Shown here piece after piece: positions 1 to 64,000 of a stretch of DNA of 64,000 bases. Origin of the DNA: an uncultured Pseudomonadota bacterium. GTDB taxonomy: Bacteria > Pseudomonadota > Alphaproteobacteria > RF32 > CAG-239. Position 1 is the first letter of the stretch. The number at the start of each line of letters is the position of its first letter. The notes beneath the pieces were generated by a model. The model saw only the letters and a list, made by a program, of their open reading frames with translations, was not told the origin of the DNA and did no database searches. The stretch is from contig CASFUZ010000004.1 in assembly GCA_949298065.1 (NCBI GenBank), positions 1-64,000 of the forward strand, in the 5' to 3' direction. A program made the position numbers and the translations under genes.

Positions 1-766
1 ATGCCCGTGGAACTCCGGCTTGGTCTTTTGCGGGTGTAATGAAAACTATCAATATAGTTGTACGGGCACGAATGAAACTGCCGGTGACAGCAAATGCGGT
101 GATTATTACGCTTCTTGCAACTGTGATAGTGGTTATAAATGGGAAGAAGGACGTTGTGTATCATCTCGTCCGAAATGCAATATCGGAGATATTTTTTATT
201 CTGACAATACTTGTGTTCCTGCCGGTAAACACGATCGCACCAAAACTGTTCTTGGTATTGTGTTTTATGTAAATTCGGATGGTGTCGGCGGACAGATAAT
301 GGCACCTTGGCCGATTGATGAGAATGGTAATAAGACCAGTAGTAATAATATAACAATGAAATGGGGTAAAGAAGGAGATGGTATAAATGCGCCAAATTAT
401 ACGTCAGCATCTTCAGCAGCAACGGACTATGATAGTTGCGGCAATACGGATAAAATAGTTGCGGCAGGTGATGCCAGCACTTATCCGGCAGCATGGGCAA
501 CAAGAAAATATGCCCCAACTACAGAAACAGCAGGTAAATGGTGCTTGCCGGCAGCGGGAATTATGACCAATATTTATAACAACCAAATGGCTATTCAGAA
601 TGTAATATCTAAGGTAGGCGGTGTAGAATTTCCGAGTTGTTGTACGTGGTCTTCGTCGGAGAACTCTAGCCACGGTGCTTGGATTTCTTACCTTGCCAAC
701 AGTTATGGTTTGGTCAACTACTATAAGAATTACTTTCACTACGTTCGCCCGGTGATGGAATTTTAG
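1..766 (+). CDS. Cys-rich exported protein with DUF1566-like C-terminal domain, 5' end outside window
   Basis: The reading frame is open from base 2 with no stop, so the gene starts upstream of the window; a TTG at 20 is only an internal Leu codon. About 60 visible residues are Cys-rich, in a CxC / GYKWEEGRC style like EGF-type modules, followed by RPKCNIGDIFYSDNTC and a domain with TVLGIV, MAPWPID, DSCGNTD, AAWATRKYAP, KWCLPAAG, WSSSEN and a terminal YVRPVMEF. This W/S/S/E plus VRPV pattern is that of DUF1566 (Lcl C-terminal-like, C-type-lectin-like fold). It is a close paralogue of the next gene 15 bp downstream and of the gene at 50.3 kb. Function is unknown; an extracellular or outer-surface binding role is inferred from Cys content and from the paralogue's signal peptide. 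Confidence 0.8.
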   Translation, partial: CPWNSGLVFCGCNENYQYSCTGTNETAGDSKCGDYYASCNCDSGYKWEEGRCVSSRPKCNIGDIFYSDNTCVPAGKHDRTKTVLGIVFYVNSDGVGGQIMAPWPIDENGNKTSSNNITMKWGKEGDGINAPNYTSASSAATDYDSCGNTDKIVAAGDASTYPAAWATRKYAPTTETAGKWCLPAAGIMTNIYNNQMAIQNVISKVGGVEFPSCCTWSSSENSSHGAWISYLANSYGLVNYYKNYFHYVRPVMEF

Positions 767-781
767 AAAAGGAGAAAGAAG

Positions 782-1558
782 ATGAGAAAAGTATTTTTGA
801 TGTTAAGCATATCTTTGTTCTCCCTGAATGCTGAGGCTGCTTGTTCGCCAACTCCGGAATGTGCCTCTTTGGGATATAAATATTCCTTGGGAAAATGCGG
901 CGGAGCGGCAATAAAATGCCCAAGCGGCGAAGGCTATTACTGCCCTAATCCTCTTTCTTTTTGTAGTATTGGTGATATTTATTATTCCGACAAAACCTGC
1001 ACCAGTGCAGATAACTATGACAGCTCCAAAACTGTGTTAGGAGTAGTTGTTTATATTACAGACGGCGGCAAACATGGGCAGATTATGGCACCTTGGCCGA
1101 TAGATGCAGATGGTAATAAGCTCAGTAGTATTAAAAAAACAATGATGTGGGGTGGTTATGGTAAGGATATATCCGGTTTGACAAATTATACATCAGATTA
1201 TTTAGCAACAACGGATTATGATAGCTGTGGCAATACGGATAAGATAGTTGCGGCAGGTGATGCCAGTACCTATCCAGCGGCATGGGCAACGAGAAGATAT
1301 GCGCCGACTTTGGAAACGATAGGAAAATGGTGTTTGCCGGCAGCGGGAATTATGACTAATATTTATTACAACCAAACAGCTATTCAGAATGCAATATCTA
1401 CGGTAGGCGGAGTATCATTCCCGAATTGTTGTACGTGGTCTTCGTCGGAGAACGACAACGGTTGGGCGTGGTACTCTGGCTTTAGTTACAGTTATGGTTT
1501 GGCCAACTACACTAAGAACAATCGCAATCTATACGTTCGCCCGGTACTGGAATTTTAG
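782..1558 (+). CDS. secreted Cys-rich DUF1566-like protein, second tandem copy
   Basis: Complete 258-residue protein. It starts at ATG 782 behind AAAAGGAGAAAG and has a clear signal peptide (MRKVF, hydrophobic stretch, cleavage near NAEA/AC). A short Cys-rich segment (residues about 21-65) leads into the same core as the preceding gene: SIGDIYYSDKTC, TVLGVVVYI, MAPWPIDADGN, TTDYDSCGNTDKIVAAGDAS, KWCLPAAG, CTWSSSEN and the terminal VRPVLEF. The first gene ends 15 bp upstream, so the two are probably cotranscribed. Upstream of the tail, differences between the copies are often synonymous; in the last ~35 codons identical nucleotide blocks alternate with divergent codons. The stop overlaps the convergent phosphatase gene by 4 bp, and I see no terminator between them. 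Ligand and role are unknown. Confidence 0.85.
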   Translation: MRKVFLMLSISLFSLNAEAACSPTPECASLGYKYSLGKCGGAAIKCPSGEGYYCPNPLSFCSIGDIYYSDKTCTSADNYDSSKTVLGVVVYITDGGKHGQIMAPWPIDADGNKLSSIKKTMMWGGYGKDISGLTNYTSDYLATTDYDSCGNTDKIVAAGDASTYPAAWATRRYAPTLETIGKWCLPAAGIMTNIYYNQTAIQNAISTVGGVSFPNCCTWSSSENDNGWAWYSGFSYSYGLANYTKNNRNLYVRPVLEF

Positions 1559-2103
1559 AGCTCTAACTCAAAATATTCGCAGTTTGCAAAAACGCGTTCG
1601 GTGCCGAAATAATGATAATATAAATTATACATTAAGGCACCGTGCGTGGCTACGCCGACCATATCATAAGTGCAATTTTTCTTTATCTCGTTCAGGGCTT
1701 TTAGTCCCCTTTCCGTTGACTGACGAACGCTCTCTGCCCCGGGGATAGACACATCAAAACGATTAGGGTTGTTCTCGTCCTTAATGGCCTTAAAAATATC
1801 TGCAAATTTTATATGCGCTTCCGCAGACAACATTCCTTCCGCAATACCATAATGAACTTCTTCCAGACCAGCTTGCTCAATGACCTTAGCCTTATTGGAT
1901 TCAGCCACAATCTGCGCCGTCTGCTTGGCTCTGGTCATCTTTGAACAATAGATTACGGGCAGATTAAGCTTTGCCAACTTATCTCTCAACTCCGCCGCCT
2001 GCATTTTCCCATGCTCATTTAAGGGGCAATCTACCCCTGCCCCTTGCACAATGTTTTTTACATTGCCATCCGTTTCGCCGTGTCTGAAAATTATGAATTT
2101 CAT
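1555..2103 (-). CDS. histidine phosphatase family protein (phosphoglycerate mutase-like)
   Basis: A 182-residue protein. The N-terminal FRHGETDGN is the RHG phosphohistidine motif of the histidine phosphatase superfamily, and VGVATHGALM near residue 154 supplies the second catalytic His. The PLNEHGKMQAAELRDKL and IYCSKMTRAKQTAQIVAE segments are typical of the GpmB/CobC/PhoE-like branch. The chosen ATG (2101-2103) sits 7 nt after AAGGAAG; an in-frame TTG two codons earlier leaves no room for that site. The substrate cannot be told from sequence: a small phosphoester such as a phosphosugar or alpha-ribazole phosphate is possible, and there are no cobalamin genes nearby. The gene is single, convergent with the DUF1566 pair. 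Confidence 0.85.
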   Translation of the reverse strand: MKFIIFRHGETDGNVKNIVQGAGVDCPLNEHGKMQAAELRDKLAKLNLPVIYCSKMTRAKQTAQIVAESNKAKVIEQAGLEEVHYGIAEGMLSAEAHIKFADIFKAIKDENNPNRFDVSIPGAESVRQSTERGLKALNEIKKNCTYDMVGVATHGALMYNLYYHYFGTERVFANCEYFELEL

Positions 2104-2241
2104 TTGCAATCTTCCTTATCAATTTTTTTTCTTAAGTATCACAAAAATATTTTTAGAATCTTAATATCAGCAATAAAACATTAATCTTTTTTGCTTATAA
2201 TTTTGCCGAATTTTGGATATTAGCCCTATGGAGAAAACAAA

Positions 2242-4878
2242 ATGGCTTTGAAGAAAAAAGAAGATAAATCGGCAGAACAAAATATCCTTGATGAAGAAAA
2301 GTATATTGATGACTTGGTCAGCAAGGTTAGTGCCGCTCAGAAAATTTTTGCAACCTATACTCAGGAGCAAGTGGACGAAATCTTTAAGCGCGTGGCTCTC
2401 AAAATGAGCTCTTTGCGTATTCCTTTGGCTCAGATGGCCGCTGAAGAAAGCCGTATGGGTGTTATGGAAGATAAGGTTATCAAAAACCATTTTGCCGCAG
2501 AATATATTTATAACAAATATAAGAACACTAAAACCTGCGGCGTGTTGGAAGAAGACCCCTTGAACGGTATTATGAAAGTCGGCGACCCGATTGGTGTTAT
2601 TGCCGGTATTATTCCGACCACGAATCCGACTTCAACAACCATTTTCAAAACCCTTTTGGCTTTGAAAACGCGTAACGGTATTATCTTCTCCCCGCACCCG
2701 AGAGCAAAAAAATGCACCGTGGAAACCGCTCGTATTATGCTTGAGGAAGCGGTTAAAGCCGGTGCGCCGAAAGATATTATTGCTTGGATTGAACACCCGA
2801 GCGTTACGCTCTCTCAATATTTGATGCAGCACCCGAAAGTTGACACCATTTTGGCAACAGGTGGTCCGGGGATGGTTAAAGCCGCTTATACTTCCGGCAA
2901 ACCGGCTCTTGGTGTCGGTCCGGGTAATGTGCCGGCGGTTATTGATGAAACTGCCGAGATTAAACCCGCCGTTTCTTCCGTCTTAATCTCTAAGACTTTT
3001 GATAATGGTATGATTTGTGCTTCCGAACAATCCGTCATTATTGTTAAAGATATTTATGATGCGGTTAAGGAAGAATTTGTTACCCGCGGCGCTTATTTCT
3101 TAAACGAAAAAGAAAAACAAAAACTTGGCAAAATGCTTTTGGAAAATGGTCATGTTAATGCCGATATTGTCGGACAACGCGCTACTACCATTGCCAAACT
3201 TGCCGGAATTAAAGTTCCTGAATACACCAAAGTTTTGATTGCCGAAGTTTCGGAAGTCGGACCGGAGGAACCTTTCTCGGCTGAAAAATTGTCTCCGGTT
3301 TTGGCTATGTACAAGGCTAAAAACTTTGAAGAAGCCGCCGCAAAAGCAAAATCTTTGGTTCTGTTCGGCGGTGCCGGTCATACGGCTGTTTTGTACACCA
3401 ATCCCAACAACCATGACCGTATTACGCATTATGGCGAGCTTATCCCGACCGCGCGTATTATCGTCAACAGCCCGTCTTCTCAGGGTGCACTTGGCGACTT
3501 ATATAACTTTATTTTGGAACCGTCTTTAACTTTGGGCTGCGGCTCTTGGGGCGGAAACTCAGTCAGCGGAAACTTGGGAGTGAAACATTTGATGAATATT
3601 AAAACGATTGCTATGCGTCAGGAAAATATGTTGTGGTTTAAGGTTCCGCCGAAAGTTTACTTTAAGGCCGGATGTTTGCCGCATGCTTTACGCGAGCTTA
3701 AAGGGCGCAAAAAAGCCTTTATCATTACCGACAAACCTTTGTTTGATTTGGGCTATACTCGTCCGATTACGGATGTTTTGGAAGAAGTCGGCATCAGTTT
3801 CCAAATCTTCTCTGATGTTCATCCTGACCCTGACTTATCAACCATTCATCAGGCTTTGGATTTGGTTGATGCCTTTCAACCTGACGTAATTATCGCCCTT
3901 GGTGGCGGTTCGCCGATTGATGCCGCTAAAATCGTATGGCTGATGTATGAACACCCTGAGCTCAAGTTTGAAGATATGGCTATGCGCTTTATGGATATTC
4001 GCAAACGTATTTTTGAATTTCCGGAAATGGGCAAAAAAGCTTATATGGTTGCCGTGCCGACAACATCCGGTACGGGTTCGGAAGTTACGTCTTTTGCCGT
4101 TATCACCGATGATGCAACCGGCGTAAAATATCCGATTGCAGACTATGCCCTCACACCGAATATGGCTATTGTGGATGCTAACCTCGTTCTCTCTATGCCG
4201 AAAGGTTTGTGCGCTGCCGGCGGTATTGATGCTTTGGTTCACTCTTTGGAAGCCATTGCGTCAACAATGTCTACCGAATATACCAACGGTTTGGCTTTTG
4301 AAGCTATCCGCCTGATATTTAAATATCTGCCGGCTTCTTACAATGAAGGCTCTCAAAATGCTGTGGCTCGTGAGAAAATTCACCATGCGGCAACGATGGC
4401 TGGTATGGCTTTTGCCAACGCATTCCTCGGTTTGTGCCACTCTATGGCGCATAAACTCGGTGCAAAATATCATATTCCGCATGGTATTGCTAATGCGCTC
4501 CTACTTTCTCAGGTTATGCGTTTCAACGCTTCTGACCACCCGTTCCGTCAGGCTGCTTTCTCTCAGTACAAATATCCTTGCGCGAAGTCTCGTTATGCAC
4601 GCGTGGCAGAATATTTGAACTTGGGCGGTAAGAACAAAGACGAAAAGCTTGATTTGTTGATTGAGAAAATTGAGGAACTCAAAAAGACTCTCAACATCCC
4701 TGCCTCCATCAAAGCATGGGGTATTGATGAAAAGACTTTTGAGGCTGACCTTGATGAGCTCTCTCTCTTGGCCTTTGATGACCAATGCACCGGAGCTAAC
4801 CCGCGTTATCCGCTGGTTGATGAAATCAAACAGCTTTATCGTTACGCCTATAAAGGTGTTACGAAGTTTGAAATCTAG
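2242..4878 (+). CDS. adhE: bifunctional acetaldehyde-CoA / alcohol dehydrogenase
   Basis: An 878-residue protein, the normal AdhE length (about 870-890). Residues ~20-450 form the CoA-acylating aldehyde dehydrogenase, with NAD-binding GVIAGIIPTTNP, the GVGPGNVPAVID loop and the catalytic Cys in NGMICASEQS (about residue 259). Residues ~460-870 form the iron-dependent alcohol dehydrogenase, with GGGSPIDAAK, VPTTSGTGSEVT and the metal-ligand segment LCHSMAHKLGAKYHIPHG. It converts acetyl-CoA to ethanol with two NADH, the usual anaerobic redox sink, and the family forms long filaments (spirosomes). The ATG follows GGAGAAAACAAA; a perfect TATAAT lies at 2196-2201 without a good -35 box. A strong terminator follows, so it is monocistronic. 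AdhE is uncommon in alphaproteobacteria and may have been acquired. Confidence 0.97.
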   Translation: MALKKKEDKSAEQNILDEEKYIDDLVSKVSAAQKIFATYTQEQVDEIFKRVALKMSSLRIPLAQMAAEESRMGVMEDKVIKNHFAAEYIYNKYKNTKTCGVLEEDPLNGIMKVGDPIGVIAGIIPTTNPTSTTIFKTLLALKTRNGIIFSPHPRAKKCTVETARIMLEEAVKAGAPKDIIAWIEHPSVTLSQYLMQHPKVDTILATGGPGMVKAAYTSGKPALGVGPGNVPAVIDETAEIKPAVSSVLISKTFDNGMICASEQSVIIVKDIYDAVKEEFVTRGAYFLNEKEKQKLGKMLLENGHVNADIVGQRATTIAKLAGIKVPEYTKVLIAEVSEVGPEEPFSAEKLSPVLAMYKAKNFEEAAAKAKSLVLFGGAGHTAVLYTNPNNHDRITHYGELIPTARIIVNSPSSQGALGDLYNFILEPSLTLGCGSWGGNSVSGNLGVKHLMNIKTIAMRQENMLWFKVPPKVYFKAGCLPHALRELKGRKKAFIITDKPLFDLGYTRPITDVLEEVGISFQIFSDVHPDPDLSTIHQALDLVDAFQPDVIIALGGGSPIDAAKIVWLMYEHPELKFEDMAMRFMDIRKRIFEFPEMGKKAYMVAVPTTSGTGSEVTSFAVITDDATGVKYPIADYALTPNMAIVDANLVLSMPKGLCAAGGIDALVHSLEAIASTMSTEYTNGLAFEAIRLIFKYLPASYNEGSQNAVAREKIHHAATMAGMAFANAFLGLCHSMAHKLGAKYHIPHGIANALLLSQVMRFNASDHPFRQAAFSQYKYPCAKSRYARVAEYLNLGGKNKDEKLDLLIEKIEELKKTLNIPASIKAWGIDEKTFEADLDELSLLAFDDQCTGANPRYPLVDEIKQLYRYAYKGVTKFEI

Positions 4879-4897
4879 CACTTAATTCACAAGAAAG

Positions 4898-4935
4898 AAC
4901 TCTCTGCAATTTTTGAGTTGCGGAGAGTTTTTTTT
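4898..4935 (+). terminator. rho-independent terminator of adhE
   Basis: AACTCTCTGCAA pairs with TTGCGGAGAGTT (one mismatch) across an 8-nt loop and is followed by eight T. It lies 20 bp after the adhE stop. Confidence 0.85.
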
Positions 4936-4971
4936 ATGCTTAAATATTCTCAAACAGAAAGGATTTTTAAG

Positions 4972-5451
4972 ATGAAAAACAAAATTGCTCATATTCTTGC
5001 TTCTTATTTCGGTTTGGGCTATGCGCCTAAAGCTTCCGGCACGGTCGGCTCTCTCGGCACACTCCCGGTTGCCTTCCTTATGGCTTATTTTTTCGGTACT
5101 GCCGGAATTTTGGCGGCAACCATCATCGCTTTCTTTATCGGCGTATGGGCAACGCATGAGATTATCTCTCACCAAGAAGAAAAAGACCCTTCCCTTGTGG
5201 TTATTGATGAATTTGCCGGACAAATGCTGACCTTTGTGTTTGTCGGACAGCTCTTATACCAAAACCTTAATGCTTGGCTGGTCTACCTCATTGGCTTTGT
5301 TTTGTTCCGGATATTTGATATTGTCAAACTCGGGCCGGTCAAATGGGCGGATACTAAGCTCAAAAATGCTTGGGGCGTGATGCTTGATGATGTTTTTGCA
5401 GGTATTATTGCCGGAGCTTTCTTGCTCGGAGTATTAAACCTTTTAGCTTAA
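4972..5451 (+). CDS. pgpA: phosphatidylglycerophosphatase A
   Basis: A 159-residue membrane protein from ATG 4972, placed 8 nt after AAAGGA; an earlier in-frame ATG at 4918 falls inside the adhE terminator and is rejected. The N-terminal FGLGYAPKASGTVGSLG and the acidic VVIDEFAGQM are PgpA signatures (the acidic residues bind Mg2+), and about three hydrophobic segments follow (residues ~37-60, ~95-115, ~135-155). PgpA removes the phosphate of phosphatidylglycerol phosphate to give phosphatidylglycerol in the inner membrane. The 3' end overlaps the convergent RgpF-like gene by 4 bp. In many alphaproteobacteria pgpA neighbours cinA or coaD-type genes; here it stands alone. Confidence 0.93.
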   Translation: MKNKIAHILASYFGLGYAPKASGTVGSLGTLPVAFLMAYFFGTAGILAATIIAFFIGVWATHEIISHQEEKDPSLVVIDEFAGQMLTFVFVGQLLYQNLNAWLVYLIGFVLFRIFDIVKLGPVKWADTKLKNAWGVMLDDVFAGIIAGAFLLGVLNLLA

Positions 5452-6305
5452 TCTTTTAACTGCCAAGAACAAACAGGTAACTTAAAGAACTTTATTATCA
5501 GTTTGTTCTTGCTGTTTATTTTTACTTGCAAAATCGTTCTGCCGATGGTCAAAAGTATGCGGCGGACGATGTGCCAGAATTTAATTGCTTTTGTCTCCCT
5601 CTCATACGAAACAATCTCTTTTTGTTGCGCAGTTACGACATAACCAAACAAGCGCTCATAAGCGTGGGCCAAAGTTCCGCCATGTACATCCTTGCTATAA
5701 GGCTCAAAGTCCTCCATCTTGCAGGGGTATTCTTTCAGCGGCTTGAACAAATAGGCTCTGGCAATAAACATTGTGCCGCCGACAAATTTGTGCTCTTTTG
5801 TTTGCAAGCCCATCTCCGCCAGCAACTTATCCGCTCTCTTGTTGGCAACAACATCTTCCCTGCCCGCCTCAGTTATCAGGTTATAAAGGGAAACCATCCC
5901 TACATCCGGATTTCTGAACAAAGCCAAAGTCTTGCGAAGCTGTTCCGGTGTAGACATAAAGCCTACCAGTGCTTTGCGCCAGCCATCGCCCTTAAAAGAC
6001 GTATTTTTTAACCAAGCACGGTGCTTTAAGTTCCGTTTGCTGTGGAGCTTAATGATATAGTCATATTGCTTCAAATCTGCTAGTTGCAACACCTTAACAA
6101 AAGGTGCGACATCATAGCCCCTGTTCTCAACATCTATTATCGTAACCTCGGGCTTAAAGCGGCGCAATCCGTCCAAAGTCTCGTGTGAGGCCTTGCACAC
6201 TGTGGCAAACAAGTCATAATCATAGCCGTCCAGATTGCGCAAAAGCTCCAGCATTTCGGTCAGCATATCCTGATAAAACAAGTGCAGATGAACCAATATT
6301 TTCAT
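5448..6305 (-). CDS. RgpF-like glycan biosynthesis protein
   Basis: A 285-residue protein with the features of the rhamnan-synthesis F (RgpF) family: an N-terminal ILVHLHLFY strand, ENRGYDVAPFVKVL around residue 80-95, and YDYIIKLHSKR around residue 100. The family is found in O-antigen and rhamnose-rich polysaccharide clusters and is thought to act as a glycosyltransferase or assembly factor. The C-terminal ~60 residues are basic and hydrophobic (RRILLTIGRTIL), suggesting membrane association. It is the last gene of a leftward five-gene glycan cluster, 21 bp after the GT-D gene. The start ATG has only a weak AAGAGA upstream. No flippase, Wzx/Wzy or nucleotide-sugar genes are in the cluster, so the product sugar is unknown. 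Confidence 0.82.
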   Translation of the reverse strand: MKILVHLHLFYQDMLTEMLELLRNLDGYDYDLFATVCKASHETLDGLRRFKPEVTIIDVENRGYDVAPFVKVLQLADLKQYDYIIKLHSKRNLKHRAWLKNTSFKGDGWRKALVGFMSTPEQLRKTLALFRNPDVGMVSLYNLITEAGREDVVANKRADKLLAEMGLQTKEHKFVGGTMFIARAYLFKPLKEYPCKMEDFEPYSKDVHGGTLAHAYERLFGYVVTAQQKEIVSYERETKAIKFWHIVRRILLTIGRTILQVKINSKNKLIIKFFKLPVCSWQLKD

Positions 6306-6326
6306 TTTCTCTTATAACCCTTTGAT

Positions 6327-7214
6327 TTAGGCTGCAAAAAACTGTCCAGCGACAATCTTATCCCTTGTCTTCAGCCACTCATAAGCTTTGGCCATATGTC
6401 CTAAATCTAAGGCGCGATAACCTAACTTATGTAAGTCATAAGCCAAAGGTTTGGCGGTTGGGCCGAGAATGATGATTATGAGTCTGTCTTTCGGCAGCTC
6501 CTTAGCCTCGGCAAAAATTCTGTCATATTCTCTAAAGGCGTGAGCTTTAGGCCCATAAATATAGCTTACGGATTTGGCATTGTCATAAATATCGTGGGTG
6601 AAATGCTCTTCGCCCGCACCTTTGATGATTGTGATGTCCTGACCTTCCCAAATCTTGCGAACTTCGTTATAAAAAATCTCGCTTGCGGCTCTCGCTTCCT
6701 CGGTGGTATGGTCAACCATCTCCACACCATAGGCCGTAATATGCGTGTCTATATAAGTACGGTTAAAATCCAACAGCTTATATATCTCTTGACGATGCTT
6801 GCCCAAGAAATCGCGCCAATAATTGCGAACATTGAGCTCCAGATTGTCCAAACTGCCGAATCTGTCAGATATGCCTATCAACATATCTTCATCAGGGCAA
6901 GTCAGAACCTCTATCAATCTTTCCTGAAGTTTGGGGTCAAACTCCTGAAAACCGATTGCGTTCCCCAATATCAGATTAAACTCGCCATCGCCGAAACGAG
7001 CTACACTTTTTTGGCTTCTTATAATCTCTTTTATGCTGTCTAAGGGTTTTAATACTTTTGGCAGTTTGATGTCTTTGACCTCATCGGCAATCTCGTATTT
7101 CAGATTATCCAGCATTAAGTCCAAGTTCTCGTATTTGCGGAGAGTTTTGTAAAAATGCTTTAGGTCAAACTTAAACAGTCTGATTATATTTTTTGCAAAA
7201 AGTGTTGCTCCCAT
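6327..7214 (-). CDS. GT-D fold glycosyltransferase (DUF1792 / SP_1767-like)
   Basis: A 295-residue protein. The motif VARFGDGEFNLILG (about residue 72-85) holds the DxE metal/UDP-sugar motif of GT-D enzymes, and ITIIKGAGEEHF, SYIYGPKAHAF and LIIIILGPTAKPLAYDL match the conserved middle and C-terminal parts of DUF1792. Characterised members (dGT1 of streptococcal Fap1-type glycosylation) add glucose to a growing glycan, so this gene may modify a protein-linked or surface glycan. The ATG has a strong AAGGAGAAGATAAA site. About 60 residues before the domain (LFAKNIIRLFKFDLKHFYKTL...) may be a membrane- or partner-binding helix. Neighbours on both sides are glycan genes with gaps of 15-21 bp. Confidence 0.85.
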   Translation of the reverse strand: MGATLFAKNIIRLFKFDLKHFYKTLRKYENLDLMLDNLKYEIADEVKDIKLPKVLKPLDSIKEIIRSQKSVARFGDGEFNLILGNAIGFQEFDPKLQERLIEVLTCPDEDMLIGISDRFGSLDNLELNVRNYWRDFLGKHRQEIYKLLDFNRTYIDTHITAYGVEMVDHTTEEARAASEIFYNEVRKIWEGQDITIIKGAGEEHFTHDIYDNAKSVSYIYGPKAHAFREYDRIFAEAKELPKDRLIIIILGPTAKPLAYDLHKLGYRALDLGHMAKAYEWLKTRDKIVAGQFFAA

Positions 7215-7229
7215 TTTATCTTCTCCTTT

Positions 7230-8078
7230 TTACTTTTTTGATGAAATAAAGGCCATATACACTCTTAGCCAATTTAACCACAAACAACCTTTTCTTTGTT
7301 TTATTGTGCGATTTACCTCATAGGCTTCATGATAAAATGCTCTAAATGCCTCTTCATCATCCGGAGCTAGCGGAAAATGTTTCTTTAACTCCGGCTTATC
7401 TTTTACTGCCCAAACAATGTCTCTGCGAACAATACGTCCCGGATTTCCGGCGACCAAAGAATGCGGCGGAATTTCTTTGCCTGTATAAGTTCCGGAAGAA
7501 ATGATACTGCCATCACCAATCTTGGCTCCTTTAAAGATAAAGCACTTTCTTCCTATCCAAACCTGATTACCAATGATGACATCTTGTTCTTCATTCTGCA
7601 AATTGCCTTCCAAATCATACATCGGATGAAAATCGCTGTTATAAATAATGGAATCGGCAGTTCCGCCATCGCCAAATTCTATCTTGCCATGGTTGGCGGC
7701 AATATGCGGACCCCAAGTTGTCCATAACCTTTTGGCTTTGATGATGCCTTTGTTGCGCATATCAAATTCGCCGCAAATTACCGAACCAGCGCCCAAGTCC
7801 AACAAAGAGTTTCCCGTTGAAGTTACAGTTACGCGTGAGGCTTCCGTGTTATCGCCAAATCTGGCCTCAGAATCGGTCAGCATTATTAAGGTATTTTCAA
7901 AATGGCAGTTTTCACCTAAAACTAACGTAGAATTTCCATAGAGCTTTATGCGGCAATTTATGATATTGCAGTTTTTACCAAAGATAATCTTATTATTTTT
8001 TCCGGTTAAATGTATGCTGCTCTTTTTATAAAAGCTCGGCACACCCTCTATCTTATTATTTTTCTTTTTACAATACAT
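7230..8078 (-). CDS. left-handed beta-helix acyltransferase (hexapeptide repeat)
   Basis: A 282-residue protein made largely of hexapeptide-like repeats. An atypical N-terminal repeat region (IIFGKNCNIINCRIKLYG, LVLGENCHFENTLIML) is followed by a canonical CAT-like C-terminal coil: SDFHPMYD with the likely catalytic His, VIIGNQVWIGRKCFIFKGAKIGDGSIISSGTYTG and SLVAGNPGRIVR. The last is the hallmark of WbbJ/maltose O-acetyltransferase-type enzymes that transfer acetyl from acetyl-CoA to a sugar. Position between glycosyltransferases suggests O- or N-acetylation of the same glycan. The start has AGGG 7 nt upstream; the upstream glycosyltransferase ends 4 bp before it. The acceptor sugar cannot be inferred. 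Confidence 0.87.
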   Translation of the reverse strand: MYCKKKNNKIEGVPSFYKKSSIHLTGKNNKIIFGKNCNIINCRIKLYGNSTLVLGENCHFENTLIMLTDSEARFGDNTEASRVTVTSTGNSLLDLGAGSVICGEFDMRNKGIIKAKRLWTTWGPHIAANHGKIEFGDGGTADSIIYNSDFHPMYDLEGNLQNEEQDVIIGNQVWIGRKCFIFKGAKIGDGSIISSGTYTGKEIPPHSLVAGNPGRIVRRDIVWAVKDKPELKKHFPLAPDDEEAFRAFYHEAYEVNRTIKQRKGCLWLNWLRVYMAFISSKK

Positions 8079-8082
8079 TTTT

Positions 8083-9060
8083 TTACCCTATCAATTTATG
8101 CGGAAAATCAAATCCAAATTCTTTTTTCATTAAATCTATAATCTCATCACGATTATATTTTACAATGCCCATACCTTGGTCTGCCCAAACCGAATGCCCG
8201 GGGTGGCCTTGCCAGGCGTGCAGATAATATTCCTCATGCTCGGGACTAATCTCTAACTGCGTGCGCAAAGCCTCTGACGGCAAAGGATCACAAAAATCAT
8301 AGCCGCATTCCAGCATTTTGCTAAACCAAAAAGCCGAAGTGTCAGAGTATTTATACATATTGCCGATAAAGCAGCGCTTGCGCTTGGTTATATCCTTGCA
8401 CTTTTCCACATCTACCATACAGCACCATTCATTGATGCGGCAAGCTCTTGTATAGCCTTTTTTGAGGTTAAAATTGCCCTTTTCATCTTTGTTGGGGCTT
8501 ATCGGCCAATATTTTGACGGGCGAAAACCTTGCATCAGCTTCTTTGGACTGCAAACATCCGCAAATTTGCAACGCCAACACTGCCCTAAATCTCCAACGA
8601 TTGCCAAATTCGGATTGCCGGCCATCGTATCTAAATATAACTGCACGATGTTTTTGAAAAATTTGACATCATCGTGGACGATCATCAAATATTTTTTATC
8701 CGTATTATCTATGGCATACTGATAACGAATGTCATCTTTGTTATGGCTCATTTTTGAATCTATAAAACGCTTGAACTTGCTCAAGACAAACAGCCAATTC
8801 ATATAATCCGGACGATATTTCAGCATATATACCTGATTGATGCCGACATTCTTCGTATTAACCCGAACATCTAACTTCCAGGGGCTGAAATATTCCTTAA
8901 CCCGAATATCCTTAAATAGCTCTACAGAACCATCATTGGAGCAATCGTCATTGATATAAACCGTATCTATCAAATCTCCGGCAACTTTTTTCAAGCTCAT
9001 CAGTGTATAGAGCAAAGATTCCGGTTTTTTGTAGGACTGGACCGCAACATCAACTTTCAT
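8083..9060 (-). CDS. GT2-like glycosyltransferase
   Basis: A 325-residue protein. The N-terminal VDVAVQSYKKPESLLYTLMSL and YINDDCSNDGS correspond to the nucleotide-sugar-binding start of GT-A family 2 enzymes, and KYLMIVHDDVKFF (about residue 125) gives the metal-binding acidic motif. The middle is Cys-rich (CWRCKFADVC, ACRINEWCCMVDVEKC), unusual for GT2 and perhaps a metal-binding insert. It starts with ATGA overlapping the stop of the upstream GT2 gene, so translation is probably coupled. Donor and acceptor are unknown; the context implies synthesis of a cell-surface glycan. Confidence 0.8.
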   Translation of the reverse strand: MKVDVAVQSYKKPESLLYTLMSLKKVAGDLIDTVYINDDCSNDGSVELFKDIRVKEYFSPWKLDVRVNTKNVGINQVYMLKYRPDYMNWLFVLSKFKRFIDSKMSHNKDDIRYQYAIDNTDKKYLMIVHDDVKFFKNIVQLYLDTMAGNPNLAIVGDLGQCWRCKFADVCSPKKLMQGFRPSKYWPISPNKDEKGNFNLKKGYTRACRINEWCCMVDVEKCKDITKRKRCFIGNMYKYSDTSAFWFSKMLECGYDFCDPLPSEALRTQLEISPEHEEYYLHAWQGHPGHSVWADQGMGIVKYNRDEIIDLMKKEFGFDFPHKLIG

Positions 9061-10052
9061 ACCAAAGCCCTCGCCATTAAGTATTGTTTATGCAAAAACA
9101 AATAAGACGCCAAATTAAACCGCCAGCCCAAAACCTTAGGCTCATAAGCGCCGCCTTGTCTCAAAATCGCCACACATTCTCGGGCAAAATTCCAAAACTC
9201 GTACCGCTTACTCTTCTCCGGCGGCAGGCGCAATGGCTGTGAAACCAAAGACTTGAATATAAACCTTGCCAAATAATGATTTAGCAATTTTTTTCGCTCT
9301 CCCTGCGCCAGACCTGACTTTATGAAATATTCATACATCACTTGTGCGGCCAAGGCATGCGATTTGACATATTTTTCCGTCTTACCCTGATTCATTACCG
9401 AAGTTGAACTGTCTCTATAAAACAAAAACTCAGCATCCGTTGTTACCATATTCTTTATCCGGAACAAGACTTTGAGCGTATATATCGTATCTTCAGCGGG
9501 CTGAACATTTACAGGAAACTCTAACCCTTTAACGGCGTTTTTGCTGTATAATCTGTTCCAAACCAAGACCGAGCCGCCTCGCCCGTTCTTCTTACCGGCA
9601 AAAAAGTCATCAAAAGGCGTTGTACTGAACTTATAGTCCAACTCCTCCAGATTATAATGCGTAATTTCTTGCGGCGCAAAATCATCCGGAACGGTCTTAT
9701 TCTTAAATGCGGCAACATCCGCATTAAACCTTGTTACCATATAATACAATGCCTCAAAAGCCTGAGGATGAAGCATATCATCTTGGTCCAAAAAAGCGAT
9801 ATACGGTGCTTCGGCGAGTTTTATACCATGGTTTCTGGCAGCCGAACAGCCTGCATTTTCCTGATTGATGAGTTTGAAACGAGAATCTTTGGCGACAAAA
9901 CTCTGAACTATCTCTTCCGTCTTGTCTTTGGAGCCATCATTAATACACAGCACCTCAAAGTCTCTGAAACTCTGAGCTGCAACCGATGCCAAACATGCTT
10001 CCAAATATTTTTCGGCATTATACAGCGGTATAATTAAAGAAATCTGCGGCAT
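9057..10052 (-). CDS. family 2 glycosyltransferase
   Basis: A 331-residue protein from ATG 10050-10052, chosen because AGGA lies 9 nt upstream and because the canonical opening PQISLIIPLYNAEKYLEACLASV begins there; a start 14 codons earlier is possible. CINDGSKDKTEEIV (about residue 40) and the IAFLDQDDMLHPQAFEAL motif (about residue 85-100) are the two Asp motifs of GT-A GT2 enzymes such as WcaA/EpsJ-like transferases. The C-terminal ~80 residues are basic and helical (LLNHYLARFIFKSL), likely peripheral membrane contact. It is the first gene of the leftward glycan cluster. No clear promoter is visible in the 90 bp upstream; the hairpin at 10141 insulates it from the gene beyond. Confidence 0.9.
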   Translation of the reverse strand: MPQISLIIPLYNAEKYLEACLASVAAQSFRDFEVLCINDGSKDKTEEIVQSFVAKDSRFKLINQENAGCSAARNHGIKLAEAPYIAFLDQDDMLHPQAFEALYYMVTRFNADVAAFKNKTVPDDFAPQEITHYNLEELDYKFSTTPFDDFFAGKKNGRGGSVLVWNRLYSKNAVKGLEFPVNVQPAEDTIYTLKVLFRIKNMVTTDAEFLFYRDSSTSVMNQGKTEKYVKSHALAAQVMYEYFIKSGLAQGERKKLLNHYLARFIFKSLVSQPLRLPPEKSKRYEFWNFARECVAILRQGGAYEPKVLGWRFNLASYLFLHKQYLMARALV

Positions 10053-10140
10053 GAAACGCAATCCTAAAGTTATCTTATTGCGCAAATTTAACATCAGATT
10101 TGCTTTAGTGCAATAATTATCAGCTTTCTCAAGTAATATA

Positions 10141-10175
10141 AAAGGCGGTTTGTGGAAAACCGCCTTTTGTTTTTA
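10141..10175 (-). terminator. terminator hairpin after the 10.2-kb membrane protein gene
   Basis: AAAGGCGGTTT and AAACCGCCTTT form an 11-bp stem with a 5-nt loop. It lies just after the stop of the leftward gene at 10181 and separates it from the glycan cluster. T-rich bases occur on both sides, so it could act in either direction. Confidence 0.75.
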
Positions 10176-10180
10176 TGGAT

Positions 10181-10828
10181 TTAGGAATGGCGACCTAAGA
10201 TATTGGCAAAAATATATAACGCAAAGCAAACCAACAATATGCCGATTATCATTTCTCTCTTTTGGACCGGACTCCAGGCCTTACTTATGCTGTTTACATT
10301 AACCGCACTACCCTCTATCTTAAATTTATCACTTTCTTTTTCATGCAAAAGGTTTATGGCTATTTGGTTATCCGGATTCAGATAATCAAAATCAATGACA
10401 ATATCTCCTTCATAGGGTACAAGTTTAGCCGAAACCGCCGGAGAAGTCTGTTTGGTATTAATGTTATAAGTCACTAAACGCGCATCTTCGGGGACAATTA
10501 TTCTTATCGGATCATGACCGATTTTGGATACATCTCCGCCATCTAAGGCCTGAGAACCTGTATTCAGCAAAGTTAAAGTCGTTAAATACATATCCTTATA
10601 TTCTCTTTCTTTCACCGTTATTTTTAAATCACTGATATCTGCTGCCGAAACTATGTTGGTATGCGCTGATTCATATTCCAAAATCGGTTTGCTGATGTAA
10701 AATTGATACATACCGATAACAATTGCTCCAACACCAATTATAAATGCGCCTGTTTTACTTGTAAAAAAATCCCATAACATACTCATAACATGTAAATAAT
10801 CTTTTCTGGCTGAACTTAATCTTTTCAT
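10181..10828 (-). CDS. membrane protein of unknown function, two membrane segments
   Basis: A 215-residue protein that I do not recognise. It begins with a basic N-terminus, a transmembrane segment at about residues 28-47 (TGAFIIGVGAIVIGMYQFYI), a ~140-residue beta-rich domain (LTTLTLLNTGSQALDGGDVSKIG, IVIDFDYLNPDNQIAINLLHE) and a second membrane segment near the C-terminus (IIGILLVCFALYIFANIL). The NTGSQALDGGDV segment resembles an immunoglobulin-like strand, as in extracytoplasmic sensor or adaptor domains; this is only a resemblance. The start is well defined by AAAGGAGAAAAG. It is monocistronic, divergent from the large orphan gene at 10985 with 156 bp between them, and followed by a hairpin. 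Confidence 0.75.
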   Translation of the reverse strand: MKRLSSARKDYLHVMSMLWDFFTSKTGAFIIGVGAIVIGMYQFYISKPILEYESAHTNIVSAADISDLKITVKEREYKDMYLTTLTLLNTGSQALDGGDVSKIGHDPIRIIVPEDARLVTYNINTKQTSPAVSAKLVPYEGDIVIDFDYLNPDNQIAINLLHEKESDKFKIEGSAVNVNSISKAWSPVQKREMIIGILLVCFALYIFANILGRHS

Positions 10829-10984
10829 GTCTTTTCTCCTTTTGTTTTCTTTTTTATATAATCATCTTGCTTAGTTATTCACCATTTATGTAACAAAATT
10901 AATTTTAGACAGAAAATCATTTGCTTTTTCAATAAAGCTGTGCTAGCTTTCCTTCATTCTATTTTAACTAATTGGTTTTTGATT

Positions 10985-12907
10985 ATGACAGAAAATTCTT
11001 CTCTTTCGTCCGTTCTGGTGAATGACATCAACGAACGGCTTAAAAATAATTTTGATGATGTGCATATACAAGCTCAAAATTTCAAATTAATCTCACATAT
11101 TGCCGATAAACTTAATATCGGTAAAAAATTCAAAGTTCCTCAAGCTGAATTGCTTTATCAACTTTGCACAAAAAACCCTATTGAATTGCATAAGATTATC
11201 CAAATCTCCAATAAATTCTCAGATTTTGCTCAAACTTTGACCGAAGATGATGATAAGAACCTTTTATGTCGTGTTCTGAGCAACTATATCAATGAACCTC
11301 AAAGCATTGATGAAAATGATATTTTGATTGATAAAATTGCTCAAACCTTCCCCAAAGTTCTGAACTATGCAAAAAATGACAATATAACAATATCTGTTTT
11401 TTATAACACACACCATGAAACGGATGTTGAATTTACCAAAAGGGAAATTATAGATAAGTTTTATTCCGTGGATTATGGCGTATTAATCGCTAATATGGGG
11501 CAAGTTAAAACCCCTATCTTTACCAAAAGAAATATCAGAGATGCTCAAGACGAAGTCAAACGTCTGGATATTATGGATAAAGCAATTGATAAATTGACCC
11601 CGGCTAAATTTATGCTTTTTGCGCTCCACTTTGATAAATATATTGAAAAATTACCTTATATTGATGATGACTTGGCTTATGGAGCCATTAATAATGTAGT
11701 TCCCTTAATTAAGAGTGGAAAAAATAAAATTCTAAATTCGGTCGGAAATCTGTGGGGAACAGATATTACCGACCACGGAAGCAGCGGTTTTGTTTTCAGA
11801 TGCCTGACTTCTCGCGTTACACCTTATAATATTACTCGTCTTTGTCGTATTGCCGAGCAAATTCCTTCAAGTGATGAAAATAGATTTGAACAAATCAGAC
11901 TTGATGCTATTGCTATTAATGAAAGCTTCCCTAACTTGCGTTCTTATATTCATAACCAACAACCCGAACAGCATAAAATTCTTAAACGTATGGTTTTGTA
12001 TTATGATGCGGTCAAAGGTCTTGATCCTAACTTGGACGTTGATTATCGTAAACAAAAGCTAGAACGTGTGCTTAGATATGTTGAAGAAAAGTATCCTGAC
12101 TATAATATTCAATCTGATGATTTGCTTAATATCAAAAAATATGATGCTTCAACCAGAGATTCTCAAGGTAACTTCACAACAAATATTGAAGTCTTGCGCA
12201 GGCTGATGCACAATACTACGCCAAGAACCTTGGAAACTCCTCAAATCAATGATAAAGATACCAAGCATTTGTTGGAAGAGATTATGGATGTTACATATCC
12301 TTTTGCTAAACATGAAGCTTATGGCTTGTATCTTAAAAAGCTAAATAATCACTTGGAAAAAAAGATTAAAGCCGGTGCTATCGGTATTCAACCCAAAACT
12401 ATTAACTCTATTTTGTGGAGCGAAAGACGCGGTTTTATGGTTTTACAAAATATGGATGCCGGTTATCAACTCCATGCATTTACGACACCTTGGTTCAAGG
12501 AGATATTACGTTTTTATGAGTTAACAAACTCTGCGAAGGACACTGTAAATACTGACTTAGACCAATTTCTGTCGTCTATTAAAGATTTGGAAATGGAAAA
12601 GGCCTATCAGGAAGTATCTTTCCGTATTAGTAGCAGTATCGTTAATCTGACCAAACGACAAAAGCAAGATGCCTTAGAATATTCTAAGTATATTAATCGC
12701 CTTAATATTTCTGAATCCGAAAAAGAAAGACAGCAGAAAAAGATTAAGGATTCTTTGGATATTAAAACCAGTCGCAATATGTCCGGTTATAGCTTAGCTA
12801 ATGCTTTCTTTAATTGTATTTCACCCAAACGAACCCCTTATAAAGCATTAGAAAATTATATGAAACAACGCCAAAGAGACCGTATGGGCGGTAGATTTTA
12901 TTATTAA
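10985..12907 (+). CDS. large protein of unknown family
   Basis: A 640-residue protein from ATG 10985; an in-frame GTG at 10940 would add 15 hydrophobic residues (LAFLHSILTNWFLI) that look like untranslated leader. No Shine-Dalgarno is seen for either start. The product is soluble, mostly alpha-helical and charged, with no signal peptide, membrane segment or P-loop. Recognisable stretches such as KHEAYGLYLKKLNNHLEKKI, SERRGFMVLQNMDAGYQLHAF and a basic C-terminus (YMKQRQRDRMGGRFYY) match no family I know. The gene is lower in GC than the housekeeping genes around it, which fits accessory origin. A perfect terminator follows 5 bp after the stop, and codon use is regular throughout, so it is very likely a real, expressed gene. 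Confidence 0.8.
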   Translation: MTENSSLSSVLVNDINERLKNNFDDVHIQAQNFKLISHIADKLNIGKKFKVPQAELLYQLCTKNPIELHKIIQISNKFSDFAQTLTEDDDKNLLCRVLSNYINEPQSIDENDILIDKIAQTFPKVLNYAKNDNITISVFYNTHHETDVEFTKREIIDKFYSVDYGVLIANMGQVKTPIFTKRNIRDAQDEVKRLDIMDKAIDKLTPAKFMLFALHFDKYIEKLPYIDDDLAYGAINNVVPLIKSGKNKILNSVGNLWGTDITDHGSSGFVFRCLTSRVTPYNITRLCRIAEQIPSSDENRFEQIRLDAIAINESFPNLRSYIHNQQPEQHKILKRMVLYYDAVKGLDPNLDVDYRKQKLERVLRYVEEKYPDYNIQSDDLLNIKKYDASTRDSQGNFTTNIEVLRRLMHNTTPRTLETPQINDKDTKHLLEEIMDVTYPFAKHEAYGLYLKKLNNHLEKKIKAGAIGIQPKTINSILWSERRGFMVLQNMDAGYQLHAFTTPWFKEILRFYELTNSAKDTVNTDLDQFLSSIKDLEMEKAYQEVSFRISSSIVNLTKRQKQDALEYSKYINRLNISESEKERQQKKIKDSLDIKTSRNMSGYSLANAFFNCISPKRTPYKALENYMKQRQRDRMGGRFYY

Positions 12908-12911
12908 ACCA

Positions 12912-12940
12912 AAAGACCACCTCTTTGGGTGGTCTTTTTT
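12912..12940 (+). terminator. terminator of the 640-residue orphan gene
   Basis: AAAGACCACC and GGTGGTCTTT form a 10-bp stem with a 6-nt loop, followed by T6. Near-identical hairpins recur at 13107-13132, 13381-13407 and 13570-13599 within the tRNA-Pro region. Confidence 0.9.
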
Positions 12941-12942
12941 AT

Positions 12943-13114
12943 ATCTGGTTGGCTTGATGAGGATTACTCTGCGCTTCGCTTGAGTTGCACAGGCGTAATT
13001 TTTGCCTTTGGCAAAACCGGCGATACTCCCGTCTCGCCTATTGCTGGTAGTCAAACCTCCGTGTCGGAGGTTCAAATCCTGCGTCCCGATTATCCAGATA
13101 TAAAAAAACCACCT
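12943..13114 (+). repeat. 172-bp direct repeat, copy A, ending in a tRNA-Pro 3'-like segment
   Basis: The segment matches 13411-13582 with about three substitutions at a constant offset of 468 bp. It starts in TATATCTGG, contains the small palindrome AACCTCCG-TGT-CGGAGGTT, and ends with a T-arm/acceptor-like stretch (GGAGGTTCAAATCC then GTCCCGATTATCCA). This resembles the 3' half of the tRNA-Pro gene at 13604-13680 in the opposite orientation, and a terminator-type hairpin follows immediately. Open frames read through it on both strands, but they contain the DLNLRHGG- and SEVQILRP-type peptides typical of spurious translation over tRNA sequence, so no protein is called. Confidence 0.8.
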
Positions 13115-13256
13115 CTTTGGGTGGCTTTTTTATATCCTACTTCTTGCTCTTGCTTCGTAAGCATTGCCTATGGCAATACTAACTCCGCTTCGGTCAAGCT
13201 AACCGTAAATCTCGCTCTCTGCACTATCGCTTGTTCGCTCGCTAACGGTTACTATA

Positions 13257-13301
13257 CTTAAATACAAAAAATCATCCACCGGAGAATTTTTTGTATTTAA
13301 G
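13257..13301. repeat. perfect 16-bp inverted repeat with 13-nt loop
   Basis: CTTAAATACAAAAAAT at 13257-13272 is perfectly complementary to ATTTTTTGTATTTAAG at 13286-13301. It lies between direct repeats A and B and is followed by an antisense tRNA-Pro-like stretch (CCCATGACAAGCGCTCTTA). It may be a terminator, or the remnant end of an inserted element. Confidence 0.7.
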
Positions 13302-13336
13302 CCCATGACAAGCGCTCTTATTCGCTTTCAGAAATA

Positions 13337-13407
13337 CAAGAAGTCGGAGGTTCAAATCCTGTCCCGATTATCCAGATATAAAAAAACCACCTTTCTGGTG
13401 GTCTTTT
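13337..13407 (+). repeat. tRNA-Pro 3'-half fragment plus terminator-type hairpin
   Basis: ACAAGAAGTCGGAGG, TTCAAATCC and TCCCGATTATCCA reproduce the anticodon-stem 3' side, T-arm and acceptor end of tRNA-Pro, in the + orientation and two bases shorter than in repeats A and B. The segment is followed by the hairpin ACCACC-TTTCT-GGTGGT and T5. It has no matching 5' half, so it is a fragment and not a functional tRNA. Confidence 0.7.
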
Positions 13408-13410
13408 TAT

Positions 13411-13582
13411 ATCTGGTCGGCTTGATGAGGATTACTCTGCGCTTCGCTTGAGTTGCACAGGCGCAATTTTTGCCTTTGGCAAAACCGGCGATACACCCGT
13501 CTCGCCTATTGCTGGTAGTCAAACCTCCGTGTCGGAGGTTCAAATCCTGCGTCCCGATTATCCAGATATAAAAAAACCACCT
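13411..13582 (+). repeat. 172-bp direct repeat, copy B
   Basis: Second copy of 12943-13114, offset 468 bp, with about three base differences (TCGG for TTGG, GCGCAAT for GCGTAAT, ATACACCC for ATACTCCC). Its right end runs into the hairpin that also serves as terminator for the opposing tRNA-Pro gene. Confidence 0.8.
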
Positions 13583-13599
13583 TTCTGGTGGTCTTTTTA
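13570..13599 (-). terminator. terminator of tRNA-Pro
   Basis: ACCACC-TTTCT-GGTGGT with A/T flanks lies a few bases beyond the CCA end of the leftward tRNA-Pro gene. On the minus strand it is followed by seven T. Confidence 0.75.
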
Positions 13600-13603
13600 T
13601 ATC

Positions 13604-13680
13604 TGGTCGGGACGAGAGGATTCGAACCTCCGACTTCTTGCACCCCATGCAAGCGCTCTACCAGGCTGAACTACGTCCCG
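13604..13680 (-). tRNA. tRNA-Pro (anticodon GGG), CCA encoded
   Basis: Read on the minus strand, the 5' acceptor CGGGACG pairs with CGTCCCG. The D-arm region GTTCAGCCTGGTAGAGC, anticodon stem CTTGC/GCAAG with loop ATGGGGT (anticodon GGG), and T-arm GGAGGTTCGAATCCTC are all intact, and ACCA follows the acceptor, so CCA is encoded. It decodes CCC and CCU proline codons. It is the only complete tRNA seen in the window, and partial copies of it in both orientations surround it. Confidence 0.95.
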
Positions 13681-13848
13681 ATTATGTCTCTCCAATAATA
13701 CTTTGCTTCCCCTGCAAGAAGTCTCCGACTTCTTGTCTGGCTCGTAAGTCTTGCTTCGCAAGGCTAACTCGCTGCGGGCACTCGTTTTGTAACATTCATA
13801 ATCTGCGCTGTCGCTTGATTATTCTTTAACAAAACTTCGCCTTTCGTT

Positions 13849-13922
13849 GAAAGATGTTTCTCAGGAACATCTTTCCGCCTCAAGCCCCATGCAAGCGCTC
13901 ACCTAAGCTGAACTACGTCCCG
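13849..13922 (-). repeat. hairpin and tRNA-Pro 5'-half fragment
   Basis: GAAAGATGTT at 13849-13858 pairs perfectly with AACATCTTTC at 13866-13875. Next to it, 13881-13922 read on the minus strand gives CGGGACGTAGTTCAGC, a degenerate D-arm and GAGCGCTTGCATGGGG, that is, the tRNA-Pro 5' half up to the anticodon loop. The 3' half is absent. Between the complete tRNA and this fragment (13681-13848) there is only AT-rich sequence with short hairpins (for example around CTCCGACTTCTTG); no gene is seen. Confidence 0.7.
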
Positions 13923-13992
13923 AAACTTAACGCCTATTGGTTTATCACATTATTTTTTTTATGCAACTGCTTTTTTGCTAAAAAAAATGTTT

Positions 13993-14391
13993 TTATATCT
14001 TTTCTATTGCCTCACTCAGTTCTTGACGCATCTTTTTTAACTGTTGTTGCAAGGAACTTAAAAACTCTTGCGTCTGCTCATTCAAAGGTTCTTCCGGAAC
14101 TTCAAAAAAGTCTTTTTGAATCTCTTCTCCTAAAAGGTTCTTTAAACCTTTTTCTTTAAAAACCTTTTGAACACCTTCAATTGTATATCTTTTTTCATAA
14201 AGATAATCTTTAATAATACTAACAAGTTTAACATCATCCGGACGATAATAGCGTCTACCGCCGCTTCTCTTCATTGGTTTTATTTGCGGAAATTTGGTTT
14301 CCCAAAAGCGCAAAACATGCGTGGCAACACCCAACTCATCAGCGACTTCGGCAATCGTTCTGAATGCTGCTTTTGATTTGTTTACAACCAT
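13993..14391 (-). CDS. MerR family transcriptional regulator
   Basis: A 132-residue protein with an N-terminal winged helix-turn-helix of the MerR type: [30 protein letters not shown] and [31 protein letters not shown]. The C-terminal ~50 residues form a coiled-coil-like dimerisation helix ([24 protein letters not shown]) without Cys, so it does not look like a metal sensor. In many alphaproteobacteria a MerR gene of this type directly follows ihfA at the end of the plsX-fabH-ihfA cluster, exactly as here; its regulon is not established. The gap to ihfA is 24 bp, so it is probably cotranscribed with it. Confidence 0.93.
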
Positions 14392-14415
14392 AGCAGTTTT
14401 CCTGTCTTAAAAAAT

Positions 14416-14700
14416 TTAAGCGTTGATGATTTTTCTCATAGTTTGAGATGGTTTGAAAGAAATAACACGGCGCGGCGAAATCTCTGCCTCAACACCGGTT
14501 TTGGGATTACGTCCGGCACGCGCCTTCTTGTTGCGCAAAGCAAAAGTACCAAAAGATGAGAGTTTTACATCATTACCGGCAGAAAGCTCTTGTACAATCT
14601 CATCTAAAATCATATCCAAGATATCATTAGAATCTTTGCGGGACAAACCGATTTCTTCATAAATGGTTTCGGCAACATCTGCACGGGTAATCGTTTTCAT
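14416..14700 (-). CDS. ihfA: integration host factor subunit alpha
   Basis: A 94-residue HU/IHF-family protein. TRADVAETIYEEIGLSRKDSNDILDMILDEI is the IHF-alpha dimerisation half, and VKLSSFGTFALRNKKARAGRNPKTGVEAEISPRRVISFKPS is the DNA-binding arm with the intercalating Pro in GRNPKTG. IHF bends DNA sharply and assists recombination, replication and promoter function. The identification as IhfA, not HU or IhfB, rests on sequence and on the conserved fabH-ihfA-merR order. The 112-bp gap from fabH is longer than elsewhere in the cluster and contains a TATAGT-like box, so ihfA may have its own promoter. Confidence 0.95.
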   Translation of the reverse strand: MKTITRADVAETIYEEIGLSRKDSNDILDMILDEIVQELSAGNDVKLSSFGTFALRNKKARAGRNPKTGVEAEISPRRVISFKPSQTMRKIINA

Positions 14701-14812
14701 TTTTTCTTCCTCTTTATTTCTTAATTATGTATCAAATTAACTGATATACAGGACTATACCATCTTAAAAACAATGACAAGTATCTCATCAAAGTTATTAA
14801 ACAGATATTTTA

Positions 14813-15793
14813 TTAAATTCTGACCAGAGCACCGCCCCAAGTGAAGCCTGCGCCCATAGAGTTGAAAATAACCAAATCGCCTTTTTTGATTTTTCCGCTT
14901 TCTAAACATTCTGATAATGCCAAAGGAATAGATGCCGCCGAAGTGTTTGCTTGGTGGTCTATGGTTACAATAACCTTGCTTTCCGGCAACTCTAATTTTT
15001 TACCAACACCTTCAATAATGCGAATGTTGGCTTGGTGCGGCAACAACCAATCAATATCCGTTACCTTAATACCTGCTTGCTCGGCAACAACCTCCGCGGC
15101 TTGTGTCAAACAGCCAATTGCACTCTTAAATACTTCCTTGCCGTTCATAAATGTAAAACCTGCCGTCTGAGTGCTTGAAACACCGCCTTTGCAATACAAA
15201 TTGTCATATTGCGCACCGTCTGAAAAGATTTTTGTGCTCAAGACTCCGCGGTCTGTCGTGTCGCCTTTGCCTTCATAAGCGCGAATCACTACCGCACCGG
15301 CACCATCACCGAATAAAACACAGGTGTTGCGGTCGGTCCAGTCCGTTACACGAGAAAGCGTCTCGGCACCAATAACCAAAGCTGTTTTGGCTTGCCCCAA
15401 ACGCAACATATTGTCTGCCATCGTCAGAGAATATACAAAACCTGAGCAAGCTGCCGAAAGGTCAAAAGCCGGAATACCTTGGCGGCAACCTAACTTTGCC
15501 GCAATCTTTGTGGCAACCGCAGGAAATGTATTGTCAGGGGTTACGGTACCAAGAACAATCAAATCAAGCTCTTCTGCGCTGATACCTGCCGTTCTTAACG
15601 CCATCTCAGCAGCGTGCATTGCCAAATCTGATGTCAATTCACCATCGGCTGCAATATGTCTGGATTTAATACCCGTTCTTTCGGTAATCCATTCATCGCT
15701 AGTTTCAACAATCTTGGCCATATCATCATTTGTTAAAACTTTTGCCGGCTGATAGTGTCCGTGCCCAATAATCTCTGATCTAATACAAGTCAT
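14813..15793 (-). CDS. fabH: 3-oxoacyl-[acyl-carrier-protein] synthase III
   Basis: A 326-residue protein from ATG 15791-15793, chosen because AGGAAG lies 7 nt upstream; a start eight codons earlier lacks a site. The catalytic triad is visible: Cys in DLSAACSGFVYSL, His in WLLPHQANIRII and Asn in DHQANTSAASIPLAL. FabH condenses acetyl-CoA with malonyl-ACP to start type II fatty acid synthesis in the cytoplasm. The start lies inside the plsX 3' end (14-bp overlap), so the two are translationally coupled, the standard arrangement in alphaproteobacteria. Confidence 0.97.
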   Translation of the reverse strand: MTCIRSEIIGHGHYQPAKVLTNDDMAKIVETSDEWITERTGIKSRHIAADGELTSDLAMHAAEMALRTAGISAEELDLIVLGTVTPDNTFPAVATKIAAKLGCRQGIPAFDLSAACSGFVYSLTMADNMLRLGQAKTALVIGAETLSRVTDWTDRNTCVLFGDGAGAVVIRAYEGKGDTTDRGVLSTKIFSDGAQYDNLYCKGGVSSTQTAGFTFMNGKEVFKSAIGCLTQAAEVVAEQAGIKVTDIDWLLPHQANIRIIEGVGKKLELPESKVIVTIDHQANTSAASIPLALSECLESGKIKKGDLVIFNSMGAGFTWGGALVRI

Positions 15794-16832
15794 AAATTGC
15801 TTCCTGTGATAATTCATCCAAATCTATTTTTTCAATCTCGTTGCGAATGGTTGCTACAAAATTTTGGCGAACCAAACTTGCCGCGTTGTTTACCGCAACT
15901 GAGAACCCCAAAGCATCTGTTCCGCCATGGCTCTTTACAGACAAACCGTTAAGCCCGACAAACATTGCTCCGTTATACAACCTTGGGTCCATCGTCTTTT
16001 TGATTCTTAAAACGACTCCCATCATAAAAGGCAAACCAATTTTTGCCAAGAAAGAACCCTTAACCGCATTCTTTATCATACGCATAACCAAACGCGCCGT
16101 TCCTTCTATGGACTTTAAGGCAATGTTGCCCGTAAAACCATCAGCAACAATAACATCTGCTTTATTATTGGGAATCTCATGCGGCTCAATATAACCGATA
16201 AAATCAATATTCATATGAGAATTGCGAATCATCTGAGCGGCTTTGTGAATCTCTTCTTTGCCTTTCATCTCTTCCGCACCGATATTCAGCAGCGCCACAC
16301 GCGGACGAGCAATACCCAAAGCACAACGTGCCAGAATATCTCCCATCATCGCAAATTCGGCCAGATTAATGGCACTGCATTCGGTATTTGCACCCAAATC
16401 CAACATAACATATTTGCCATTGATGTGCGGCATCATACTGACAATTGCCGGACGATGAATCTTTTGAATCGTCTTCAAGACCATCTTGGATATGGCCATC
16501 AATGCGCCCGTATTGCCGGCAGAAACAACAGCTTGCGCCTCGCCTTTACGAACGGCATCTATTGCCATATACATACTGGTGTTTTTGTTACGAATGACCG
16601 AAGACGGTTTGTCTTCATTGCGGACAACTTCATCTGCGTTGCGAATCTCGCAAACCCTTTGAAGTTGGGGATAATTATCTAGAGTTGCTCTGATTTGAGC
16701 TTCTTTTCCGAACAACAAAAATCTGATGTCCGGATTTTTCTTGGCGGCAATCGCCAAGCCCTCTATTACGACTCGGGGGGAATTATCTCCCCCCATTGCG
16801 TCGATTGAAATAACCAGATTATTTTCAGACAA
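15780..16832 (-). CDS. plsX: phosphate acyltransferase PlsX
   Basis: About 350 residues. ISIDAMGGDNSP near the N-terminus, SAGNTGALMAIS and VADGFTGNIALKSIEGTARLV are PlsX signatures. The enzyme makes acyl-phosphate from acyl-ACP for PlsY-dependent phosphatidic acid synthesis. The start is unusual: no ATG is available before MGGD. TTG at 16830-16832 has GGAG six bases upstream and is preferred; TTG at 16842-16844 would add four residues but lacks a ribosome binding site. It lies 32 bp after rpmF and overlaps fabH by 14 bp, forming the rpmF-plsX-fabH lipid operon. Confidence 0.95.
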   Translation of the reverse strand: MSENNLVISIDAMGGDNSPRVVIEGLAIAAKKNPDIRFLLFGKEAQIRATLDNYPQLQRVCEIRNADEVVRNEDKPSSVIRNKNTSMYMAIDAVRKGEAQAVVSAGNTGALMAISKMVLKTIQKIHRPAIVSMMPHINGKYVMLDLGANTECSAINLAEFAMMGDILARCALGIARPRVALLNIGAEEMKGKEEIHKAAQMIRNSHMNIDFIGYIEPHEIPNNKADVIVADGFTGNIALKSIEGTARLVMRMIKNAVKGSFLAKIGLPFMMGVVLRIKKTMDPRLYNGAMFVGLNGLSVKSHGGTDALGFSVAVNNAASLVRQNFVATIRNEIEKIDLDELSQEAIYDLY

Positions 16833-16864
16833 AACCGGCTCCAATCATATAAAAGTAAGTTCAA

Positions 16865-17053
16865 TTATTCGTTAGTTGCCTTCTGTGCAACAACTTCACG
16901 ATTGTCATACTGTCCGCACTTCGGGCAAACATTATGAGGTCTCTTCAGCTCACCGCAATTTGGGCATTCCATATAGGTATTTGCTCCCAATGCGTCATGA
17001 GAACGACGCATATTACGGCGAGATTTAGATGTTTTCTTCTTTGGTGTAGCCAT
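16865..17053 (-). CDS. rpmF: 50S ribosomal protein L32
   Basis: A 62-residue basic protein from ATG 17051-17053: [20 protein letters not shown] followed by a four-Cys zinc ribbon ([19 protein letters not shown]). An upstream in-frame start would add 13 residues unlike L32. The protein sits on the large ribosomal subunit near the exit tunnel. It precedes plsX as in most proteobacteria, linking ribosome and phospholipid supply. Confidence 0.97.
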
Positions 17054-17198
17054 TTTCTTATACTCTAAGTTTACGTTATTCTTATTTTCCAAAGGTTTCT
17101 AATAAACTAATTGACTTTTAAAATCAACAGATATTTTAACTTTTGGAAAGCTTTAGTGCCCTTTTATCCAATATTTTATAATTTTGCAAGCATAATTT

Positions 17199-17720
17199 TT
17201 ATTTTTTGAGCTTTGCCAAAACGCTGAACGGGTTTTGCGCCTTGGTGGTTTCTTCATCAAATTCTGATATAAACTCAAAAACCTCTCCGTCTTGACGCGG
17301 ATAATCTTCCATCACCAACGCTACCTGCTCTATGGCTATCTGCCCCAAATCTATCTTACCATTCTCCACAATATCCGGAACATCTGCCGCATTATCATCT
17401 TCTAACAAAGCTCTTTGTTCTTTATATGTCATTTGTGTATCATAAACCAATGAAAACTCAGGCTCATAGATTTTGGTAAAAAGCTCCAAACTTATTACAC
17501 TCTCCAATTCCAACTCTGCCTTGACTTTGCCTGACACATTAAGAATGTGCTCTTTGGGATTGTTTTTTAACAATATTTCAGCTTCAAAGTCTTTGACCGC
17601 GGGAACTTGCAGAACCTCGGTTAAATACGCTAAATCCTTGTTTGTTGCCTTGAGATGATATTTTTTTTCGGTGCGCGTTAGTTCATCTACAACAATCGGA
17701 TATGAAAAATTTTTTTGCAT
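17199..17720 (-). CDS. DUF177 (YceD-like) protein
   Basis: A 173-residue acidic protein of the DUF177/YceD family, encoded upstream of rpmF across bacteria and in plants, where it is implicated in 23S rRNA accumulation. Recognisable parts are the N-terminal strand region (YPIVVDELTRTEKKYHLKAT), VSGKVKAELELESVISLELFTKIYEPEF without the Cys pair of E. coli YceD, and the conserved IDLGQIAIEQVALVMEDYPRQDGE. The ATG has AAGGAAAG 7 nt upstream. It is divergent from bamE with only 64 bp between the start codons, so the promoters must overlap. The 145 bp between it and rpmF hold no gene. Confidence 0.9.
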   Translation of the reverse strand: MQKNFSYPIVVDELTRTEKKYHLKATNKDLAYLTEVLQVPAVKDFEAEILLKNNPKEHILNVSGKVKAELELESVISLELFTKIYEPEFSLVYDTQMTYKEQRALLEDDNAADVPDIVENGKIDLGQIAIEQVALVMEDYPRQDGEVFEFISEFDEETTKAQNPFSVLAKLKK

Positions 17721-17784
17721 TAATGCTTTCCTTATGTTATATAAATGACAATATTTAATTTTATATACTAATAAGGAAGATTAA

Positions 17785-18246
17785 ATGTCAATAAACAAAG
17801 TGTTCTTATCTCTACTGTTGATTTGCTCTCTATCCGCCTGCAGCCGCGATTTGTTCATTACACACAACGGTAATATGCCATCTAATGAAAGAATCGAACA
17901 AATTAAGCTCGGACAGTCAAAATATGAGGTGAAATCTATTTTGGGTAGTCCGTCAACAGTTGTCTCTTTTGATAAAAATACATGGATTTATATGTCTTCC
18001 GACATTGAGCGAATTGCTTTTCTTGCCCCCAAGGAAGTTAGCCGCGATGTCTTAACCATCAAGTTTAATGAACAGAACGAAGTGATTGATATTGACCGTA
18101 TGAGCGAAAAAGACGGCAAACAAGTGGCTATTAATGAAGATAAGACCGAAACACTCGGTCAACAACAAGGCTTCTTCAAGCGCTTCTTCGGTGGTGTCGG
18201 ACAATATATGCCCTTCCCCGGCGGATCTAGAGGGCAAAATCTCTAG
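17785..18246 (+). CDS. bamE: outer membrane assembly lipoprotein BamE (OmlA/SmpA)
   Basis: A 153-residue lipoprotein. The signal peptide ends in the lipobox LSAC (Cys about residue 19). The BamE fold follows: IEQIKLGQSKYEVKSILGSPSTVVSFDKNTWIYMSSDIER, with the (Q/K)xGxxxxxVxxxLGxP motif, then VLTIKFNEQNEVIDIDRM. BamE stabilises BamA-BamD in the beta-barrel assembly complex at the inner face of the outer membrane. The C-terminal FFKRFFGGVGQYMPFPG tail is typical of alphaproteobacterial members. The ATG follows AAGGAAGATTAA. It is divergent from the DUF177 gene, a conserved alphaproteobacterial arrangement. Confidence 0.94.
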   Translation: MSINKVFLSLLLICSLSACSRDLFITHNGNMPSNERIEQIKLGQSKYEVKSILGSPSTVVSFDKNTWIYMSSDIERIAFLAPKEVSRDVLTIKFNEQNEVIDIDRMSEKDGKQVAINEDKTETLGQQQGFFKRFFGGVGQYMPFPGGSRGQNL

Positions 18247-18285
18247 TTAGGCAAGTACCGCCTCAGCCCCTTTTATTTGAAAGAA

Positions 18286-18311
18286 GCATCCGCCAACAAG
18301 TTGGCGGATGC
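18286..18311 (+). terminator. strong hairpin after bamE
   Basis: GCATCCGCCAAC and GTTGGCGGATGC form a perfect 12-bp stem with a 2-nt loop. The downstream tract is T-rich but interrupted (TCTCTTAA), so termination is likely but not certain. The remaining sequence to 18441 has no gene, but 18338-18363 resembles the start region of the 50.3-kb DUF1566 gene. Confidence 0.65.
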
Positions 18312-18441
18312 TCTCTTAACTGATAGGCTCTGTCTTATACACGCATACACACACCACGCCTATTGTTAAAATCATACATCATTATTAGTATAGCGCCGAA
18401 TCGTCTTTATGGCAACTTTTTTTTGTTATTCCGACTTCTCA

Positions 18442-19128
18442 CTAAAATCCTATCTCCGGCTCCAAGCCATATTCTCTTAACGCCTGCAAAAGTTCTGCCA
18501 GATATATGCGCTCATTATACATTATTGCTCCGTCTGAAGCGCTTACCTTAAAAGCTTCTGCCGCCAGAGCTGTGGCTTCTTCCGGCGTTTTGGTCTTTAT
18601 GTTTATCAAAGACAAATAAAAATCATCTTCATCCGGATTTAAGTCCTTAAGATATGCATTGATATACTGCTCGCTCAAAGTTTTGGTTTCCGGCCGTAGG
18701 CGGGTGATGTAATTTCTGATAGTTTTTATCTTAATTTCCGTAAAACTTGAATTGCATTTAGCCATAAAGGTCAAAATAATTAAATCATCCTTTATGCTTT
18801 CCAATTGTTTGACATCCACAACAACCGGATTTGGTTTGGATTTCTTTTCCGCTTGTTCGGCAGCTATTTCTCGGCTTTGCAAAAACTCTTGATAAAAATT
18901 TTGTGCCGAATAATAATATTTTTCGGTGTTCAAATCATACAAATCTCGCACTAGCGCGGCATCTATCAACTTGCCTTTTTTGGCACGATAAAAATATAAG
19001 TCAAAAAATAAAGTGCCGTTTTTTTCCCAAGCATTTTTTACCGCCACATTCTCTTCCGAAACACGATTTTTGAAGACGATATGCACCAGCATATTATAAA
19101 AGTCCAGATTGCAAAAATCTTCGCTCAT
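18442..19128 (-). CDS. TerB-like domain protein encoded directly after mfd
   Basis: A 228-residue protein. The C-terminal half (LIILTFMAKCNSSFTEIKIKTIRNYI through ALAAEAFKVSASDGAIMYNERIYLAELLQAL) has the all-helical pattern of TerB/DjlA-N-like domains: two similar helical units with acidic loops suited to metal binding. The N-terminal ~100 residues (VHIVFKNRVSEENVAVKNAWEKNGTLFFDLYFYRAKKG) are not recognised. The start ATG follows the mfd stop without a gap (TAAATG), and its AAAGGAG lies in the mfd coding end, so translation is coupled. A link to DNA repair is suggested only by this coupling. Confidence 0.75.
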   Translation of the reverse strand: MSEDFCNLDFYNMLVHIVFKNRVSEENVAVKNAWEKNGTLFFDLYFYRAKKGKLIDAALVRDLYDLNTEKYYYSAQNFYQEFLQSREIAAEQAEKKSKPNPVVVDVKQLESIKDDLIILTFMAKCNSSFTEIKIKTIRNYITRLRPETKTLSEQYINAYLKDLNPDEDDFYLSLINIKTKTPEEATALAAEAFKVSASDGAIMYNERIYLAELLQALREYGLEPEIGF

Positions 19129-22100
19129 TTATGCTCCTTTGACCATATCTACCAGTTTTCCGACATAGGTCTTTATTGTCTCAACTCGGGTGGCATAGTT
19201 TTGCAAATCGCGCTCTATGAAAAGCTTTTGGTCCGGTCTGATTTTTACCACGCCAAACTGCTTGGCAACCCAATTTATCAGTTTCTCCGGCGCTTTGAAA
19301 ATATTGTTATGAAAAGCTATCAATATTCCCTTGGCTCCGGCATCTATTTTTTCAATATTGGCCTCGCGGCAAAGTTGCTTTATCTCCACGGTTTTAAGCA
19401 AGTTATCTACCTCTTCGGGGAGCTTGCCGAAACGATCGGTTAATTCCTCGCGCATATCCAAAATTCCGGCCTTATCCTTAATCTCGCCAATGCGTTTATA
19501 CAGCCCCAAACGCACGCCCAAATCACGCACATAAGCTTCGGGAATCATAATCGGAATACCAGTGGTGATTTGCGGTGCCCAATCGGTTATTGCGGCTTGC
19601 TCTTTTTCTTGCTCTGCACCGCTCTTTTGCCGCATTATCTCTTCTTCCAGCATATGCTGATATAAGGCAATACCAACATCTTTAATATGCCCTGATTGTT
19701 CCTCGCCCAAGATATTACCCGAGCCTCTGATATCCATATCATGACTAGCTAAAGAAAAGCCTGCGCCCAAAGTATCCAGCGCCTGCAAAATATTTAAACG
19801 GCGCTCGGCAATGGGTTTTAGGTTCTTTTGTTTGGGCACGGTAAAATAGCAATAGCCTCTGACCTTGGACCGCCCTACTCGTCCCTTAAGCTGGTATAAC
19901 TGCGCCAAGCCAAACATATCCGAGCGGTGAATAATCATCGTATTAACCGACGGCATATCAATACCCGATTCAATAATCGTGGTTGACAGCAACATATCCG
20001 CCTTGCCGTCGGCAAATTCGTTCATAACATCTTCCAACTTGCTGACCGGCATTTGTCCATGCGCCACCAAAATTTTTATATCCGGCACGAGCTCTCTGAG
20101 CTCTTTTTCCATACCGAAAATATCCGACACTCTCGGGCAGACAAAAAAGGTTTGACCGTTACGAAACTTCTCGCGGTAAATGGCTTCTTTTATCATAACC
20201 TTATCAAAGGGCATAACAAAAGTACGCGCGGCTAAGCGGTCCACCGGCGGGGTGGCAATAATGCTTAATTGCTTTACGCCCGTCAAAGACATTTGTAATG
20301 TGCGCGGTATCGGGGTGGCGGTTAAGGTCAAGACATGGACATTTGACTTTAGGGCTTTGAGTTTTTCCTTATGAGCAACGCCGAAATGTTGCTCCTCATC
20401 AATAATCAAAAGTCCTAAATTGCAAAACTTGATATCTTTTGATAACAGCGCATGTGTGCCGATGACAATTTCTACCGAACCGTCTTCCAGACCTTTTTTC
20501 GTTTCAGCCGCTTCTTTGGCGCTTACCAGACGCGAAAGCATTTTTACCCGAACGGGAAAACCTTCCATACGCTTCTTAAAATTATAATAATGTTGTCTGG
20601 CAAGCAATGTTGTCGGTACAATCAGTGCAACCTGCGCACCGGACATCGCCACGGTGAAAGCCGCACGCAAGGCGACCTCCGTTTTGCCAAAGCCGACATC
20701 GCCGCAGACCAATCTGTCCATCGGCGAGCCTTGGTTCAAATCCTTCAAGACATCCGTAATTGCATTAAGTTGGTCATCCGTTTCCGTATAGGGAAACTTG
20801 GCGCAAAACTCATCATACGAACCCTCAGGCGGAACAAAACAATCCGCCACTTTCAGATGTCTTTCGGCGGCTATCTTAATCAGCTTCTCCGCAATATCAC
20901 GAATCTTTTCCTTAACTTTGGCTTTTTTCGCCTGCCATGCCAGACCGCCCAAAGTATCTAACTGAATATTGTCATCTTCCATACCATAACGCGAGATGAC
21001 ATCAATATTTTCTACCGGCACAAAAAGCTTAGCGTCATTGGCATATAAGATTTTCAGACAGTCATGCGGGGCTCCGCCTGCTGTGATATTCTCCAGCCCC
21101 AAAAACTTGCCGATACCATGTTCTATATGCACCACCAACTCGCCGACAGACAAGGACGAAACATCGGCAATAAAATCTTTGCTGCTTACTTTTTTGGCGG
21201 TTTTGCGGTTTTGACGTTCGCCTAAAATATCTTGCTCAGAAATCAGGCAAAGTCCGTCTCCCCTAAAGCCATGCGGCAGGTTCATCACCAACATCGTAAC
21301 TTGTTTATGTTCGGCTTTTTTCAAAGCCTCTGCCCAATTTTCGGCAAAGCCTACATCCTTAATGTCATATTCGCTCATCAAGGTAAACAAGCGTTCTCTT
21401 GAGCCTTCGGAATAGCAACAAATTATTCTTGCTAATTTGGCATTCTCTGCCAGATAATCCTTGAGTTCGGCATAGACTTGGGAGGCGTTGACATTTTTGG
21501 CGTGCGAAAAATTGCGCCCCGGAATAATCGCGGCATTGATTACGCCCTCTGATTCCGGCAGGCTCATAGAAGTAAATCTGATGGCTTTGCGCGCCTTGAC
21601 CTTGCTCTCAAACTCTTTTTTGTTAATGAACATAAGCTCGGGGTTAACCGGCCGATAAGTATCTACCTCGCTCGCGGATTTAATGCTCAAAGCCTCTTGT
21701 CTAGCCTGATAATAGTCCATTATGCCGTCTTCCTTGGACAAGACTGCTTCATTAACATTACGGTCCAGCACAATATGTGCCGCAGGAAGATAATCAAACA
21801 ATGTCGGCAGAGGTTCTTCATAGAAAAAAGGCAGCCAGTTTTCCATACCCATATATTTGCGCCCTGCCGAAACAGCTTCATAAAGCTCATCAGACTGTGC
21901 GGCCGCACCAAAAGCCTCGCGATAAGCCGTGCGGAAGTTTTTGATGGTATTGTTATCCAACACAACCTCGCCCACAACCTGAAAACTATAACTTTTGAGC
22001 TCGCCGGTCGTGCGTTGGCTGAAGGCATCAAAGGTGCGGATTTTTTCCACCTCGTCATCAAACAAATCTATGCGCAGTGGTTCAGGCGTGCCGACAGGAA

Positions 22101-22611
22101 AAATATCTAAGATATCTCCTCTAACGGCATATTCTCCGGGTTCCATAACTTGTTCAACACGGTTATAGCCGTTGACAACCGCATAGTGCACAAAGTCATT
22201 AAAATCCAGTTTGCCGCCAACTTTTATTTCTCTTACGGAATTTCTGAAGATTTTGGCCGGCGGAAGTTTTTGTACAACCGCGCCGACACTGGCGATGATT
22301 ATCCGTTTATTTTTCTTGTTCGGGTTTAGGGTCAGCTCGCCTAAAGTTGCCAGTCTTTCCGCCACAATATTGGCATTGGGCGAAACACGGTCATAAGGCA
22401 CCGTATCCCATGCCGGAAGTTTTAGGACCTCGCTTTCTGGCGAGATATGTTTGAGCAAGTCCGCTGTTCGCTCCAAACTCAAGCCATCACTTACAATGTA
22501 TAAAATATCTTGTTTTGAGGTACGCAAAAAATCACGGAGCAGAAAGGCATCATACCCCTCGGCCACCGCAGAAAACGTATAATCCGCAAGTTTTTCTATA
22601 TCTGCGTGCAT
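19129..22611 (-). CDS. mfd: transcription-repair coupling factor
   Basis: An 1160-residue ATP-dependent translocase of normal Mfd length. The order is: UvrB-homologous N-terminal module (residues ~1-350, including ILYIVSDGLSLERTADLLKHI and YDRVSPNANIVAERLATL); CarD-like RNA polymerase interaction domain (~480-545, LSVGELVVHIEHGIGKFLGLE); RecG-like helicase core with Walker A DVGFGKTEVALRAAF (~637), DEEQ box IIDEEQHFGV (~735) and QxxGRxGR (LYQLKGRVGRSKVRG); and the C-terminal TRCF regulatory domain. Mfd removes stalled RNA polymerase and recruits UvrA to the lesion. It is divergent from recG (90 bp) and followed without a gap by the TerB-like gene. Confidence 0.98.
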   Translation of the reverse strand: MHADIEKLADYTFSAVAEGYDAFLLRDFLRTSKQDILYIVSDGLSLERTADLLKHISPESEVLKLPAWDTVPYDRVSPNANIVAERLATLGELTLNPNKKNKRIIIASVGAVVQKLPPAKIFRNSVREIKVGGKLDFNDFVHYAVVNGYNRVEQVMEPGEYAVRGDILDIFPVGTPEPLRIDLFDDEVEKIRTFDAFSQRTTGELKSYSFQVVGEVVLDNNTIKNFRTAYREAFGAAAQSDELYEAVSAGRKYMGMENWLPFFYEEPLPTLFDYLPAAHIVLDRNVNEAVLSKEDGIMDYYQARQEALSIKSASEVDTYRPVNPELMFINKKEFESKVKARKAIRFTSMSLPESEGVINAAIIPGRNFSHAKNVNASQVYAELKDYLAENAKLARIICCYSEGSRERLFTLMSEYDIKDVGFAENWAEALKKAEHKQVTMLVMNLPHGFRGDGLCLISEQDILGERQNRKTAKKVSSKDFIADVSSLSVGELVVHIEHGIGKFLGLENITAGGAPHDCLKILYANDAKLFVPVENIDVISRYGMEDDNIQLDTLGGLAWQAKKAKVKEKIRDIAEKLIKIAAERHLKVADCFVPPEGSYDEFCAKFPYTETDDQLNAITDVLKDLNQGSPMDRLVCGDVGFGKTEVALRAAFTVAMSGAQVALIVPTTLLARQHYYNFKKRMEGFPVRVKMLSRLVSAKEAAETKKGLEDGSVEIVIGTHALLSKDIKFCNLGLLIIDEEQHFGVAHKEKLKALKSNVHVLTLTATPIPRTLQMSLTGVKQLSIIATPPVDRLAARTFVMPFDKVMIKEAIYREKFRNGQTFFVCPRVSDIFGMEKELRELVPDIKILVAHGQMPVSKLEDVMNEFADGKADMLLSTTIIESGIDMPSVNTMIIHRSDMFGLAQLYQLKGRVGRSKVRGYCYFTVPKQKNLKPIAERRLNILQALDTLGAGFSLASHDMDIRGSGNILGEEQSGHIKDVGIALYQHMLEEEIMRQKSGAEQEKEQAAITDWAPQITTGIPIMIPEAYVRDLGVRLGLYKRIGEIKDKAGILDMREELTDRFGKLPEEVDNLLKTVEIKQLCREANIEKIDAGAKGILIAFHNNIFKAPEKLINWVAKQFGVVKIRPDQKLFIERDLQNYATRVETIKTYVGKLVDMVKGA

Positions 22612-22662
22612 TTGATTATCTTATTCATTTACTATTTGGAATAAAATATATACAATATGCGC

Positions 22663-22671
22663 ATTATAGCA
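22663..22671 (-). promoter_or_regulatory. extended -10 element, probable mfd promoter
   Basis: On the minus strand the sequence reads TGCTATAAT, a perfect extended -10 (TGN-TATAAT), about 50 bp upstream of the mfd start. No good -35 box is seen, as expected for extended -10 promoters. Confidence 0.45.
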
Positions 22672-22701
22672 ACATTTTTCTTGAGGAAAGTTTAAGAAAC
22701 C

Positions 22702-24780
22702 ATGCGGCCGCCGCTTTTATATCCGCTTTTTGCAGAGATTGAGAATTTAAACGGTATCGGTGAAAAGACCGCCAAGTATGTGCGGAATTTGGCCGGCGGA
22801 AAAATCGTTGACCTTTTGTGGCATTTGCCCTCTTCCGTTATTGACCGCCGCTATTCGCCAAAGCTGATTAATGCCCGCATCGGTTCAATTATCACCATCA
22901 AGGTCAGAGTTTTGGAGCATATTGAGCCCAAGCTCAAAAAGCTCCCTTACAAAATTATCTGCACGGACGGTAGCGCCGACATTACCTTGAGTTTCTTCCA
23001 CGCTTATCCCGAGACGCTTAAGCGTAATCTGCCCGAAGGAAGCGAACGAGTTATCAGCGGAAAGTTAGAGAGTTTTAACGGCGGTCTGCAAATGAGCCAT
23101 CCGGATTATGTCGGCAAGCCGGAAGAGATGGATAAGATTAGAACCGTTGAGGCTGTTTATCCCTTAACTGCCGGCGTTACAAACAAGATGATTAATAAAT
23201 ACATCAAGCAAGCTCTGCTTCGCGTGCCGCAAATGCCTGAGTGGTTAGACGAGCGTTTTAAGTCCGCTGAAAATCTGCCCTCATTCAACGAGGCTTTGCG
23301 CCTTGTTCATAATCCGCAGAGCGAGGCTGATTTACTTCCCTCTTTCCCTGCCCGCAAACGCTTGGCTTATGATGAAATGCTTGCCAATCAGCTTGCTTTG
23401 GCATTGGTTAGAGAAAAGGTCAAAAAGCAACAAGGACGCATTATTAAAGGTAACGGACTTTTGCGCAAAAAAATATTGGAGAAGCTTCCTTTCACGCTTA
23501 CCGAATCGCAAGAAAAAGTTTTGAAAGAGATTTTTGCCGACCAGGCCTCGCCTTATCGGATGTTGCGCTTGTTGCAAGGCGATGTCGGCAGCGGTAAAAC
23601 CATCGTTGCACTGATGTCTATGCTTAATGCCGTGGAATGCGGCACGCAAGCGGCGATTATGGCTCCGACCGAAATTTTGGCCAAGCAACACTTAGAAACG
23701 ATGCAACCCTTGTGTGAGGAAATCGGTATTCGGGCGGAACTCTTGACCGGACGTGTTAAAGGCAAAGCACGCAGCAAAATTTTACAAGACCTTGAAGCCG
23801 GCAAAATAGACATTTTAATCGGCACGCATGCCTTGTTTGTGGAAGCGGTTACGTTCAAAGATCTTGCTTGCGTGGTGGTTGACGAACAACATCGTTTCGG
23901 CGTGCATCAGCGTTTGGCTTTGTCTGATAAAGGTAACAAGCCCGATATTTTGGTTATGACCGCAACGCCTATTCCGAGAACTTTGGTTTTGACCGCATAC
24001 GGAGATATGGAATATTCTAAAATAGACCAACCGCCTAAAGGTCGCAAACCTGTTGATACCAGAGTTTTGCCAATCACCAAGCTCCAAGAAGTGGCCGCCG
24101 CTTTGCAACGCAAAATCGCGCAAGGCTGCCGAGCTTATTGGGTTTGTCCCTTGGTGGAAGAATCTGAAAAAATTGACCTTGCCGCCGCTGAAGAACGTTT
24201 TGAAACACTAAAAAAAATCTTTGGTGAAGATGTGGGCTTGGTCCACGGCAAAATGAAGGAAAAAGAAAAAGACGCTGTTATGGAGCGTTTTAAGTCCGGT
24301 GAGATCAAAATTCTGGTGGCAACAACGGTCATAGAAGTCGGGGTTAATGTGCCTGAGGCAACGGTTATGGTTATTGAACATGCCGAACGTTTTGGCTTAG
24401 CGCAACTCCACCAGCTCCGCGGGCGGATTAAACGCGGCTTTGAGGCTTCTACCTGTATGTTGCTTTACTCTTTTCCGCTCAGCGAAACAGCGCGCGAAAG
24501 GCTTAATATTATGCGCGAAACCGAAGACGGTTTTTTGATTGCCGAAAAAGATTTGGAACTGCGTGGCGGCGGCGAAATTCTCGGAACCAGACAATCGGGC
24601 TTTTGCGAATTTAGGATTGCAGATATGAACGAACATAAACATCTGCTCTACACAGCAAACAAAGACGCGCAGATGATTGTAGCTCAAGATGAAAAACTTG
24701 CCACACCACGCGGCGCGGCTTTGCGCATTTTGCTCTATCTGTTTGAACGCGATGAAGCCGTCAAAACTTATCAGCAATAA
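22702..24780 (+). CDS. recG: ATP-dependent DNA helicase RecG
   Basis: A 692-residue protein, the usual RecG length. The N-terminal wedge domain (residues ~1-180) begins LNGIGEKTAKYVRNL and contains the OB-fold SIITIKVRVLEHIEP. The helicase core has Walker A GDVGSGKTIVAL (~291), DEQH box VVDEQHRFGV (~391), TATPIPRTL (~415) and QLRGRIKRG (~570), with the C-terminal TRG-like region ELRGGGEILGTRQSGF. It remodels stalled replication forks and Holliday junctions. Ribosome binding is weak (AAGAA before ATG 22702). It shares a 90-bp divergent promoter region with mfd, pairing two repair translocases. Confidence 0.97.
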   Translation: MRPPLLYPLFAEIENLNGIGEKTAKYVRNLAGGKIVDLLWHLPSSVIDRRYSPKLINARIGSIITIKVRVLEHIEPKLKKLPYKIICTDGSADITLSFFHAYPETLKRNLPEGSERVISGKLESFNGGLQMSHPDYVGKPEEMDKIRTVEAVYPLTAGVTNKMINKYIKQALLRVPQMPEWLDERFKSAENLPSFNEALRLVHNPQSEADLLPSFPARKRLAYDEMLANQLALALVREKVKKQQGRIIKGNGLLRKKILEKLPFTLTESQEKVLKEIFADQASPYRMLRLLQGDVGSGKTIVALMSMLNAVECGTQAAIMAPTEILAKQHLETMQPLCEEIGIRAELLTGRVKGKARSKILQDLEAGKIDILIGTHALFVEAVTFKDLACVVVDEQHRFGVHQRLALSDKGNKPDILVMTATPIPRTLVLTAYGDMEYSKIDQPPKGRKPVDTRVLPITKLQEVAAALQRKIAQGCRAYWVCPLVEESEKIDLAAAEERFETLKKIFGEDVGLVHGKMKEKEKDAVMERFKSGEIKILVATTVIEVGVNVPEATVMVIEHAERFGLAQLHQLRGRIKRGFEASTCMLLYSFPLSETARERLNIMRETEDGFLIAEKDLELRGGGEILGTRQSGFCEFRIADMNEHKHLLYTANKDAQMIVAQDEKLATPRGAALRILLYLFERDEAVKTYQQ

Positions 24781-24788
24781 AAAAACAA

Positions 24789-24821
24789 AAATAAAGCCCT
24801 CTTTTTATGAGGGCTTTATTT
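24789..24821. terminator. bidirectional terminator between recG and fadL-type gene
   Basis: AATAAAGCCCTC and GAGGGCTTTATT pair over a 7-nt loop, with T-rich tracts on both strands. The convergent genes end at 24780 and 24825, so it serves both. Confidence 0.9.
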
Positions 24822-24824
24822 TTA

Positions 24825-26123
24825 TTAGAAGTTATAGTTGATTGAGGCGGCTAGGATATGAATATCATTTTCATAATCCGCGCGTAATGTTCCTCTCGCG
24901 GCATCACCTTCATGCAGACCATTCAACTTAACCTTGCCTTTTTCTGCGCGAATGTAAGTATAACCAACATTAAATGTCCATTTTTCATCATACTTATATT
25001 CAACACCGGCAGAATACCATAATCTGTCCGCATCCGGAATACGCGGTGTGCGATATTCCTGCCCTACGGCGCTTTGGTCTACGGCAAAACCTGCTCTCAA
25101 CTTCCACTGGTCATCAACCTTATAGCTGGCACCGATAGAGTAAAAAGTGGTATCTTTCCATTTTTCTTCGGTTACGTTGTCCAGACCTTTGTTGCCTTTA
25201 ATGCGCAGTTCCTCAAACGATGACCAATAAGTGCGCCCAAACTCAGCCATAACCGACCATTTATCATTTATGTCATGATATGCACCGATGGTTAAGTTTG
25301 CCGGCGTGGTCAAACGTGCCGAAATATCTTGATTGGCCATAGCTCGCATCAAACCATCAAACTCAATATCACCTTTGAGCTTATGCTTAATCTGGCTACG
25401 ATAGCCGACACCAAAGCGAGTTTGCGGCGTTAGCTCATACAAAGCACCTAACTGATAGCCAATGTCAAAAGTATCTCCTTCCAAGCGGGCTTTATCTTCA
25501 ACATTTGGCAAAAGAGGGCCGACACCCGGTATTCCCGGATTGGGAATGCGCACTGCATTACGCAAGGTGGCTTTAATATATTGCATTTGTAAACCTGCAC
25601 CCAAGGACAACTCATCCGTTGCCTTATAGGCCACCATCGGCGTTACGGTAACCGTGGTTACTTTTGACAAAGTTCCGTGGAAACGACCAGCCCAAAGGTC
25701 ATTATATTTGGTTATCATTCCATAAGGAACATTGAGCGACAAACCTAATGTAAATCTGTCATCCAACTGATGCGACATATACATCGCAGGTGCAATCGCT
25801 GAATGTACAATATCTCCGGTATAGCCGGAATCTTGAAATCCGGGAAAATCATCTCCGGGAATAATCGTATCGGCATGCGCTCTCTTGGCTCGCGAGCGTG
25901 GTGCAATCCACGTTCCACCAACAGAAACCTTTGTGCCTTTATGGCGCGTTAAACCTGCCGGATTAAAATAAGAATAGGAAATATCCTCGGCTCCGGCCGT
26001 GGCTCCGGCAAAGGCATTGCCTTGCGCCGCAGCTGATTGTTCTTTAAGGTTGAAACCGGAAGCTATGGCATCTGAACAAACCAGAATTGTTCCAACTGCC
26101 GTTAAAGTTAAAAGTTTTTTCAT
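24825..26123 (-). CDS. FadL/OmpP1-family outer membrane transport protein
   Basis: A 432-residue protein with a signal peptide (KKLLTLTAVGTILVCSDAIA) followed by SGFNLKEQSAAAQGNAFAGAT and SYSYFNPAGLTRHKGTKVSVGG, the N-terminal hatch and NPAG motif of the FadL/TodX family. Alternating strands end in the C-terminal signature YENDIHILAASINYNF of a 14-stranded beta-barrel. Family members pass long-chain fatty acids or other hydrophobic compounds across the outer membrane. It is divergent from an acyltransferase/acyl-ACP synthetase gene, which suggests that imported fatty acids are used directly for phospholipid synthesis. The ATG at 26121-26123 has a weak GTGTGA site. Confidence 0.93.
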   Translation of the reverse strand: MKKLLTLTAVGTILVCSDAIASGFNLKEQSAAAQGNAFAGATAGAEDISYSYFNPAGLTRHKGTKVSVGGTWIAPRSRAKRAHADTIIPGDDFPGFQDSGYTGDIVHSAIAPAMYMSHQLDDRFTLGLSLNVPYGMITKYNDLWAGRFHGTLSKVTTVTVTPMVAYKATDELSLGAGLQMQYIKATLRNAVRIPNPGIPGVGPLLPNVEDKARLEGDTFDIGYQLGALYELTPQTRFGVGYRSQIKHKLKGDIEFDGLMRAMANQDISARLTTPANLTIGAYHDINDKWSVMAEFGRTYWSSFEELRIKGNKGLDNVTEEKWKDTTFYSIGASYKVDDQWKLRAGFAVDQSAVGQEYRTPRIPDADRLWYSAGVEYKYDEKWTFNVGYTYIRAEKGKVKLNGLHEGDAARGTLRADYENDIHILAASINYNF

Positions 26124-26444
26124 ACGTCACACTTTAGGTTGTTAGTCCTATATAACATATTGCGCGGTTTTTCTGCCTCTTACTCTGTAACAATTTGTAA
26201 CATTCGGCAGAAATGAATGTAATAATTGTTCACATTATGTTACTGTTTTTTCTTGTATAACTTCGTATGTCAAAAATCAATCCCTTAAATTATCCCCTCT
26301 GGAAAACCTTAAACTTATTATGATAATTCAATACATTAAGCTTATTTTCTTTGTGTTGACAAAATTTCCGACAATTTATGACTTTACAAAATATGCGCTT
26401 TTTGTTTACATAAACATTATTCGTTAATTGCGGAGAATTTTGTT
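26124..26444. promoter_or_regulatory. 321-bp divergent regulatory region between fadL-type and aas-like genes
   Basis: No gene is present. TGTAACA occurs at 26186-26192 and 26196-26202, and TGTTAC in inverse orientation at 26238-26243, around an AATGTAATAATTGTT core; this is a plausible operator for a regulator of the fadL side. On the right a TTGACA at 26356-26361 could be a -35 box for the rightward gene, but no convincing -10 is spaced 17 bp away. Confidence 0.35.
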
Positions 26445-28625
26445 TTGAGGGACTTCGTACGTTTTTGCCTGAGACTTTTTTTCAGGTGCTTTAAGGTCAG
26501 ATGTCATATTGACTTTAGCGAAAAATATCTGCCCCAAAAAGGCGTTTATGTATCTAACCATGTGTCTTTTCTTGACCCTATCTTGCTTTTTGCTTTTCTG
26601 CCGGGGAACCCCGTCTTTGCTCTAAACGGACATTTGTACCGCAAAAGATGGATACGCTTTTTTATGCGAACAGCCGATATTGTGCTCTTTAATCCAATTG
26701 AACCAAGTGATATCAAAGAGCTCATCGGTGTTGTTGAAAGTGGTCGGCTCTGTGTGATTTTTGCCGAAGGCCGGGTTACCGAAAACGGCGGCTTGATGAA
26801 AATTTATGAAGCTCCCGGCTTGGTCGCTGATAAATCAAAAGCTCCCATTATCCCCGTTTGGATTAACGGTCCTCAATATGGATATTTTTCCAAAACAAAA
26901 GGAAAACTTCCGCACCGTCCCTTGCCAAAGATGAAAATTACGGTCGGAAAACCTCGCAGCTTTAAACTCAAAGATGAACTCCGCCGCCAACGCGACCACA
27001 TCAGCAACGAAGTTTATATGATTTTGCGCGAGATGTCCTTTGAATGTAACTATAACCCTAATATTTCGCTTTTTGCTCAGCTGATGAAAACGGCTAAAGT
27101 TCACGCTAAAAAAGGATTATATAAACGTCCGCATTTTGTTGAGGATATTCAACGCGTGCCAAACTCTTATAAAGATATTATTATCAAGTCTTTTGTTTTG
27201 GGAAAGTATTTTAAACGCCACACACCGCAAGGTGAGCCCGTTGCTATCTTGCTGCCAAACTCCATCGCGGCTGTTTGCTCTTTCTTCGGGCTATCTGCTT
27301 ATGACAGAATTCCTGTGATGCTTAACTTCTCTGTCGGAGCTAAAAATATGGCCTCTATGTGCAAGACTGCAGAAGTGCGTATGGTAATTACATCTTTAAC
27401 TTTTATCAAAACAGCTAAACTTGAAAGTACAATTGAGGTTTTGAAAGCTAACGGACTTAAAATCGTTTATTTGGAATCTTTGCGTAAGGAAATAGGCTTG
27501 TGGAGCAAAATTAATGCCTACCTACGTTACAAAATTAAACGAGTTCCCCATAAAGACGGCGGAAACAAAAAAGCCGTTATCCTCTTCACATCAGGCTCTG
27601 AAGGCGCTCCCAAAGCCGTTGTTTTGAGCCACGCAAACATTATCTCAAACATTAAGCAAATGTCTGCCATTGAGACGATTAACACCACAGATACGGTGTT
27701 TAATGCTTTGCCTATGTTCCACAGTTTTGGCCTGACAGTGGGTACTCTCTTTCCGCTTTTGGAAGGCGCAAAACTTTTCTTATACCCTTCTCCCCTGCAC
27801 TATCGTGTTGTGGCTGAAATCGTTTATGAAATCGGCGCTTCTATTATGTTTGGTACAGACACTTTCTTCCGTGGATATGCCAAAATCGCGCATCCGTTTG
27901 ACTTCCACAACGTGCGCTTTATGTTTGGCGGTGCGGAAGCTGTTAAGCCCGATACGCGTAATATGTGGATGGAGCGTTTGGGAATACGCGTTTTGGAAGC
28001 TTATGGTGCAACAGAATGCTCGCCCGTGGTTACGGCAAACAACCGAATCTTTAACCGTTTTGGTTCTATCGGCAAGCTTTTACCTGCAATCCAATATAAA
28101 ATTGAGCCGGTTGAGGGTATTGAAAAAGGCGGCGAGCTGGTGATTAAGGGACCAAACATCATGCTCGGCTATATTATGCCCGACAACCCCGGAAAGCTCG
28201 TGCCGCTTGAAGGCGGTTGGTATCATACCGGCGATGTGGTAGAAATTGATGAAATCGGCTTTGTTTATATTAAAGACCGCATCAAGCGCTTTGCCAAAAT
28301 CGGCGGCGAAATGGTCTCGCTTAATGCCGTCCATGAAATGGTTTGCAAAGCTTATGAGTGGATGGGCGCTGATTTTCAATACGGCGTGGTAGCCGTGCCG
28401 CACGAGAGCAAGGGCGAACAGATTGTTTTGGTTACCAACAACAACCAGGTAACTCAAGATGTTTTGCACTCTTATATCAAAAACAACGGAATGTCCGAGC
28501 TCTTCTTGCCAAGAGTGATTCTTTATAGGGATAAACTTCCCGTTTTTGCCACAGGAAAAGCGGATAATGTAACCCTGAAAAAAGAGGTTATGGAAGAACT
28601 TAAAATTATTCCCGCTGCGGAATAA
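26445..28625 (+). CDS. aas: bifunctional 1-acyl-glycerophospholipid acyltransferase / acyl-ACP (AMP-forming) synthetase
   Basis: A 726-residue protein that combines two domains as in E. coli Aas (719 residues). Residues ~1-200 are PlsC-like, with SNHVSFLDPILL (HxxxxD), FAEGRVTENGG and an IPVWINGPQ strand. Residues ~240-720 are an AMP-binding synthetase, with ILFTSGSEGAPKAVVLSHAN, YGATECSPVV and GGWYHTGDVVEID. Aas reacylates lysophosphatidylethanolamine with exogenous fatty acids activated on ACP at the inner membrane. The membrane-transport domain of LplT-Aas fusions is absent, and no lplT gene is adjacent. The start is TTG 26445, 8 nt after GGAGA. The divergent FadL-type porin supports a role in using exogenous fatty acids; a substrate other than 2-acyl-GPE is possible. 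Confidence 0.85.
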   Translation: MRDFVRFCLRLFFRCFKVRCHIDFSEKYLPQKGVYVSNHVSFLDPILLFAFLPGNPVFALNGHLYRKRWIRFFMRTADIVLFNPIEPSDIKELIGVVESGRLCVIFAEGRVTENGGLMKIYEAPGLVADKSKAPIIPVWINGPQYGYFSKTKGKLPHRPLPKMKITVGKPRSFKLKDELRRQRDHISNEVYMILREMSFECNYNPNISLFAQLMKTAKVHAKKGLYKRPHFVEDIQRVPNSYKDIIIKSFVLGKYFKRHTPQGEPVAILLPNSIAAVCSFFGLSAYDRIPVMLNFSVGAKNMASMCKTAEVRMVITSLTFIKTAKLESTIEVLKANGLKIVYLESLRKEIGLWSKINAYLRYKIKRVPHKDGGNKKAVILFTSGSEGAPKAVVLSHANIISNIKQMSAIETINTTDTVFNALPMFHSFGLTVGTLFPLLEGAKLFLYPSPLHYRVVAEIVYEIGASIMFGTDTFFRGYAKIAHPFDFHNVRFMFGGAEAVKPDTRNMWMERLGIRVLEAYGATECSPVVTANNRIFNRFGSIGKLLPAIQYKIEPVEGIEKGGELVIKGPNIMLGYIMPDNPGKLVPLEGGWYHTGDVVEIDEIGFVYIKDRIKRFAKIGGEMVSLNAVHEMVCKAYEWMGADFQYGVVAVPHESKGEQIVLVTNNNQVTQDVLHSYIKNNGMSELFLPRVILYRDKLPVFATGKADNVTLKKEVMEELKIIPAAE

Positions 28626-28630
28626 ATACG

Positions 28631-28657
28631 AAAGCCCCCTAAAGGGGGCTTTTTTTT
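28631..28657 (+). terminator. terminator after aas-like gene
   Basis: AAAGCCCCCT and AGGGGGCTTT pair over a 2-nt loop and are followed by T8. Confidence 0.92.
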
Positions 28658-28748
28658 GCGTGTAATAATTCGTAATTTTATTTGGTTTGTCAAATCCTGT
28701 TGAATGTTCAAGAATATCCTCAGTTGAATAATTGTGGAGTTTTTGAAT

Positions 28749-29273
28749 ATGAAACACGGAAAGAATTTTACGCTCGGCGAGTATGTCGTTATTAAAAAAC
28801 CTGAACTTGTGGAAGTTGGCAACAATGTGCGTATTGCGGATTTTTGTCGCATTTCCTCTGCCTGCCACATTGGTTCTGACTGCGAGATTGCTCCCGGAAC
28901 TTATATTGCCGGCGGTGATGGAAAATATACCTTTGAGATGGGTGATTGTTCAAGCTTGGCCGCAGGTGTTAAAGTTTGGCTCAGCAGTAACGACTATGTA
29001 AACGAATTAGTTACGCATTCCATTCCCGAAGTTAAAGAAATTCAGGGTAATGTTAAACTCGGCAAATATACCGGCGTGGGCACAAACTCCGTCATTATGC
29101 CTAACAATGATATTCCCGAGGGTGTTTGCATCGGTGCGCTCAGCTTTGTTCCGTCAAACTACAAGTTTGAACCTTGGACGGTTTATGCCGGAAGACCTAT
29201 CCGCCCCATAAAAAAACGCAACAAAACAAACGTCATCAACACCTTGCGCAAAATCGGCTATATCAAGGAGTAA
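28749..29273 (+). CDS. hexapeptide-repeat acyltransferase upstream of glmS
   Basis: A 174-residue protein from ATG 28749, with GTGGAG 9 nt upstream (the in-frame GTG at 28734 is part of that site). It is a left-handed beta-helix of hexapeptide repeats: VEVGNNVRIADFCRISSACHIGSDCEIAPGTYI, then GNVKLGKYTGVGTNSVIMPNNDIPEGVCIGALSFV and the AGRPIRPIKKRN end typical of sugar O- or N-acetyltransferases. It lies 5 bp upstream of glmS, so the substrate may be an amino sugar or its nucleotide, but it lacks the pyrophosphorylase domain of GlmU. Substrate is unknown. Confidence 0.85.
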   Translation: MKHGKNFTLGEYVVIKKPELVEVGNNVRIADFCRISSACHIGSDCEIAPGTYIAGGDGKYTFEMGDCSSLAAGVKVWLSSNDYVNELVTHSIPEVKEIQGNVKLGKYTGVGTNSVIMPNNDIPEGVCIGALSFVPSNYKFEPWTVYAGRPIRPIKKRNKTNVINTLRKIGYIKE

Positions 29274-29278
29274 GGGAA

Positions 29279-31120
29279 ATGTGCGGTTTAATTGGATATA
29301 TCGGCAATAATGCCGTTGCGTCTACCTTGTTATCCGGTCTAAAAAATCTTGAATATCGTGGCTATGATTCTGCCGGAATTGCCCTGAACGACAATAATAT
29401 GATTGATGTTTTCAAAGCCAAAGGCAAACTTGAAAACCTGAAGAACCTGCTTGAGACACAATCTGCTAAGCTTGGTTCTTCTCACATCGGAATTGGTCAT
29501 ATTCGTTGGGCAACGCATGGTAAAGCAACGACCGAAAATGCACATCCGCATCTTTCTAATGACGGAAAGCTTGTTTTGGTGCACAACGGAATTATTGAAA
29601 ACTATCAAGAGCTTCGCAGACAACTGCAAGCCGAGGGCTTTGTTTTTCATTCAGAAACCGATACGGAAACCGCCGTTCACCTCATTGACAGAGAATATAA
29701 AAAATCTCATTCCCTGGAACAAGCCGTTATATCTGCGGTTAAGCTACTCCGCGGTGCTTTTGCTTTTTGCATTATGCACCAAGATGAGCCGGACAAGATT
29801 ATTGCCGTGCGTAAAAATGCGCCTTTGATTATCGGAATCGGAAATAATGAAAACTATATTGCCAGCGATATTCCCGCAATCATCGGCAAAGTCAGCGGCA
29901 TTATCCACTTGGCTGACAACGAGCTGGCCATTGTTCGGCAAGACAGCGTTGAGGTTAAAAAGCTCAGCGGAGAGCCGGTGATTAAACCGATTGAGAAAAT
30001 TGAGTTTTCACCAGATGTTATCAGCAAGCTTGGTTACAAGCATTTTATGCTCAAGGAAATTAATGAACAGCCGAATATCTTACGTCAATGTCTGGCGGCG
30101 CATATTCCGGCGGTTGACCAACCTGTCAGCCTTGATGAATGCACAATAAGTCTTGATTTTACAAAGATTAAAAACATCAGCATTATTGCTTGCGGAACAT
30201 CTTTACACGCGGCGGCTTTTGCGCAAAATTTGTGGGAGGAATGGTTGCATCTTCCCGTACATATTGAGGCGGCCAGCGAATATATTTATAAGCATAATCT
30301 GACTGATGAGAACTCTTTGGTTATCGGAATCTCACAATCAGGGGAAACGGCTGATACAATTACCGCAGTCAAACAAGCGCAAGAAAAAGGAGCACAGCTC
30401 TTGCTTCTGACAAACAGAACAGACTCAAGCATTACGCGTTACAGCGAGAATGTTATTCCGCTTAATGCAGGGATTGAGGTTAGTGTTGCCGCGACAAAGT
30501 CTTATACGGCTCAGTTGGCTGCACTTTATTGGTTCGGGCTCTATTGGGCTGAGCAAATATCTTCCCTTTCTCAAGGACAGCTTCAAGCAATTAAGCAATC
30601 TTTGCTTGAACTTCCGGCTTTGGCAGAAGAAGTTTTGAGCCATTCAGCCGATATTAAAGCCTTGGCAGATAAGCTCAAAAATTATCATAACTTCGTATAT
30701 ATGGCGCGAGGCATTAACCTGACTTGCGCTTTGGAAGGCGCGCTCAAGCTCAAAGAAATCAGCTATATTAATGCCAATGCTTATGCTGCCGGTGAGCTTA
30801 AGCATGGACCGATTGCGCTTTTGGATGAAAATATGCCGGTTATGGCTATTTTGGGCTCCGGAATTACACTTTCCAAAATGATTTCTAACTGCGCCGAAGC
30901 CAAAGCTCGTAATGCACCGTTAATCGCCGTTGCTTCGGAAAAAGAGGACTTGCCGCTGGATCTGTTTGATTATCTGATTAAGATTCCTGGTGCTTCTCAT
31001 GGTATTTTTCCGATATTGGCTAACCTGCCCTTGCAGCTTTTGGCCTACTATATTGCCGATGGCTTGGGACGCGAAGTTGACCAACCGAGAAACTTGGCAA
31101 AATCAGTTACCGTTGAGTAA
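29279..31120 (+). CDS. glmS: glutamine-fructose-6-phosphate aminotransferase
   Basis: A 613-residue protein starting at ATG 29279, so that Cys (MCGLIGYIG) becomes the N-terminal nucleophile after Met removal; upstream in-frame codons belong to the previous gene. The GATase domain (residues ~1-230) has RWATHGK and HNGIIENY, and two SIS domains follow (CGTSLHAAAFAQNLWEE, SQSGETADTITA, ATKSYTAQL). The C-terminal NLAKSVTVE closes the active site. It makes glucosamine-6-phosphate, the first step to UDP-GlcNAc for peptidoglycan and lipid A. AAGGAG lies in the stop region of the acyltransferase gene, and no glmS ribozyme is seen. A terminator follows 5 bp after the stop. Confidence 0.98.
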   Translation: MCGLIGYIGNNAVASTLLSGLKNLEYRGYDSAGIALNDNNMIDVFKAKGKLENLKNLLETQSAKLGSSHIGIGHIRWATHGKATTENAHPHLSNDGKLVLVHNGIIENYQELRRQLQAEGFVFHSETDTETAVHLIDREYKKSHSLEQAVISAVKLLRGAFAFCIMHQDEPDKIIAVRKNAPLIIGIGNNENYIASDIPAIIGKVSGIIHLADNELAIVRQDSVEVKKLSGEPVIKPIEKIEFSPDVISKLGYKHFMLKEINEQPNILRQCLAAHIPAVDQPVSLDECTISLDFTKIKNISIIACGTSLHAAAFAQNLWEEWLHLPVHIEAASEYIYKHNLTDENSLVIGISQSGETADTITAVKQAQEKGAQLLLLTNRTDSSITRYSENVIPLNAGIEVSVAATKSYTAQLAALYWFGLYWAEQISSLSQGQLQAIKQSLLELPALAEEVLSHSADIKALADKLKNYHNFVYMARGINLTCALEGALKLKEISYINANAYAAGELKHGPIALLDENMPVMAILGSGITLSKMISNCAEAKARNAPLIAVASEKEDLPLDLFDYLIKIPGASHGIFPILANLPLQLLAYYIADGLGREVDQPRNLAKSVTVE

Positions 31121-31124
31121 AATT

Positions 31125-31150
31125 AAAGCCCTCTGCAAAGAGGGCTTTTT
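31125..31150. terminator. bidirectional terminator between glmS and nitroreductase gene
   Basis: AAAGCCCTCT and AGAGGGCTTT pair over a 4-nt loop and are followed by T5. The opposing nitroreductase gene ends 2 bp beyond. Confidence 0.9.
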
Positions 31151-31151
31151 C

Positions 31152-31667
31152 TTACCAGTGATTATAATGAACTTTATTGGGCTTAAACCTATCATTGGGT
31201 TGTGAAGGCTGAAAATCCGGATATCCAATCACAATCAGGTTTAAGGGCGTAACATACTCCGGCAAGCCCAAGAGCTTTTTGAAATTCTCAACTCTGTCTT
31301 CTTGCGGATAAACGCCACACCAGCAAGCACCTAATCCCCTCGCATGGCAAGCAAGCAATAAGTTTTCCGATGCGGCTGCCGTTTCTCCGACCCAATAGTC
31401 CGGCGCGTGCTGTTCGTTCAAATTTCCGCAAACAAAAACTGCCAATGATGCATCTTTGATAAATCCGGCATAAGGATGAAGCTCGGCAATTTTTCCAAAC
31501 ATATTCTTATCATTGACAACAACAAACTCCCACGGCTGCTTGTTTCTTGCCGAAGGTGCATGCATGGCCGCGTCTAAAATAAATTTTACATCTTCATCAG
31601 GAATGGTTTTGTCTTTAACAAATTTTCTGATTGAGCGGCGGGTTAGTATTCCTTCTCCGAGTTCCAT
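31152..31667 (-). CDS. nitroreductase family protein
   Basis: A 171-residue flavoprotein of the short nitroreductase type. ILTRRSIRKFVKDKTIPDEDVKFILDAAMHAPSARNKQPWEFVVV holds the FMN-binding RRSxRxF and the SARNxQPW motif; AAASENLLLACHARGLGACWCGVYP is the dimer/FMN helix, and IVIGYP closes the fold. It reduces quinones or nitro compounds with NAD(P)H; the physiological substrate is unknown. Close relatives are common in anaerobic gut bacteria, which fits the AdhE-based metabolism. It is monocistronic, with an ATG preceded by AAGGAGAAGACG. Confidence 0.9.
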   Translation of the reverse strand: MELGEGILTRRSIRKFVKDKTIPDEDVKFILDAAMHAPSARNKQPWEFVVVNDKNMFGKIAELHPYAGFIKDASLAVFVCGNLNEQHAPDYWVGETAAASENLLLACHARGLGACWCGVYPQEDRVENFKKLLGLPEYVTPLNLIVIGYPDFQPSQPNDRFKPNKVHYNHW

Positions 31668-31752
31668 CGTCTTCTCCTTGTTGTTTTTCTTATTTCTTTA
31701 ATTTAAGAAATGAATCTTACTTATTCAATAAGCTTGCTTTTTTTATTTAATC

Positions 31753-31776
31753 AAAACCCCTCTTCCGAGGGGCCTT
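31753..31776 (-). terminator. terminator of the atp operon
   Basis: On the minus strand CCCCTC-GGAA-GAGGGG is followed by TTTTGATT, just after the atpC stop. Confidence 0.75.
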
Positions 31777-31779
31777 AAC

Positions 31780-32163
31780 TTAAACTTCTTTGTTTCCGAA
31801 AGTTTGGATATAATCTATTATCATTTGGTAATAGGCTTTGTCTTCATCATAAATCGCCGCATCGCGCTTGGCTGTGGCTTTCTCAACACTCGTATTTTCG
31901 TAAGCGACAACTTTCTCCGTTGAGATTGCGCAACGGTTGCGCGCAATATCCGCAATGCCGCCTTTAACAAAATAGCGTTCCACAACCTTATCCGATTTAT
32001 CCAAAATCTGCACCAGACCGTTGCGCAACTGAACCAGCGTTGGCGCACGGTCCACCAAAACCGTCAAATCACCCTTAACTCCGGGAACAACAACTTTTGG
32101 TGCCATAGATGTACGATAAATCTTGTATGGACGCGATATTCTGAAGATAATGCCTTTTTCCAT
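31780..32163 (-). CDS. atpC: ATP synthase F1 subunit epsilon
   Basis: A 127-residue protein. An N-terminal beta-sandwich (VVVPGVKGDLTVLVDRAPTLVQLRNGLVQIL) and VERYFVKGGIADIARNRCAISTEKVVAYE match the epsilon subunit, followed by a helical C-terminal hairpin (AKRDAAIYDEDKAYYQMIIDYI). The N-terminus is more divergent than usual. Epsilon connects the rotor to the c-ring and inhibits ATP hydrolysis. It is the last gene of atpHAGDC; the 33-bp gap from atpD holds an AGAGG-type site. Confidence 0.9.
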   Translation of the reverse strand: MEKGIIFRISRPYKIYRTSMAPKVVVPGVKGDLTVLVDRAPTLVQLRNGLVQILDKSDKVVERYFVKGGIADIARNRCAISTEKVVAYENTSVEKATAKRDAAIYDEDKAYYQMIIDYIQTFGNKEV

Positions 32164-32196
32164 TCTCTAACCTCTTTCAGAAACAGGAAGAAACCG

Positions 32197-33786
<1,590 letters not shown>

Positions 33787-33800
33787 CTAATTTTCATCAC

Positions 33801-34721
33801 TTAAAGCGCTTCGGCACCGGCGATAATTTCTACCAGCTCGGTGGTAATCGCGGTTTGACGAATGCGGTTATAACGTAAGGTTAAACCAGAAATCATATCT
33901 TTGGCGTTGCGCGTTGCATTGTCCATAGAGGTCATACGCGCGCCATGTTCAGAAGCCTGACTATGCACGATAGCCTGAAACAGACTGCTCCTGAAAATGA
34001 GCGGCAACATACTTTCTAACAACTCAAGCAACCCCGGCTCATAATCATAAAACGCACCTTTATAAACATTTATCGGCGCATGCAGACGATTATACTCAAA
34101 ATCCTCTACTACTACCGGAAAGACTTGTTCGGTTACAATCTCACGATTGATTGCCGAACGGAAACGGCTGACAACGACTTCGCAGACATCCATTTCACCT
34201 TGCTTATACAAGTCTAAAATCCGCTGTCCCAAGTCTACCGCCTCATAATATTTGGCACCTTTTTTAGCAATGCCTTCAATCGTGTCCACAATCAGGTCTG
34301 CATATTTGCGCTTCAGGATATCTCTTCCCTTTTTGCCGACACAAAGAATTTTGACATTTTTGCCTTCTTCTTTTAAGGCTTCAATCCGCTTTGCGGCTTC
34401 GCGTGCAACATTGGAGTTATAGCTTCCGCACAAACCGCGGTCTGATGTGAACACAACCAACAAATAGTTTTCGCTTTTGCCGTTGCCTCGCATCAGTTCA
34501 GGATATACAAAACGAATGTTCTTCTTTTGCTCTGCCTGACGAAGCTCTAACAAAACGCGGTTTGCCGAGGCCAAAATATTGTTGTTATAGAACCGGCATT
34601 TGTCAATCAAACCCTGGGAGCGCCGCAGACGAGCTGCGGCAACCATCTTCATTGCGGAAGTGATTTTCTCCGTGGATTTGATTGACTCAATTCTGGTTCT
34701 CAGTTCTTTTAAGCCCGCCAT
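33801..34721 (-). CDS. atpG: ATP synthase F1 subunit gamma
   Basis: A 306-residue protein forming the central rotor stalk. The N-terminal coiled coil LKELRTRIESIKSTEKITSAMKMVAAARLRRSQ, the TSDRGLCGSYNSNV strand and the C-terminal SEHGARMTSMDNATRNAKDMISGLTLRYNRIRQTAITTELVEIIAGAEAL are diagnostic. It transmits c-ring rotation to the catalytic sites. It starts 9 bp after atpA and ends 23 bp before atpD, in one operon. Confidence 0.98.
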   Translation of the reverse strand: MAGLKELRTRIESIKSTEKITSAMKMVAAARLRRSQGLIDKCRFYNNNILASANRVLLELRQAEQKKNIRFVYPELMRGNGKSENYLLVVFTSDRGLCGSYNSNVAREAAKRIEALKEEGKNVKILCVGKKGRDILKRKYADLIVDTIEGIAKKGAKYYEAVDLGQRILDLYKQGEMDVCEVVVSRFRSAINREIVTEQVFPVVVEDFEYNRLHAPINVYKGAFYDYEPGLLELLESMLPLIFRSSLFQAIVHSQASEHGARMTSMDNATRNAKDMISGLTLRYNRIRQTAITTELVEIIAGAEAL

Positions 34722-34730
34722 CGTTTTTCC

Positions 34731-36281
34731 TTATGCTGCTTTTTCTTCACCGATAAATTCGCTTAAGAAACCATCAAAGAACTCTGTTAATTTTTTATCC
34801 AGTTCTTCTGAGATAACTCTCTCTTTGCGAATCTGCTCCAGATATTCCGGATGATTGGCTCTGATTTCAGCCAAAACTTTTGCTTCAAAAGCTTTTACCT
34901 CTGCGACAGGAATCTTATCCAGATAACCTCTTACGCCGGCAAAGATTGAAACAACCTCTTCCGCAACCGGCATCGGATGATAAACCGGTTGTTTAAGGAG
35001 TTCGGTCAGTCTTTCACCTCTGGCCAACAAGTTTTTGGTGGATTGATCCAAATCTGACGCAAATTGGGCAAAAGCTGCCATTTCACGATATTGAGCCAAT
35101 TCTAACTTAATCTTACCAGCGACTTGTTTCATCGCCTTAATCTGAGCGGCTGAGCCCACACGACTAACGGAAATACCAACATTCACCGCCGGACGAACAC
35201 CTTGGTAGAACAAACTTGTCTCCAAGAATATCTGACCATCGGTAATGGAAATCACATTCGTCGGAATATAGGCAGAAACGTCACCGGCTTGGGTTTCAAT
35301 CACCGGAAGCGCTGTCAAGGACCCTGCCCCTTCCTCATCGTTCATCTTAGCTGCACGCTCCAACAAACGAGAGTGCAGATAGAACACGTCACCAGGATAA
35401 GCTTCACGCCCTGGCGGACGACGGAGCAACAAGGACATCTGACGATAAGCCGTAGCTTGCTTACTTAAGTCATCATAAAAGATAACGGCATGCATACCGC
35501 GGTCTCTGAAATACTCACCCATTGCACAACCCGAATAAGGTGCGATAAACTGCATCGGTGCCGGATCAGATGCTGTTGCGGCAACAACAATGGTATAGTC
35601 CATTGCGCCATGATCTTTTAAGGTCTTTACAACCTGAGCCACGGTTGAACGCTTTTGTCCGACAGCGACATAAATGCAATACATTTTTTCGCTTTCAGAC
35701 TTTGCTTGATCGTTAATATGCTTCTGATTGATGATTGTGTCCAAAATAATGGCTGTTTTTCCGGTTTGACGGTCGCCAATAATCAACTCACGTTGACCAC
35801 GACCAATCGGAATCAAAGAATCCACGATTTTCAAACCCGTTTGCATCGGTTCATGCACGCTTTTCCGCGGAATGATGCCCGGCGCCTTTACTTCGGAATA
35901 GCTAAATTCTTTTGCCTTAATCGGACCTTTGCCGTCAATCGGTTCGCCCAGAGCATCAACCACGCGCCCCAAAAGCTCTTTGCCTACGGGAACGCTCACA
36001 ATCTTGTCCGTGCGCTTTACCGTATCACCCTCTTTAATATCTTGGTCTGAGCCAAAGATAACGACACCGACATTGTCTTCCTCCAGGTTAAGAGCCATTC
36101 CCTTAACACCGGATTCAAACTCCACCATCTCGTTAGCCTGAACCTTATCCAAACCATAGATACGGGCAATACCATCACCCACAGACAAAACGCGGCCGAC
36201 CTCAGAAACGTCAATATTGACGTCCGACTTGGCTATTTTCTCCTTGATTATGGAGGATATTTCGCTTGCGTGTACAGACAT
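34731..36281 (-). CDS. atpA: ATP synthase F1 subunit alpha
   Basis: A 516-residue protein. The N-terminal [12 protein letters not shown] helix binds delta, and [14 protein letters not shown], Walker [16 protein letters not shown] and [44 protein letters not shown] are the alpha signatures. The subunit holds the non-catalytic nucleotide sites of F1. Its ATG overlaps the atpH stop by one base (TAATG), and AAAGGTGG lies upstream, so translation is coupled. Confidence 0.98.
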
Positions 36282-36835
36282 TATTGTCCACCTTTCATCA
36301 CTAATTCAAGACGATTCAGCTTAGACTTTAGAGAATCGTCAATCATATTTGAGTTAAATTTTATAACTAATCCGCCTAAAAGTTCAGGCTTAATCTGATA
36401 TTTAACAACAACTTTTGAAGAAAGCATTTTTTCAAGATTAGCCTTCAGCTTTTTATCCTGTGTTGCAGACAAAGCCTTAACCGTGCCAACCTCAACTTCA
36501 GTGATACCGTGCTTTGCATAATAAATATGCTTAAACTCATCAAGAATCTGCGCCATTTCGGCAAAGCGGCCGTTTTCGGCAATTAAGTTCAAACAATTCA
36601 GCGTTTCAGAATCAAGTTTGAGCTTTACCGCAACAGCTTTCAGGGCTGAAACCTTATCTTCAACTGCCCATAACGGATTGGCCAAATTTTTTATGATATC
36701 GGCATCCGCGCTTATGATATCATGAAGCTTAATGATATCTTCAGACACCTTCTCCACTGCTTTTTTCTCAACAGCAGCTTCATACAAGGCCAGAGCATAA
36801 ACGCGAGCGATTTTGGTTTTAGAATCTTTTTTCAA
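36281..36835 (-). CDS. atpH: ATP synthase F1 subunit delta
   Basis: A 184-residue protein. [21 protein letters not shown] is the OSCP/delta N-terminal helix, and the C-terminal [40 protein letters not shown] is the conserved IxPxLxGGxxxxxGxxxxDxSxxxxL region. It joins F1 to the peripheral stalk. The start appears to be TTG 36833-36835 (KKDSKTK follows); no ATG gives the complete N-terminal helix. It is the first gene of the operon, 80 bp after priA, in the alphaproteobacterial order with the Fo genes elsewhere. Confidence 0.95.
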
Positions 36836-36915
36836 TTTTAACTCTCAATTTTCTTATAAGATGGCTAGATGATATATAATAATTGGTTTCTAATTTATTA
36901 ATATTTTCTTTTTTC

Positions 36916-39093
36916 TCACATAAAAGAATACGGGTCTATATCCACACTAATCCGCACATTTGAGGGAGGCTCAACCTTGCGCAACCACTCTCTTATAACA
37001 TCCTGAATTTTAATATTTTTTGCCGTTTTCAGCAATAGCCTATATCTGTACTTTCCACGCAGCATAAATATCGGCGCGGGAGCTGGTCCTAATGTGGAAA
37101 TATTTTCCGTATTCGGCGCTGTCTGCCCCAACCTTATTGCCACATTTTCCGCTGCGTTTTGATTATTGCCGGTTACAATAATCGCAGCTAATTTTCCATA
37201 AGGCGGCATCTTTAAAATTTTTCTGGTCTTTTTTTCCAAAGTTAAGAACTTATCTCTATCATTGGCTATAAGTGCTTGTAATACCGCGTTTTCAGGGTAT
37301 AAGGTTTGCAGACAAACCGTGCCTTTTTTCTCACCTCTGCCGGCTCGTCCCGAAACCTGAGACAATAACTGAAATGTTTGTTCCGAAGCCCTTAAATCAC
37401 TCCCCATCAATCCTAAATCAGCATCAACAATTCCGACCAAAGTTAAGCTCGGAAAATGATGCCCTTTGGCAAGAATCTGCGTACCGATTAAAATATCCAC
37501 CTCACCTTTTTCCATTTTGCGGATTACTTCAGAAACATCCGCCAAAGAAGATGTGATATCGCTTGATAAAATCTCTATTCTGGCATCGGGGAATCTGCCT
37601 TTAACTTCTTCGGCTATTCTTTCCACCCCGGGGCCGCAAGCCGTTAACCCATCTTCCGAGCCGCATTCTGGGCAACAAGACAGAATAGATGTCGTATAGC
37701 CGCAATGATGGCAGACCAAAGAATGTGTCCGTTTATGTTCGGTGAGCCAAGCCGTACAGTTCGGACACTGAATCCGATGTCCGCAATCGCGGCAAATGGT
37801 CAGCGGCGCATAGCCCCTGCGGTTTAAGAACAAAACCGACTGCTCGCCTTTTTCCAAATTTTCTTTCAAGGCATTAACCAAAGTCGGAGCCAACCAAGAG
37901 ACTCCCCAAGTTCCCTTTTGCGGTTTGTCCTTTTTCAAGTCCAAAATCTTAATCTCGGGTAGCAATGCAGCGGCGTAACGGCTTGTTAAGCGGACAGAAT
38001 CGTATTTTCCGCTCTCCACATTGCAAACTGTTTCCAAATCCGGTGTGGCGGTTGATAAAATCAGCGGAAAACCTTCAAACTTAGCCCTCACGACAGCCAT
38101 ATCCCGCCCCTGATAATTTACGACATCTTCCTGCTTAAAAGAATGATCATGGCTCTCATCTATAACAATCAGCCCTAAATCAGCAAAAGGCAAGAACAAT
38201 GCCGAACGCGCGCCGACAACAACCTTGGCCCGCCCTTCTATCACCGCCGTCCAATTATCCATTCTTTCTCTTTGTCCCAAGCCTGAATGCCAGCAAGCCG
38301 GTTTAACCCCGAAACGTTTTTCAAACCTATTCAGCCACTGGGTGGTCAAAGAGATTTCCGGCACCATAATCAGAACCTGGCGGCCGCATTCCAAAGCCTT
38401 GGCTACCGCCTCAAAATAAACTTCCGTTTTACCTGAACCAGTTACGCCATCCAAAAGCGTTACGGAAAAGCCGTTTTCAATCTTCTCAACCAAATGCTCG
38501 GCCGCTGCGGCTTGCTCAGGTGTCAGATTAACTTTTTGGTGCTTGGAATTTGGTTTTGCAAAAGTTTTTTTCTTTTCAACCGTAAAGGGCTCCAAGACTC
38601 CGGCATCTATCATGGTTTTGACAACAGCCGGTCCACAACCCGCTCCGGCGCAGATTTCCGACTTGCTGTAAGGATAATGTTTTAAGAGCTCCATCACCCG
38701 CCAGCGAGCATCGGAATTTTTGAGTTTTGCCTCTGCCAAAGTTTTGCCGGACAAGCGATAAAGCGTGGTGGTCTGATTATCATCAAAAACTGCCTTCACC
38801 CCCATTGTCATTTTTAAGGTGAGCCCTAAAAAAGCCATATTATACGAGGCAACAAAAGTGATGAATTTACGCATATTTTCAGACATTGGCGGAAAGGCTA
38901 AAACCTCAATCACGGCTTTAATTTTGTTTTCTTCCAGCTTGGAAGAACGCCCTATTTTCCAGACAACGCCGACGATTTTTTCTCTGCCGAAAGGTACACG
39001 AACGAAAGAGCCGAGAGGAATTTCCTCCTCGGTTTTATAATCAAAAACATCATTAAAAGGCAAAGGCAGCAAAACGCCTATTATCTGCGACAA
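36916..39093 (-). CDS. priA: primosomal protein N' (replication restart helicase PriA)
   Basis: A 725-residue helicase of normal length. The N-terminal 3'-DNA-binding domain (GVLLPLPFNDVFDYKT, VRVPFGREKIVGVVW) is followed by the core with Walker A GVTGSGKTEVYFEAV (~215), DESH box IVIDESHDHSF (~310), STATPDLETV, and the zinc ribbon CRDCGHRIQCPNC / CHHCG / CCPECGSEDG (~430-475). QLLSQVSGRAGRGEKKG is motif VI. PriA reloads DnaB at abandoned forks. It lies immediately upstream of atpHAGDC, with a xerC-type recombinase nearby, as in many alphaproteobacteria. Confidence 0.98.
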   Translation of the reverse strand: MSQIIGVLLPLPFNDVFDYKTEEEIPLGSFVRVPFGREKIVGVVWKIGRSSKLEENKIKAVIEVLAFPPMSENMRKFITFVASYNMAFLGLTLKMTMGVKAVFDDNQTTTLYRLSGKTLAEAKLKNSDARWRVMELLKHYPYSKSEICAGAGCGPAVVKTMIDAGVLEPFTVEKKKTFAKPNSKHQKVNLTPEQAAAAEHLVEKIENGFSVTLLDGVTGSGKTEVYFEAVAKALECGRQVLIMVPEISLTTQWLNRFEKRFGVKPACWHSGLGQRERMDNWTAVIEGRAKVVVGARSALFLPFADLGLIVIDESHDHSFKQEDVVNYQGRDMAVVRAKFEGFPLILSTATPDLETVCNVESGKYDSVRLTSRYAAALLPEIKILDLKKDKPQKGTWGVSWLAPTLVNALKENLEKGEQSVLFLNRRGYAPLTICRDCGHRIQCPNCTAWLTEHKRTHSLVCHHCGYTTSILSCCPECGSEDGLTACGPGVERIAEEVKGRFPDARIEILSSDITSSLADVSEVIRKMEKGEVDILIGTQILAKGHHFPSLTLVGIVDADLGLMGSDLRASEQTFQLLSQVSGRAGRGEKKGTVCLQTLYPENAVLQALIANDRDKFLTLEKKTRKILKMPPYGKLAAIIVTGNNQNAAENVAIRLGQTAPNTENISTLGPAPAPIFMLRGKYRYRLLLKTAKNIKIQDVIREWLRKVEPPSNVRISVDIDPYSFM

Positions 39094-39173
39094 GTTCGTA
39101 CCTCTGAATTGTTACTTGAACAGATAATAGCAATTTGCTGATTTTAAAACAAATCTGTTTGTATTTTACGCAC

Positions 39174-39214
39174 AAAAAAACAGCCGAATTTTTTATAATT
39201 CAGCTGTTTTTGTT
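39174..39214 (-). terminator. terminator after the 108-residue gene
   Basis: On the minus strand AACAGCTGAAT and ATTCGGCTGTT pair (one G-T) around an AT-rich loop and are followed by seven T. It separates the leftward gene at 39227 from priA. Confidence 0.82.
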
Positions 39215-39226
39215 TTTTAATTTTCC

Positions 39227-39553
39227 TTAAATGCAGGCCAAATTTTTGGTCAGGTTTTCTATCCGCCTAACATCACAAGCGCGCCAACATTCTCCTAGTT
39301 GCTCACTAAGCTCTATGTTCAAAATATCACCTTTTTCACACAATGAAGCAAAAACAAAAGGCGTTAAGGCTGATAATTTTTCACTGTTTACATCTGAAAC
39401 CTGATATTTTGAATCCAAAATAAAAGTCAGAATTTTGCAACTGTTGTCTTTGAACCTAATCAGCATCTTAATGCAGCTGTGATCCAAGCCTTTTTTACTA
39501 AATGTAAACGGATGACTGACCGAAACAATCTCTGCAGTTAATGTCTTTTCCAT
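39227..39553 (-). CDS. small protein of unknown function
   Basis: A 108-residue soluble protein that I do not recognise. It looks like a beta-rich domain (LTAEIVSVSHPFTF, IKMLIRFKDNSCKILTFILDS) with an acidic second half and six Cys scattered along it (HSCIKM, NSCKIL, LCEKGD, GECWRACDVRR, LACI). It has no signal peptide or membrane segment. A strong terminator 11 bp downstream and regular codon use support it as a real gene. It is divergent from xerC with a 128-bp gap; no functional link is implied. Confidence 0.65.
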   Translation of the reverse strand: MEKTLTAEIVSVSHPFTFSKKGLDHSCIKMLIRFKDNSCKILTFILDSKYQVSDVNSEKLSALTPFVFASLCEKGDILNIELSEQLGECWRACDVRRIENLTKNLACI

Positions 39554-39665
39554 AATTATGAAATTTTAGTTCAACATAATGTTATATAATTGTATTTGGA
39601 TTGTCAGTATGGTTACGCCAGAAGCAAATAATTGTCAAGATTTATACCAAAATTTAACCCTACCC

Positions 39666-39674
39666 TGATATAAT
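39666..39674 (+). promoter_or_regulatory. extended -10 element of xerC, close to the start codon
   Basis: TGATATAAT is a perfect extended -10 (TGN-TATAAT). It ends 7 bp before the xerC ATG, so transcription would start at or next to the start codon; no Shine-Dalgarno is present. This suggests a leaderless mRNA. Confidence 0.45.
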
Positions 39675-39681
39675 TATTGTT

Positions 39682-40626
39682 ATGAAAAGCGAGATTAAAT
39701 TTAATGCCGCGCGCGATGCCTTGGATTGTATCAACAAATGGCGCGGTTGGCTCAAAAATGAAAGGCGTTATTCAGAACATACGTTGGATGCCTATGCTCG
39801 TGATTTGTCCGAATTTTTTGCTTTCTTTGATAAACCCTTAAATCTTGCCAAGCTCGGCAAACTTGATGTACGCGATTTTCGTGCTTATTTGGCGGCTCGC
39901 GCGGCAAAGCATCTTGAAAAAAGTTCTATTGCCCGAGAAATCTCGGCGGTTAAAAACTTTTTTAAGTGGTTGGACAGGTCAGATATTGTCAAAAACTCTG
40001 CCATTAGCGTTATATCCTCGCCCAGAAAGCCCAAGATTCTGCCCAAAGCTTTGGATATTGATGAAACTTTTGATGTTCTCAAAAATGCGGCTGCTTTACA
40101 AAACACCAAAAACCCCGATGATGCCTACTGGATGAGCCTACGCGACAAGGCTGTATTTATTCTGCTTTATGGTTGCGGGCTGCGTATCTCCGAAGCCCTG
40201 AATCTTAACTATGGGGACTTGGATAATAAAGACTTTATGCGGATTGTGGGTAAAGGGCAAAAGACCAGAATTGTTCCTCTGCTCCCTGCGGTTATTGAGG
40301 CTGTTGAAGCCTACAAACAAGAATGTCCTTACAAAATGAAAAAAGGCGAAGCCCTCTTCTTGGGCGCACGTGGTGAAAGACTTTCTCCGCGTATTATTCA
40401 ACGCCGTCTTGAAAAAATTAGAGCAGAGCTCGGACTGCCCAATACGGTAACGCCGCACGCGCTCAGGCATTCTTTTGCCACGCATCTCTTAGCTGAAGGC
40501 ACCGATCTCCGCTCTATTCAGGAGCTGTTGGGACATGCTTCCTTGACCACGACCCAACGCTACACCGATGTTGAGATTGAACACCTGCACAAAGAATATG
40601 AAAAAGCCGATTTGCTTAAAGACTAG
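39682..40626 (+). CDS. xerC: tyrosine recombinase XerC
   Basis: A 314-residue tyrosine recombinase. The N-terminal SAM-like core-binding domain (residues ~18-110) contains WLKNERRYSEHTLDAYARDLSEFFAFF. The catalytic domain has Arg in YGCGLRISEALNL, Lys in VGKGQKTRIVPLL, HALRHSF with HxxR, LLGHASLTTTQRYT with the second His, and the nucleophilic Tyr in RYTDV. XerC with XerD resolves chromosome dimers at dif during division. Length and linkage to priA favour XerC and not a phage integrase. A hairpin at 40693 follows. Confidence 0.92.
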   Translation: MKSEIKFNAARDALDCINKWRGWLKNERRYSEHTLDAYARDLSEFFAFFDKPLNLAKLGKLDVRDFRAYLAARAAKHLEKSSIAREISAVKNFFKWLDRSDIVKNSAISVISSPRKPKILPKALDIDETFDVLKNAAALQNTKNPDDAYWMSLRDKAVFILLYGCGLRISEALNLNYGDLDNKDFMRIVGKGQKTRIVPLLPAVIEAVEAYKQECPYKMKKGEALFLGARGERLSPRIIQRRLEKIRAELGLPNTVTPHALRHSFATHLLAEGTDLRSIQELLGHASLTTTQRYTDVEIEHLHKEYEKADLLKD

Positions 40627-40692
40627 CCAAACCTCAATCATGACGACACGCTAAACATTACTTCTTTGCCCGATATTGAGATTATGACAACA

Positions 40693-40726
40693 AAAAAAGT
40701 ACCGAACTCTTGCTCGGTACTTTTTC
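40693..40726. terminator. bidirectional terminator between xerC and rpmG
   Basis: AAAAAGTACCGA and TCGGTACTTTTT form a 12-bp stem with an 8-nt loop. A and T runs at both ends suit termination of the convergent xerC and rpmG transcripts. Confidence 0.9.
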
Positions 40727-40758
40727 TAAACTTACAACTTAAACTTTTTTTTGAAAAA

Positions 40759-40926
40759 TTACTTAAGTTTCTTCTCTACGAACTCTTCATGTTTCTTGGA
40801 TTTCTTGTCATATTTTTTCAAAGACAATTTTTCCGGATGAGTCCGCGGATTCTTTTCAGCAAGATAGAATGTGCCTGTACCGGCAGTGCTCTCTAATTTT
40901 ACTTTAACTTTTACTGCTTTTGCCAT
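40759..40926 (-). CDS. rpmG: 50S ribosomal protein L33
   Basis: A 55-residue basic protein, found by translating the minus strand. It runs AKAVKVKVKLESTAGTG, then FYLAEKNPRTHPEKLSLKK and YDKKSKKHEEFVEKKLK. FYxxxKNxRxxPEKLxLKKYDP-like sequence is diagnostic of L33. It is the Cys-free form (no CxxC), which does not bind zinc and is thought to serve when zinc is scarce, although in many proteobacteria it is the only copy. It is a single gene with a terminator 33 bp downstream. Confidence 0.95.
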   Translation of the reverse strand: MAKAVKVKVKLESTAGTGTFYLAEKNPRTHPEKLSLKKYDKKSKKHEEFVEKKLK

Positions 40927-41007
40927 TTTTTTACTCTTTTAAAATAGGTTTCAAAATCAACATTTAGGCGTAATATACATTTTTTAAGCTTCTTGTCAAC
41001 AAGAATT

Positions 41008-42111
41008 TTACTTGTTTTTGTTCAATAAAGCCAAAGCCACCTCAATATCTATGTCAAAATCAGCTCTTTCCTCTTGCGGACAAGCAGTCTCTTTTTGGGA
41101 AATTATGCGCTCGGGTACATCATTCTCACGTCTGCCTGACATACAAACATCTGGCAAAACGCCGATTTTATCTATCTTGCGCTCCATCGGCGTATAAAAA
41201 TATGCTGCCGTTAAGGCCATAGTGCTGTCATTTTCCAGCAAAACCATTTTTTGAACAGAGCCTTTGCCATAGGTTTGGGTTCCGACCACCGTGGCACGCC
41301 CCTGCTCATGCAAGGCGGCGGCCATTACCTCTGCAGATGATGCCGTTTGGCCATCCACCAAAATGATAATCGGTTTTTCAGCCAAAACATCGCCGCCTTC
41401 CGCAACATAATATTTGTTCATATCCTCATTGCGACCAACGGTATAAGTTACAATACTTCCTTCATCCAAAAACAAGCCGCTGATGGCAACAGCCTCCGAC
41501 AACAAACCGCCTTGGTTGCCACGCAAGTCCAAAATAAGCCCTGAAAAATTCTTGTTTTCGGCTAAGGTTTTTAAAACATTTTCTTTGCTATATTTATTAA
41601 AAGCACCGATTTTGATATATAAAACATTGTCTATCAGCCGTTCGGCATAAGGATTATAATATTTTTTCTCATTTCTCTTGTCGGGCGCAAAAGTACTATA
41701 GTAGCTTGAGGCGGAATCAAACTTGGGCAAGGCATCCGCCATTAAGCGGTCAAGCGTCTCAAAATCGCGCCGTTCCAACTCTTCGGAATATTTTGCGGCT
41801 GCTTTAATTATCTCATTGCTAACCTCTTCCCAAGCTTTGATATCATTGGTATCTTCCGGCTTATAAACCACCTTAACAACTCTGCCGTTTGCATAAAGGC
41901 TTAGTCTCTTGCCGTCATCGGCAACTTGCAATCTCTTGTCTAATGTATGCAAAGATTTGAGCATTAAAGTAGCGAATTGACCGACATCTACCTTTTTTAC
42001 ATAAGCCTGTTCCATTGCCGTATAAATTTTGGCAAGCTGAGACATCTCCTCGGCAAAGCCGGCACGAATCGTTGCAATACTTAGTAAAACTGCTAAAAAC
42101 AATATTCTCAT
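41008..42111 (-). CDS. S41 family (CtpA-like) peptidase lacking a recognisable PDZ domain
   Basis: A 367-residue periplasmic protease with a signal peptide (MRILFLAVLLSIATIRAGFA). The S41 core is clear: VLYIKIGAFN, LILDLRGNQGGLLSEAVAISGLFLD, IIILVDGQTASSAEVMAAAL with the catalytic Ser, and GTQTYGKGSVQ with the catalytic Lys. Typical CtpA proteins carry a ~90-residue PDZ domain between the helical N-terminal part and the core; here FDSASSYYSTF leads after ~25 residues into the core, so PDZ appears absent. The ATG overlaps the rnr stop (ATGA), implying translational coupling. CtpA-type enzymes process or degrade envelope proteins; the substrate here is unknown. Confidence 0.88.
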   Translation of the reverse strand: MRILFLAVLLSIATIRAGFAEEMSQLAKIYTAMEQAYVKKVDVGQFATLMLKSLHTLDKRLQVADDGKRLSLYANGRVVKVVYKPEDTNDIKAWEEVSNEIIKAAAKYSEELERRDFETLDRLMADALPKFDSASSYYSTFAPDKRNEKKYYNPYAERLIDNVLYIKIGAFNKYSKENVLKTLAENKNFSGLILDLRGNQGGLLSEAVAISGLFLDEGSIVTYTVGRNEDMNKYYVAEGGDVLAEKPIIILVDGQTASSAEVMAAALHEQGRATVVGTQTYGKGSVQKMVLLENDSTMALTAAYFYTPMERKIDKIGVLPDVCMSGRRENDVPERIISQKETACPQEERADFDIDIEVALALLNKNK

Positions 42112-44192
42112 TTTTTGTGTTTCTTTCCGGTTTTGCCTGTTTTTTTGGTCTTGGATTTTGGCTTTTTAGGCTTAGAGCTTTTGTCTTTCTTCCTCTCTTT
42201 GCGCCGAAAACTTCCGCGTAATCCTTTTTCATAATAATCAACGCCTTCGTTTTCATCTACAAATTTAAATATTAATCCACCGCTTATCGGCGAGGCTTCT
42301 TCTAATCTGGCTGTGATGACATCTCCGAAAGCAAAAGTTCGGCCGCTTGTCTCGCCATATAATTCCAAACCGAAATTATGCAATTCATAATCATCATCCG
42401 GCAAGGTGCGCATCGGGATTAAGCCTTCCGCGCCCAAACTCTCCACTGCAACAAAAAGTCCGGCTGTGCCGATACCTGATATCTTGACCTCAAAATCGCT
42501 GCCGACCGCCGGTTGCAGGTAAGATGACAAGAATCTTGCCACGGTATCCCTTTCCGCCGAAACGGCACTTCTTTCCGTGGCCGAAATATGCTCGCCAATC
42601 TCCTTAAACAGTTCCCTGTTCATATTATCTTCCAAAGCACCGCCGTCCGGCATATGATAAGCTTTTATCAGGGCGCGATGAATGAGTAAATCCGCATAGC
42701 GGCGAATGGGCGATGTGAAATGCGCATAATCCGCCAATCCCAAACCAAAATGCCCCAAATGCTCCGGCGAATATCTGGCTTGGGATTGCAAACGCAATAT
42801 CAGATTACTAATTCCGTCCGAATAACCCTTAGCGGCGCAGACTTCCAAAATCTTGTTAAAATGCGCCGGTTTCAAAGCATTTTCATCCGGCAGTTTTAGC
42901 CCCAGATTATGCAGCAGAGGCTCAATCTCCTGCAATTTTTCGGGTTGCGGTTTTTCATGTACCCGATACATTACCGGCAGATTTTGCGCCGCCAAGACTT
43001 TTGCCGCCGCGACATTGGCATTTATCATAAACTCCTCTACCAGACTATGACTGGTATAATGCTCGGCTTTTGACACAGACTGAATTAAGCCATCCTTGCC
43101 GATTTTTATCTTAATCTCGGGGATATCCAGCTCCAAAGCGCCACGTTTTTTCTTGGCCTTTGCCAGAGCAAAATACGCCTCATACAAAGGTTGGATAACC
43201 GTGGTAAAAAGCCCTGAAGTTTGCGCATTAAACTTGCCATCAAAAGCTTCCTGAACTTCCTTATAAGTCAGTCTGGCAGCTGATTTTATGACGGCACGTT
43301 TAAAGTCATAACTTTTCAAATTGCCGCTCTTGTCTATCTTCATAAAACAAGCTATGGCCGCTCGCTCAACTTTGGGGCGGAGCGAGCATAAATCATTACA
43401 TAATTTTTCAGGCAACATCGGCACAACCATATTCGGAAGATAAACCGAATTGCCTCTTCTGTAAGCCTCTCTGTCCAGCTCGCTTTCCGGACGCACATAA
43501 TAAGCCACATCGGCTATTGCCACAATCAGATTAAACCCTGTTTCCGTGCGTTCGGCATAGACCGCATCATCAAAGTCCTTTGAATCTTCGCCGTCTATGG
43601 TTACCAAAGGCAACATCGTTAAATCTGCCCGACCCTTGGCTGAAAATTTGGGGCTCTTTTCCGCTTCCTTGATTGCTTTTTCCGGAAACTCCTGACGGAT
43701 GCCGTATTTATCCAGCACCAAACAAGAAACAGCTTTGTTCAGGTTAAAAGGACCATAATTTTTGATAATCCTTGCTTCCTTAAATCTTCTTTCGCCGCTT
43801 AAAACAACCGCTACAAAATCGCCGACCTTGTTTTTGCCGACATCATCCAGCAAATAATCCATATGCTGAATTTTTTCGGCGGGTTTGAGGTAATAGCGCC
43901 CTTCTCTCTTCTCAATAATACCAAAAATTTTTTCCTGAGCCGCCGCATTTGTCGCCGCCATCACCCTTGCCAAAGGCTTGACCCAAACCTCGCCTTTGCG
44001 CGCGGTGATTTTGCCGATAAATTTATCTCCGACTTCAAGCGCGGGTTTTATCTTTTTGTTTTCCGCGACATAAATTCTGGCGGAAGAAGAACCTTCGCTC
44101 GGGCGCGCGATTAAATCTCCGTGCCGACCGATGGCATAAACTTCCATCAACTTGGTTTCGCCGTCAAATTTTTTATCAATATTTTTCTTCAT
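42108..44192 (-). CDS. rnr: ribonuclease R
   Basis: A 694-residue 3'-5' exoribonuclease. The order is two cold-shock-like OB domains (residues ~15-190), the RNB catalytic domain beginning LVTIDGEDSKDFDDAVYAE (the four-Asp Mg2+ site) through YAHFTSPIRRYADLLIHRAL, the S1 domain (FEVKISGIGTAGLFVAVESLGAEGLIP) and a Lys-rich tail (RRKERKKDKSSKPKKPKSKTKK). It is shorter than the usual ~750-810 residues because the N-terminal helix-turn-helix region is absent. It degrades structured RNA, including rRNA and tmRNA-tagged messages. The start lies inside the xth 3' end (17-bp overlap), and the stop overlaps the S41 gene. Confidence 0.97.
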   Translation of the reverse strand: MKKNIDKKFDGETKLMEVYAIGRHGDLIARPSEGSSSARIYVAENKKIKPALEVGDKFIGKITARKGEVWVKPLARVMAATNAAAQEKIFGIIEKREGRYYLKPAEKIQHMDYLLDDVGKNKVGDFVAVVLSGERRFKEARIIKNYGPFNLNKAVSCLVLDKYGIRQEFPEKAIKEAEKSPKFSAKGRADLTMLPLVTIDGEDSKDFDDAVYAERTETGFNLIVAIADVAYYVRPESELDREAYRRGNSVYLPNMVVPMLPEKLCNDLCSLRPKVERAAIACFMKIDKSGNLKSYDFKRAVIKSAARLTYKEVQEAFDGKFNAQTSGLFTTVIQPLYEAYFALAKAKKKRGALELDIPEIKIKIGKDGLIQSVSKAEHYTSHSLVEEFMINANVAAAKVLAAQNLPVMYRVHEKPQPEKLQEIEPLLHNLGLKLPDENALKPAHFNKILEVCAAKGYSDGISNLILRLQSQARYSPEHLGHFGLGLADYAHFTSPIRRYADLLIHRALIKAYHMPDGGALEDNMNRELFKEIGEHISATERSAVSAERDTVARFLSSYLQPAVGSDFEVKISGIGTAGLFVAVESLGAEGLIPMRTLPDDDYELHNFGLELYGETSGRTFAFGDVITARLEEASPISGGLIFKFVDENEGVDYYEKGLRGSFRRKERKKDKSSKPKKPKSKTKKTGKTGKKHKK

Positions 44193-44991
44193 GATTTTCC
44201 AACTTTAATTCTGCAACAAGAGCCGTATGGTCTGAAGGTTTTACACCCGTTCGCGGGCTTTTATCTACTTGGCAAAAATTTAGCATATCCGCAGCCTTTG
44301 GCGAGAGCATAAGATAATCTATCCGCATACCGTAATCAGCCGTGAGCGCATTGCCGGAATAATCCCAAAAGGTATAACCGACATCTTGAGGATGAAGCGT
44401 GCGGAAAGCATCAAACCAGCCTTGATAAAGCAGTGCGCGAAAGCGCTCTCTGGTTTCGGGGCGCATTAGTGCATTTTTGCGAAAAAGCTCGGGGTTATAA
44501 ACATCCGCATCCATAAAAATAACATTAAAATCGCCGCCTAAAACAACCGTCTTATTCTCTTCCAGCAGGTTTTGCGCATGTGCCAAAAAAGCATCCATCC
44601 AACGCAATTTATATTCAAACTTTGTTGTATCATCCGGCGCATTATAGGGTGGATTGCCGTTGGGCATATAGATTGAGGCAACGCGCACGTTTCTACCCCC
44701 AACATCAACATCTGCTTCCAAATAGCGGGCATTCTCGTCGGCAAAATTCGGCAAGCCCTCATGAACTATTTTAATCTTATGTTTGCTCAAAATCGCCACT
44801 CCGTTATAACTTTTTTGCCCCAAAATTTTGGTATCATAGCCCAACATCTGAATATCAAAAAACGGAAAGGCGTTGAACTCCGATTTTATCTCTTGCAGCA
44901 AGACAATATCCGGCTGCGTTGCATTAAGCCATGCGCTCAAGTTTTCCAATCTGGCATTCACCGAGTTGACGTTATAAGTTGCTATTTTCAT
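44176..44991 (-). CDS. xth: exodeoxyribonuclease III
   Basis: A 271-residue AP endonuclease/3'-exonuclease of normal length. KIATYNVNSVNARLENLSAWL, IVLLQEIKSE with the catalytic Glu, YMPNGNPPYN, VLGGDFNVIFMDADVYNP with the Asp/Asn pair, LHPQDVGYTFWDY, and RIDYLMLS followed by PSDHTALVAEL with the terminal Asp-His are all present. It cleaves abasic sites in base excision repair. It is the first gene of an xth-rnr-S41 operon, divergent from dgt. Confidence 0.96.
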   Translation of the reverse strand: MKIATYNVNSVNARLENLSAWLNATQPDIVLLQEIKSEFNAFPFFDIQMLGYDTKILGQKSYNGVAILSKHKIKIVHEGLPNFADENARYLEADVDVGGRNVRVASIYMPNGNPPYNAPDDTTKFEYKLRWMDAFLAHAQNLLEENKTVVLGGDFNVIFMDADVYNPELFRKNALMRPETRERFRALLYQGWFDAFRTLHPQDVGYTFWDYSGNALTADYGMRIDYLMLSPKAADMLNFCQVDKSPRTGVKPSDHTALVAELKLENHEEKY

Positions 44992-45034
44992 TTTGCGCCT
45001 TTTACCAAATGTTTAAGAATATGGTTTAAGTATA

Positions 45035-45040
45035 TATAAT
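45035..45040 (+). promoter_or_regulatory. TATAAT box just upstream of dgt
   Basis: A perfect TATAAT ends 10 bp before the dgt ATG, and no Shine-Dalgarno lies between. With normal spacing the transcript would have a leader of only about 3-5 nt, similar to the xerC case. No convincing -35 box is present. Confidence 0.35.
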
Positions 45041-45050
45041 AATCCATTAA

Positions 45051-46220
45051 ATGAAAGACAAAAAAATGACCCCTGCAAAATATGCCATTACGCCAGAAAA
45101 AAGTCGCGGTCGGCTTTATAATGATTTTATCAATATTATTCGTTCGCCTTTTCAGCGCGACAGAGACAGATTAATCCATTCCTCGGCCTTTCGGCGACTG
45201 GATGGCAAGACACAAGTTTTTGCTTACCACGAAGGGAAAAACTATCGCACACGCCTGACGCACAGTATTGAGGTGGCTCAGATTACGCGCACCATTTGCA
45301 AATGCCTCGGCTTAAACGAAGAACTCGGCGAGGCTATTGCCTTAGCTCACGACCTCGGGCATTCGCCTTTTGGGCATGCCGGTGAACGCGCCTTGCAAAA
45401 TTCCATGAAAAAGTTTGGCGGATTTGACCATAATATTCAGTCCTTGAAAATTATGACCAAGCTTGAAATCCATTATCCCGAATTTGAGGGCTTAAACCTT
45501 ACTTGGGAAACTTTGGAGGGAACGGTCAAACACAACGGGCCAATCAAAAAAGTCAGCAACAAATATCTCAAAGAATATAACAAAAAATTTAATTTGGATT
45601 TGGCCAACTATCCTTCCTTGGAAGGACAAGTCGGTGCCGTGGCTGATGATATTGCTTACAACAACCATGATATTGACGATGGTTTCAGAGCCGGATTTTT
45701 CAGTATTGAAAAGCTCCGCGAACTGCCTTTTATTGACGAGATTTTGGTTGAGTTTGACAAGCAAAACCCCTACGCGGATGACAACCTAAAAATTTATGCC
45801 ATTACACGTAACACCATTGCCAAAATGATTTTTGATGTTTTGAAAAACAGTAAAGATAATATTCAAAAATATAATATCTCCGATTGTGATGATGCGAGAA
45901 AACAGAAGAAATTTATGATTGATTTCTCCGATGAGATGAAAAACAATATCAAACTTCTTCGGCAGTTTTTGAAAGAATATTTTTATACGGCAACACCTAT
46001 TGCCCGCATGGACATGAAATCACAAAAAATCGTGGAAGAATTGTTTGCCGTATTTATGAATGACTGGAAGCTTTTGCCGATGAATGAGCGCGCGCGCATC
46101 TCTTCACAAATGAATGATGAAGATATTGCCGAAGTTATTTGTGAATATATCGCCGGAATGACAGATATTGCAGCTATTGAAGAGCATCGCAAATTATTTG
46201 ATCCGCATACCAGATTTTAA
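45051..46220 (+). CDS. dgt: deoxyguanosinetriphosphate triphosphohydrolase
   Basis: A 389-residue HD-domain protein. FQRDRDRLIHSSAFRRLDGKTQVF, RTRLTHSIEVAQITRTI with the first HD-site His, ALAHDLGHSPFGHAGERAL with the His-Asp pair, and VGAVADDIAYNNHDIDDGFRAG with the metal-binding Asp are the Dgt-type-2 signatures. It hydrolyses dNTPs to nucleosides and tripolyphosphate. In alphaproteobacteria dgt normally precedes argS and a SPOR-domain gene; here argS is missing and the SPOR gene follows directly (79-bp gap). ATG 45051 is used; ATG 45066 is an alternative. Confidence 0.95.
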   Translation: MKDKKMTPAKYAITPEKSRGRLYNDFINIIRSPFQRDRDRLIHSSAFRRLDGKTQVFAYHEGKNYRTRLTHSIEVAQITRTICKCLGLNEELGEAIALAHDLGHSPFGHAGERALQNSMKKFGGFDHNIQSLKIMTKLEIHYPEFEGLNLTWETLEGTVKHNGPIKKVSNKYLKEYNKKFNLDLANYPSLEGQVGAVADDIAYNNHDIDDGFRAGFFSIEKLRELPFIDEILVEFDKQNPYADDNLKIYAITRNTIAKMIFDVLKNSKDNIQKYNISDCDDARKQKKFMIDFSDEMKNNIKLLRQFLKEYFYTATPIARMDMKSQKIVEELFAVFMNDWKLLPMNERARISSQMNDEDIAEVICEYIAGMTDIAAIEEHRKLFDPHTRF

Positions 46221-46299
46221 TTGAAGACGTTAAAGGATTATAAAGTTTTATTGTATAAAGTTATCATAAAGAACTTAAAAAATTTTCAGGAGAAGAAGA

Positions 46300-47310
46300 A
46301 TGTTTCAGGAGTTTCCGGACGACAAAAATGATGATTTCTTAAACGAATTTCGTCAGAAAATTGCCGAGCAATCAGCCACTAATTTTGAGGAAAAACGCAT
46401 GGAGATGAAACGCTCCAAAAGTGTTTTTATCGGTGCAGTTTCCGGTGTGGCTTTGGCAGCCGTTGTCGGTTGGTTTGTTTTGTCACCCAAATATGCCGTT
46501 GAAAACTCCGAAGAGATTCCGGTTATTCGCCGTCCGCAGACGGCCATCAAAGTTCAACCGAGCGAACCGGGTGGAATGGAGATATTGAACCAAGATAAGT
46601 CCGTCTATGATATTGTGGAAAAGAAGACTGCTGATGAGCCTAAGGTTGAAAATCTGCTGCCGCCGCCGGAAGAGCCCAAACTCCCGGTTATCGCGGCGCA
46701 ACCGACTTCTATCCCTGATGATATGTTTGAAACAGCGGCCTCTCCGACAATTAAAGAAGCTGATAAAGTTATCGCTAAAGCTCAAAAAGTTACACCGGCA
46801 CAAGATGCTCCCGAAGAAAAAGTTGTAAGCATTAAGGAAGCCGCTCAAGCTACTCCGGCAACTTCAGATAAAGTTGTTATTCCGGCAAAGGTTGAAACTG
46901 TTAAAGTTGTTAAAGGCGAAAAGGTTAAGGTTGAAAACAAAGACTGGAGCATCAATGCCAAAACAGAAGCAAAAGCTCAAGTTCAGAAAGCGCAAAATGT
47001 TGCGGCTCCGGCTCCCGTTGCTACTCCTGCTCCGGCACAAACTGCCGCAACGCCAGCTCCTAAAGGAACATGGCAAGTTCAGTTGATGAGCTCTCAAAAC
47101 AAAAAAGCAACTGAAAATGCTTGGAACACTTTGGTTAAAAAATATCCGCCTTTGAAAGGTCAGCCGCACGAGATTGAGACTGCCGACCTTGACTTTGACG
47201 GTGTCTTTTATCGCCTTAAGGCCGGTGCTTTTGCCGACAGAGCCGGCGCAGACAGCTTATGCCGCGATATTAAGGCTTTGGGTGGAACTTGTATTGTAAA
47301 GAAAAAATAA
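46300..47310 (+). CDS. SPOR-domain cell-division/envelope protein
   Basis: A 336-residue bitopic membrane protein: ~45 cytoplasmic residues, a single membrane helix (VFIGAVSGVALAAVVGWFVL, about 45-65), a long Pro/Ala/Lys/Glu-rich periplasmic linker with repeats such as PAPVATPAPAQTAATPAP, and a C-terminal SPOR domain from about residue 258 (TWQVQLMSSQNKKATENAWNTL through GGTCIVKKK). SPOR domains bind denuded glycan strands at the division site, as in FtsN/DamX. It lies between dgt and nagZ, the conserved alphaproteobacterial position. The ATG follows AGGAGAAGAAG, and the stop abuts the next start. Confidence 0.93.
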   Translation: MFQEFPDDKNDDFLNEFRQKIAEQSATNFEEKRMEMKRSKSVFIGAVSGVALAAVVGWFVLSPKYAVENSEEIPVIRRPQTAIKVQPSEPGGMEILNQDKSVYDIVEKKTADEPKVENLLPPPEEPKLPVIAAQPTSIPDDMFETAASPTIKEADKVIAKAQKVTPAQDAPEEKVVSIKEAAQATPATSDKVVIPAKVETVKVVKGEKVKVENKDWSINAKTEAKAQVQKAQNVAAPAPVATPAPAQTAATPAPKGTWQVQLMSSQNKKATENAWNTLVKKYPPLKGQPHEIETADLDFDGVFYRLKAGAFADRAGADSLCRDIKALGGTCIVKKK

Positions 47311-47970
47311 ATGAGTATCGTCAGTCTGATTGTAAATTTTGTTCCGATTATTCTTGCAATCGTTTTGCATGAACTGGCTCACGGATATGCGGCTTATCGC
47401 TTGGGAGATAACACCGCAAAAATTTACGGTCGGCTGACGCTTAACCCGCTCAAACATATTGATCCTTTCGGTTCTCTTTTGCTCCCTGCTCTTTTATATT
47501 TTTCACATGCCGGATTTATGTTCGGTTGGGCAAAACCGGTTCCGGTTAATTTCAACAACCTAAAAAACTCTAAGCGCGATTTGATTATTGTTTCCGCCGC
47601 AGGAATTGTTACCAACTTGGTCTTGGCAATTATCTCAGCATTGCTTCTCAAAGCTATCAGCTTTTTGCCGCAAAGCACAATTCAAGGAATCCTTGGCTTG
47701 TTCTTGCTCAATATGGTGGTTTTCAATGTTGTTTTAGCCATATTCAATGCTCTCCCCATTCCGCCGTTAGACGGTTCTAAAATTTTGTTCGGATGGGTCA
47801 ATAAACCTTGGGCGCAAAGATATGTCAATTCTGAAAGAGCCGGACTGATTGCCATCGTTTTGTTCGCTTTTATCTTGCCTGCCATCGGTCAGAGCTTGGG
47901 CTTCAACTTAAATATTTTCGGCATCATCTTACTGAAAAGCGCCAAGTTTATTTTATCTTTTTTGCTATAG
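47311..47970 (+). CDS. site-2 protease family (M50) membrane metalloprotease
   Basis: A 219-residue membrane protein with about five hydrophobic segments. The zinc site is ILAIVLHELAHGYAAYRLGD (HExxH), and the distal ligand motif is NALPIPPLDGSKI (NPxPxxPLDG-like). It has no PDZ domain, so it belongs to the short group-III-type M50 family rather than RseP. Substrates are unknown; family members cleave membrane-embedded regulators or signal remnants. Its ATG directly follows the SPOR gene stop (TAAATG), and nagZ starts 9 bp after it, so it is part of the same operon. In most alphaproteobacteria this slot holds no protease. Confidence 0.92.
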   Translation: MSIVSLIVNFVPIILAIVLHELAHGYAAYRLGDNTAKIYGRLTLNPLKHIDPFGSLLLPALLYFSHAGFMFGWAKPVPVNFNNLKNSKRDLIIVSAAGIVTNLVLAIISALLLKAISFLPQSTIQGILGLFLLNMVVFNVVLAIFNALPIPPLDGSKILFGWVNKPWAQRYVNSERAGLIAIVLFAFILPAIGQSLGFNLNIFGIILLKSAKFILSFLL

Positions 47971-47979
47971 GAAAAATAT

Positions 47980-49068
47980 ATGTCGCAAGCTCTCTCTGCA
48001 GCCCTTATATCCGTTAGCGGTTTTTCTCTTACCGATGAAGAAAAACGAGTTATTTCTCAATATCAGCCTTTAGGAGTTACGCTGTTCTTACGCAACATCA
48101 GCACCAGAAAGCAAGTGGCTGAGCTTTGCAAGCAAATTAGGGAAGCCGCACAAAGAGAAGACATTATCATTGCCATAGACCAAGAAGGCGGAAGAGTTCG
48201 GCGTTTGGCTGAACCTGAGTTTAGGCCTTATGCCTCACAATATGTCTTGGGGAGACTGGAGCAGGAATTGGGCGCGCCCAAAGCAGATATTGCCACGCGC
48301 GACCATGCCCTGCTCATTAGCCATGATTTGATTGATTGCGGTATCAATCTAAACTATGCTCCCGTTTTGGATTTGGCTTTTGAAGAAACTGCCGCGGTGT
48401 TAAAAAGCCGCTGTTTCGGAAATGATGAAAAGCAAGCGGCTCGCTTGGGCAAAATTATGGTTGATACCTATATTCAAAACGGTATTTGCCCATGTATTAA
48501 GCATATGCCGGGGCATGGTCGTATTACCGTTGATCCGCATTTAGGCTTGCCGGTTCTGACTCAATCCTTGAAAGAACTTGAAAAAGATTTTTATCCTTTC
48601 CGCGCGCTTGCCGCCTCTCCTGCCGGAATGACCGCGCATGTCGTCATACCCGAAATTGACGATAAAAATCCGATTACGCAATCTGCCTTCGGCATTAAAG
48701 AACTCATCCGTGGGGTTATCGGTTTTGATGGCTTGCTTATCTCTGATTCAATTAATATGCGCGCGCTTAAAGGAAACCTTCGCGAGATTACGTCAAAATG
48801 TATTTCTGCCGGTTGTGACTGCGTTTGTTATTGCGACGGAATTGCTCAAGAAGCTGCCGAAGTATGCCAAAGTGCAGGATTTATGTCGGATAAGTCAATT
48901 ATAAGATTTGAAAAAATTAAAAACTTATTTCACAATAAGCCTAATATGGTTAATCTGGATACAATAGCTGCCGAGTATGAGGCGCTTGTTGGGCAGATTG
49001 AAAAATATCAGGACGACTATGATGCAACGGAGGTCCTGAACAAAATGAAACAACATAAAGGAGAATAA
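47980..49068 (+). CDS. nagZ: beta-N-acetylhexosaminidase (GH3)
   Basis: A 362-residue cytoplasmic GH3 enzyme. IAIDQEGGRVRRLAEPEF, NLNYAPVLDL, CIKHMPGHGRITVDPHLGLPVL (the KHxPGHG loop with the NagZ-type His) and LLISDSINMRAL with the Asp nucleophile are present. It removes GlcNAc from GlcNAc-anhydromuropeptides in peptidoglycan recycling. It follows the SPOR and M50 genes and precedes tatA, as in the alphaproteobacterial dgt-SPOR-nagZ-scpAB-tatABC block, except that scpA and scpB are not here. Confidence 0.95.
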   Translation: MSQALSAALISVSGFSLTDEEKRVISQYQPLGVTLFLRNISTRKQVAELCKQIREAAQREDIIIAIDQEGGRVRRLAEPEFRPYASQYVLGRLEQELGAPKADIATRDHALLISHDLIDCGINLNYAPVLDLAFEETAAVLKSRCFGNDEKQAARLGKIMVDTYIQNGICPCIKHMPGHGRITVDPHLGLPVLTQSLKELEKDFYPFRALAASPAGMTAHVVIPEIDDKNPITQSAFGIKELIRGVIGFDGLLISDSINMRALKGNLREITSKCISAGCDCVCYCDGIAQEAAEVCQSAGFMSDKSIIRFEKIKNLFHNKPNMVNLDTIAAEYEALVGQIEKYQDDYDATEVLNKMKQHKGE

Positions 49069-49070
49069 GG

Positions 49071-49295
49071 ATGTTTTCAGGTTTTTGGGGCTGGTTCTTG
49101 GTTGTGGTTATTGTGGCCGTAATCTTCGGTGCCGGCAGGCTTCCCGAGCTCAAGGAACAAGCTCAAGACAAGCTCAAACTTCTGGCTCAGGCCGCGGAAA
49201 AAGGCAAGAAGGAGCTGGAAGCCAAAATTGAGGAAGCTAAAAAGAAAAATGAGGCAAAACAAGAAAAAAAAGATGACGACAACGCCTCTGAATAA
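49071..49295 (+). CDS. tatA: Sec-independent translocase protein TatA
   Basis: A 74-residue protein. A short N-terminal membrane helix (FWGWFLVVVIVAVIFGAGRL) with the FG hinge and PEL is followed by an amphipathic helix (KEQAQDKLKLLAQAAEKGKKELEAKIEE) and a charged tail. TatA forms the pore through which folded, twin-arginine-signalled proteins are exported. The start lies 2 bp after the nagZ stop, behind AAGGAGAATAAGG. A terminator follows, so no tatB or tatC is cotranscribed here, unlike the usual arrangement; the amphipathic helix is rather divergent. Confidence 0.88.
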   Translation: MFSGFWGWFLVVVIVAVIFGAGRLPELKEQAQDKLKLLAQAAEKGKKELEAKIEEAKKKNEAKQEKKDDDNASE

Positions 49296-49305
49296 AACAC
49301 TTTCC

Positions 49306-49336
49306 AAACCGTGCCTAAATCGCACGGTTTTTTTAT
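49306..49336 (+). terminator. terminator of the dgt-tatA region
   Basis: AAACCGTGC and GCACGGTTT pair over a 7-nt loop and are followed by a run of T. Confidence 0.9.
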
Positions 49337-49437
49337 AATTATGCCCGATTGACAAATAACTATAGATTTATAAAAAAAATAGTGATAACATATATTTATG
49401 GTGTTTAGATATATCCAAGAATTTTTGGAGAAAGACT

Positions 49438-49884
49438 ATGAGCATATCGTCTACCAGAAAAGTATCGAGCTCAACCGGAAGTCAGCCACGAAACGCTCCC
49501 GTTAAGCATTCAGACCACAACTATCTTGTTGGGGCTGAAGGTGAGTCTTTTGTGGAAATTATTGATTCTTCCAATAATGTTTCGGTCAACAATGATAACA
49601 ATCGTCATGATAAAGACAAAGACAACGCCTCTTTTGATAAAAAAGAAAAAGGTGCAAATAACTCTTTGAGTAGCGGCGGCGCATATATCCCCAGTGCTAT
49701 TGAAGCCTTGAGCGCCAGCGGTGTTTATGACGAACCTGATGACCACCACTCTACCAGAGTTAATGTCTATGGCAACAACCAAACCATCGTCAAAGATGAT
49801 GAGGTTGAACGCACCGGACATAATTATCTTAAACATTTTTACGAAACAAACAAAGTTCTTGAAGAAGTTGACGAACTCGTCTAG
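49438..49884 (+). CDS. Asn/Asp/Ser-rich protein of unknown function
   Basis: A 148-residue hydrophilic, probably disordered protein with no signal peptide or membrane segment. The N-terminus is Ser/Thr-rich (SISSTRKVSSSTGSQ), the middle is Asn/Asp/Lys-rich (SVNNDNNRHDKDKDNASFDKKEKG), and a short motif HNYL occurs twice (DHNYLVGAEG near residue 27 and GHNYLKHFYE near 128). The ATG has TTTGGAG 7 nt upstream, and codon use is regular, supporting expression. No family is recognised. It stands alone between the tatA terminator and an intergenic tandem repeat. Confidence 0.65.
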   Translation: MSISSTRKVSSSTGSQPRNAPVKHSDHNYLVGAEGESFVEIIDSSNNVSVNNDNNRHDKDKDNASFDKKEKGANNSLSSGGAYIPSAIEALSASGVYDEPDDHHSTRVNVYGNNQTIVKDDEVERTGHNYLKHFYETNKVLEEVDELV

Positions 49885-49889
49885 CCCAA

Positions 49890-50175
49890 ACTGTTGCCAG
49901 CTTGACCGCGGCACTGGCTGTGGCGGCAATCATTGTTATATCGCGTTGCTTCCAACGTGCATATCTATTTTTTGTGCCCTATGTCTTTATGGATTCTTCG
50001 GAGCAAAGCTCCTCAGAATGACAAGCTGTTGCCAGCTTGACAAGGGACCGCCCTTGAGCGCTCACTGGCTGCTTTGAGAACCTTTGTTATATCGCGTTGC
50101 TTCCAACGTGCATATCGTGAGTTTGTGCCTTATGTCTTTATGGATTCTTTTGGACAAAGTTCCTCAGAATGACGG
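49890..50175. repeat. two-copy tandem intergenic repeat with a palindromic end
   Basis: Two imperfect units of about 140-150 bp lie head to tail: 49890-50022 and 50030-50173. Both start with TGTTGCCAGCTTGAC, share GTTATATCGCGTTGCTTCCA and CGTGCATATC, and end with CTTTATGGATTCTT and CTCAGAATGAC. The ends GATTCTT...TCAGAATGAC form an imperfect hairpin of the GTCATTCTGAG / GAAGAATC type seen as dispersed intergenic repeats in many bacteria. No gene or CRISPR-like spacing is present. The stretch 50176-50274 is AT-rich and carries only the ribosome binding site of the next gene. Confidence 0.8.
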
Positions 50176-50274
50176 AAATAAATAGGGCTTCAATTATAGT
50201 TGACTTTTGTGTGAAAGCGATGTATCCTGATATTTAGATATGGACTTTAATTCTAAATTATTGGGAGAATGACT

Positions 50275-51635
50275 ATGCGATACTTGCTCTTATCTACTGT
50301 GTCTTTACTCCGGCTGTCGCCTTAGCCGCTCCCGATTTTATCTCACATACACACACCACACCTATTGAGTTAAAGCCCATATCCACTTCTTTGGGAACCA
50401 AACTCGCCGGTGTCTGTTTCCTTGGCTTTGGTGATTGCGGTGATGGCGGTTTTTCTTCAATCAGCGGAGATGATAATTATACCTTAGATACGGCTCAACA
50501 ATGCAAAGATGAAGGATATGCTCAACAAAGTTGCAATTCTGTGCAACAACTTGACAACATTTGTCCTTATAATACGGCTTATGCAAAAGGATGTAAATGT
50601 ATTGATAATTTGGTAACTTGTTCCGAATGGCAAAAAGGTATCGGAGAAAGTTGTAACGAGCAATATACCTCTTGTGTTTGTTTGGATGGTGTTTCCGCCG
50701 GACAATATGGTTGCGCCGAATATTATCCTGCCCCATGTTCTTCCGTCTGCAAAAAAGCTTATGCCGATAACTGTCATATCCGGTCCGACAATAACTCAGC
50801 CGTTTATGGTTGTATGAAATATTGGAGCGATTGTTCCTCTAAATGCGAAACTCCTTATCCTGATAATTGCCGTAACAGAACAGAAGTTATTGCTTCTTGT
50901 CCGACTAATGCTACTTGCCAACCTTTTTCTGACTGCTCTTCTAAAATCAGTTCTTGGTCTTGTAATGACGGATACGAACCCAATGGAAACAACTGTATAT
51001 TATCAAGGCCAAGATGTAACCTCGGAGATATTTTTTATTCTGATAATACTTGCGTGGCTCCGTCTAACCATAATACCGCAAAAACCGTGCTTGGTATTGT
51101 GGTCTATGTAAATTCAGATGGGGTCGGGGGACAGATTATGGCTCCTTGGCCGGTTGATGCTAATGGGCAAACATATTGTACTGACTGTTCATCATCTAAA
51201 TTTGTTGAACTTACTTGGGGACCTTGGGGTGTTGATGTTCCTCAATTGACTAATTATGATCAATACAGCCGAACAGAAGCTGATAAAGAAATTGATAGTT
51301 GTGGTAATACGGATATACTGATAGCTGCCGGTGATGCTAGCACTTATCCCGCGGCATGGGCAGCAAGATCTTATGCGCCAACACCTGAAACAAAAGGTAA
51401 ATGGTGTTTGCCGGCTCAAGGTGTCCTTGGACATCTGGAAAATGATTTTGGAAACTTTTTTGTTGCTCGTGAAATGTTTGACAGATATTCGGGAGGGCGT
51501 GTATCTACATGGTCATCAACAGAAGGTACGGCATATTGGGCTTGGGCTGATTTGATTTCAAAATATGGATATAATTCTATTGCTTTACCTGGCAAAAGCT
51601 CTGGCTATCCCGTTTATCCGGTAATGGAATTTTGA
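50275..51635 (+). pseudogene. third DUF1566-like Cys-rich protein, frameshift in the signal peptide
   Basis: The body (from about 50308) encodes ~440 residues. It has a long Cys-rich region with repeated CxxY/SxC modules (SDCSSKCETPYPDNC, CSSVCKKAYADNC), RPRCNLGDIFYSDNTC, MAPWPVDANGQ, SCGNTD, KWCLPAQG, STWSSTEG and terminal PVMEF, matching the two genes at the left edge. GGGAG precedes ATG 50275, which encodes MRYLLLSTVSLL but then hits a stop at 50323. The body frame reads TPAVALAAPDFISHTHTTPIE across the same place, an ideal signal-peptide end. One missing base near 50305-50311 would join them. Either the gene is inactive, a sequencing error is present, or translation starts at TTG 50391 without a signal peptide. 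A terminator follows. Confidence 0.78.
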
Positions 51636-51636
51636 T

Positions 51637-51666
51637 AAAAGCCCCGCTTTGGGCGGGGCTTTTTTT
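51637..51666. terminator. bidirectional terminator after the third DUF1566 gene
   Basis: AAAGCCCCGC and GCGGGGCTTT pair over a short loop and are followed by T6. The convergent gene at 51665 ends inside the T-run. Confidence 0.9.
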
Positions 51667-52096
51667 AGTTCTTAAATCTTTGGGCAAAATCGTGTTTATC
51701 TATGCCATTGATTGTTCGGATGTGTTCGTTCTGCAAAATGGTCGGAAGTTCCATAGAGCGAAAAACGCTCCTTGGGTCTGCTCCGTCCACAAAGGCTCTG
51801 ACATCTCCCCTAGCCGCCTCTATGAACCTTTTAGAGGCGACTTTCCACACCTTGGCAACCTGCTCAGCGCTCAAGTTACAAGAGCTTGAGGAATCCAACC
51901 CAAGTCTTACCAATTCTGCTCCGCAGGCCGTGTGTTCTATCATATTCTTACCCATGTTTTCCTTCACATAAGCAAAGGCTTTATCCCGATTTTCGGTCGT
52001 AGGCAGATAACTGATGCTATATAACACAACAGAATCCGGTGGCGTGCTTACATCAAAAGTTTCGGCAACTTTCATTGCCTGTGTATATAAGTCCAT
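51665..52096 (-). CDS. protein of unknown function coupled to clpB
   Basis: A 143-residue soluble, mainly helical protein not assigned to a family. It contains two Cys (HTACGAEL, SSCNLSAEQ), a hydrophobic core segment SVVLYSISYLPTTENRDKAFAYV, and a basic middle (KVWKVASKRFIEAARGD). The ATG lies one base after the clpB stop, with AAGGAAG in the clpB 3' end, so its translation depends on clpB. That tight coupling suggests a helper or substrate of the disaggregase under heat-shock control, which is inference only. It ends at the bidirectional terminator. Confidence 0.7.
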   Translation of the reverse strand: MDLYTQAMKVAETFDVSTPPDSVVLYSISYLPTTENRDKAFAYVKENMGKNMIEHTACGAELVRLGLDSSSSCNLSAEQVAKVWKVASKRFIEAARGDVRAFVDGADPRSVFRSMELPTILQNEHIRTINGIDKHDFAQRFKN

Positions 52097-52097
52097 T

Positions 52098-54680
52098 TTA
52101 CTTCCTTTTATCTTTCACAACATCCAACTGACCATTGGCAACAATGATATTGGCCGTATCGCCTTCGCCGATTTCGCCGTCCAGAATCTTCAGAGCCAAT
52201 TTGTTTTCTACCTGATTCTTTAACAAACGTTTCAACGGGCGTGCACCGTAAATCGGATCATAACCATTGTTAACAATCCAGACTTCCGCCGCCTCATTAA
52301 CTTTCAAATGAATATCCTTTTCCGCCAGACGTTTTTCAATATTTTTAATCTGAATATCTGCAATATCCTTAATATTGTTTTTATCCAGCTTATGAAACAG
52401 CGTTATCTCATCAATACGGTTGATGAACTCCGGTCTGAATGAAGCCTTTACAATGTCCATAACCTTGGCTTTTATCTTCTTTGGGTCATCGGCTCCCGTG
52501 GCGTTTGCCAAAATATCCGAACCAAGGTTAGAAGTCATAATGATGATGGTATTTTTGAAGTCCACAGTACGTCCTTTGCCATCAGTTAAACGGCCGTCAT
52601 CCAACACTTGCAGTAAGACATTGAAGATGTCCGGATGTGCCTTCTCAACCTCATCAAACAAAATGACCTGATACGGACGGCGGCGCACGGCTTCGGTTAA
52701 AACACCGCCTTCTTCATAGCCGACATACCCCGGAGGAGAACCAATCAGACGAGCAACAGCGTGCTTTTCCATATACTCCGACATATCAATCCTTAACATC
52801 GCGCTCTCGTCATTAAACAAGAACTCTGCCAAAGCCTTGCTCAATTCTGTCTTACCGACACCTGTCGGGCCTAAGAACAAGAAAGAGCCTATCGGCTGAC
52901 GATGATCTGAAATTCCGGCACGAGAACGGCGTACGGCATTGGCAACTGCCGCAATCGCTTCCTTTTGCCCGACAACGCGTTTGGCCAAAAAGTCTTCCAT
53001 ATGCACCAGTTTCTCCTTCTCGCCTTCCAGCATTTTATCTACCGGAATGCCCGTCCATTTGGAAACAACCGCCGCAATGCTTTCTTCGGTTACAACTTCC
53101 TTAATATGGCTCTTGGCATCTTTGGCTTTGTCCTCAATGGCTTTGAGCTTTTGCTCCAACTGCGGAATGACGCTATACTGCAATTCGCCGGCACGTTCAT
53201 AACGCCCTTCTCTCTTGGCAATATCCGCTTCTATCCGCGCTTTATCCAGTTTATCCTTAATCTGAGTTACATCGGCCAAGCCTTGTTTTTCTTCTTTCCA
53301 CTTATCTTCCAAACCTTTGGCCTTGGCTTCCAAGCCGGAAATCTCGTAGCCGATGAGCTCTAATCTTTCCTTAGACTTTTCATCGTTTTCTTTTTTCAGA
53401 GCCTCGCGCTCAATTTTGAGCTGCAGGATACGTCTGTCCAACTCATCCAGCTCTTCGGGCTTAGAATCAATTGTCATACGCAAGGAACTTGCGGCTTCAT
53501 CCATCAAGTCTATGGCTTTATCCGGCAAGAAACGGTCGCTGATGTAACGATTGGATAAGGTTGCGGCGGCAATCAGTGCACCATCGGAAATCCGCACGCC
53601 ATGGTGCAGCTCAAACTTATCCTTAATGCCACGCAGGATGGAAATTGTTTCTTCAACGCTTGGTTCGGCAATAAAGACAGGTTGGAAACGGCGCGCCAAA
53701 GCAGCATCTTTCTCAACATATTTCTTATATTCCGACAAAGTCGTTGCGCCCAAACAATGCAGCTCGCCCCTTGCTAAAGCCGGTTTTAAGAGGTTTGAAG
53801 CATCCATTGAGCCCTCTGATGCTCCGGCACCGACGATGGTGTGCATTTCATCAATAAACAAGATGATGCCGCCGTCTGAAGCCTCAACATCTTTCAGCAC
53901 GGCTTTCAAACGCTCTTCAAACTCGCCTCTGAACTTTGCTCCGGCAATCAGCGCGCCCATATCCAAGGCCAGCAAGCGTTTGTGCCTTAAACTCTCCGGC
54001 ACATCATCATTAACGATACGCACTGCCAAGCCTTCAACAATCGCCGTTTTACCAACACCAGGTTCACCGATGAGCACCGGATTATTCTTTGTCCGGCGGG
54101 ATAAAACCTGAATGGTCCGTCTTATCTCGTGGTCTCGTCCGATAACCGGGTCTAGTTTGCCTTCTTTGGCTTTGGCTGTGATGTCTATGGCAAATTTCTT
54201 TAGGGCATCAAAATTATCTTCCGCCGTCTCCGAATCTGCTAATCTTCCTTTGCGATAATCATTAATCGCCTGATTGAGATTAACCGGATTAACGCCGCAA
54301 TTGTTCAAAATTGAATAAGCCTTCGTTCCGTCAGTTACACTCAAAGCCTGAAGTATGCGCTCCAAAGTAACATATTGGTCATTGGCCTTGTCGGCTATCT
54401 TTTCAGCTTCCATCATTACGCGGGTGAAGTCCTGCGACATCATACTTTGAACGGACTGCCCCGAAACGGACGGCATCTTGTTTATCTCATCTTCTGTCTC
54501 ACGACGAATGCGGCTCAATGAGCCTCCGGCTTTGGTGATGAGCTCATCTATCTGCTTGTCTTCAAGCAAGACTTTGAGCAAATGCTCCGGCGTAATGTAT
54601 TGGTGTTTTTCTTTGGCCGCAAGGTTGATAACATCTTGTATCAATTCTTTGGATTTATTGGTAAGTTTTTCAAAATCCAT
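52098..54680 (-). CDS. clpB: ATP-dependent protein disaggregase ClpB
   Basis: An 860-residue Hsp100 chaperone. The N-terminal Clp-N domain ([37 protein letters not shown]) is followed by AAA-1 with Walker [16 protein letters not shown] (~200-210) and [15 protein letters not shown], the long coiled-coil M domain (~400-520, [23 protein letters not shown]), AAA-2 with [18 protein letters not shown] (~600) and the C-terminal small domain. With DnaK it recovers aggregated proteins after heat stress. It heads a two-gene operon and lies beside rpoH and DUF4167/prmC; prmC-DUF4167-clpB is the alphaproteobacterial order. Confidence 0.98.
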
Positions 54681-54723
54681 GTCTTTGCCCTCTGCTTTCT
54701 TATAATGTCATATCCTAACATTA

Positions 54724-54753
54724 ATATAGTTAGTGAGGCTAAACAAAATCAAG
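54724..54753 (-). promoter_or_regulatory. candidate heat-shock promoter of clpB
   Basis: On the minus strand CTTGAT (54748-54753) is separated by 18 bp from CTATAT (54724-54729), about 45 bp upstream of the clpB start. A CTTG -35 is a hallmark of sigma-32 promoters, and a CTAT-type -10 is compatible with alphaproteobacterial ones. The match is short, so the call is tentative. Confidence 0.35.
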
Positions 54754-54774
54754 GTTATCAACGATTTTTTTATT

Positions 54775-55923
54775 TTAAGGTTTTGCTTTAAGTTCTATAA
54801 GCGTAATCTCTGAGGGCGCAAATAAACGCATGGCCGGGCCCCAATAACCGGCTCCGTTTGAAACATAGAGCTTGATACCGTTTACATCATATAAACCAGA
54901 TAAATATTTGTTGGCATATTTAGCTAAGATATGAAACGGAAAAATCTGACCGCCGTGGGTATGCCCGGATAACTGCAAATCTACACTATCTTTGCTCAAA
55001 TAATCTGCAAAATCCGGCGTATGCGAAAGCAATATGCGGTAGTTTCCTTCTTTCGCGCCCTTAAATGCCTGAATGAAGTTTACATTCCAGACATCACTGT
55101 TATTAGCAATATGCGCATCCGGAATGCCTGCAATATAAACATTGTGTTCCGGAATGCGAACTCCGTGATTAAACATTATAAGGAAACCCATGGTCTTAAA
55201 CTTAAACTGCCAAGGAATCAGACCATTGTAAAACTCATGGTTGCCGAAAGTATAAAGCGGCGGATATTTGGCTTTTAATTCACCTAAAGCATCCATATGC
55301 TCCGAAACAGCCTCTACCTTATCATCTGCGATATCACCCACCAAGACTATGGCATCCGGCTCTAAGGCGTTAACACGCTCAACCAATCTTTTAACTTTTT
55401 CAACCGGGGTGGTGCGATTGATATGCGTGTCTGAAATCATAACTATACGCATATCTTTGCTGATGCGTGAGCTGGAAAATTCAAGCTCCTTTAATTCCGG
55501 CTCTTTTGCTCCGCCTTGGATTGCCATAAACACCAAAACACCGGTTAGCAAAACGACCAACAAGTTGGCTTTGTCCAAAAGATTGACGTTTTTGGGATGA
55601 AGTTTCCAATTTTCGCCAAATAATTTATGGTAAAGGCCATATAGCGCAAACCACACGACATCCCGAAAAAGTAACATTGTAAATAAAATAAATACAGTAC
55701 CAAACATCAGATAGAGAATCTGCGTGACAGAAGAAAAAATAACATTTTCTACATTAAGACAACGCAACCACCCTACCAACAAAGGGGAAAACCAGCCTAA
55801 AGTAACCAAAATTCCGATAATTATTTTGTAGCGCCTACGGATATCCGAATAACCGACAAGAGTCTTAATCGTAATTGCCGAACAAGCAATGGCAATGATG
55901 GCTGAAGCTATGGCAAAATACAT
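54775..55923 (-). CDS. membrane-anchored metallophosphoesterase
   Basis: A 382-residue protein with four N-terminal membrane helices (about residues 3-22, 34-52, 65-90 and 120-140) and a calcineurin-like phosphoesterase domain (~155-380). The metal motifs are in order: MISDTHIN (DxH), LVGDIADD (GDxxD), TFGNHEFY (GNHE), LLSHTPDFAD and LSGHTHGGQIFP (GHTH). This is the YkuE/YaeI-like layout, whose members act on membrane or lipid-linked phosphoesters; the substrate is not predictable. It is inserted between DUF4167 and clpB, which are usually adjacent, and lies 23 bp downstream of DUF4167. Confidence 0.92.
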   Translation of the reverse strand: MYFAIASAIIAIACSAITIKTLVGYSDIRRRYKIIIGILVTLGWFSPLLVGWLRCLNVENVIFSSVTQILYLMFGTVFILFTMLLFRDVVWFALYGLYHKLFGENWKLHPKNVNLLDKANLLVVLLTGVLVFMAIQGGAKEPELKELEFSSSRISKDMRIVMISDTHINRTTPVEKVKRLVERVNALEPDAIVLVGDIADDKVEAVSEHMDALGELKAKYPPLYTFGNHEFYNGLIPWQFKFKTMGFLIMFNHGVRIPEHNVYIAGIPDAHIANNSDVWNVNFIQAFKGAKEGNYRILLSHTPDFADYLSKDSVDLQLSGHTHGGQIFPFHILAKYANKYLSGLYDVNGIKLYVSNGAGYWGPAMRLFAPSEITLIELKAKP

Positions 55924-55946
55924 TTATCTTTTGGTCCTTAATTTAA

Positions 55947-56483
55947 TCAGACTGCTGTAGCCGCTTTCTTGCGGTGTGTCCTCTTGGCTTTGGGCTGTTC
56001 GGCAACCGTTTCATTCTGTGCTGAAACAGCCGCATTCTCTTCCGTTGCTAAAATTTCTATAACCTTAAACTCTCTGCGCGGCGCACTTTGAGCTTCAGCC
56101 ATAGGCATCTCAACAACATTATTGTTCTCTTGCGCCGTTGTGGGCGAAGTTTCTTCTATATTGTCATTGCTGACAGAGGCATCGGAATCGCTCATTTGCT
56201 CCTGATTGTCAAAATGTTTGTCCTGAGAGCGATTTTGGTTTAAATTTCTTTTCTCGTTAATCTCGGTTACGATTTTGCGATAGTGCTCGGCATATTGACG
56301 AAAAACTTCCATATCAACATAATTGCCATTGCTGTGCGCTTCTTTGGCCAACTCATTATACTTCTTAATTAAATCCAGAGCCGTACCACTGATTTTGCCT
56401 GCAATACTGGTGGAGTCAAACTTATAATTCAGAGAATATATTTGATTGTTATTGTTACGATACTTATTGTTCATTTTTTTCAT
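55947..56483 (-). CDS. DUF4167 protein
   Basis: About 178 residues. NNKYRNNNNQIYSLNYKFDSTSIAGKISGTALDLIKKYNELAKEAHSNGNYVDMEVFRQYAEHYRKIV matches the DUF4167 domain, a feature nearly restricted to Alphaproteobacteria; the remainder is disordered and acidic, ending in a basic KRTHRKKAATAV. The basic N-terminal segment and the KR tail suggest nucleic-acid binding, but no function is established. The start may be ATG 56481-56483 (used), GTG 56495 or ATG 56474; none has a strong ribosome binding site. It lies between prmC and the phosphoesterase/clpB genes. Confidence 0.85.
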   Translation of the reverse strand: MKKMNNKYRNNNNQIYSLNYKFDSTSIAGKISGTALDLIKKYNELAKEAHSNGNYVDMEVFRQYAEHYRKIVTEINEKRNLNQNRSQDKHFDNQEQMSDSDASVSNDNIEETSPTTAQENNNVVEMPMAEAQSAPRREFKVIEILATEENAAVSAQNETVAEQPKAKRTHRKKAATAV

Positions 56484-56637
56484 ATTTATTACCACAATCC
56501 ATTATACCGATGCTCCTCGTTTTGAAGCTACGGAAAATACATTAAAAAAAGGTTTATTTCGGAAAAAAGTGCAAAACCAAATCCATTAAAAGGCACTTAT
56601 CAAAAGTCATCATACATAAAAAAATGTTAATTGCAAT

Positions 56638-57462
56638 TTATTTTTTCAATATAACACATCTTTCTATGCCTGATAAATCCTGACGAATCTCCACAAAATG
56701 TAAACCTTCATGTTCAAAAATATCGGCTATTTGTTTGGCTTGCCCCTGACCTGCTTCTAACAAAATATATCCCCCCTGTTTCAGCAGATGCGGCGTTAGC
56801 TCTGCTATGCGCCGATAGTGTTCAAAGCCGTCTTTGCCCCCGTCTAAGGCCAAAAGAGGGTCATATTGCCTAACCTCCGGCTCCAAGCTTAAAATATCTT
56901 CTGTCGGAATATAGGGCGGATTGGAAACAATCATATCAAAACCACTGCCGATATGTTCTACAAAATCCGCTTCAAACCAATCAGCTCGCATAAAAGTTAC
57001 TCGCTTATCCAAACCTAAAACCTCGGCATTGTGTTTGGCAATAAACAACGCCGGCTCCGATTTGTCCACGGCCATTCCGCAAGCTTTGGGACAATCTCCT
57101 AAAACGGAGAGCAAAATACACCCTGAGCCCGTTCCTAAGTCTAATATCTTTTGCGGTATTTTTTTTGGTAGAAGTTCTATGGCTGCCTCAACCAAAATCT
57201 CCGTATCCGGACGCGGGGTTAAAACATCTTTGCTCACCGCAAAGGTATTTTTGTAAAATTCTCTTTTTCCTAAGATTTTATCCAAAGGCGCATGCGCCAA
57301 ACGCTTCTCTAAAAATCCTTGCAGACGTGTCTCAACTTCGCCGTCTACTGGCGCAAATTGATTGAGCCCTAAATATTCAAACAAAATTCTGGCTTCCAAA
57401 CGCGGCGAGGGAATCTTCCCTTCCGCTAATATACGCACGACATCATTAAAACTCAGACTCAT
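56638..57462 (-). CDS. prmC: peptide chain release factor N(5)-glutamine methyltransferase
   Basis: A 274-residue SAM-dependent methyltransferase from ATG 57460-57462, with AAGGAAGAG upstream; a start 19 codons earlier adds non-homologous residues. The N-terminal helical domain contains PRLEARILFEYLG, and the Rossmann domain has motif I LDLGTGSGCILLSVLG and the catalytic NPPYIP in FDMIVSNPPYIPTEDI. It methylates the GGQ glutamine of RF1/RF2. In most alphaproteobacteria prfA is directly upstream; here a 60-residue gene and rpoH are there instead. Confidence 0.95.
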   Translation of the reverse strand: MSLSFNDVVRILAEGKIPSPRLEARILFEYLGLNQFAPVDGEVETRLQGFLEKRLAHAPLDKILGKREFYKNTFAVSKDVLTPRPDTEILVEAAIELLPKKIPQKILDLGTGSGCILLSVLGDCPKACGMAVDKSEPALFIAKHNAEVLGLDKRVTFMRADWFEADFVEHIGSGFDMIVSNPPYIPTEDILSLEPEVRQYDPLLALDGGKDGFEHYRRIAELTPHLLKQGGYILLEAGQGQAKQIADIFEHEGLHFVEIRQDLSGIERCVILKK

Positions 57463-57503
57463 ACTCTTCCTTGTGTGTTTATATGGGCAGATAAATTTTT
57501 GGC

Positions 57504-57531
57504 AAAAAGAAACTCTCAAAAAAGAGAGCTT
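57504..57531 (-). terminator. terminator after the 60-residue gene
   Basis: On the minus strand AAGCTCTC and GAGAGTTT form an 8-bp stem (one G-U) over T6, followed by CTTTTT. Confidence 0.75.
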
Positions 57532-57541
57532 TCTACGTTTT

Positions 57542-57724
57542 TTAGTCTTGGCGTTGCGTCTCTCGTGAAAAACTTAGTTTATTCAACGGACTATCTTGCT
57601 CAGAGTTAAGACTGCGGACAAACTCCAAACGGCGCGCCATACGCTCGTTCAGCGCGCCAAAATCAGCGCTCTTTGAGAACTTTCCTTTATATATAAAACC
57701 TTTTTCTTCCGCAGCTTTGGGCAT
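57542..57724 (-). CDS. small basic protein of unknown function
   Basis: A 60-residue hydrophilic protein: KAAEEKGFIYKGKFSKSAD then FGALNERMARRLEFVRSLN and a polar tail. The ATG at 57722-57724 has GGAGAAAG 6 nt upstream (a TTG one codon earlier is too close), and a terminator follows 11 bp after the stop, so it is probably a real gene. It lies 29 bp downstream of rpoH and may be cotranscribed with it, hence possibly heat-induced. No family is recognised. Confidence 0.6.
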   Translation of the reverse strand: MPKAAEEKGFIYKGKFSKSADFGALNERMARRLEFVRSLNSEQDSPLNKLSFSRETQRQD

Positions 57725-57753
57725 CAATCTTTCTCCGTTTGTGTTTGGTTAGT

Positions 57754-58656
57754 TTAACACATCTTTTGTGCTAATTCAAGCTTTACCAACGAAGCCAGTT
57801 TTTCAAATGACTTCTTCTCTATCTGGCGAACACGCTCGCGGCTGATGCCAAACTTTTCGCCAATCTCTTCCAATGTGGACGGTGTATCCGTCAACATACG
57901 ATTTTTGATAATATATTGTTCACGCTCACCCATTTTAGCCAAACAATCATGCAGGACTTTGGCTTTTATGGCGCTCTCCTGCTTACGGCCAAAGTTTTCT
58001 TCAATATTCTGCCTGCTGTCTACAACAAAATCAACCTTTTCCTCATCACTGTCATCGCAAGCGGCAACATTTAAAGACTTGTCACCACCCATACGGCGGT
58101 TCATCTCAACTACATCTTTTTCATCTACAACTAGCTCTTTAGCTATACTCTTAACAACAGAAGGTTCTAGCTCGCGGTTTTCATAAATGCCTAAGCGCGC
58201 CTTAATGCGGTTGAGATTATAAAAAAGCTTCTTTTGAGCGGCAACCGTGCCAATCTTGACCAAAGACCATGAACGCAAAATATAGTCATTAATCGCGGCT
58301 TTAATCCACCAAATGGCATAAGTCGCCAAGCGAACCTTCTTGTCTAAATCAAACTTCTTGACTGCTTGCATCAACCCAATGTTGGCCTCCGAAACAATAT
58401 CCGCCAAAGGCAAACCATAGCGCCGATAAGTTAAGGCTATTTTGGCTGCCAAGCGCAAGTGCGAGGTTATCAGCTTTTGGGCGGCTGTCAAATCACCTTT
58501 TTCTTTAAATTCGCGAATCAGGCTCGTTTCTTCACTCTCACTCAAAACCGGAAATTTTTTAATCTTTTCAAAATATGAAAATAGGCTGTTTTCTTCAATA
58601 ACCTGAGGCAAATTGCTCGTGCTTTTGATGACCATTACTTCATTATTTTGACTCAT
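57754..58656 (-). CDS. rpoH: RNA polymerase heat-shock sigma factor RpoH (sigma-32)
   Basis: A 300-residue group-3 sigma factor from ATG 58654-58656. Region 2 has LITSHLRLAAKIALTYRRYGLPLADIVSEANIGLMQAVKKFD and ATYAIWWIKAAINDYILRSWSLVKI; QKKLFYNLNRIK (about residue 125) is the RpoH box that sets RpoH apart from RpoD; region 4 ends TLEEIGEKFGISRERVRQIEKKSFEKLASL. It directs transcription of chaperone genes, probably including clpB 3 kb away. An upstream in-frame TTG would add seven residues. The 120-bp leader may fold to sense temperature, but I see no strong structure. Confidence 0.95.
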   Translation of the reverse strand: MSQNNEVMVIKSTSNLPQVIEENSLFSYFEKIKKFPVLSESEETSLIREFKEKGDLTAAQKLITSHLRLAAKIALTYRRYGLPLADIVSEANIGLMQAVKKFDLDKKVRLATYAIWWIKAAINDYILRSWSLVKIGTVAAQKKLFYNLNRIKARLGIYENRELEPSVVKSIAKELVVDEKDVVEMNRRMGGDKSLNVAACDDSDEEKVDFVVDSRQNIEENFGRKQESAIKAKVLHDCLAKMGEREQYIIKNRMLTDTPSTLEEIGEKFGISRERVRQIEKKSFEKLASLVKLELAQKMC

Positions 58657-58800
58657 ATATTTCCAACCTTCTTTCAAATGATGCTGTTATATGATGTAGG
58701 AATAAAACTTTTTAATCGCAATATTCCGGACAAGAATATTACGACTTTCTGATTAGATAATCAACTAAATATTTTAAGTTATTTTATGAAAAAGGTATGT

Positions 58801-59343
58801 TTAATCATAAATAAAAGACAAGTTTTTAATCTCTTCTCCGGAGGATTGTAAGTTAATAATCTCTCCAACATTTCCCTCACCTACCGGATAAAGCAAAATA
58901 TAAACTTGCGCAGCGCCCGCTCCACCTTTGCCTTTGCATAATCTTAAATCGGAATCTTCTAAGCCTTTATTTATTTTGGTCATAATGATGGCATTGGCCA
59001 CATTGAAATCTTGCTTGGAAGTAAAGCCTTCTACCGCGACCTCTTCAAAACTCGTCAGATTCCGGCGGAGCAAAATATCTCTTCGGCGCTCTATCTGCAT
59101 CATTGAGGGATGTTCTTTTTGGTAGCCCGTCAATGTTTCCACCACTTTCTCTGCCAGCTTTTTATCCGAACATTCCGGTCTCGGAGCAGCCTTCACCTCT
59201 AAAACATTCGTTTCGGGGGCAAGCTCCTCAACAACGGCAACCTGAGCTTCTTCTTGAACTTCTGGCTCTTGCTCATTTGCTTTGACATTACCTGCCAAAG
59301 CCAAAAACAAACTTAAACTCAGAAAAAACTTCAGGTTGCTCAT
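58801..59343 (-). CDS. exported protein of unknown function
   Basis: A 180-residue protein with a signal peptide (SNLKFFLSLSLFLALAGNVKA) followed by an acidic Glu/Val/Pro linker (EQEPEVQEEAQVAVVEELAPE) and a globular C-terminal domain (residues ~58-180) with two Cys (RPECSDKKLAEKV, LRLCKGKGGAGAAQVYILLYPVGEG). Those two Cys may form a disulfide in the periplasm. No family is recognised. It lies 17 bp after asnS on the same strand and is probably cotranscribed with it. Confidence 0.75.
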   Translation of the reverse strand: MSNLKFFLSLSLFLALAGNVKANEQEPEVQEEAQVAVVEELAPETNVLEVKAAPRPECSDKKLAEKVVETLTGYQKEHPSMMQIERRRDILLRRNLTSFEEVAVEGFTSKQDFNVANAIIMTKINKGLEDSDLRLCKGKGGAGAAQVYILLYPVGEGNVGEIINLQSSGEEIKNLSFIYD

Positions 59344-59360
59344 CGTCTTATTTCCTTTAC

Positions 59361-60749
59361 TTAGAAGTTGATAGAGTTTGGTGTTCTCGGGAAAGGAATA
59401 ACATCGCGGATGTTACCAATACCCGTTACCAACATCATCATACGCTCAAAGCCCAAGCCAAAACCTGCGTGCGGGACTGAACCGTATTTGCGCGAATCGA
59501 GATACCAAGCATAATCATCCTCGTGCATTCCCATTTCGTGAATCTTCTGAACCAAAACATCATAGCGTTCTTCACGCTGAGATCCGCCAATCAGCTCGCC
59601 GATGCCCGGAACCAAAACATCCATCGCGGCAACAGTACGACCATCATCATTTAGGCGCATATAAAAAGCTTTAATCTCTTTCGGATAATCACGCACAATA
59701 ACCGGACGTTTGAAGTGAACTTCCGCCAGATAACGCTCATGCTCGGTTTGCATATCAATGCCGAACTCCGGCTTGTATTCAAACTTATGACCGGAGTTCT
59801 TCATTATCTCAATGGCTTCGGCATAAGTGATGCGGGCAAAACCGTTTTCAACAATATTATTAAGCTTATCCAACAAACCGGGTTCAACAAACTTATTGAA
59901 CAAATCCAAGTCTTCAGCGCAATGTTCCATAATATGTTTGACGCAATAGCGAACCATATCTTCCGCCAAATCCATATCATCATAAATATCAGCGAAAGCC
60001 ATCTCGGGTTCAATCATCCAGAACTCGGCGGCATGGCGCGTGGTGTTGGAGTTTTCGGCACGGAAGGTCGGACCAAAGGTATAAATATCACCCAAAGCCA
60101 TAGCATACATTTCGCCGTTGAGTTGGCCGGAAACGGTTAAATGTGCCTCTTTGCCGAAGAAGTCCTTGCTGTAGTCTACTTTGCCATCCTTGGTACGCGG
60201 CGGATTATTCAAATCCAAGGTCGTAACCTGAAACATCTCGCCTGCACCCTCACAGTCAGAACCGGTTATCAGCGGTGTGTGAACATAGCGAAAGCCACGG
60301 TCATGGAAAAACTTGTGAATGGCATAAGACAACTCGGAACGAACTCTGAAAGCCGCGCCATATTTGTTGGTGCGCGGACGCAAATGCGCAATGGTGCGCA
60401 GATACTCGTCCGAGTGTTTTTTCTTTTGCAGCGGAAAATCCTCGTCCGCAACATCATAAATTTCAATATTGTCGGCAACGATTTCATATTTTTGGTTACC
60501 ACCCTTGGACTCAACCAAAGCTCCTGTAACGGCCAAAGACGAACCTGTGGTCAATTTTTTGACCTCGTCATAATTGCTTAAATTATTATTGGCAATAATC
60601 TGAATATTTTTAAGACAAGAGCCGTCGCCCAATTCAATAAACGAAAAATCTTTGGCATCGCGGCGGGTTTTGACCCAACCTTTGACCAGAACTTGTTGTT
60701 CCGGCTTGTCTGCAGCCAGCAGACTAACAACTTTTGTTCTTTTTAACAT
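59361..60749 (-). CDS. asnS: asparaginyl-tRNA synthetase
   Basis: A 462-residue class II synthetase (E. coli 466) from ATG 60747-60749, with AAGGAA nine bases upstream. The open frame extends 93 codons further, but those overlap the divergent lipoprotein promoter region and are not synthetase-like. The N-terminal OB-fold anticodon-binding domain ([33 protein letters not shown]) is followed by class II motifs in [24 protein letters not shown] and [38 protein letters not shown] supports AsnS and not AspS. Its presence means Asn-tRNA can be made directly, without the GatCAB route. Confidence 0.97.
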
Positions 60750-60900
60750 CTTACATATTTCCTTAATATATTCCTTATTTTGATTATTGCCTTTGAAAAG
60801 CGAAAGACAATATATAACACTTATGTTTAATTGTCCAGCATTGACAAATATTAATCTATGTATAATTATAATTTTAACATTAATTTTGCGGAGAAAAGGA

Positions 60901-61362
60901 ATGAGAAAATCTGCCTTGATATTGATTTTGCCCATGTTACTTATGGCCGGAGCCTGCACATCTAGAATCGGTGCCGACCAATATTCAACCGACTCAATCG
61001 GTGAAGTCAGCCGTGTGTTGAAGGGCACGGTTGTTTCCGTTCGTCCGATTTCGGTCGCAAGCGACAGCGGTGCCGGAACGCTTATCGGCGGCGCTGCGGG
61101 TGGTGTTGCCGGTTCTATGATCGGCGGATCTGACGCGGCTCATATTTTGGGTGCTATCGGCGGTGCGGTTGTCGGCGGAATTGCCGGTAATGCCGCGCAG
61201 GAGGGTTTGTCTTCTCAACAAGGATATGAATATGTCGTTCAGTTAGACAACGGTAATATGGTTACGGTTTCGCAAGGAAATGACGTTTTGCTCAGCCCCG
61301 GGCAAAAATGTATGGTTCTGTACGGAAGCCGCGCCCGCGTTGTTCCTTATTACGGAAACTAA
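60901..61362 (+). CDS. 17-kDa-antigen-like glycine-zipper outer membrane lipoprotein
   Basis: A 153-residue lipoprotein from ATG 60901, just behind GGAGAAAAGG. The lipobox is MAGAC (Cys about residue 19). A Gly-rich double helix follows, [20 protein letters not shown] and [21 protein letters not shown], a glycine-zipper 2TM domain; the C-terminal part ([46 protein letters not shown]) matches the rickettsial 17-kDa antigen/SlyB family. These proteins sit in the outer membrane and support envelope stability. It is a single gene, divergent from asnS, with its own terminator. Confidence 0.92.
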
Positions 61363-61369
61363 ATTTTTC

Positions 61370-61396
61370 AAAGCCCTCTTTTTGGAGGGCTTTATT
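61370..61396. terminator. bidirectional terminator after the 17-kDa-like gene
   Basis: AAAGCCCTC and GAGGGCTTT pair over a short T-rich loop and are followed by ATTTTTA. The convergent gene ends at 61398. Confidence 0.9.
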
Positions 61397-61397
61397 T

Positions 61398-61637
61398 TTA
61401 AGCCTCATCAACCAAAGTGATTTTTATCTTTTTTTGATAATAAGCACAAAGGCGAAAAAATTTATAAAGGTCGCCACAACTTCCTCTTTCCATCCGTTCT
61501 ATCAGACCTTGCGGAAGTTTGGTGTTTTGAGCGGTTTTGCTGAGCTTTTGCCGCCTGCTCCGCCGCTCCAACCACAATGCAAAACCTAAGTCTTTGAAAA
61601 ACTCGGTCTTGACGTGAGATTTGGTGATTTCTGTCAT
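61398..61637 (-). CDS. small XRE-like helix-turn-helix protein
   Basis: A 79-residue protein. LGFALWLERRSRRQKLSKTAQNTKLPQGLIERMERGSCGDLYKFFRLCAYYQKKIKITLVD has the helix spacing of a minimal XRE/Cro-type DNA-binding domain (xxLRxxRxxxglSqxxlAxxxgvxxxxIxrxExG), though the turn is divergent. The ATG has GAGGAG 8 nt upstream. No toxin-like partner is adjacent. A structured sequence lies just upstream (61650-61860) and may be its leader or operator. Confidence 0.65.
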   Translation of the reverse strand: MTEITKSHVKTEFFKDLGFALWLERRSRRQKLSKTAQNTKLPQGLIERMERGSCGDLYKFFRLCAYYQKKIKITLVDEA

Positions 61638-61649
61638 TTGTTCAACTCC

Positions 61650-61860
61650 TCTTTGTTTTTGGATAAAACAAAAACCGCTCTCAACGGAGAGCGGAGGAGT
61701 TGCAAACTGTACAAGAACAGCACGCTTATTCGTCCGCTAAAGCGGCTTATTTCGCGTCATCCTCCACAAGTGGAGGTCATAAATTTTCTTGTAAGGAGTT
61801 TGCATACTCCGCCGGCGGGCTAACCTTTCCCGCAGGCAAAAGTTATTATAAAAGCTATTT
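61650..61860. other. hairpin-rich, non-coding element upstream of the HTH gene
   Basis: The ~210-bp element contains CCGCTCTC/GAGAGCGG (61675-61682 with 61687-61694), CCGCT/AGCGG and CCTCCAC/GTGGAGG hairpins. These are enclosed by a longer imperfect inverted pair: GGAGTTGCAAACT...ACAAGAA (about 61696-61718) and TTCTTGT...AGTTTGCATACTCC (about 61783-61809). No open frame of note is present. It could be an RNA structure in the HTH-gene leader or a small mobile element. Confidence 0.55.
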
Positions 61861-61910
61861 GCTAATTTTCAATGAAGATTTTAGTGCTTGGTTTATTTCT
61901 TGTTCGGAAA

Positions 61911-62333
61911 CTATTTTTTTCTAAAACTTTTATATGTCGCCCAAATGACAGACAAACATAAAAAGACAATGTAGAGGTAATAAACGTAAGTTAAATACGC
62001 CATCGGTGCCGGAGGAATTTCTGCACCATTATATTGGGCATTAGCTGCTTTATACCCATAAATCATTCCGGGGATTAGCATAAATATAATGCTGAAATAT
62101 TCGCAGAAACCCAATGCCGCTAAATAATTGCTTGTTTTGGCAAATTTGTTTTGGAAACGACTGATAAAATCATATTTTTTCTTAAAACACAAAACAACAA
62201 ACATTATAAAAAAGATGCTTGATATCGTAATGCTTGCAACATCTGCCCCAGCACCTTGAGGAAAGAAAGACAATAAGGAGATGATAAAGTAAAATCCACC
62301 TAAAATTAAAACATGCCAAGCAAAAGTTTTCAT
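61911..62333 (-). CDS. small polytopic membrane protein of unknown function
   Basis: A 140-residue protein with four predicted membrane helices: about residues 4-22 (FAWHVLILGGFYFIISLLS), 30-48 (VASITISSIFFIMFVVLC), 68-90 (YLAALGFCEYFSIIFMLIPGMIYGY) and 110-132 (YLTYVYYLYIVFLCLSVIWATY). ATG 62331-62333 is chosen because AGGAG is 8 nt upstream; the ATG two codons earlier is too close to it. No family is recognised. Base composition is very AT-rich, like the rest of the right edge. Confidence 0.7.
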   Translation of the reverse strand: MKTFAWHVLILGGFYFIISLLSFFPQGAGADVASITISSIFFIMFVVLCFKKKYDFISRFQNKFAKTSNYLAALGFCEYFSIIFMLIPGMIYGYKAANAQYNGAEIPPAPMAYLTYVYYLYIVFLCLSVIWATYKSFRKK

Positions 62334-62437
62334 AAACATATCTCCTGTTAACTTGTTTTTATTAAATCATTTATTTTTTACGTTTGCAAGTATCGTTATA
62401 TGTCTGTTTTTTATATCCTTTCATTGTTTGAAACAAA

Positions 62438-62464
62438 AAAGCTCTACACTTGGTGTAGAGCTGA
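62438..62464 (-). terminator. terminator after the frameshifted membrane protein gene
   Basis: On the minus strand AGCTCTACAC and GTGTAGAGCT form a perfect 10-bp stem with a 3-nt loop, followed by T6. It lies 21 bp after the stop of the leftward gene at 62483. Confidence 0.9.
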
Positions 62465-62482
62465 AATTAGTAAAAAATTTGC

Positions 62483-62739
62483 TTAGAAGATAAATATAAA
62501 AGACAAAAAACATAAAATAAAATACAGTAATGTAAAATAAATAAAACTGTATTTTTTGTTTAGGTTAAAGAGTTTCCTTATTTGAGGATAAATAATATAT
62601 GTTACCATATAAATAAAGAAAGCCCCCCTGATATATAAGTTTGAGGACCAGAAATTCCATTTAATATTATTAAAGCTAAAGAGCTTAATACAATACCCCA
62701 AAAAACAAAATGAAAATATTTTAAAATTTGTTCTTTCAT
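62483..62739 (-). pseudogene. small membrane protein interrupted by a frameshift at a G6 tract
   Basis: The start supported by a ribosome binding site (GGAG, 8 nt before ATG 62737-62739) encodes MKEQILKYFHFVFWGIVLS and a membrane helix, but its frame stops at 62602. A second frame on the same strand continues (AFFIYMVTYIIYPQIRKLF, then YFTLLYFILCFLSFIFIF) to 62483 and a strong terminator. Adding one G to the run of six at 62623-62628 fuses both into an 85-residue protein with three membrane helices. It is therefore either phase-switched, recently broken, or a homopolymer sequencing error. The function is unknown. Confidence 0.65.
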
Positions 62740-62932
62740 ATTCTATCTCCGGCAAAATAATAAATGTAACTTACCATATCGTATCTTAATATTTTGTATA
62801 TTTAGATACACTTATAGCAAGTGATGTTTGTTTTTATAAAACATCTCAACAACTTTTAGTGCCTATTATCACACTTAATCTTTTTTTCAACTTTGTGCTT
62901 TATACTAAAAGGCAAAGTTGGGAGTTTGTGCG

Positions 62933-63421
62933 ATGAAAAAGATTGCTTTTGCTTTTATTGCAACATTTTTGTTTAGTTTTAATGTTAATGCTGAAACATA
63001 TCATGGAATTGATATAGATAAAGTCTATTCTCAAAGCGATTGGAGCAGCAAAGATAAAATTAAAGAGATTATTGATGATTATTCTTTATTACTTCAGTAC
63101 AAAAATGAACTTAATGATTGTTCAACACAAAACGATGAAATATTTTTTTGCTATGATAATGTTGCTGAAAAAATATTAAAAAATTTGTATGTTTATCCTG
63201 AAAACAATATCAAAGTATATCAGCAATTCAAACAAGCGCTAACTGATGCTTATTCAATACAATCATGTTTAAATAAATATGAATGGCCTAGCGGAAATTT
63301 ATGTGAAGTAAATAGCCGGCCGGAAATATTAAAGGCATTACATTCTTATATTCAGGGTTTAATAAATAGTAGCAAAGAAAAAATGTTATCTTATTTACCT
63401 GAACTTAAAAATTATAAATAG
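62933..63421 (+). CDS. exported protein of unknown function
   Basis: A 162-residue protein from ATG 62933, with GGGAG 8 nt upstream. It has a signal peptide (KKIAFAFIATFLFSFNVNA) followed by a helical, polar mature part (IDIDKVYSQSDWSSKDKIKEIIDDYSLLLQYKNEL) and four Cys (NDCSTQ, FFCYDN, QSCLNK, NLCEVN), which may form two periplasmic disulfides. No family is recognised. It lies in the AT-rich accessory edge and is followed by two Gly/Pro-type hairpins. Confidence 0.7.
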   Translation: MKKIAFAFIATFLFSFNVNAETYHGIDIDKVYSQSDWSSKDKIKEIIDDYSLLLQYKNELNDCSTQNDEIFFCYDNVAEKILKNLYVYPENNIKVYQQFKQALTDAYSIQSCLNKYEWPSGNLCEVNSRPEILKALHSYIQGLINSSKEKMLSYLPELKNYK

Positions 63422-63425
63422 ATAT

Positions 63426-63539
63426 CCCTGGGTAAACCCAGGGTTCTAAATCAGCTACAAACCTACGGTTTGACCGCGCTCGTTGGCGTGGAGTGGTGTT
63501 GTTCCAACACCTCACAGCCCCGAGTAAACTCGGGGTTTT
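63426..63539 (+). terminator. paired hairpins downstream of the 62.9-kb gene
   Basis: CCCTGGG-TAAA-CCCAGGG (63426-63443) and CCCCGAG-TAAA-CTCGGGG followed by TTTT (63518-63539) share the same loop and stem length. Between them lies GGTGTTG-TTC-CAACACC (about 63495-63511). The last hairpin is a good terminator; the similar pair suggests a duplicated element. The remaining gap to 63592 has no gene. Confidence 0.7.
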
Positions 63540-63592
63540 CTGTAAGGCATAAATAAAAGAGAGGTTGCAAAAAAACAACCTCTCCAGCTAAG

Positions 63593-64000
63593 TTATTTTC
63601 CAAGATGAGCCCTGTTAGCTCTGTTTAGCCATCCCTCTAGGTTTTCTTTTTGTGTCGGATCCTTTTTGACAATATTATTGTAGTGTTCTAGCATATTTTG
63701 TTTATATTGTTCTAAGAATTTTTCATAGTCTTGTTGTGAAAAATTTTTTAGTTTTTCCATGGTAGCCGAGCCAATAATATTTCCATTGGGAGGAAGTCCT
63801 AGCACCTTATGAACGGTTTTTATGGCGTTAAGCGGACTGGATGGCATACCATAATCTACAACAAAACCTCTAATAGGATATGGTAATTTGTTTAATCCAT
63901 TCCATTTATAAAAATCTCTATAAATAATAGCATTTGCTCTTTCTCTAGTAAGATTTAAGATGTCTTCATTTGGGTATGTATTTTTAGAAATTCCAAACTT
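63593..64000 (-). CDS. GH108-type endolysin-like protein, C-terminal part (gene continues beyond window)
   Basis: The frame is open to the window end, giving 135 residues (FGISKNTYPNEDILNLTRER, ANAIIYRDFYKWNGLNKLP, then FVVDYGMPSSPLNAIKTVHKVLG and a terminal GWLNRANRAHLGK). This matches the second half of glycosyl hydrolase family 108 with its C-terminal peptidoglycan-binding domain: the YP..DI..LT...A..IY..xYW segment, F..VVDxG......A.K.LQ..LG and GWxNR. The catalytic Glu region (EGG-type) lies outside the window. Such enzymes are phage endolysins or secretion-associated lysozymes that cleave the MurNAc-GlcNAc backbone. The gene may belong to a prophage or its remnant beyond the edge. Confidence 0.8.
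   Translation of the reverse strand, partial: KFGISKNTYPNEDILNLTRERANAIIYRDFYKWNGLNKLPYPIRGFVVDYGMPSSPLNAIKTVHKVLGLPPNGNIIGSATMEKLKNFSQQDYEKFLEQYKQNMLEHYNNIVKKDPTQKENLEGWLNRANRAHLGK

What the first reader, a model, noticed from the sequence alone, without database searches (positions are those of the whole stretch)
641..1558. Mosaic conserved/variable C-terminal tails in two tandem DUF1566-like proteins
The last ~40 codons of both genes share identical nucleotide blocks: 24 nt at 641-664 and 1430-1453, a 13-nt block at 701-713 and 1490-1502, and 14 nt at 740-753 and 1532-1545. Between them the codons differ at about two thirds of positions, almost all non-synonymous and rich in Asn, Tyr, Ser and His, and the C-terminus is VRPV[ML]EF. 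Upstream, differences are often synonymous. DUF1566/C-type-lectin-like domains with an Asn/Tyr-rich tail ending in VRPV recall variable proteins of diversity-generating retroelements (DGRs). Counter-evidence: several variable codons differ in the third base (C/T), which adenine mutagenesis from a single template would not give, and neither a reverse transcriptase nor a template repeat is in the window. Gene conversion or diversifying selection on a binding surface would also fit.
Basis: partly seen in the sequence, partly recalled or inferred. Interest (0 to 1): 0.72.

Follow-up and report, generated by a model that had tools for sequence, protein, structure and literature searches.

The report
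Orphaned targets of a mutagenic retroelement
The variable tails of these two neighbouring surface-type proteins look like the product of a bacterial system that rewrites chosen genes with deliberate errors; this genome no longer shows the rewriting machine, but close relatives still carry it, with several templates in a row.

Summary
The shared blocks are exact (28, 15 and 14 nt at full extent) and flank hypervariable, mostly non-synonymous codons. The proof for the family comes from relatives. A congener carries Avd, four tandem A-rich template repeats (TRs) and an SQ-motif reverse transcriptase (RT). In three genomes of other genera, TR and VR differ at 14-21 adenines and 0 of 68-72 non-adenines. 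In another congener, old paralogs (59-73% third-base identity upstream) share 93-100% of third bases inside the VR while positions 1 and 2 differ. Here VR2 matches TR4 through GAG AAC GAC AAC nnn TGG GCG TGG, and VR1 matches TR2/3 through TCT AGC. The window's genome shows no RT, Avd or TR; the ancestral RT site is assembled and empty. So these are probably orphaned, no longer diversified DGR targets (about nine copies). An RT hidden in an assembly gap is not excluded. The direct VR1-VR2 third-base test alone is inconclusive.

The parts
2..766 (+). Variable protein 1 (VP1), 5' end cut off by contig start; Cys-rich region followed by Lcl_C/DUF1566-type C-type-lectin-like domain
   Evidence: ORF; paralogs in own genome; sub-threshold Lcl_C
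641..763 (+). VR1: variable region in frame, TGT ACG TGG ... GAA TTT; variable core 662-739, NNY-biased; TCT AGC as in congener TR2/TR3
782..1558 (+). Variable protein 2 (VP2), complete, 258 aa, hydrophobic N-terminus resembling a signal peptide (by eye), Cys-rich linker, Lcl_C/CLec domain
   Evidence: ORF; AlphaFold model mean pLDDT 72.6; fold match to 4EPS Z 13.5 and Lcl 8q4e Z 9.5
1430..1555 (+). VR2: variable core 1451-1531; GAG AAC GAC AAC GGT TGG GCG TGG equals congener TR4 (GAG AAC GAC AAC AAA TGG GCG TGG) except at one AAA codon
637..664 (+). Left conserved flank of VR1, 28-nt exact copy at 1426-1453
740..753 (+). Right conserved flank of VR1 (TACGTTCGCCCGGT), exact copy at 1532-1545; corresponds to the 3' end of TR/VR in relatives
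50238..51635 (+). Third, more divergent family member in the window (open frame 465 aa; tail ...WSSTEGTAYWAWADL...VYPVMEF)

Best explanation
The two tails are DGR variable regions at the C-termini of C-type-lectin-like (Lcl_C/DUF1566) proteins, probably exported. In this bacterial family one chromosomal DGR (Avd, 1-4 tandem template repeats, SQ-motif RT) copies A-rich templates into many dispersed paralogs. Each template has its own fixed non-adenine frame, so targets of different templates differ at third bases, while NNY codons are randomised at positions 1 and 2. The window's VR1 and VR2 carry the frames of two different templates. In the window's lineage the RT, Avd and templates have most likely been lost, leaving an orphaned set of about nine diversified genes that now change by ordinary mutation and recombination. 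Shown: A-restricted TR/VR differences, Avd, RT and tandem templates in relatives; third-base homogenisation in a congener; absence of RT, Avd and TR from the assembly; empty ancestral RT site. Inferred: that VR1 and VR2 themselves came from such homing, that the loss is real, and that the proteins bind ligands at the surface.
For: Congener G003 contig C105: Avd (bAvd PF22296 E 8e-17, above cut-off; PHROG 'Avd protein of DGR' E 1e-20), four tandem TRs with 15-19 AAN codons, RT with PIGNLTSQ and YVDD (SQ motif as in PMC3521204). TR-VR pairs within one genome: G053 A 20/45, non-A 0/72; G038 21/49, 0/68; G043 14/42, 0/72. Multi-template, multi-target: ten G043 targets, five closer to TRa and five to TRb, mostly 0-5 non-A mismatches to the better template and 6-14 to the other; one (L178) fits neither well, 12-13. 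G002 paralogs: third-base identity 0.59-0.73 upstream for pairs with a60 and a75, 0.93-1.00 in the VR. Own-genome VR C30a against G003 TR1: A 27/45, non-A 8/78, p 7e-9. VR1 against TR1: 22/43 and 18/77, p 2e-3; VR2 against TR4: 16/39 and 13/75, p 6e-3, third base kept at 14/16 AAN codons. NNY excess in all seven VRs of the own genome. Loss: no RVT_1 at E <= 1, no DGR RT, no Avd, no TR; flank gene on C35 with 968 bp upstream and no RT; RT-less G000, G001, G004, G005 stand apart from G002+G003 in the flank-gene tree.
Against: The direct VR1-VR2 third-base identity (0.70) is hardly above the upstream value (0.64), so this pair alone does not show template copying. VR1 and VR2 carry 13-18 non-adenine mismatches to the nearest known template, which belongs to another species. 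No template for the CTWSSSE/YGL/VRPV type has been seen. Several contigs end inside family members, so an unbinned or collapsed DGR contig is possible.
Confidence: 0.82

Rival explanations
1. The DGR is still present and active in this organism, but its RT/template cassette is missing from the draft assembly because tandem template repeats and VR paralogs break contigs.
For: Assembly of 36 contigs; family members at the ends of C3, C4, C14, C22 and C30, C14 ending inside a VR. In relatives RTs often lie near contig ends, and G003's DGR sits on a 7.5-kb contig.
Against: The ancestral RT site (upstream of the membrane-protein gene, next to RT in G002, G003, G015, G038, G053) is assembled in the window's genome and holds a Cys-rich gene instead. 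Three congeners of its clade (G001, G004, G005) lack the RT as well. Own-genome VRs lack the 93-100% third-base agreement of recently active sets. Completeness is given as 100%.
Confidence: 0.25
2. The tails diversified by ordinary mutation under positive selection on a binding surface, with gene conversion keeping the flanks alike; no retroelement was involved.
For: VR1-VR2 third-base identity is near the upstream level. Paralogs lie in tandem and share identical blocks. No RT in the genome.
Against: NNY bias confined to the tail in all seven paralogs, also among amino acids with free choice of third base. C30a of the same genome matches a foreign template at 70 of 78 non-adenine sites while differing at 27 of 45 adenines. 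Close homologs in the same genus and family are DGR targets by direct TR-VR comparison.
Confidence: 0.12
3. VR1 and VR2 are products of recombination with VRs from DGR-bearing relatives (horizontal exchange of VR segments), not of homing in this lineage.
For: At the locus syntenic with VP2 in CAG:239 (next to the same phosphoglycerate-mutase gene) the VR belongs to a different template type. Own-genome members belong to two template types.
Against: No donor sequence was found; the idea was not directly tested.
Confidence: 0.1

Closest known systems
DUF1566/Lcl_C targets of diversity-generating retroelements in human microbiomes (PMC4159848)
   Same: C-terminal VR in a DUF1566 domain; related fold (4EPS is the structure that paper compares with TvpA; here best VIA-align match, Z 13.5)
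   Different: Here the host genome lacks RT, Avd and TR, and the family is a multicopy set served in relatives by tandem templates
Treponema denticola DGR remnants (PMC4891356)
   Same: Target genes persist in isolates without RT and TR, interpreted there as remnants of core DGRs
   Different: Other phylum; here several template types and about nine targets in one genome, with an identifiable empty RT site
Stenotrophomonas sp. SKA14 DGR with two TRs and six VRs (PMC6642488)
   Same: More than one template and several DUF1566 targets
   Different: Here tandem arrays of two to four TRs between Avd and RT, with targets sorted by template and dispersed over the genome (dozens of family members in some relatives)
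Legionella Lcl adhesin C-terminal domain (PDB 8q4e)
   Same: Same domain fold (Foldseek E 2e-3; Z 9.5)
   Different: Lcl is not known to me as a DGR target; no VR-type tail was tested there

Membership tests
Diversity-generating retroelement, variable protein (target) | VR near the 3' end of an ORF with a C-type-lectin-like domain | tested here: met
   VRs at the C-termini; model matches 4EPS (Z 13.5) and Lcl C-terminal domain (Z 9.5)
Diversity-generating retroelement, variable protein (target) | VR differs from a template repeat (almost) only at template adenines | tested here: inconclusive
   No own template. Against a congener's TRs: VR1 22/43 A and 18/77 non-A; VR2 16/39 and 13/75; own-genome paralog C30a 27/45 and 8/78, p 7e-9. 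Met in relatives G038, G043, G053: 0 non-A differences
Diversity-generating retroelement, variable protein (target) | Third bases of VR homogenised among paralogs relative to upstream | tested here: inconclusive
   VR1-VR2 0.70 against 0.64; VR1-C30b 0.85 against 0.73; VR1-C14 0.83 against 0.66; clearly met in congener G002 (0.93-1.00 against 0.59-0.73)
Diversity-generating retroelement (complete system) in the window's genome | DGR reverse transcriptase ((I/V/L)GxxxSQ, YxDD) | tested here: not met
   No RVT_1 at E <= 1, no match to congener DGR RT; ancestral site empty. Draft assembly
Diversity-generating retroelement (complete system) in the window's genome | Template repeat | tested here: not met
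   DNA searches with VR2 and with a congener TR array, and an AAY pattern, find only VRs or chance matches
Diversity-generating retroelement (complete system) in the window's genome | Accessory protein Avd (common, not universal) | tested here: not met
   No match at E <= 1 with the congener's Avd
Diversity-generating retroelement (complete system) in congener G003 | Avd + TR + SQ-motif RT together | tested here: met
   L087: Avd 399-767, TRs at 908, 1166, 1427, 1681, RT 1823-3118
Lcl_C / DUF1566 (PF07603) | Score above Pfam's cut-off | tested here: not met
   18.1 and 13.7 bits against 34.9; kinship rests on fold

The most novel reading that the evidence does not exclude
A family of small-genome Alphaproteobacteria uses one chromosomal DGR with a tandem array of up to four templates as a library. 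Each template sets a different fixed frame and length for its own subset of up to dozens of dispersed lectin-like proteins. Some lineages, including this one, then lose the machine and keep the diversified repertoire as a frozen paralog family.
Probability: 0.5. Interest if true: 0.72.

Novelty: new variant of a known kind. Interest (0 to 1): 0.6.

Why it matters
It shows that C/T third-base differences between VRs do not argue against a DGR when several templates exist, and gives a natural series (intact, recently truncated, lost) in one genus in which the decay of targeted hypermutation can be measured. The tandem templates with template-specific target subsets make testable how a DGR RNA chooses among many targets. 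If frozen repertoires are common, many Asn/Tyr-rich DUF1566 tails in RT-less genomes are fossil hypermutation products.

Tried and rejected
AAY pattern search for a template in the own genome: no more matches than the control. PDB sequence search with VP2: nothing, so fold comparison was used. Structure prediction was limited to window proteins and loci of the permitted kinds (7 sequences), so the VR loop (residues 231-241) has pLDDT under 50 and the variable residues could not be placed reliably. RTs in G006 (C21), G003 (C108) and G010 (C3) were set aside: G006's barely matches the DGR RT (E 0.017), G003's C108 lies beside a cytosine-methyltransferase-like gene and looks like another RT type, G010's was not followed. 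G028 has over 50 family members and an RT, but I found no template in the stretch fetched. A cruciform-type hairpin downstream of VR1/VR2 was looked for by eye only and not seen.

Full report
Observation. The window is the start of contig C4 of a 1.62-Mb draft genome in 36 contigs. ORFs 2-766 and 782-1558 are tandem paralogs. Between the paralogs, codon positions 1+2 are 83% identical upstream but 59% in the tail; 16 of 27 aligned codons differ, 14 of them at position 1 or 2. The tail is NNY-biased (44 of 53 codons against 51 of 120 just upstream), also among amino acids that leave the third base free. Such a bias is what AAY template codons randomised at A would leave.

Own genome. Nine good family members exist; those on C3, C4 (two), C14, C22 and C30 (two) lie at contig ends and C14 breaks inside a VR. 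No reverse transcriptase, Avd or template is present in the assembly.

Relatives hold the machine. Congener G002 has a variable protein followed by a truncated copy of the same RT, 96% identical. The RT lies next to the same membrane-protein gene in G002, G003, G015, G038 and G053 and near it in G028 and G051, i.e. in several genera.

It is a DGR. Within one genome, TR and VR differ at 20/45 adenines and 0/72 other sites (G053), 21/49 and 0/68 (G038), 14/42 and 0/72 (G043). In G002 five paralogs that are mostly old by their upstream third bases (0.59-0.80 identical, one closer pair 0.90) agree at 0.89-1.00 of third bases in the VR while positions 1+2 agree at only 0.52-0.69. Positive selection does not homogenise third bases; copying from a shared template does.

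Several templates. Tandem TRs occur in G003 (4), G030 (3), G012 (3) and G043 (2). In G043 ten targets on different contigs sort between TRa and TRb: the better template leaves mostly 0-5 non-adenine mismatches, the other 6-14; one target (L178) fits neither well. TRa and TRb differ by C/T at third bases of AAY codons. In the window VR2 reads GAG AAC GAC AAC GGT TGG GCG TGG, which is G003's TR4 with only its AAA codon changed, and VR1 carries the TCT AGC of TR2/TR3. Mismatches to these foreign templates are enriched at adenines, modestly for VR1 and VR2 (p about 0.001-0.08 depending on template and alignment; the best template was picked, so read with care) and strongly for paralog C30a of the same genome (p 7e-9 in the hand alignment, 2e-5 in the automatic one). 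The tests on pairs of paralogs are not independent of each other.

State of the system here. The ancestral RT site in the window's genome is assembled: 968 bp upstream of the membrane-protein gene hold the end of a Cys-rich gene and no RT. G001, G004 and G005 lack RT too, and with G000 they stand apart from G002+G003 in the flank-gene tree. Two of three tandem paralogs in G001 have tails that no longer follow the template pattern. The related VRs VR1, VR2, C30b and C14 of the window's genome show intermediate third-base agreement (0.70-0.85), lower than the recently truncated G002. I therefore favour loss of the DGR and a frozen repertoire; an assembly gap remains possible.

Protein. The model of VP2 (mean pLDDT 72.6) matches the Lcl C-terminal domain (Foldseek E 2e-3, Z 9.5) and BACOVA_04982, 4EPS (Z 13.5), the structure to which DUF1566 DGR targets were compared in PMC4159848. 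Ligand binding is inferred.

Known or new. DUF1566 targets (PMC4159848, PMC6642488), two-template DGRs (PMC6642488) and orphaned targets (PMC4891356) are each described. Tandem arrays of up to four templates with sorted targets, in a family with dozens of dispersed paralogs, I did not find described in the papers searched; that search was limited.

Noticed in passing
window 50238-51635: Third, divergent family member in the window with tail WSSTEGTAYWAW...VYPVMEF.
   Followed up: partly
L083 1-1050 and window 782-2109: VP2 and the CAG:239 member sit next to the same phosphoglycerate-mutase-like gene but carry VRs of different template type.
   Followed up: partly
L141 5272 (G012:C22): One repeat of the template array is depleted of adenine codons (WSSSEYNYIGVWTVNATGG), as if the template array itself had been homed into or had decayed.
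   Followed up: no
G028, G043, G014, G010, G024: 38 to 56 matches to the family in genomes of 1.5-1.7 Mb, a very large share of the genome for one target family.
   Followed up: partly
L084 2506-3183 (G002:C5): DGR RT truncated to about 222 aa while the VRs of that genome still agree with one template frame: a recent inactivation.
   Followed up: yes
G000 contigs C12, C18, C23, C25, C31, C32 ends: Further contig ends lie in a related Cys-rich N-terminal module carried by proteins of other architecture.
   Followed up: no
L089 and L088: G006 (C21) and G003 (C108) carry other reverse transcriptases not of this DGR type.
   Followed up: no
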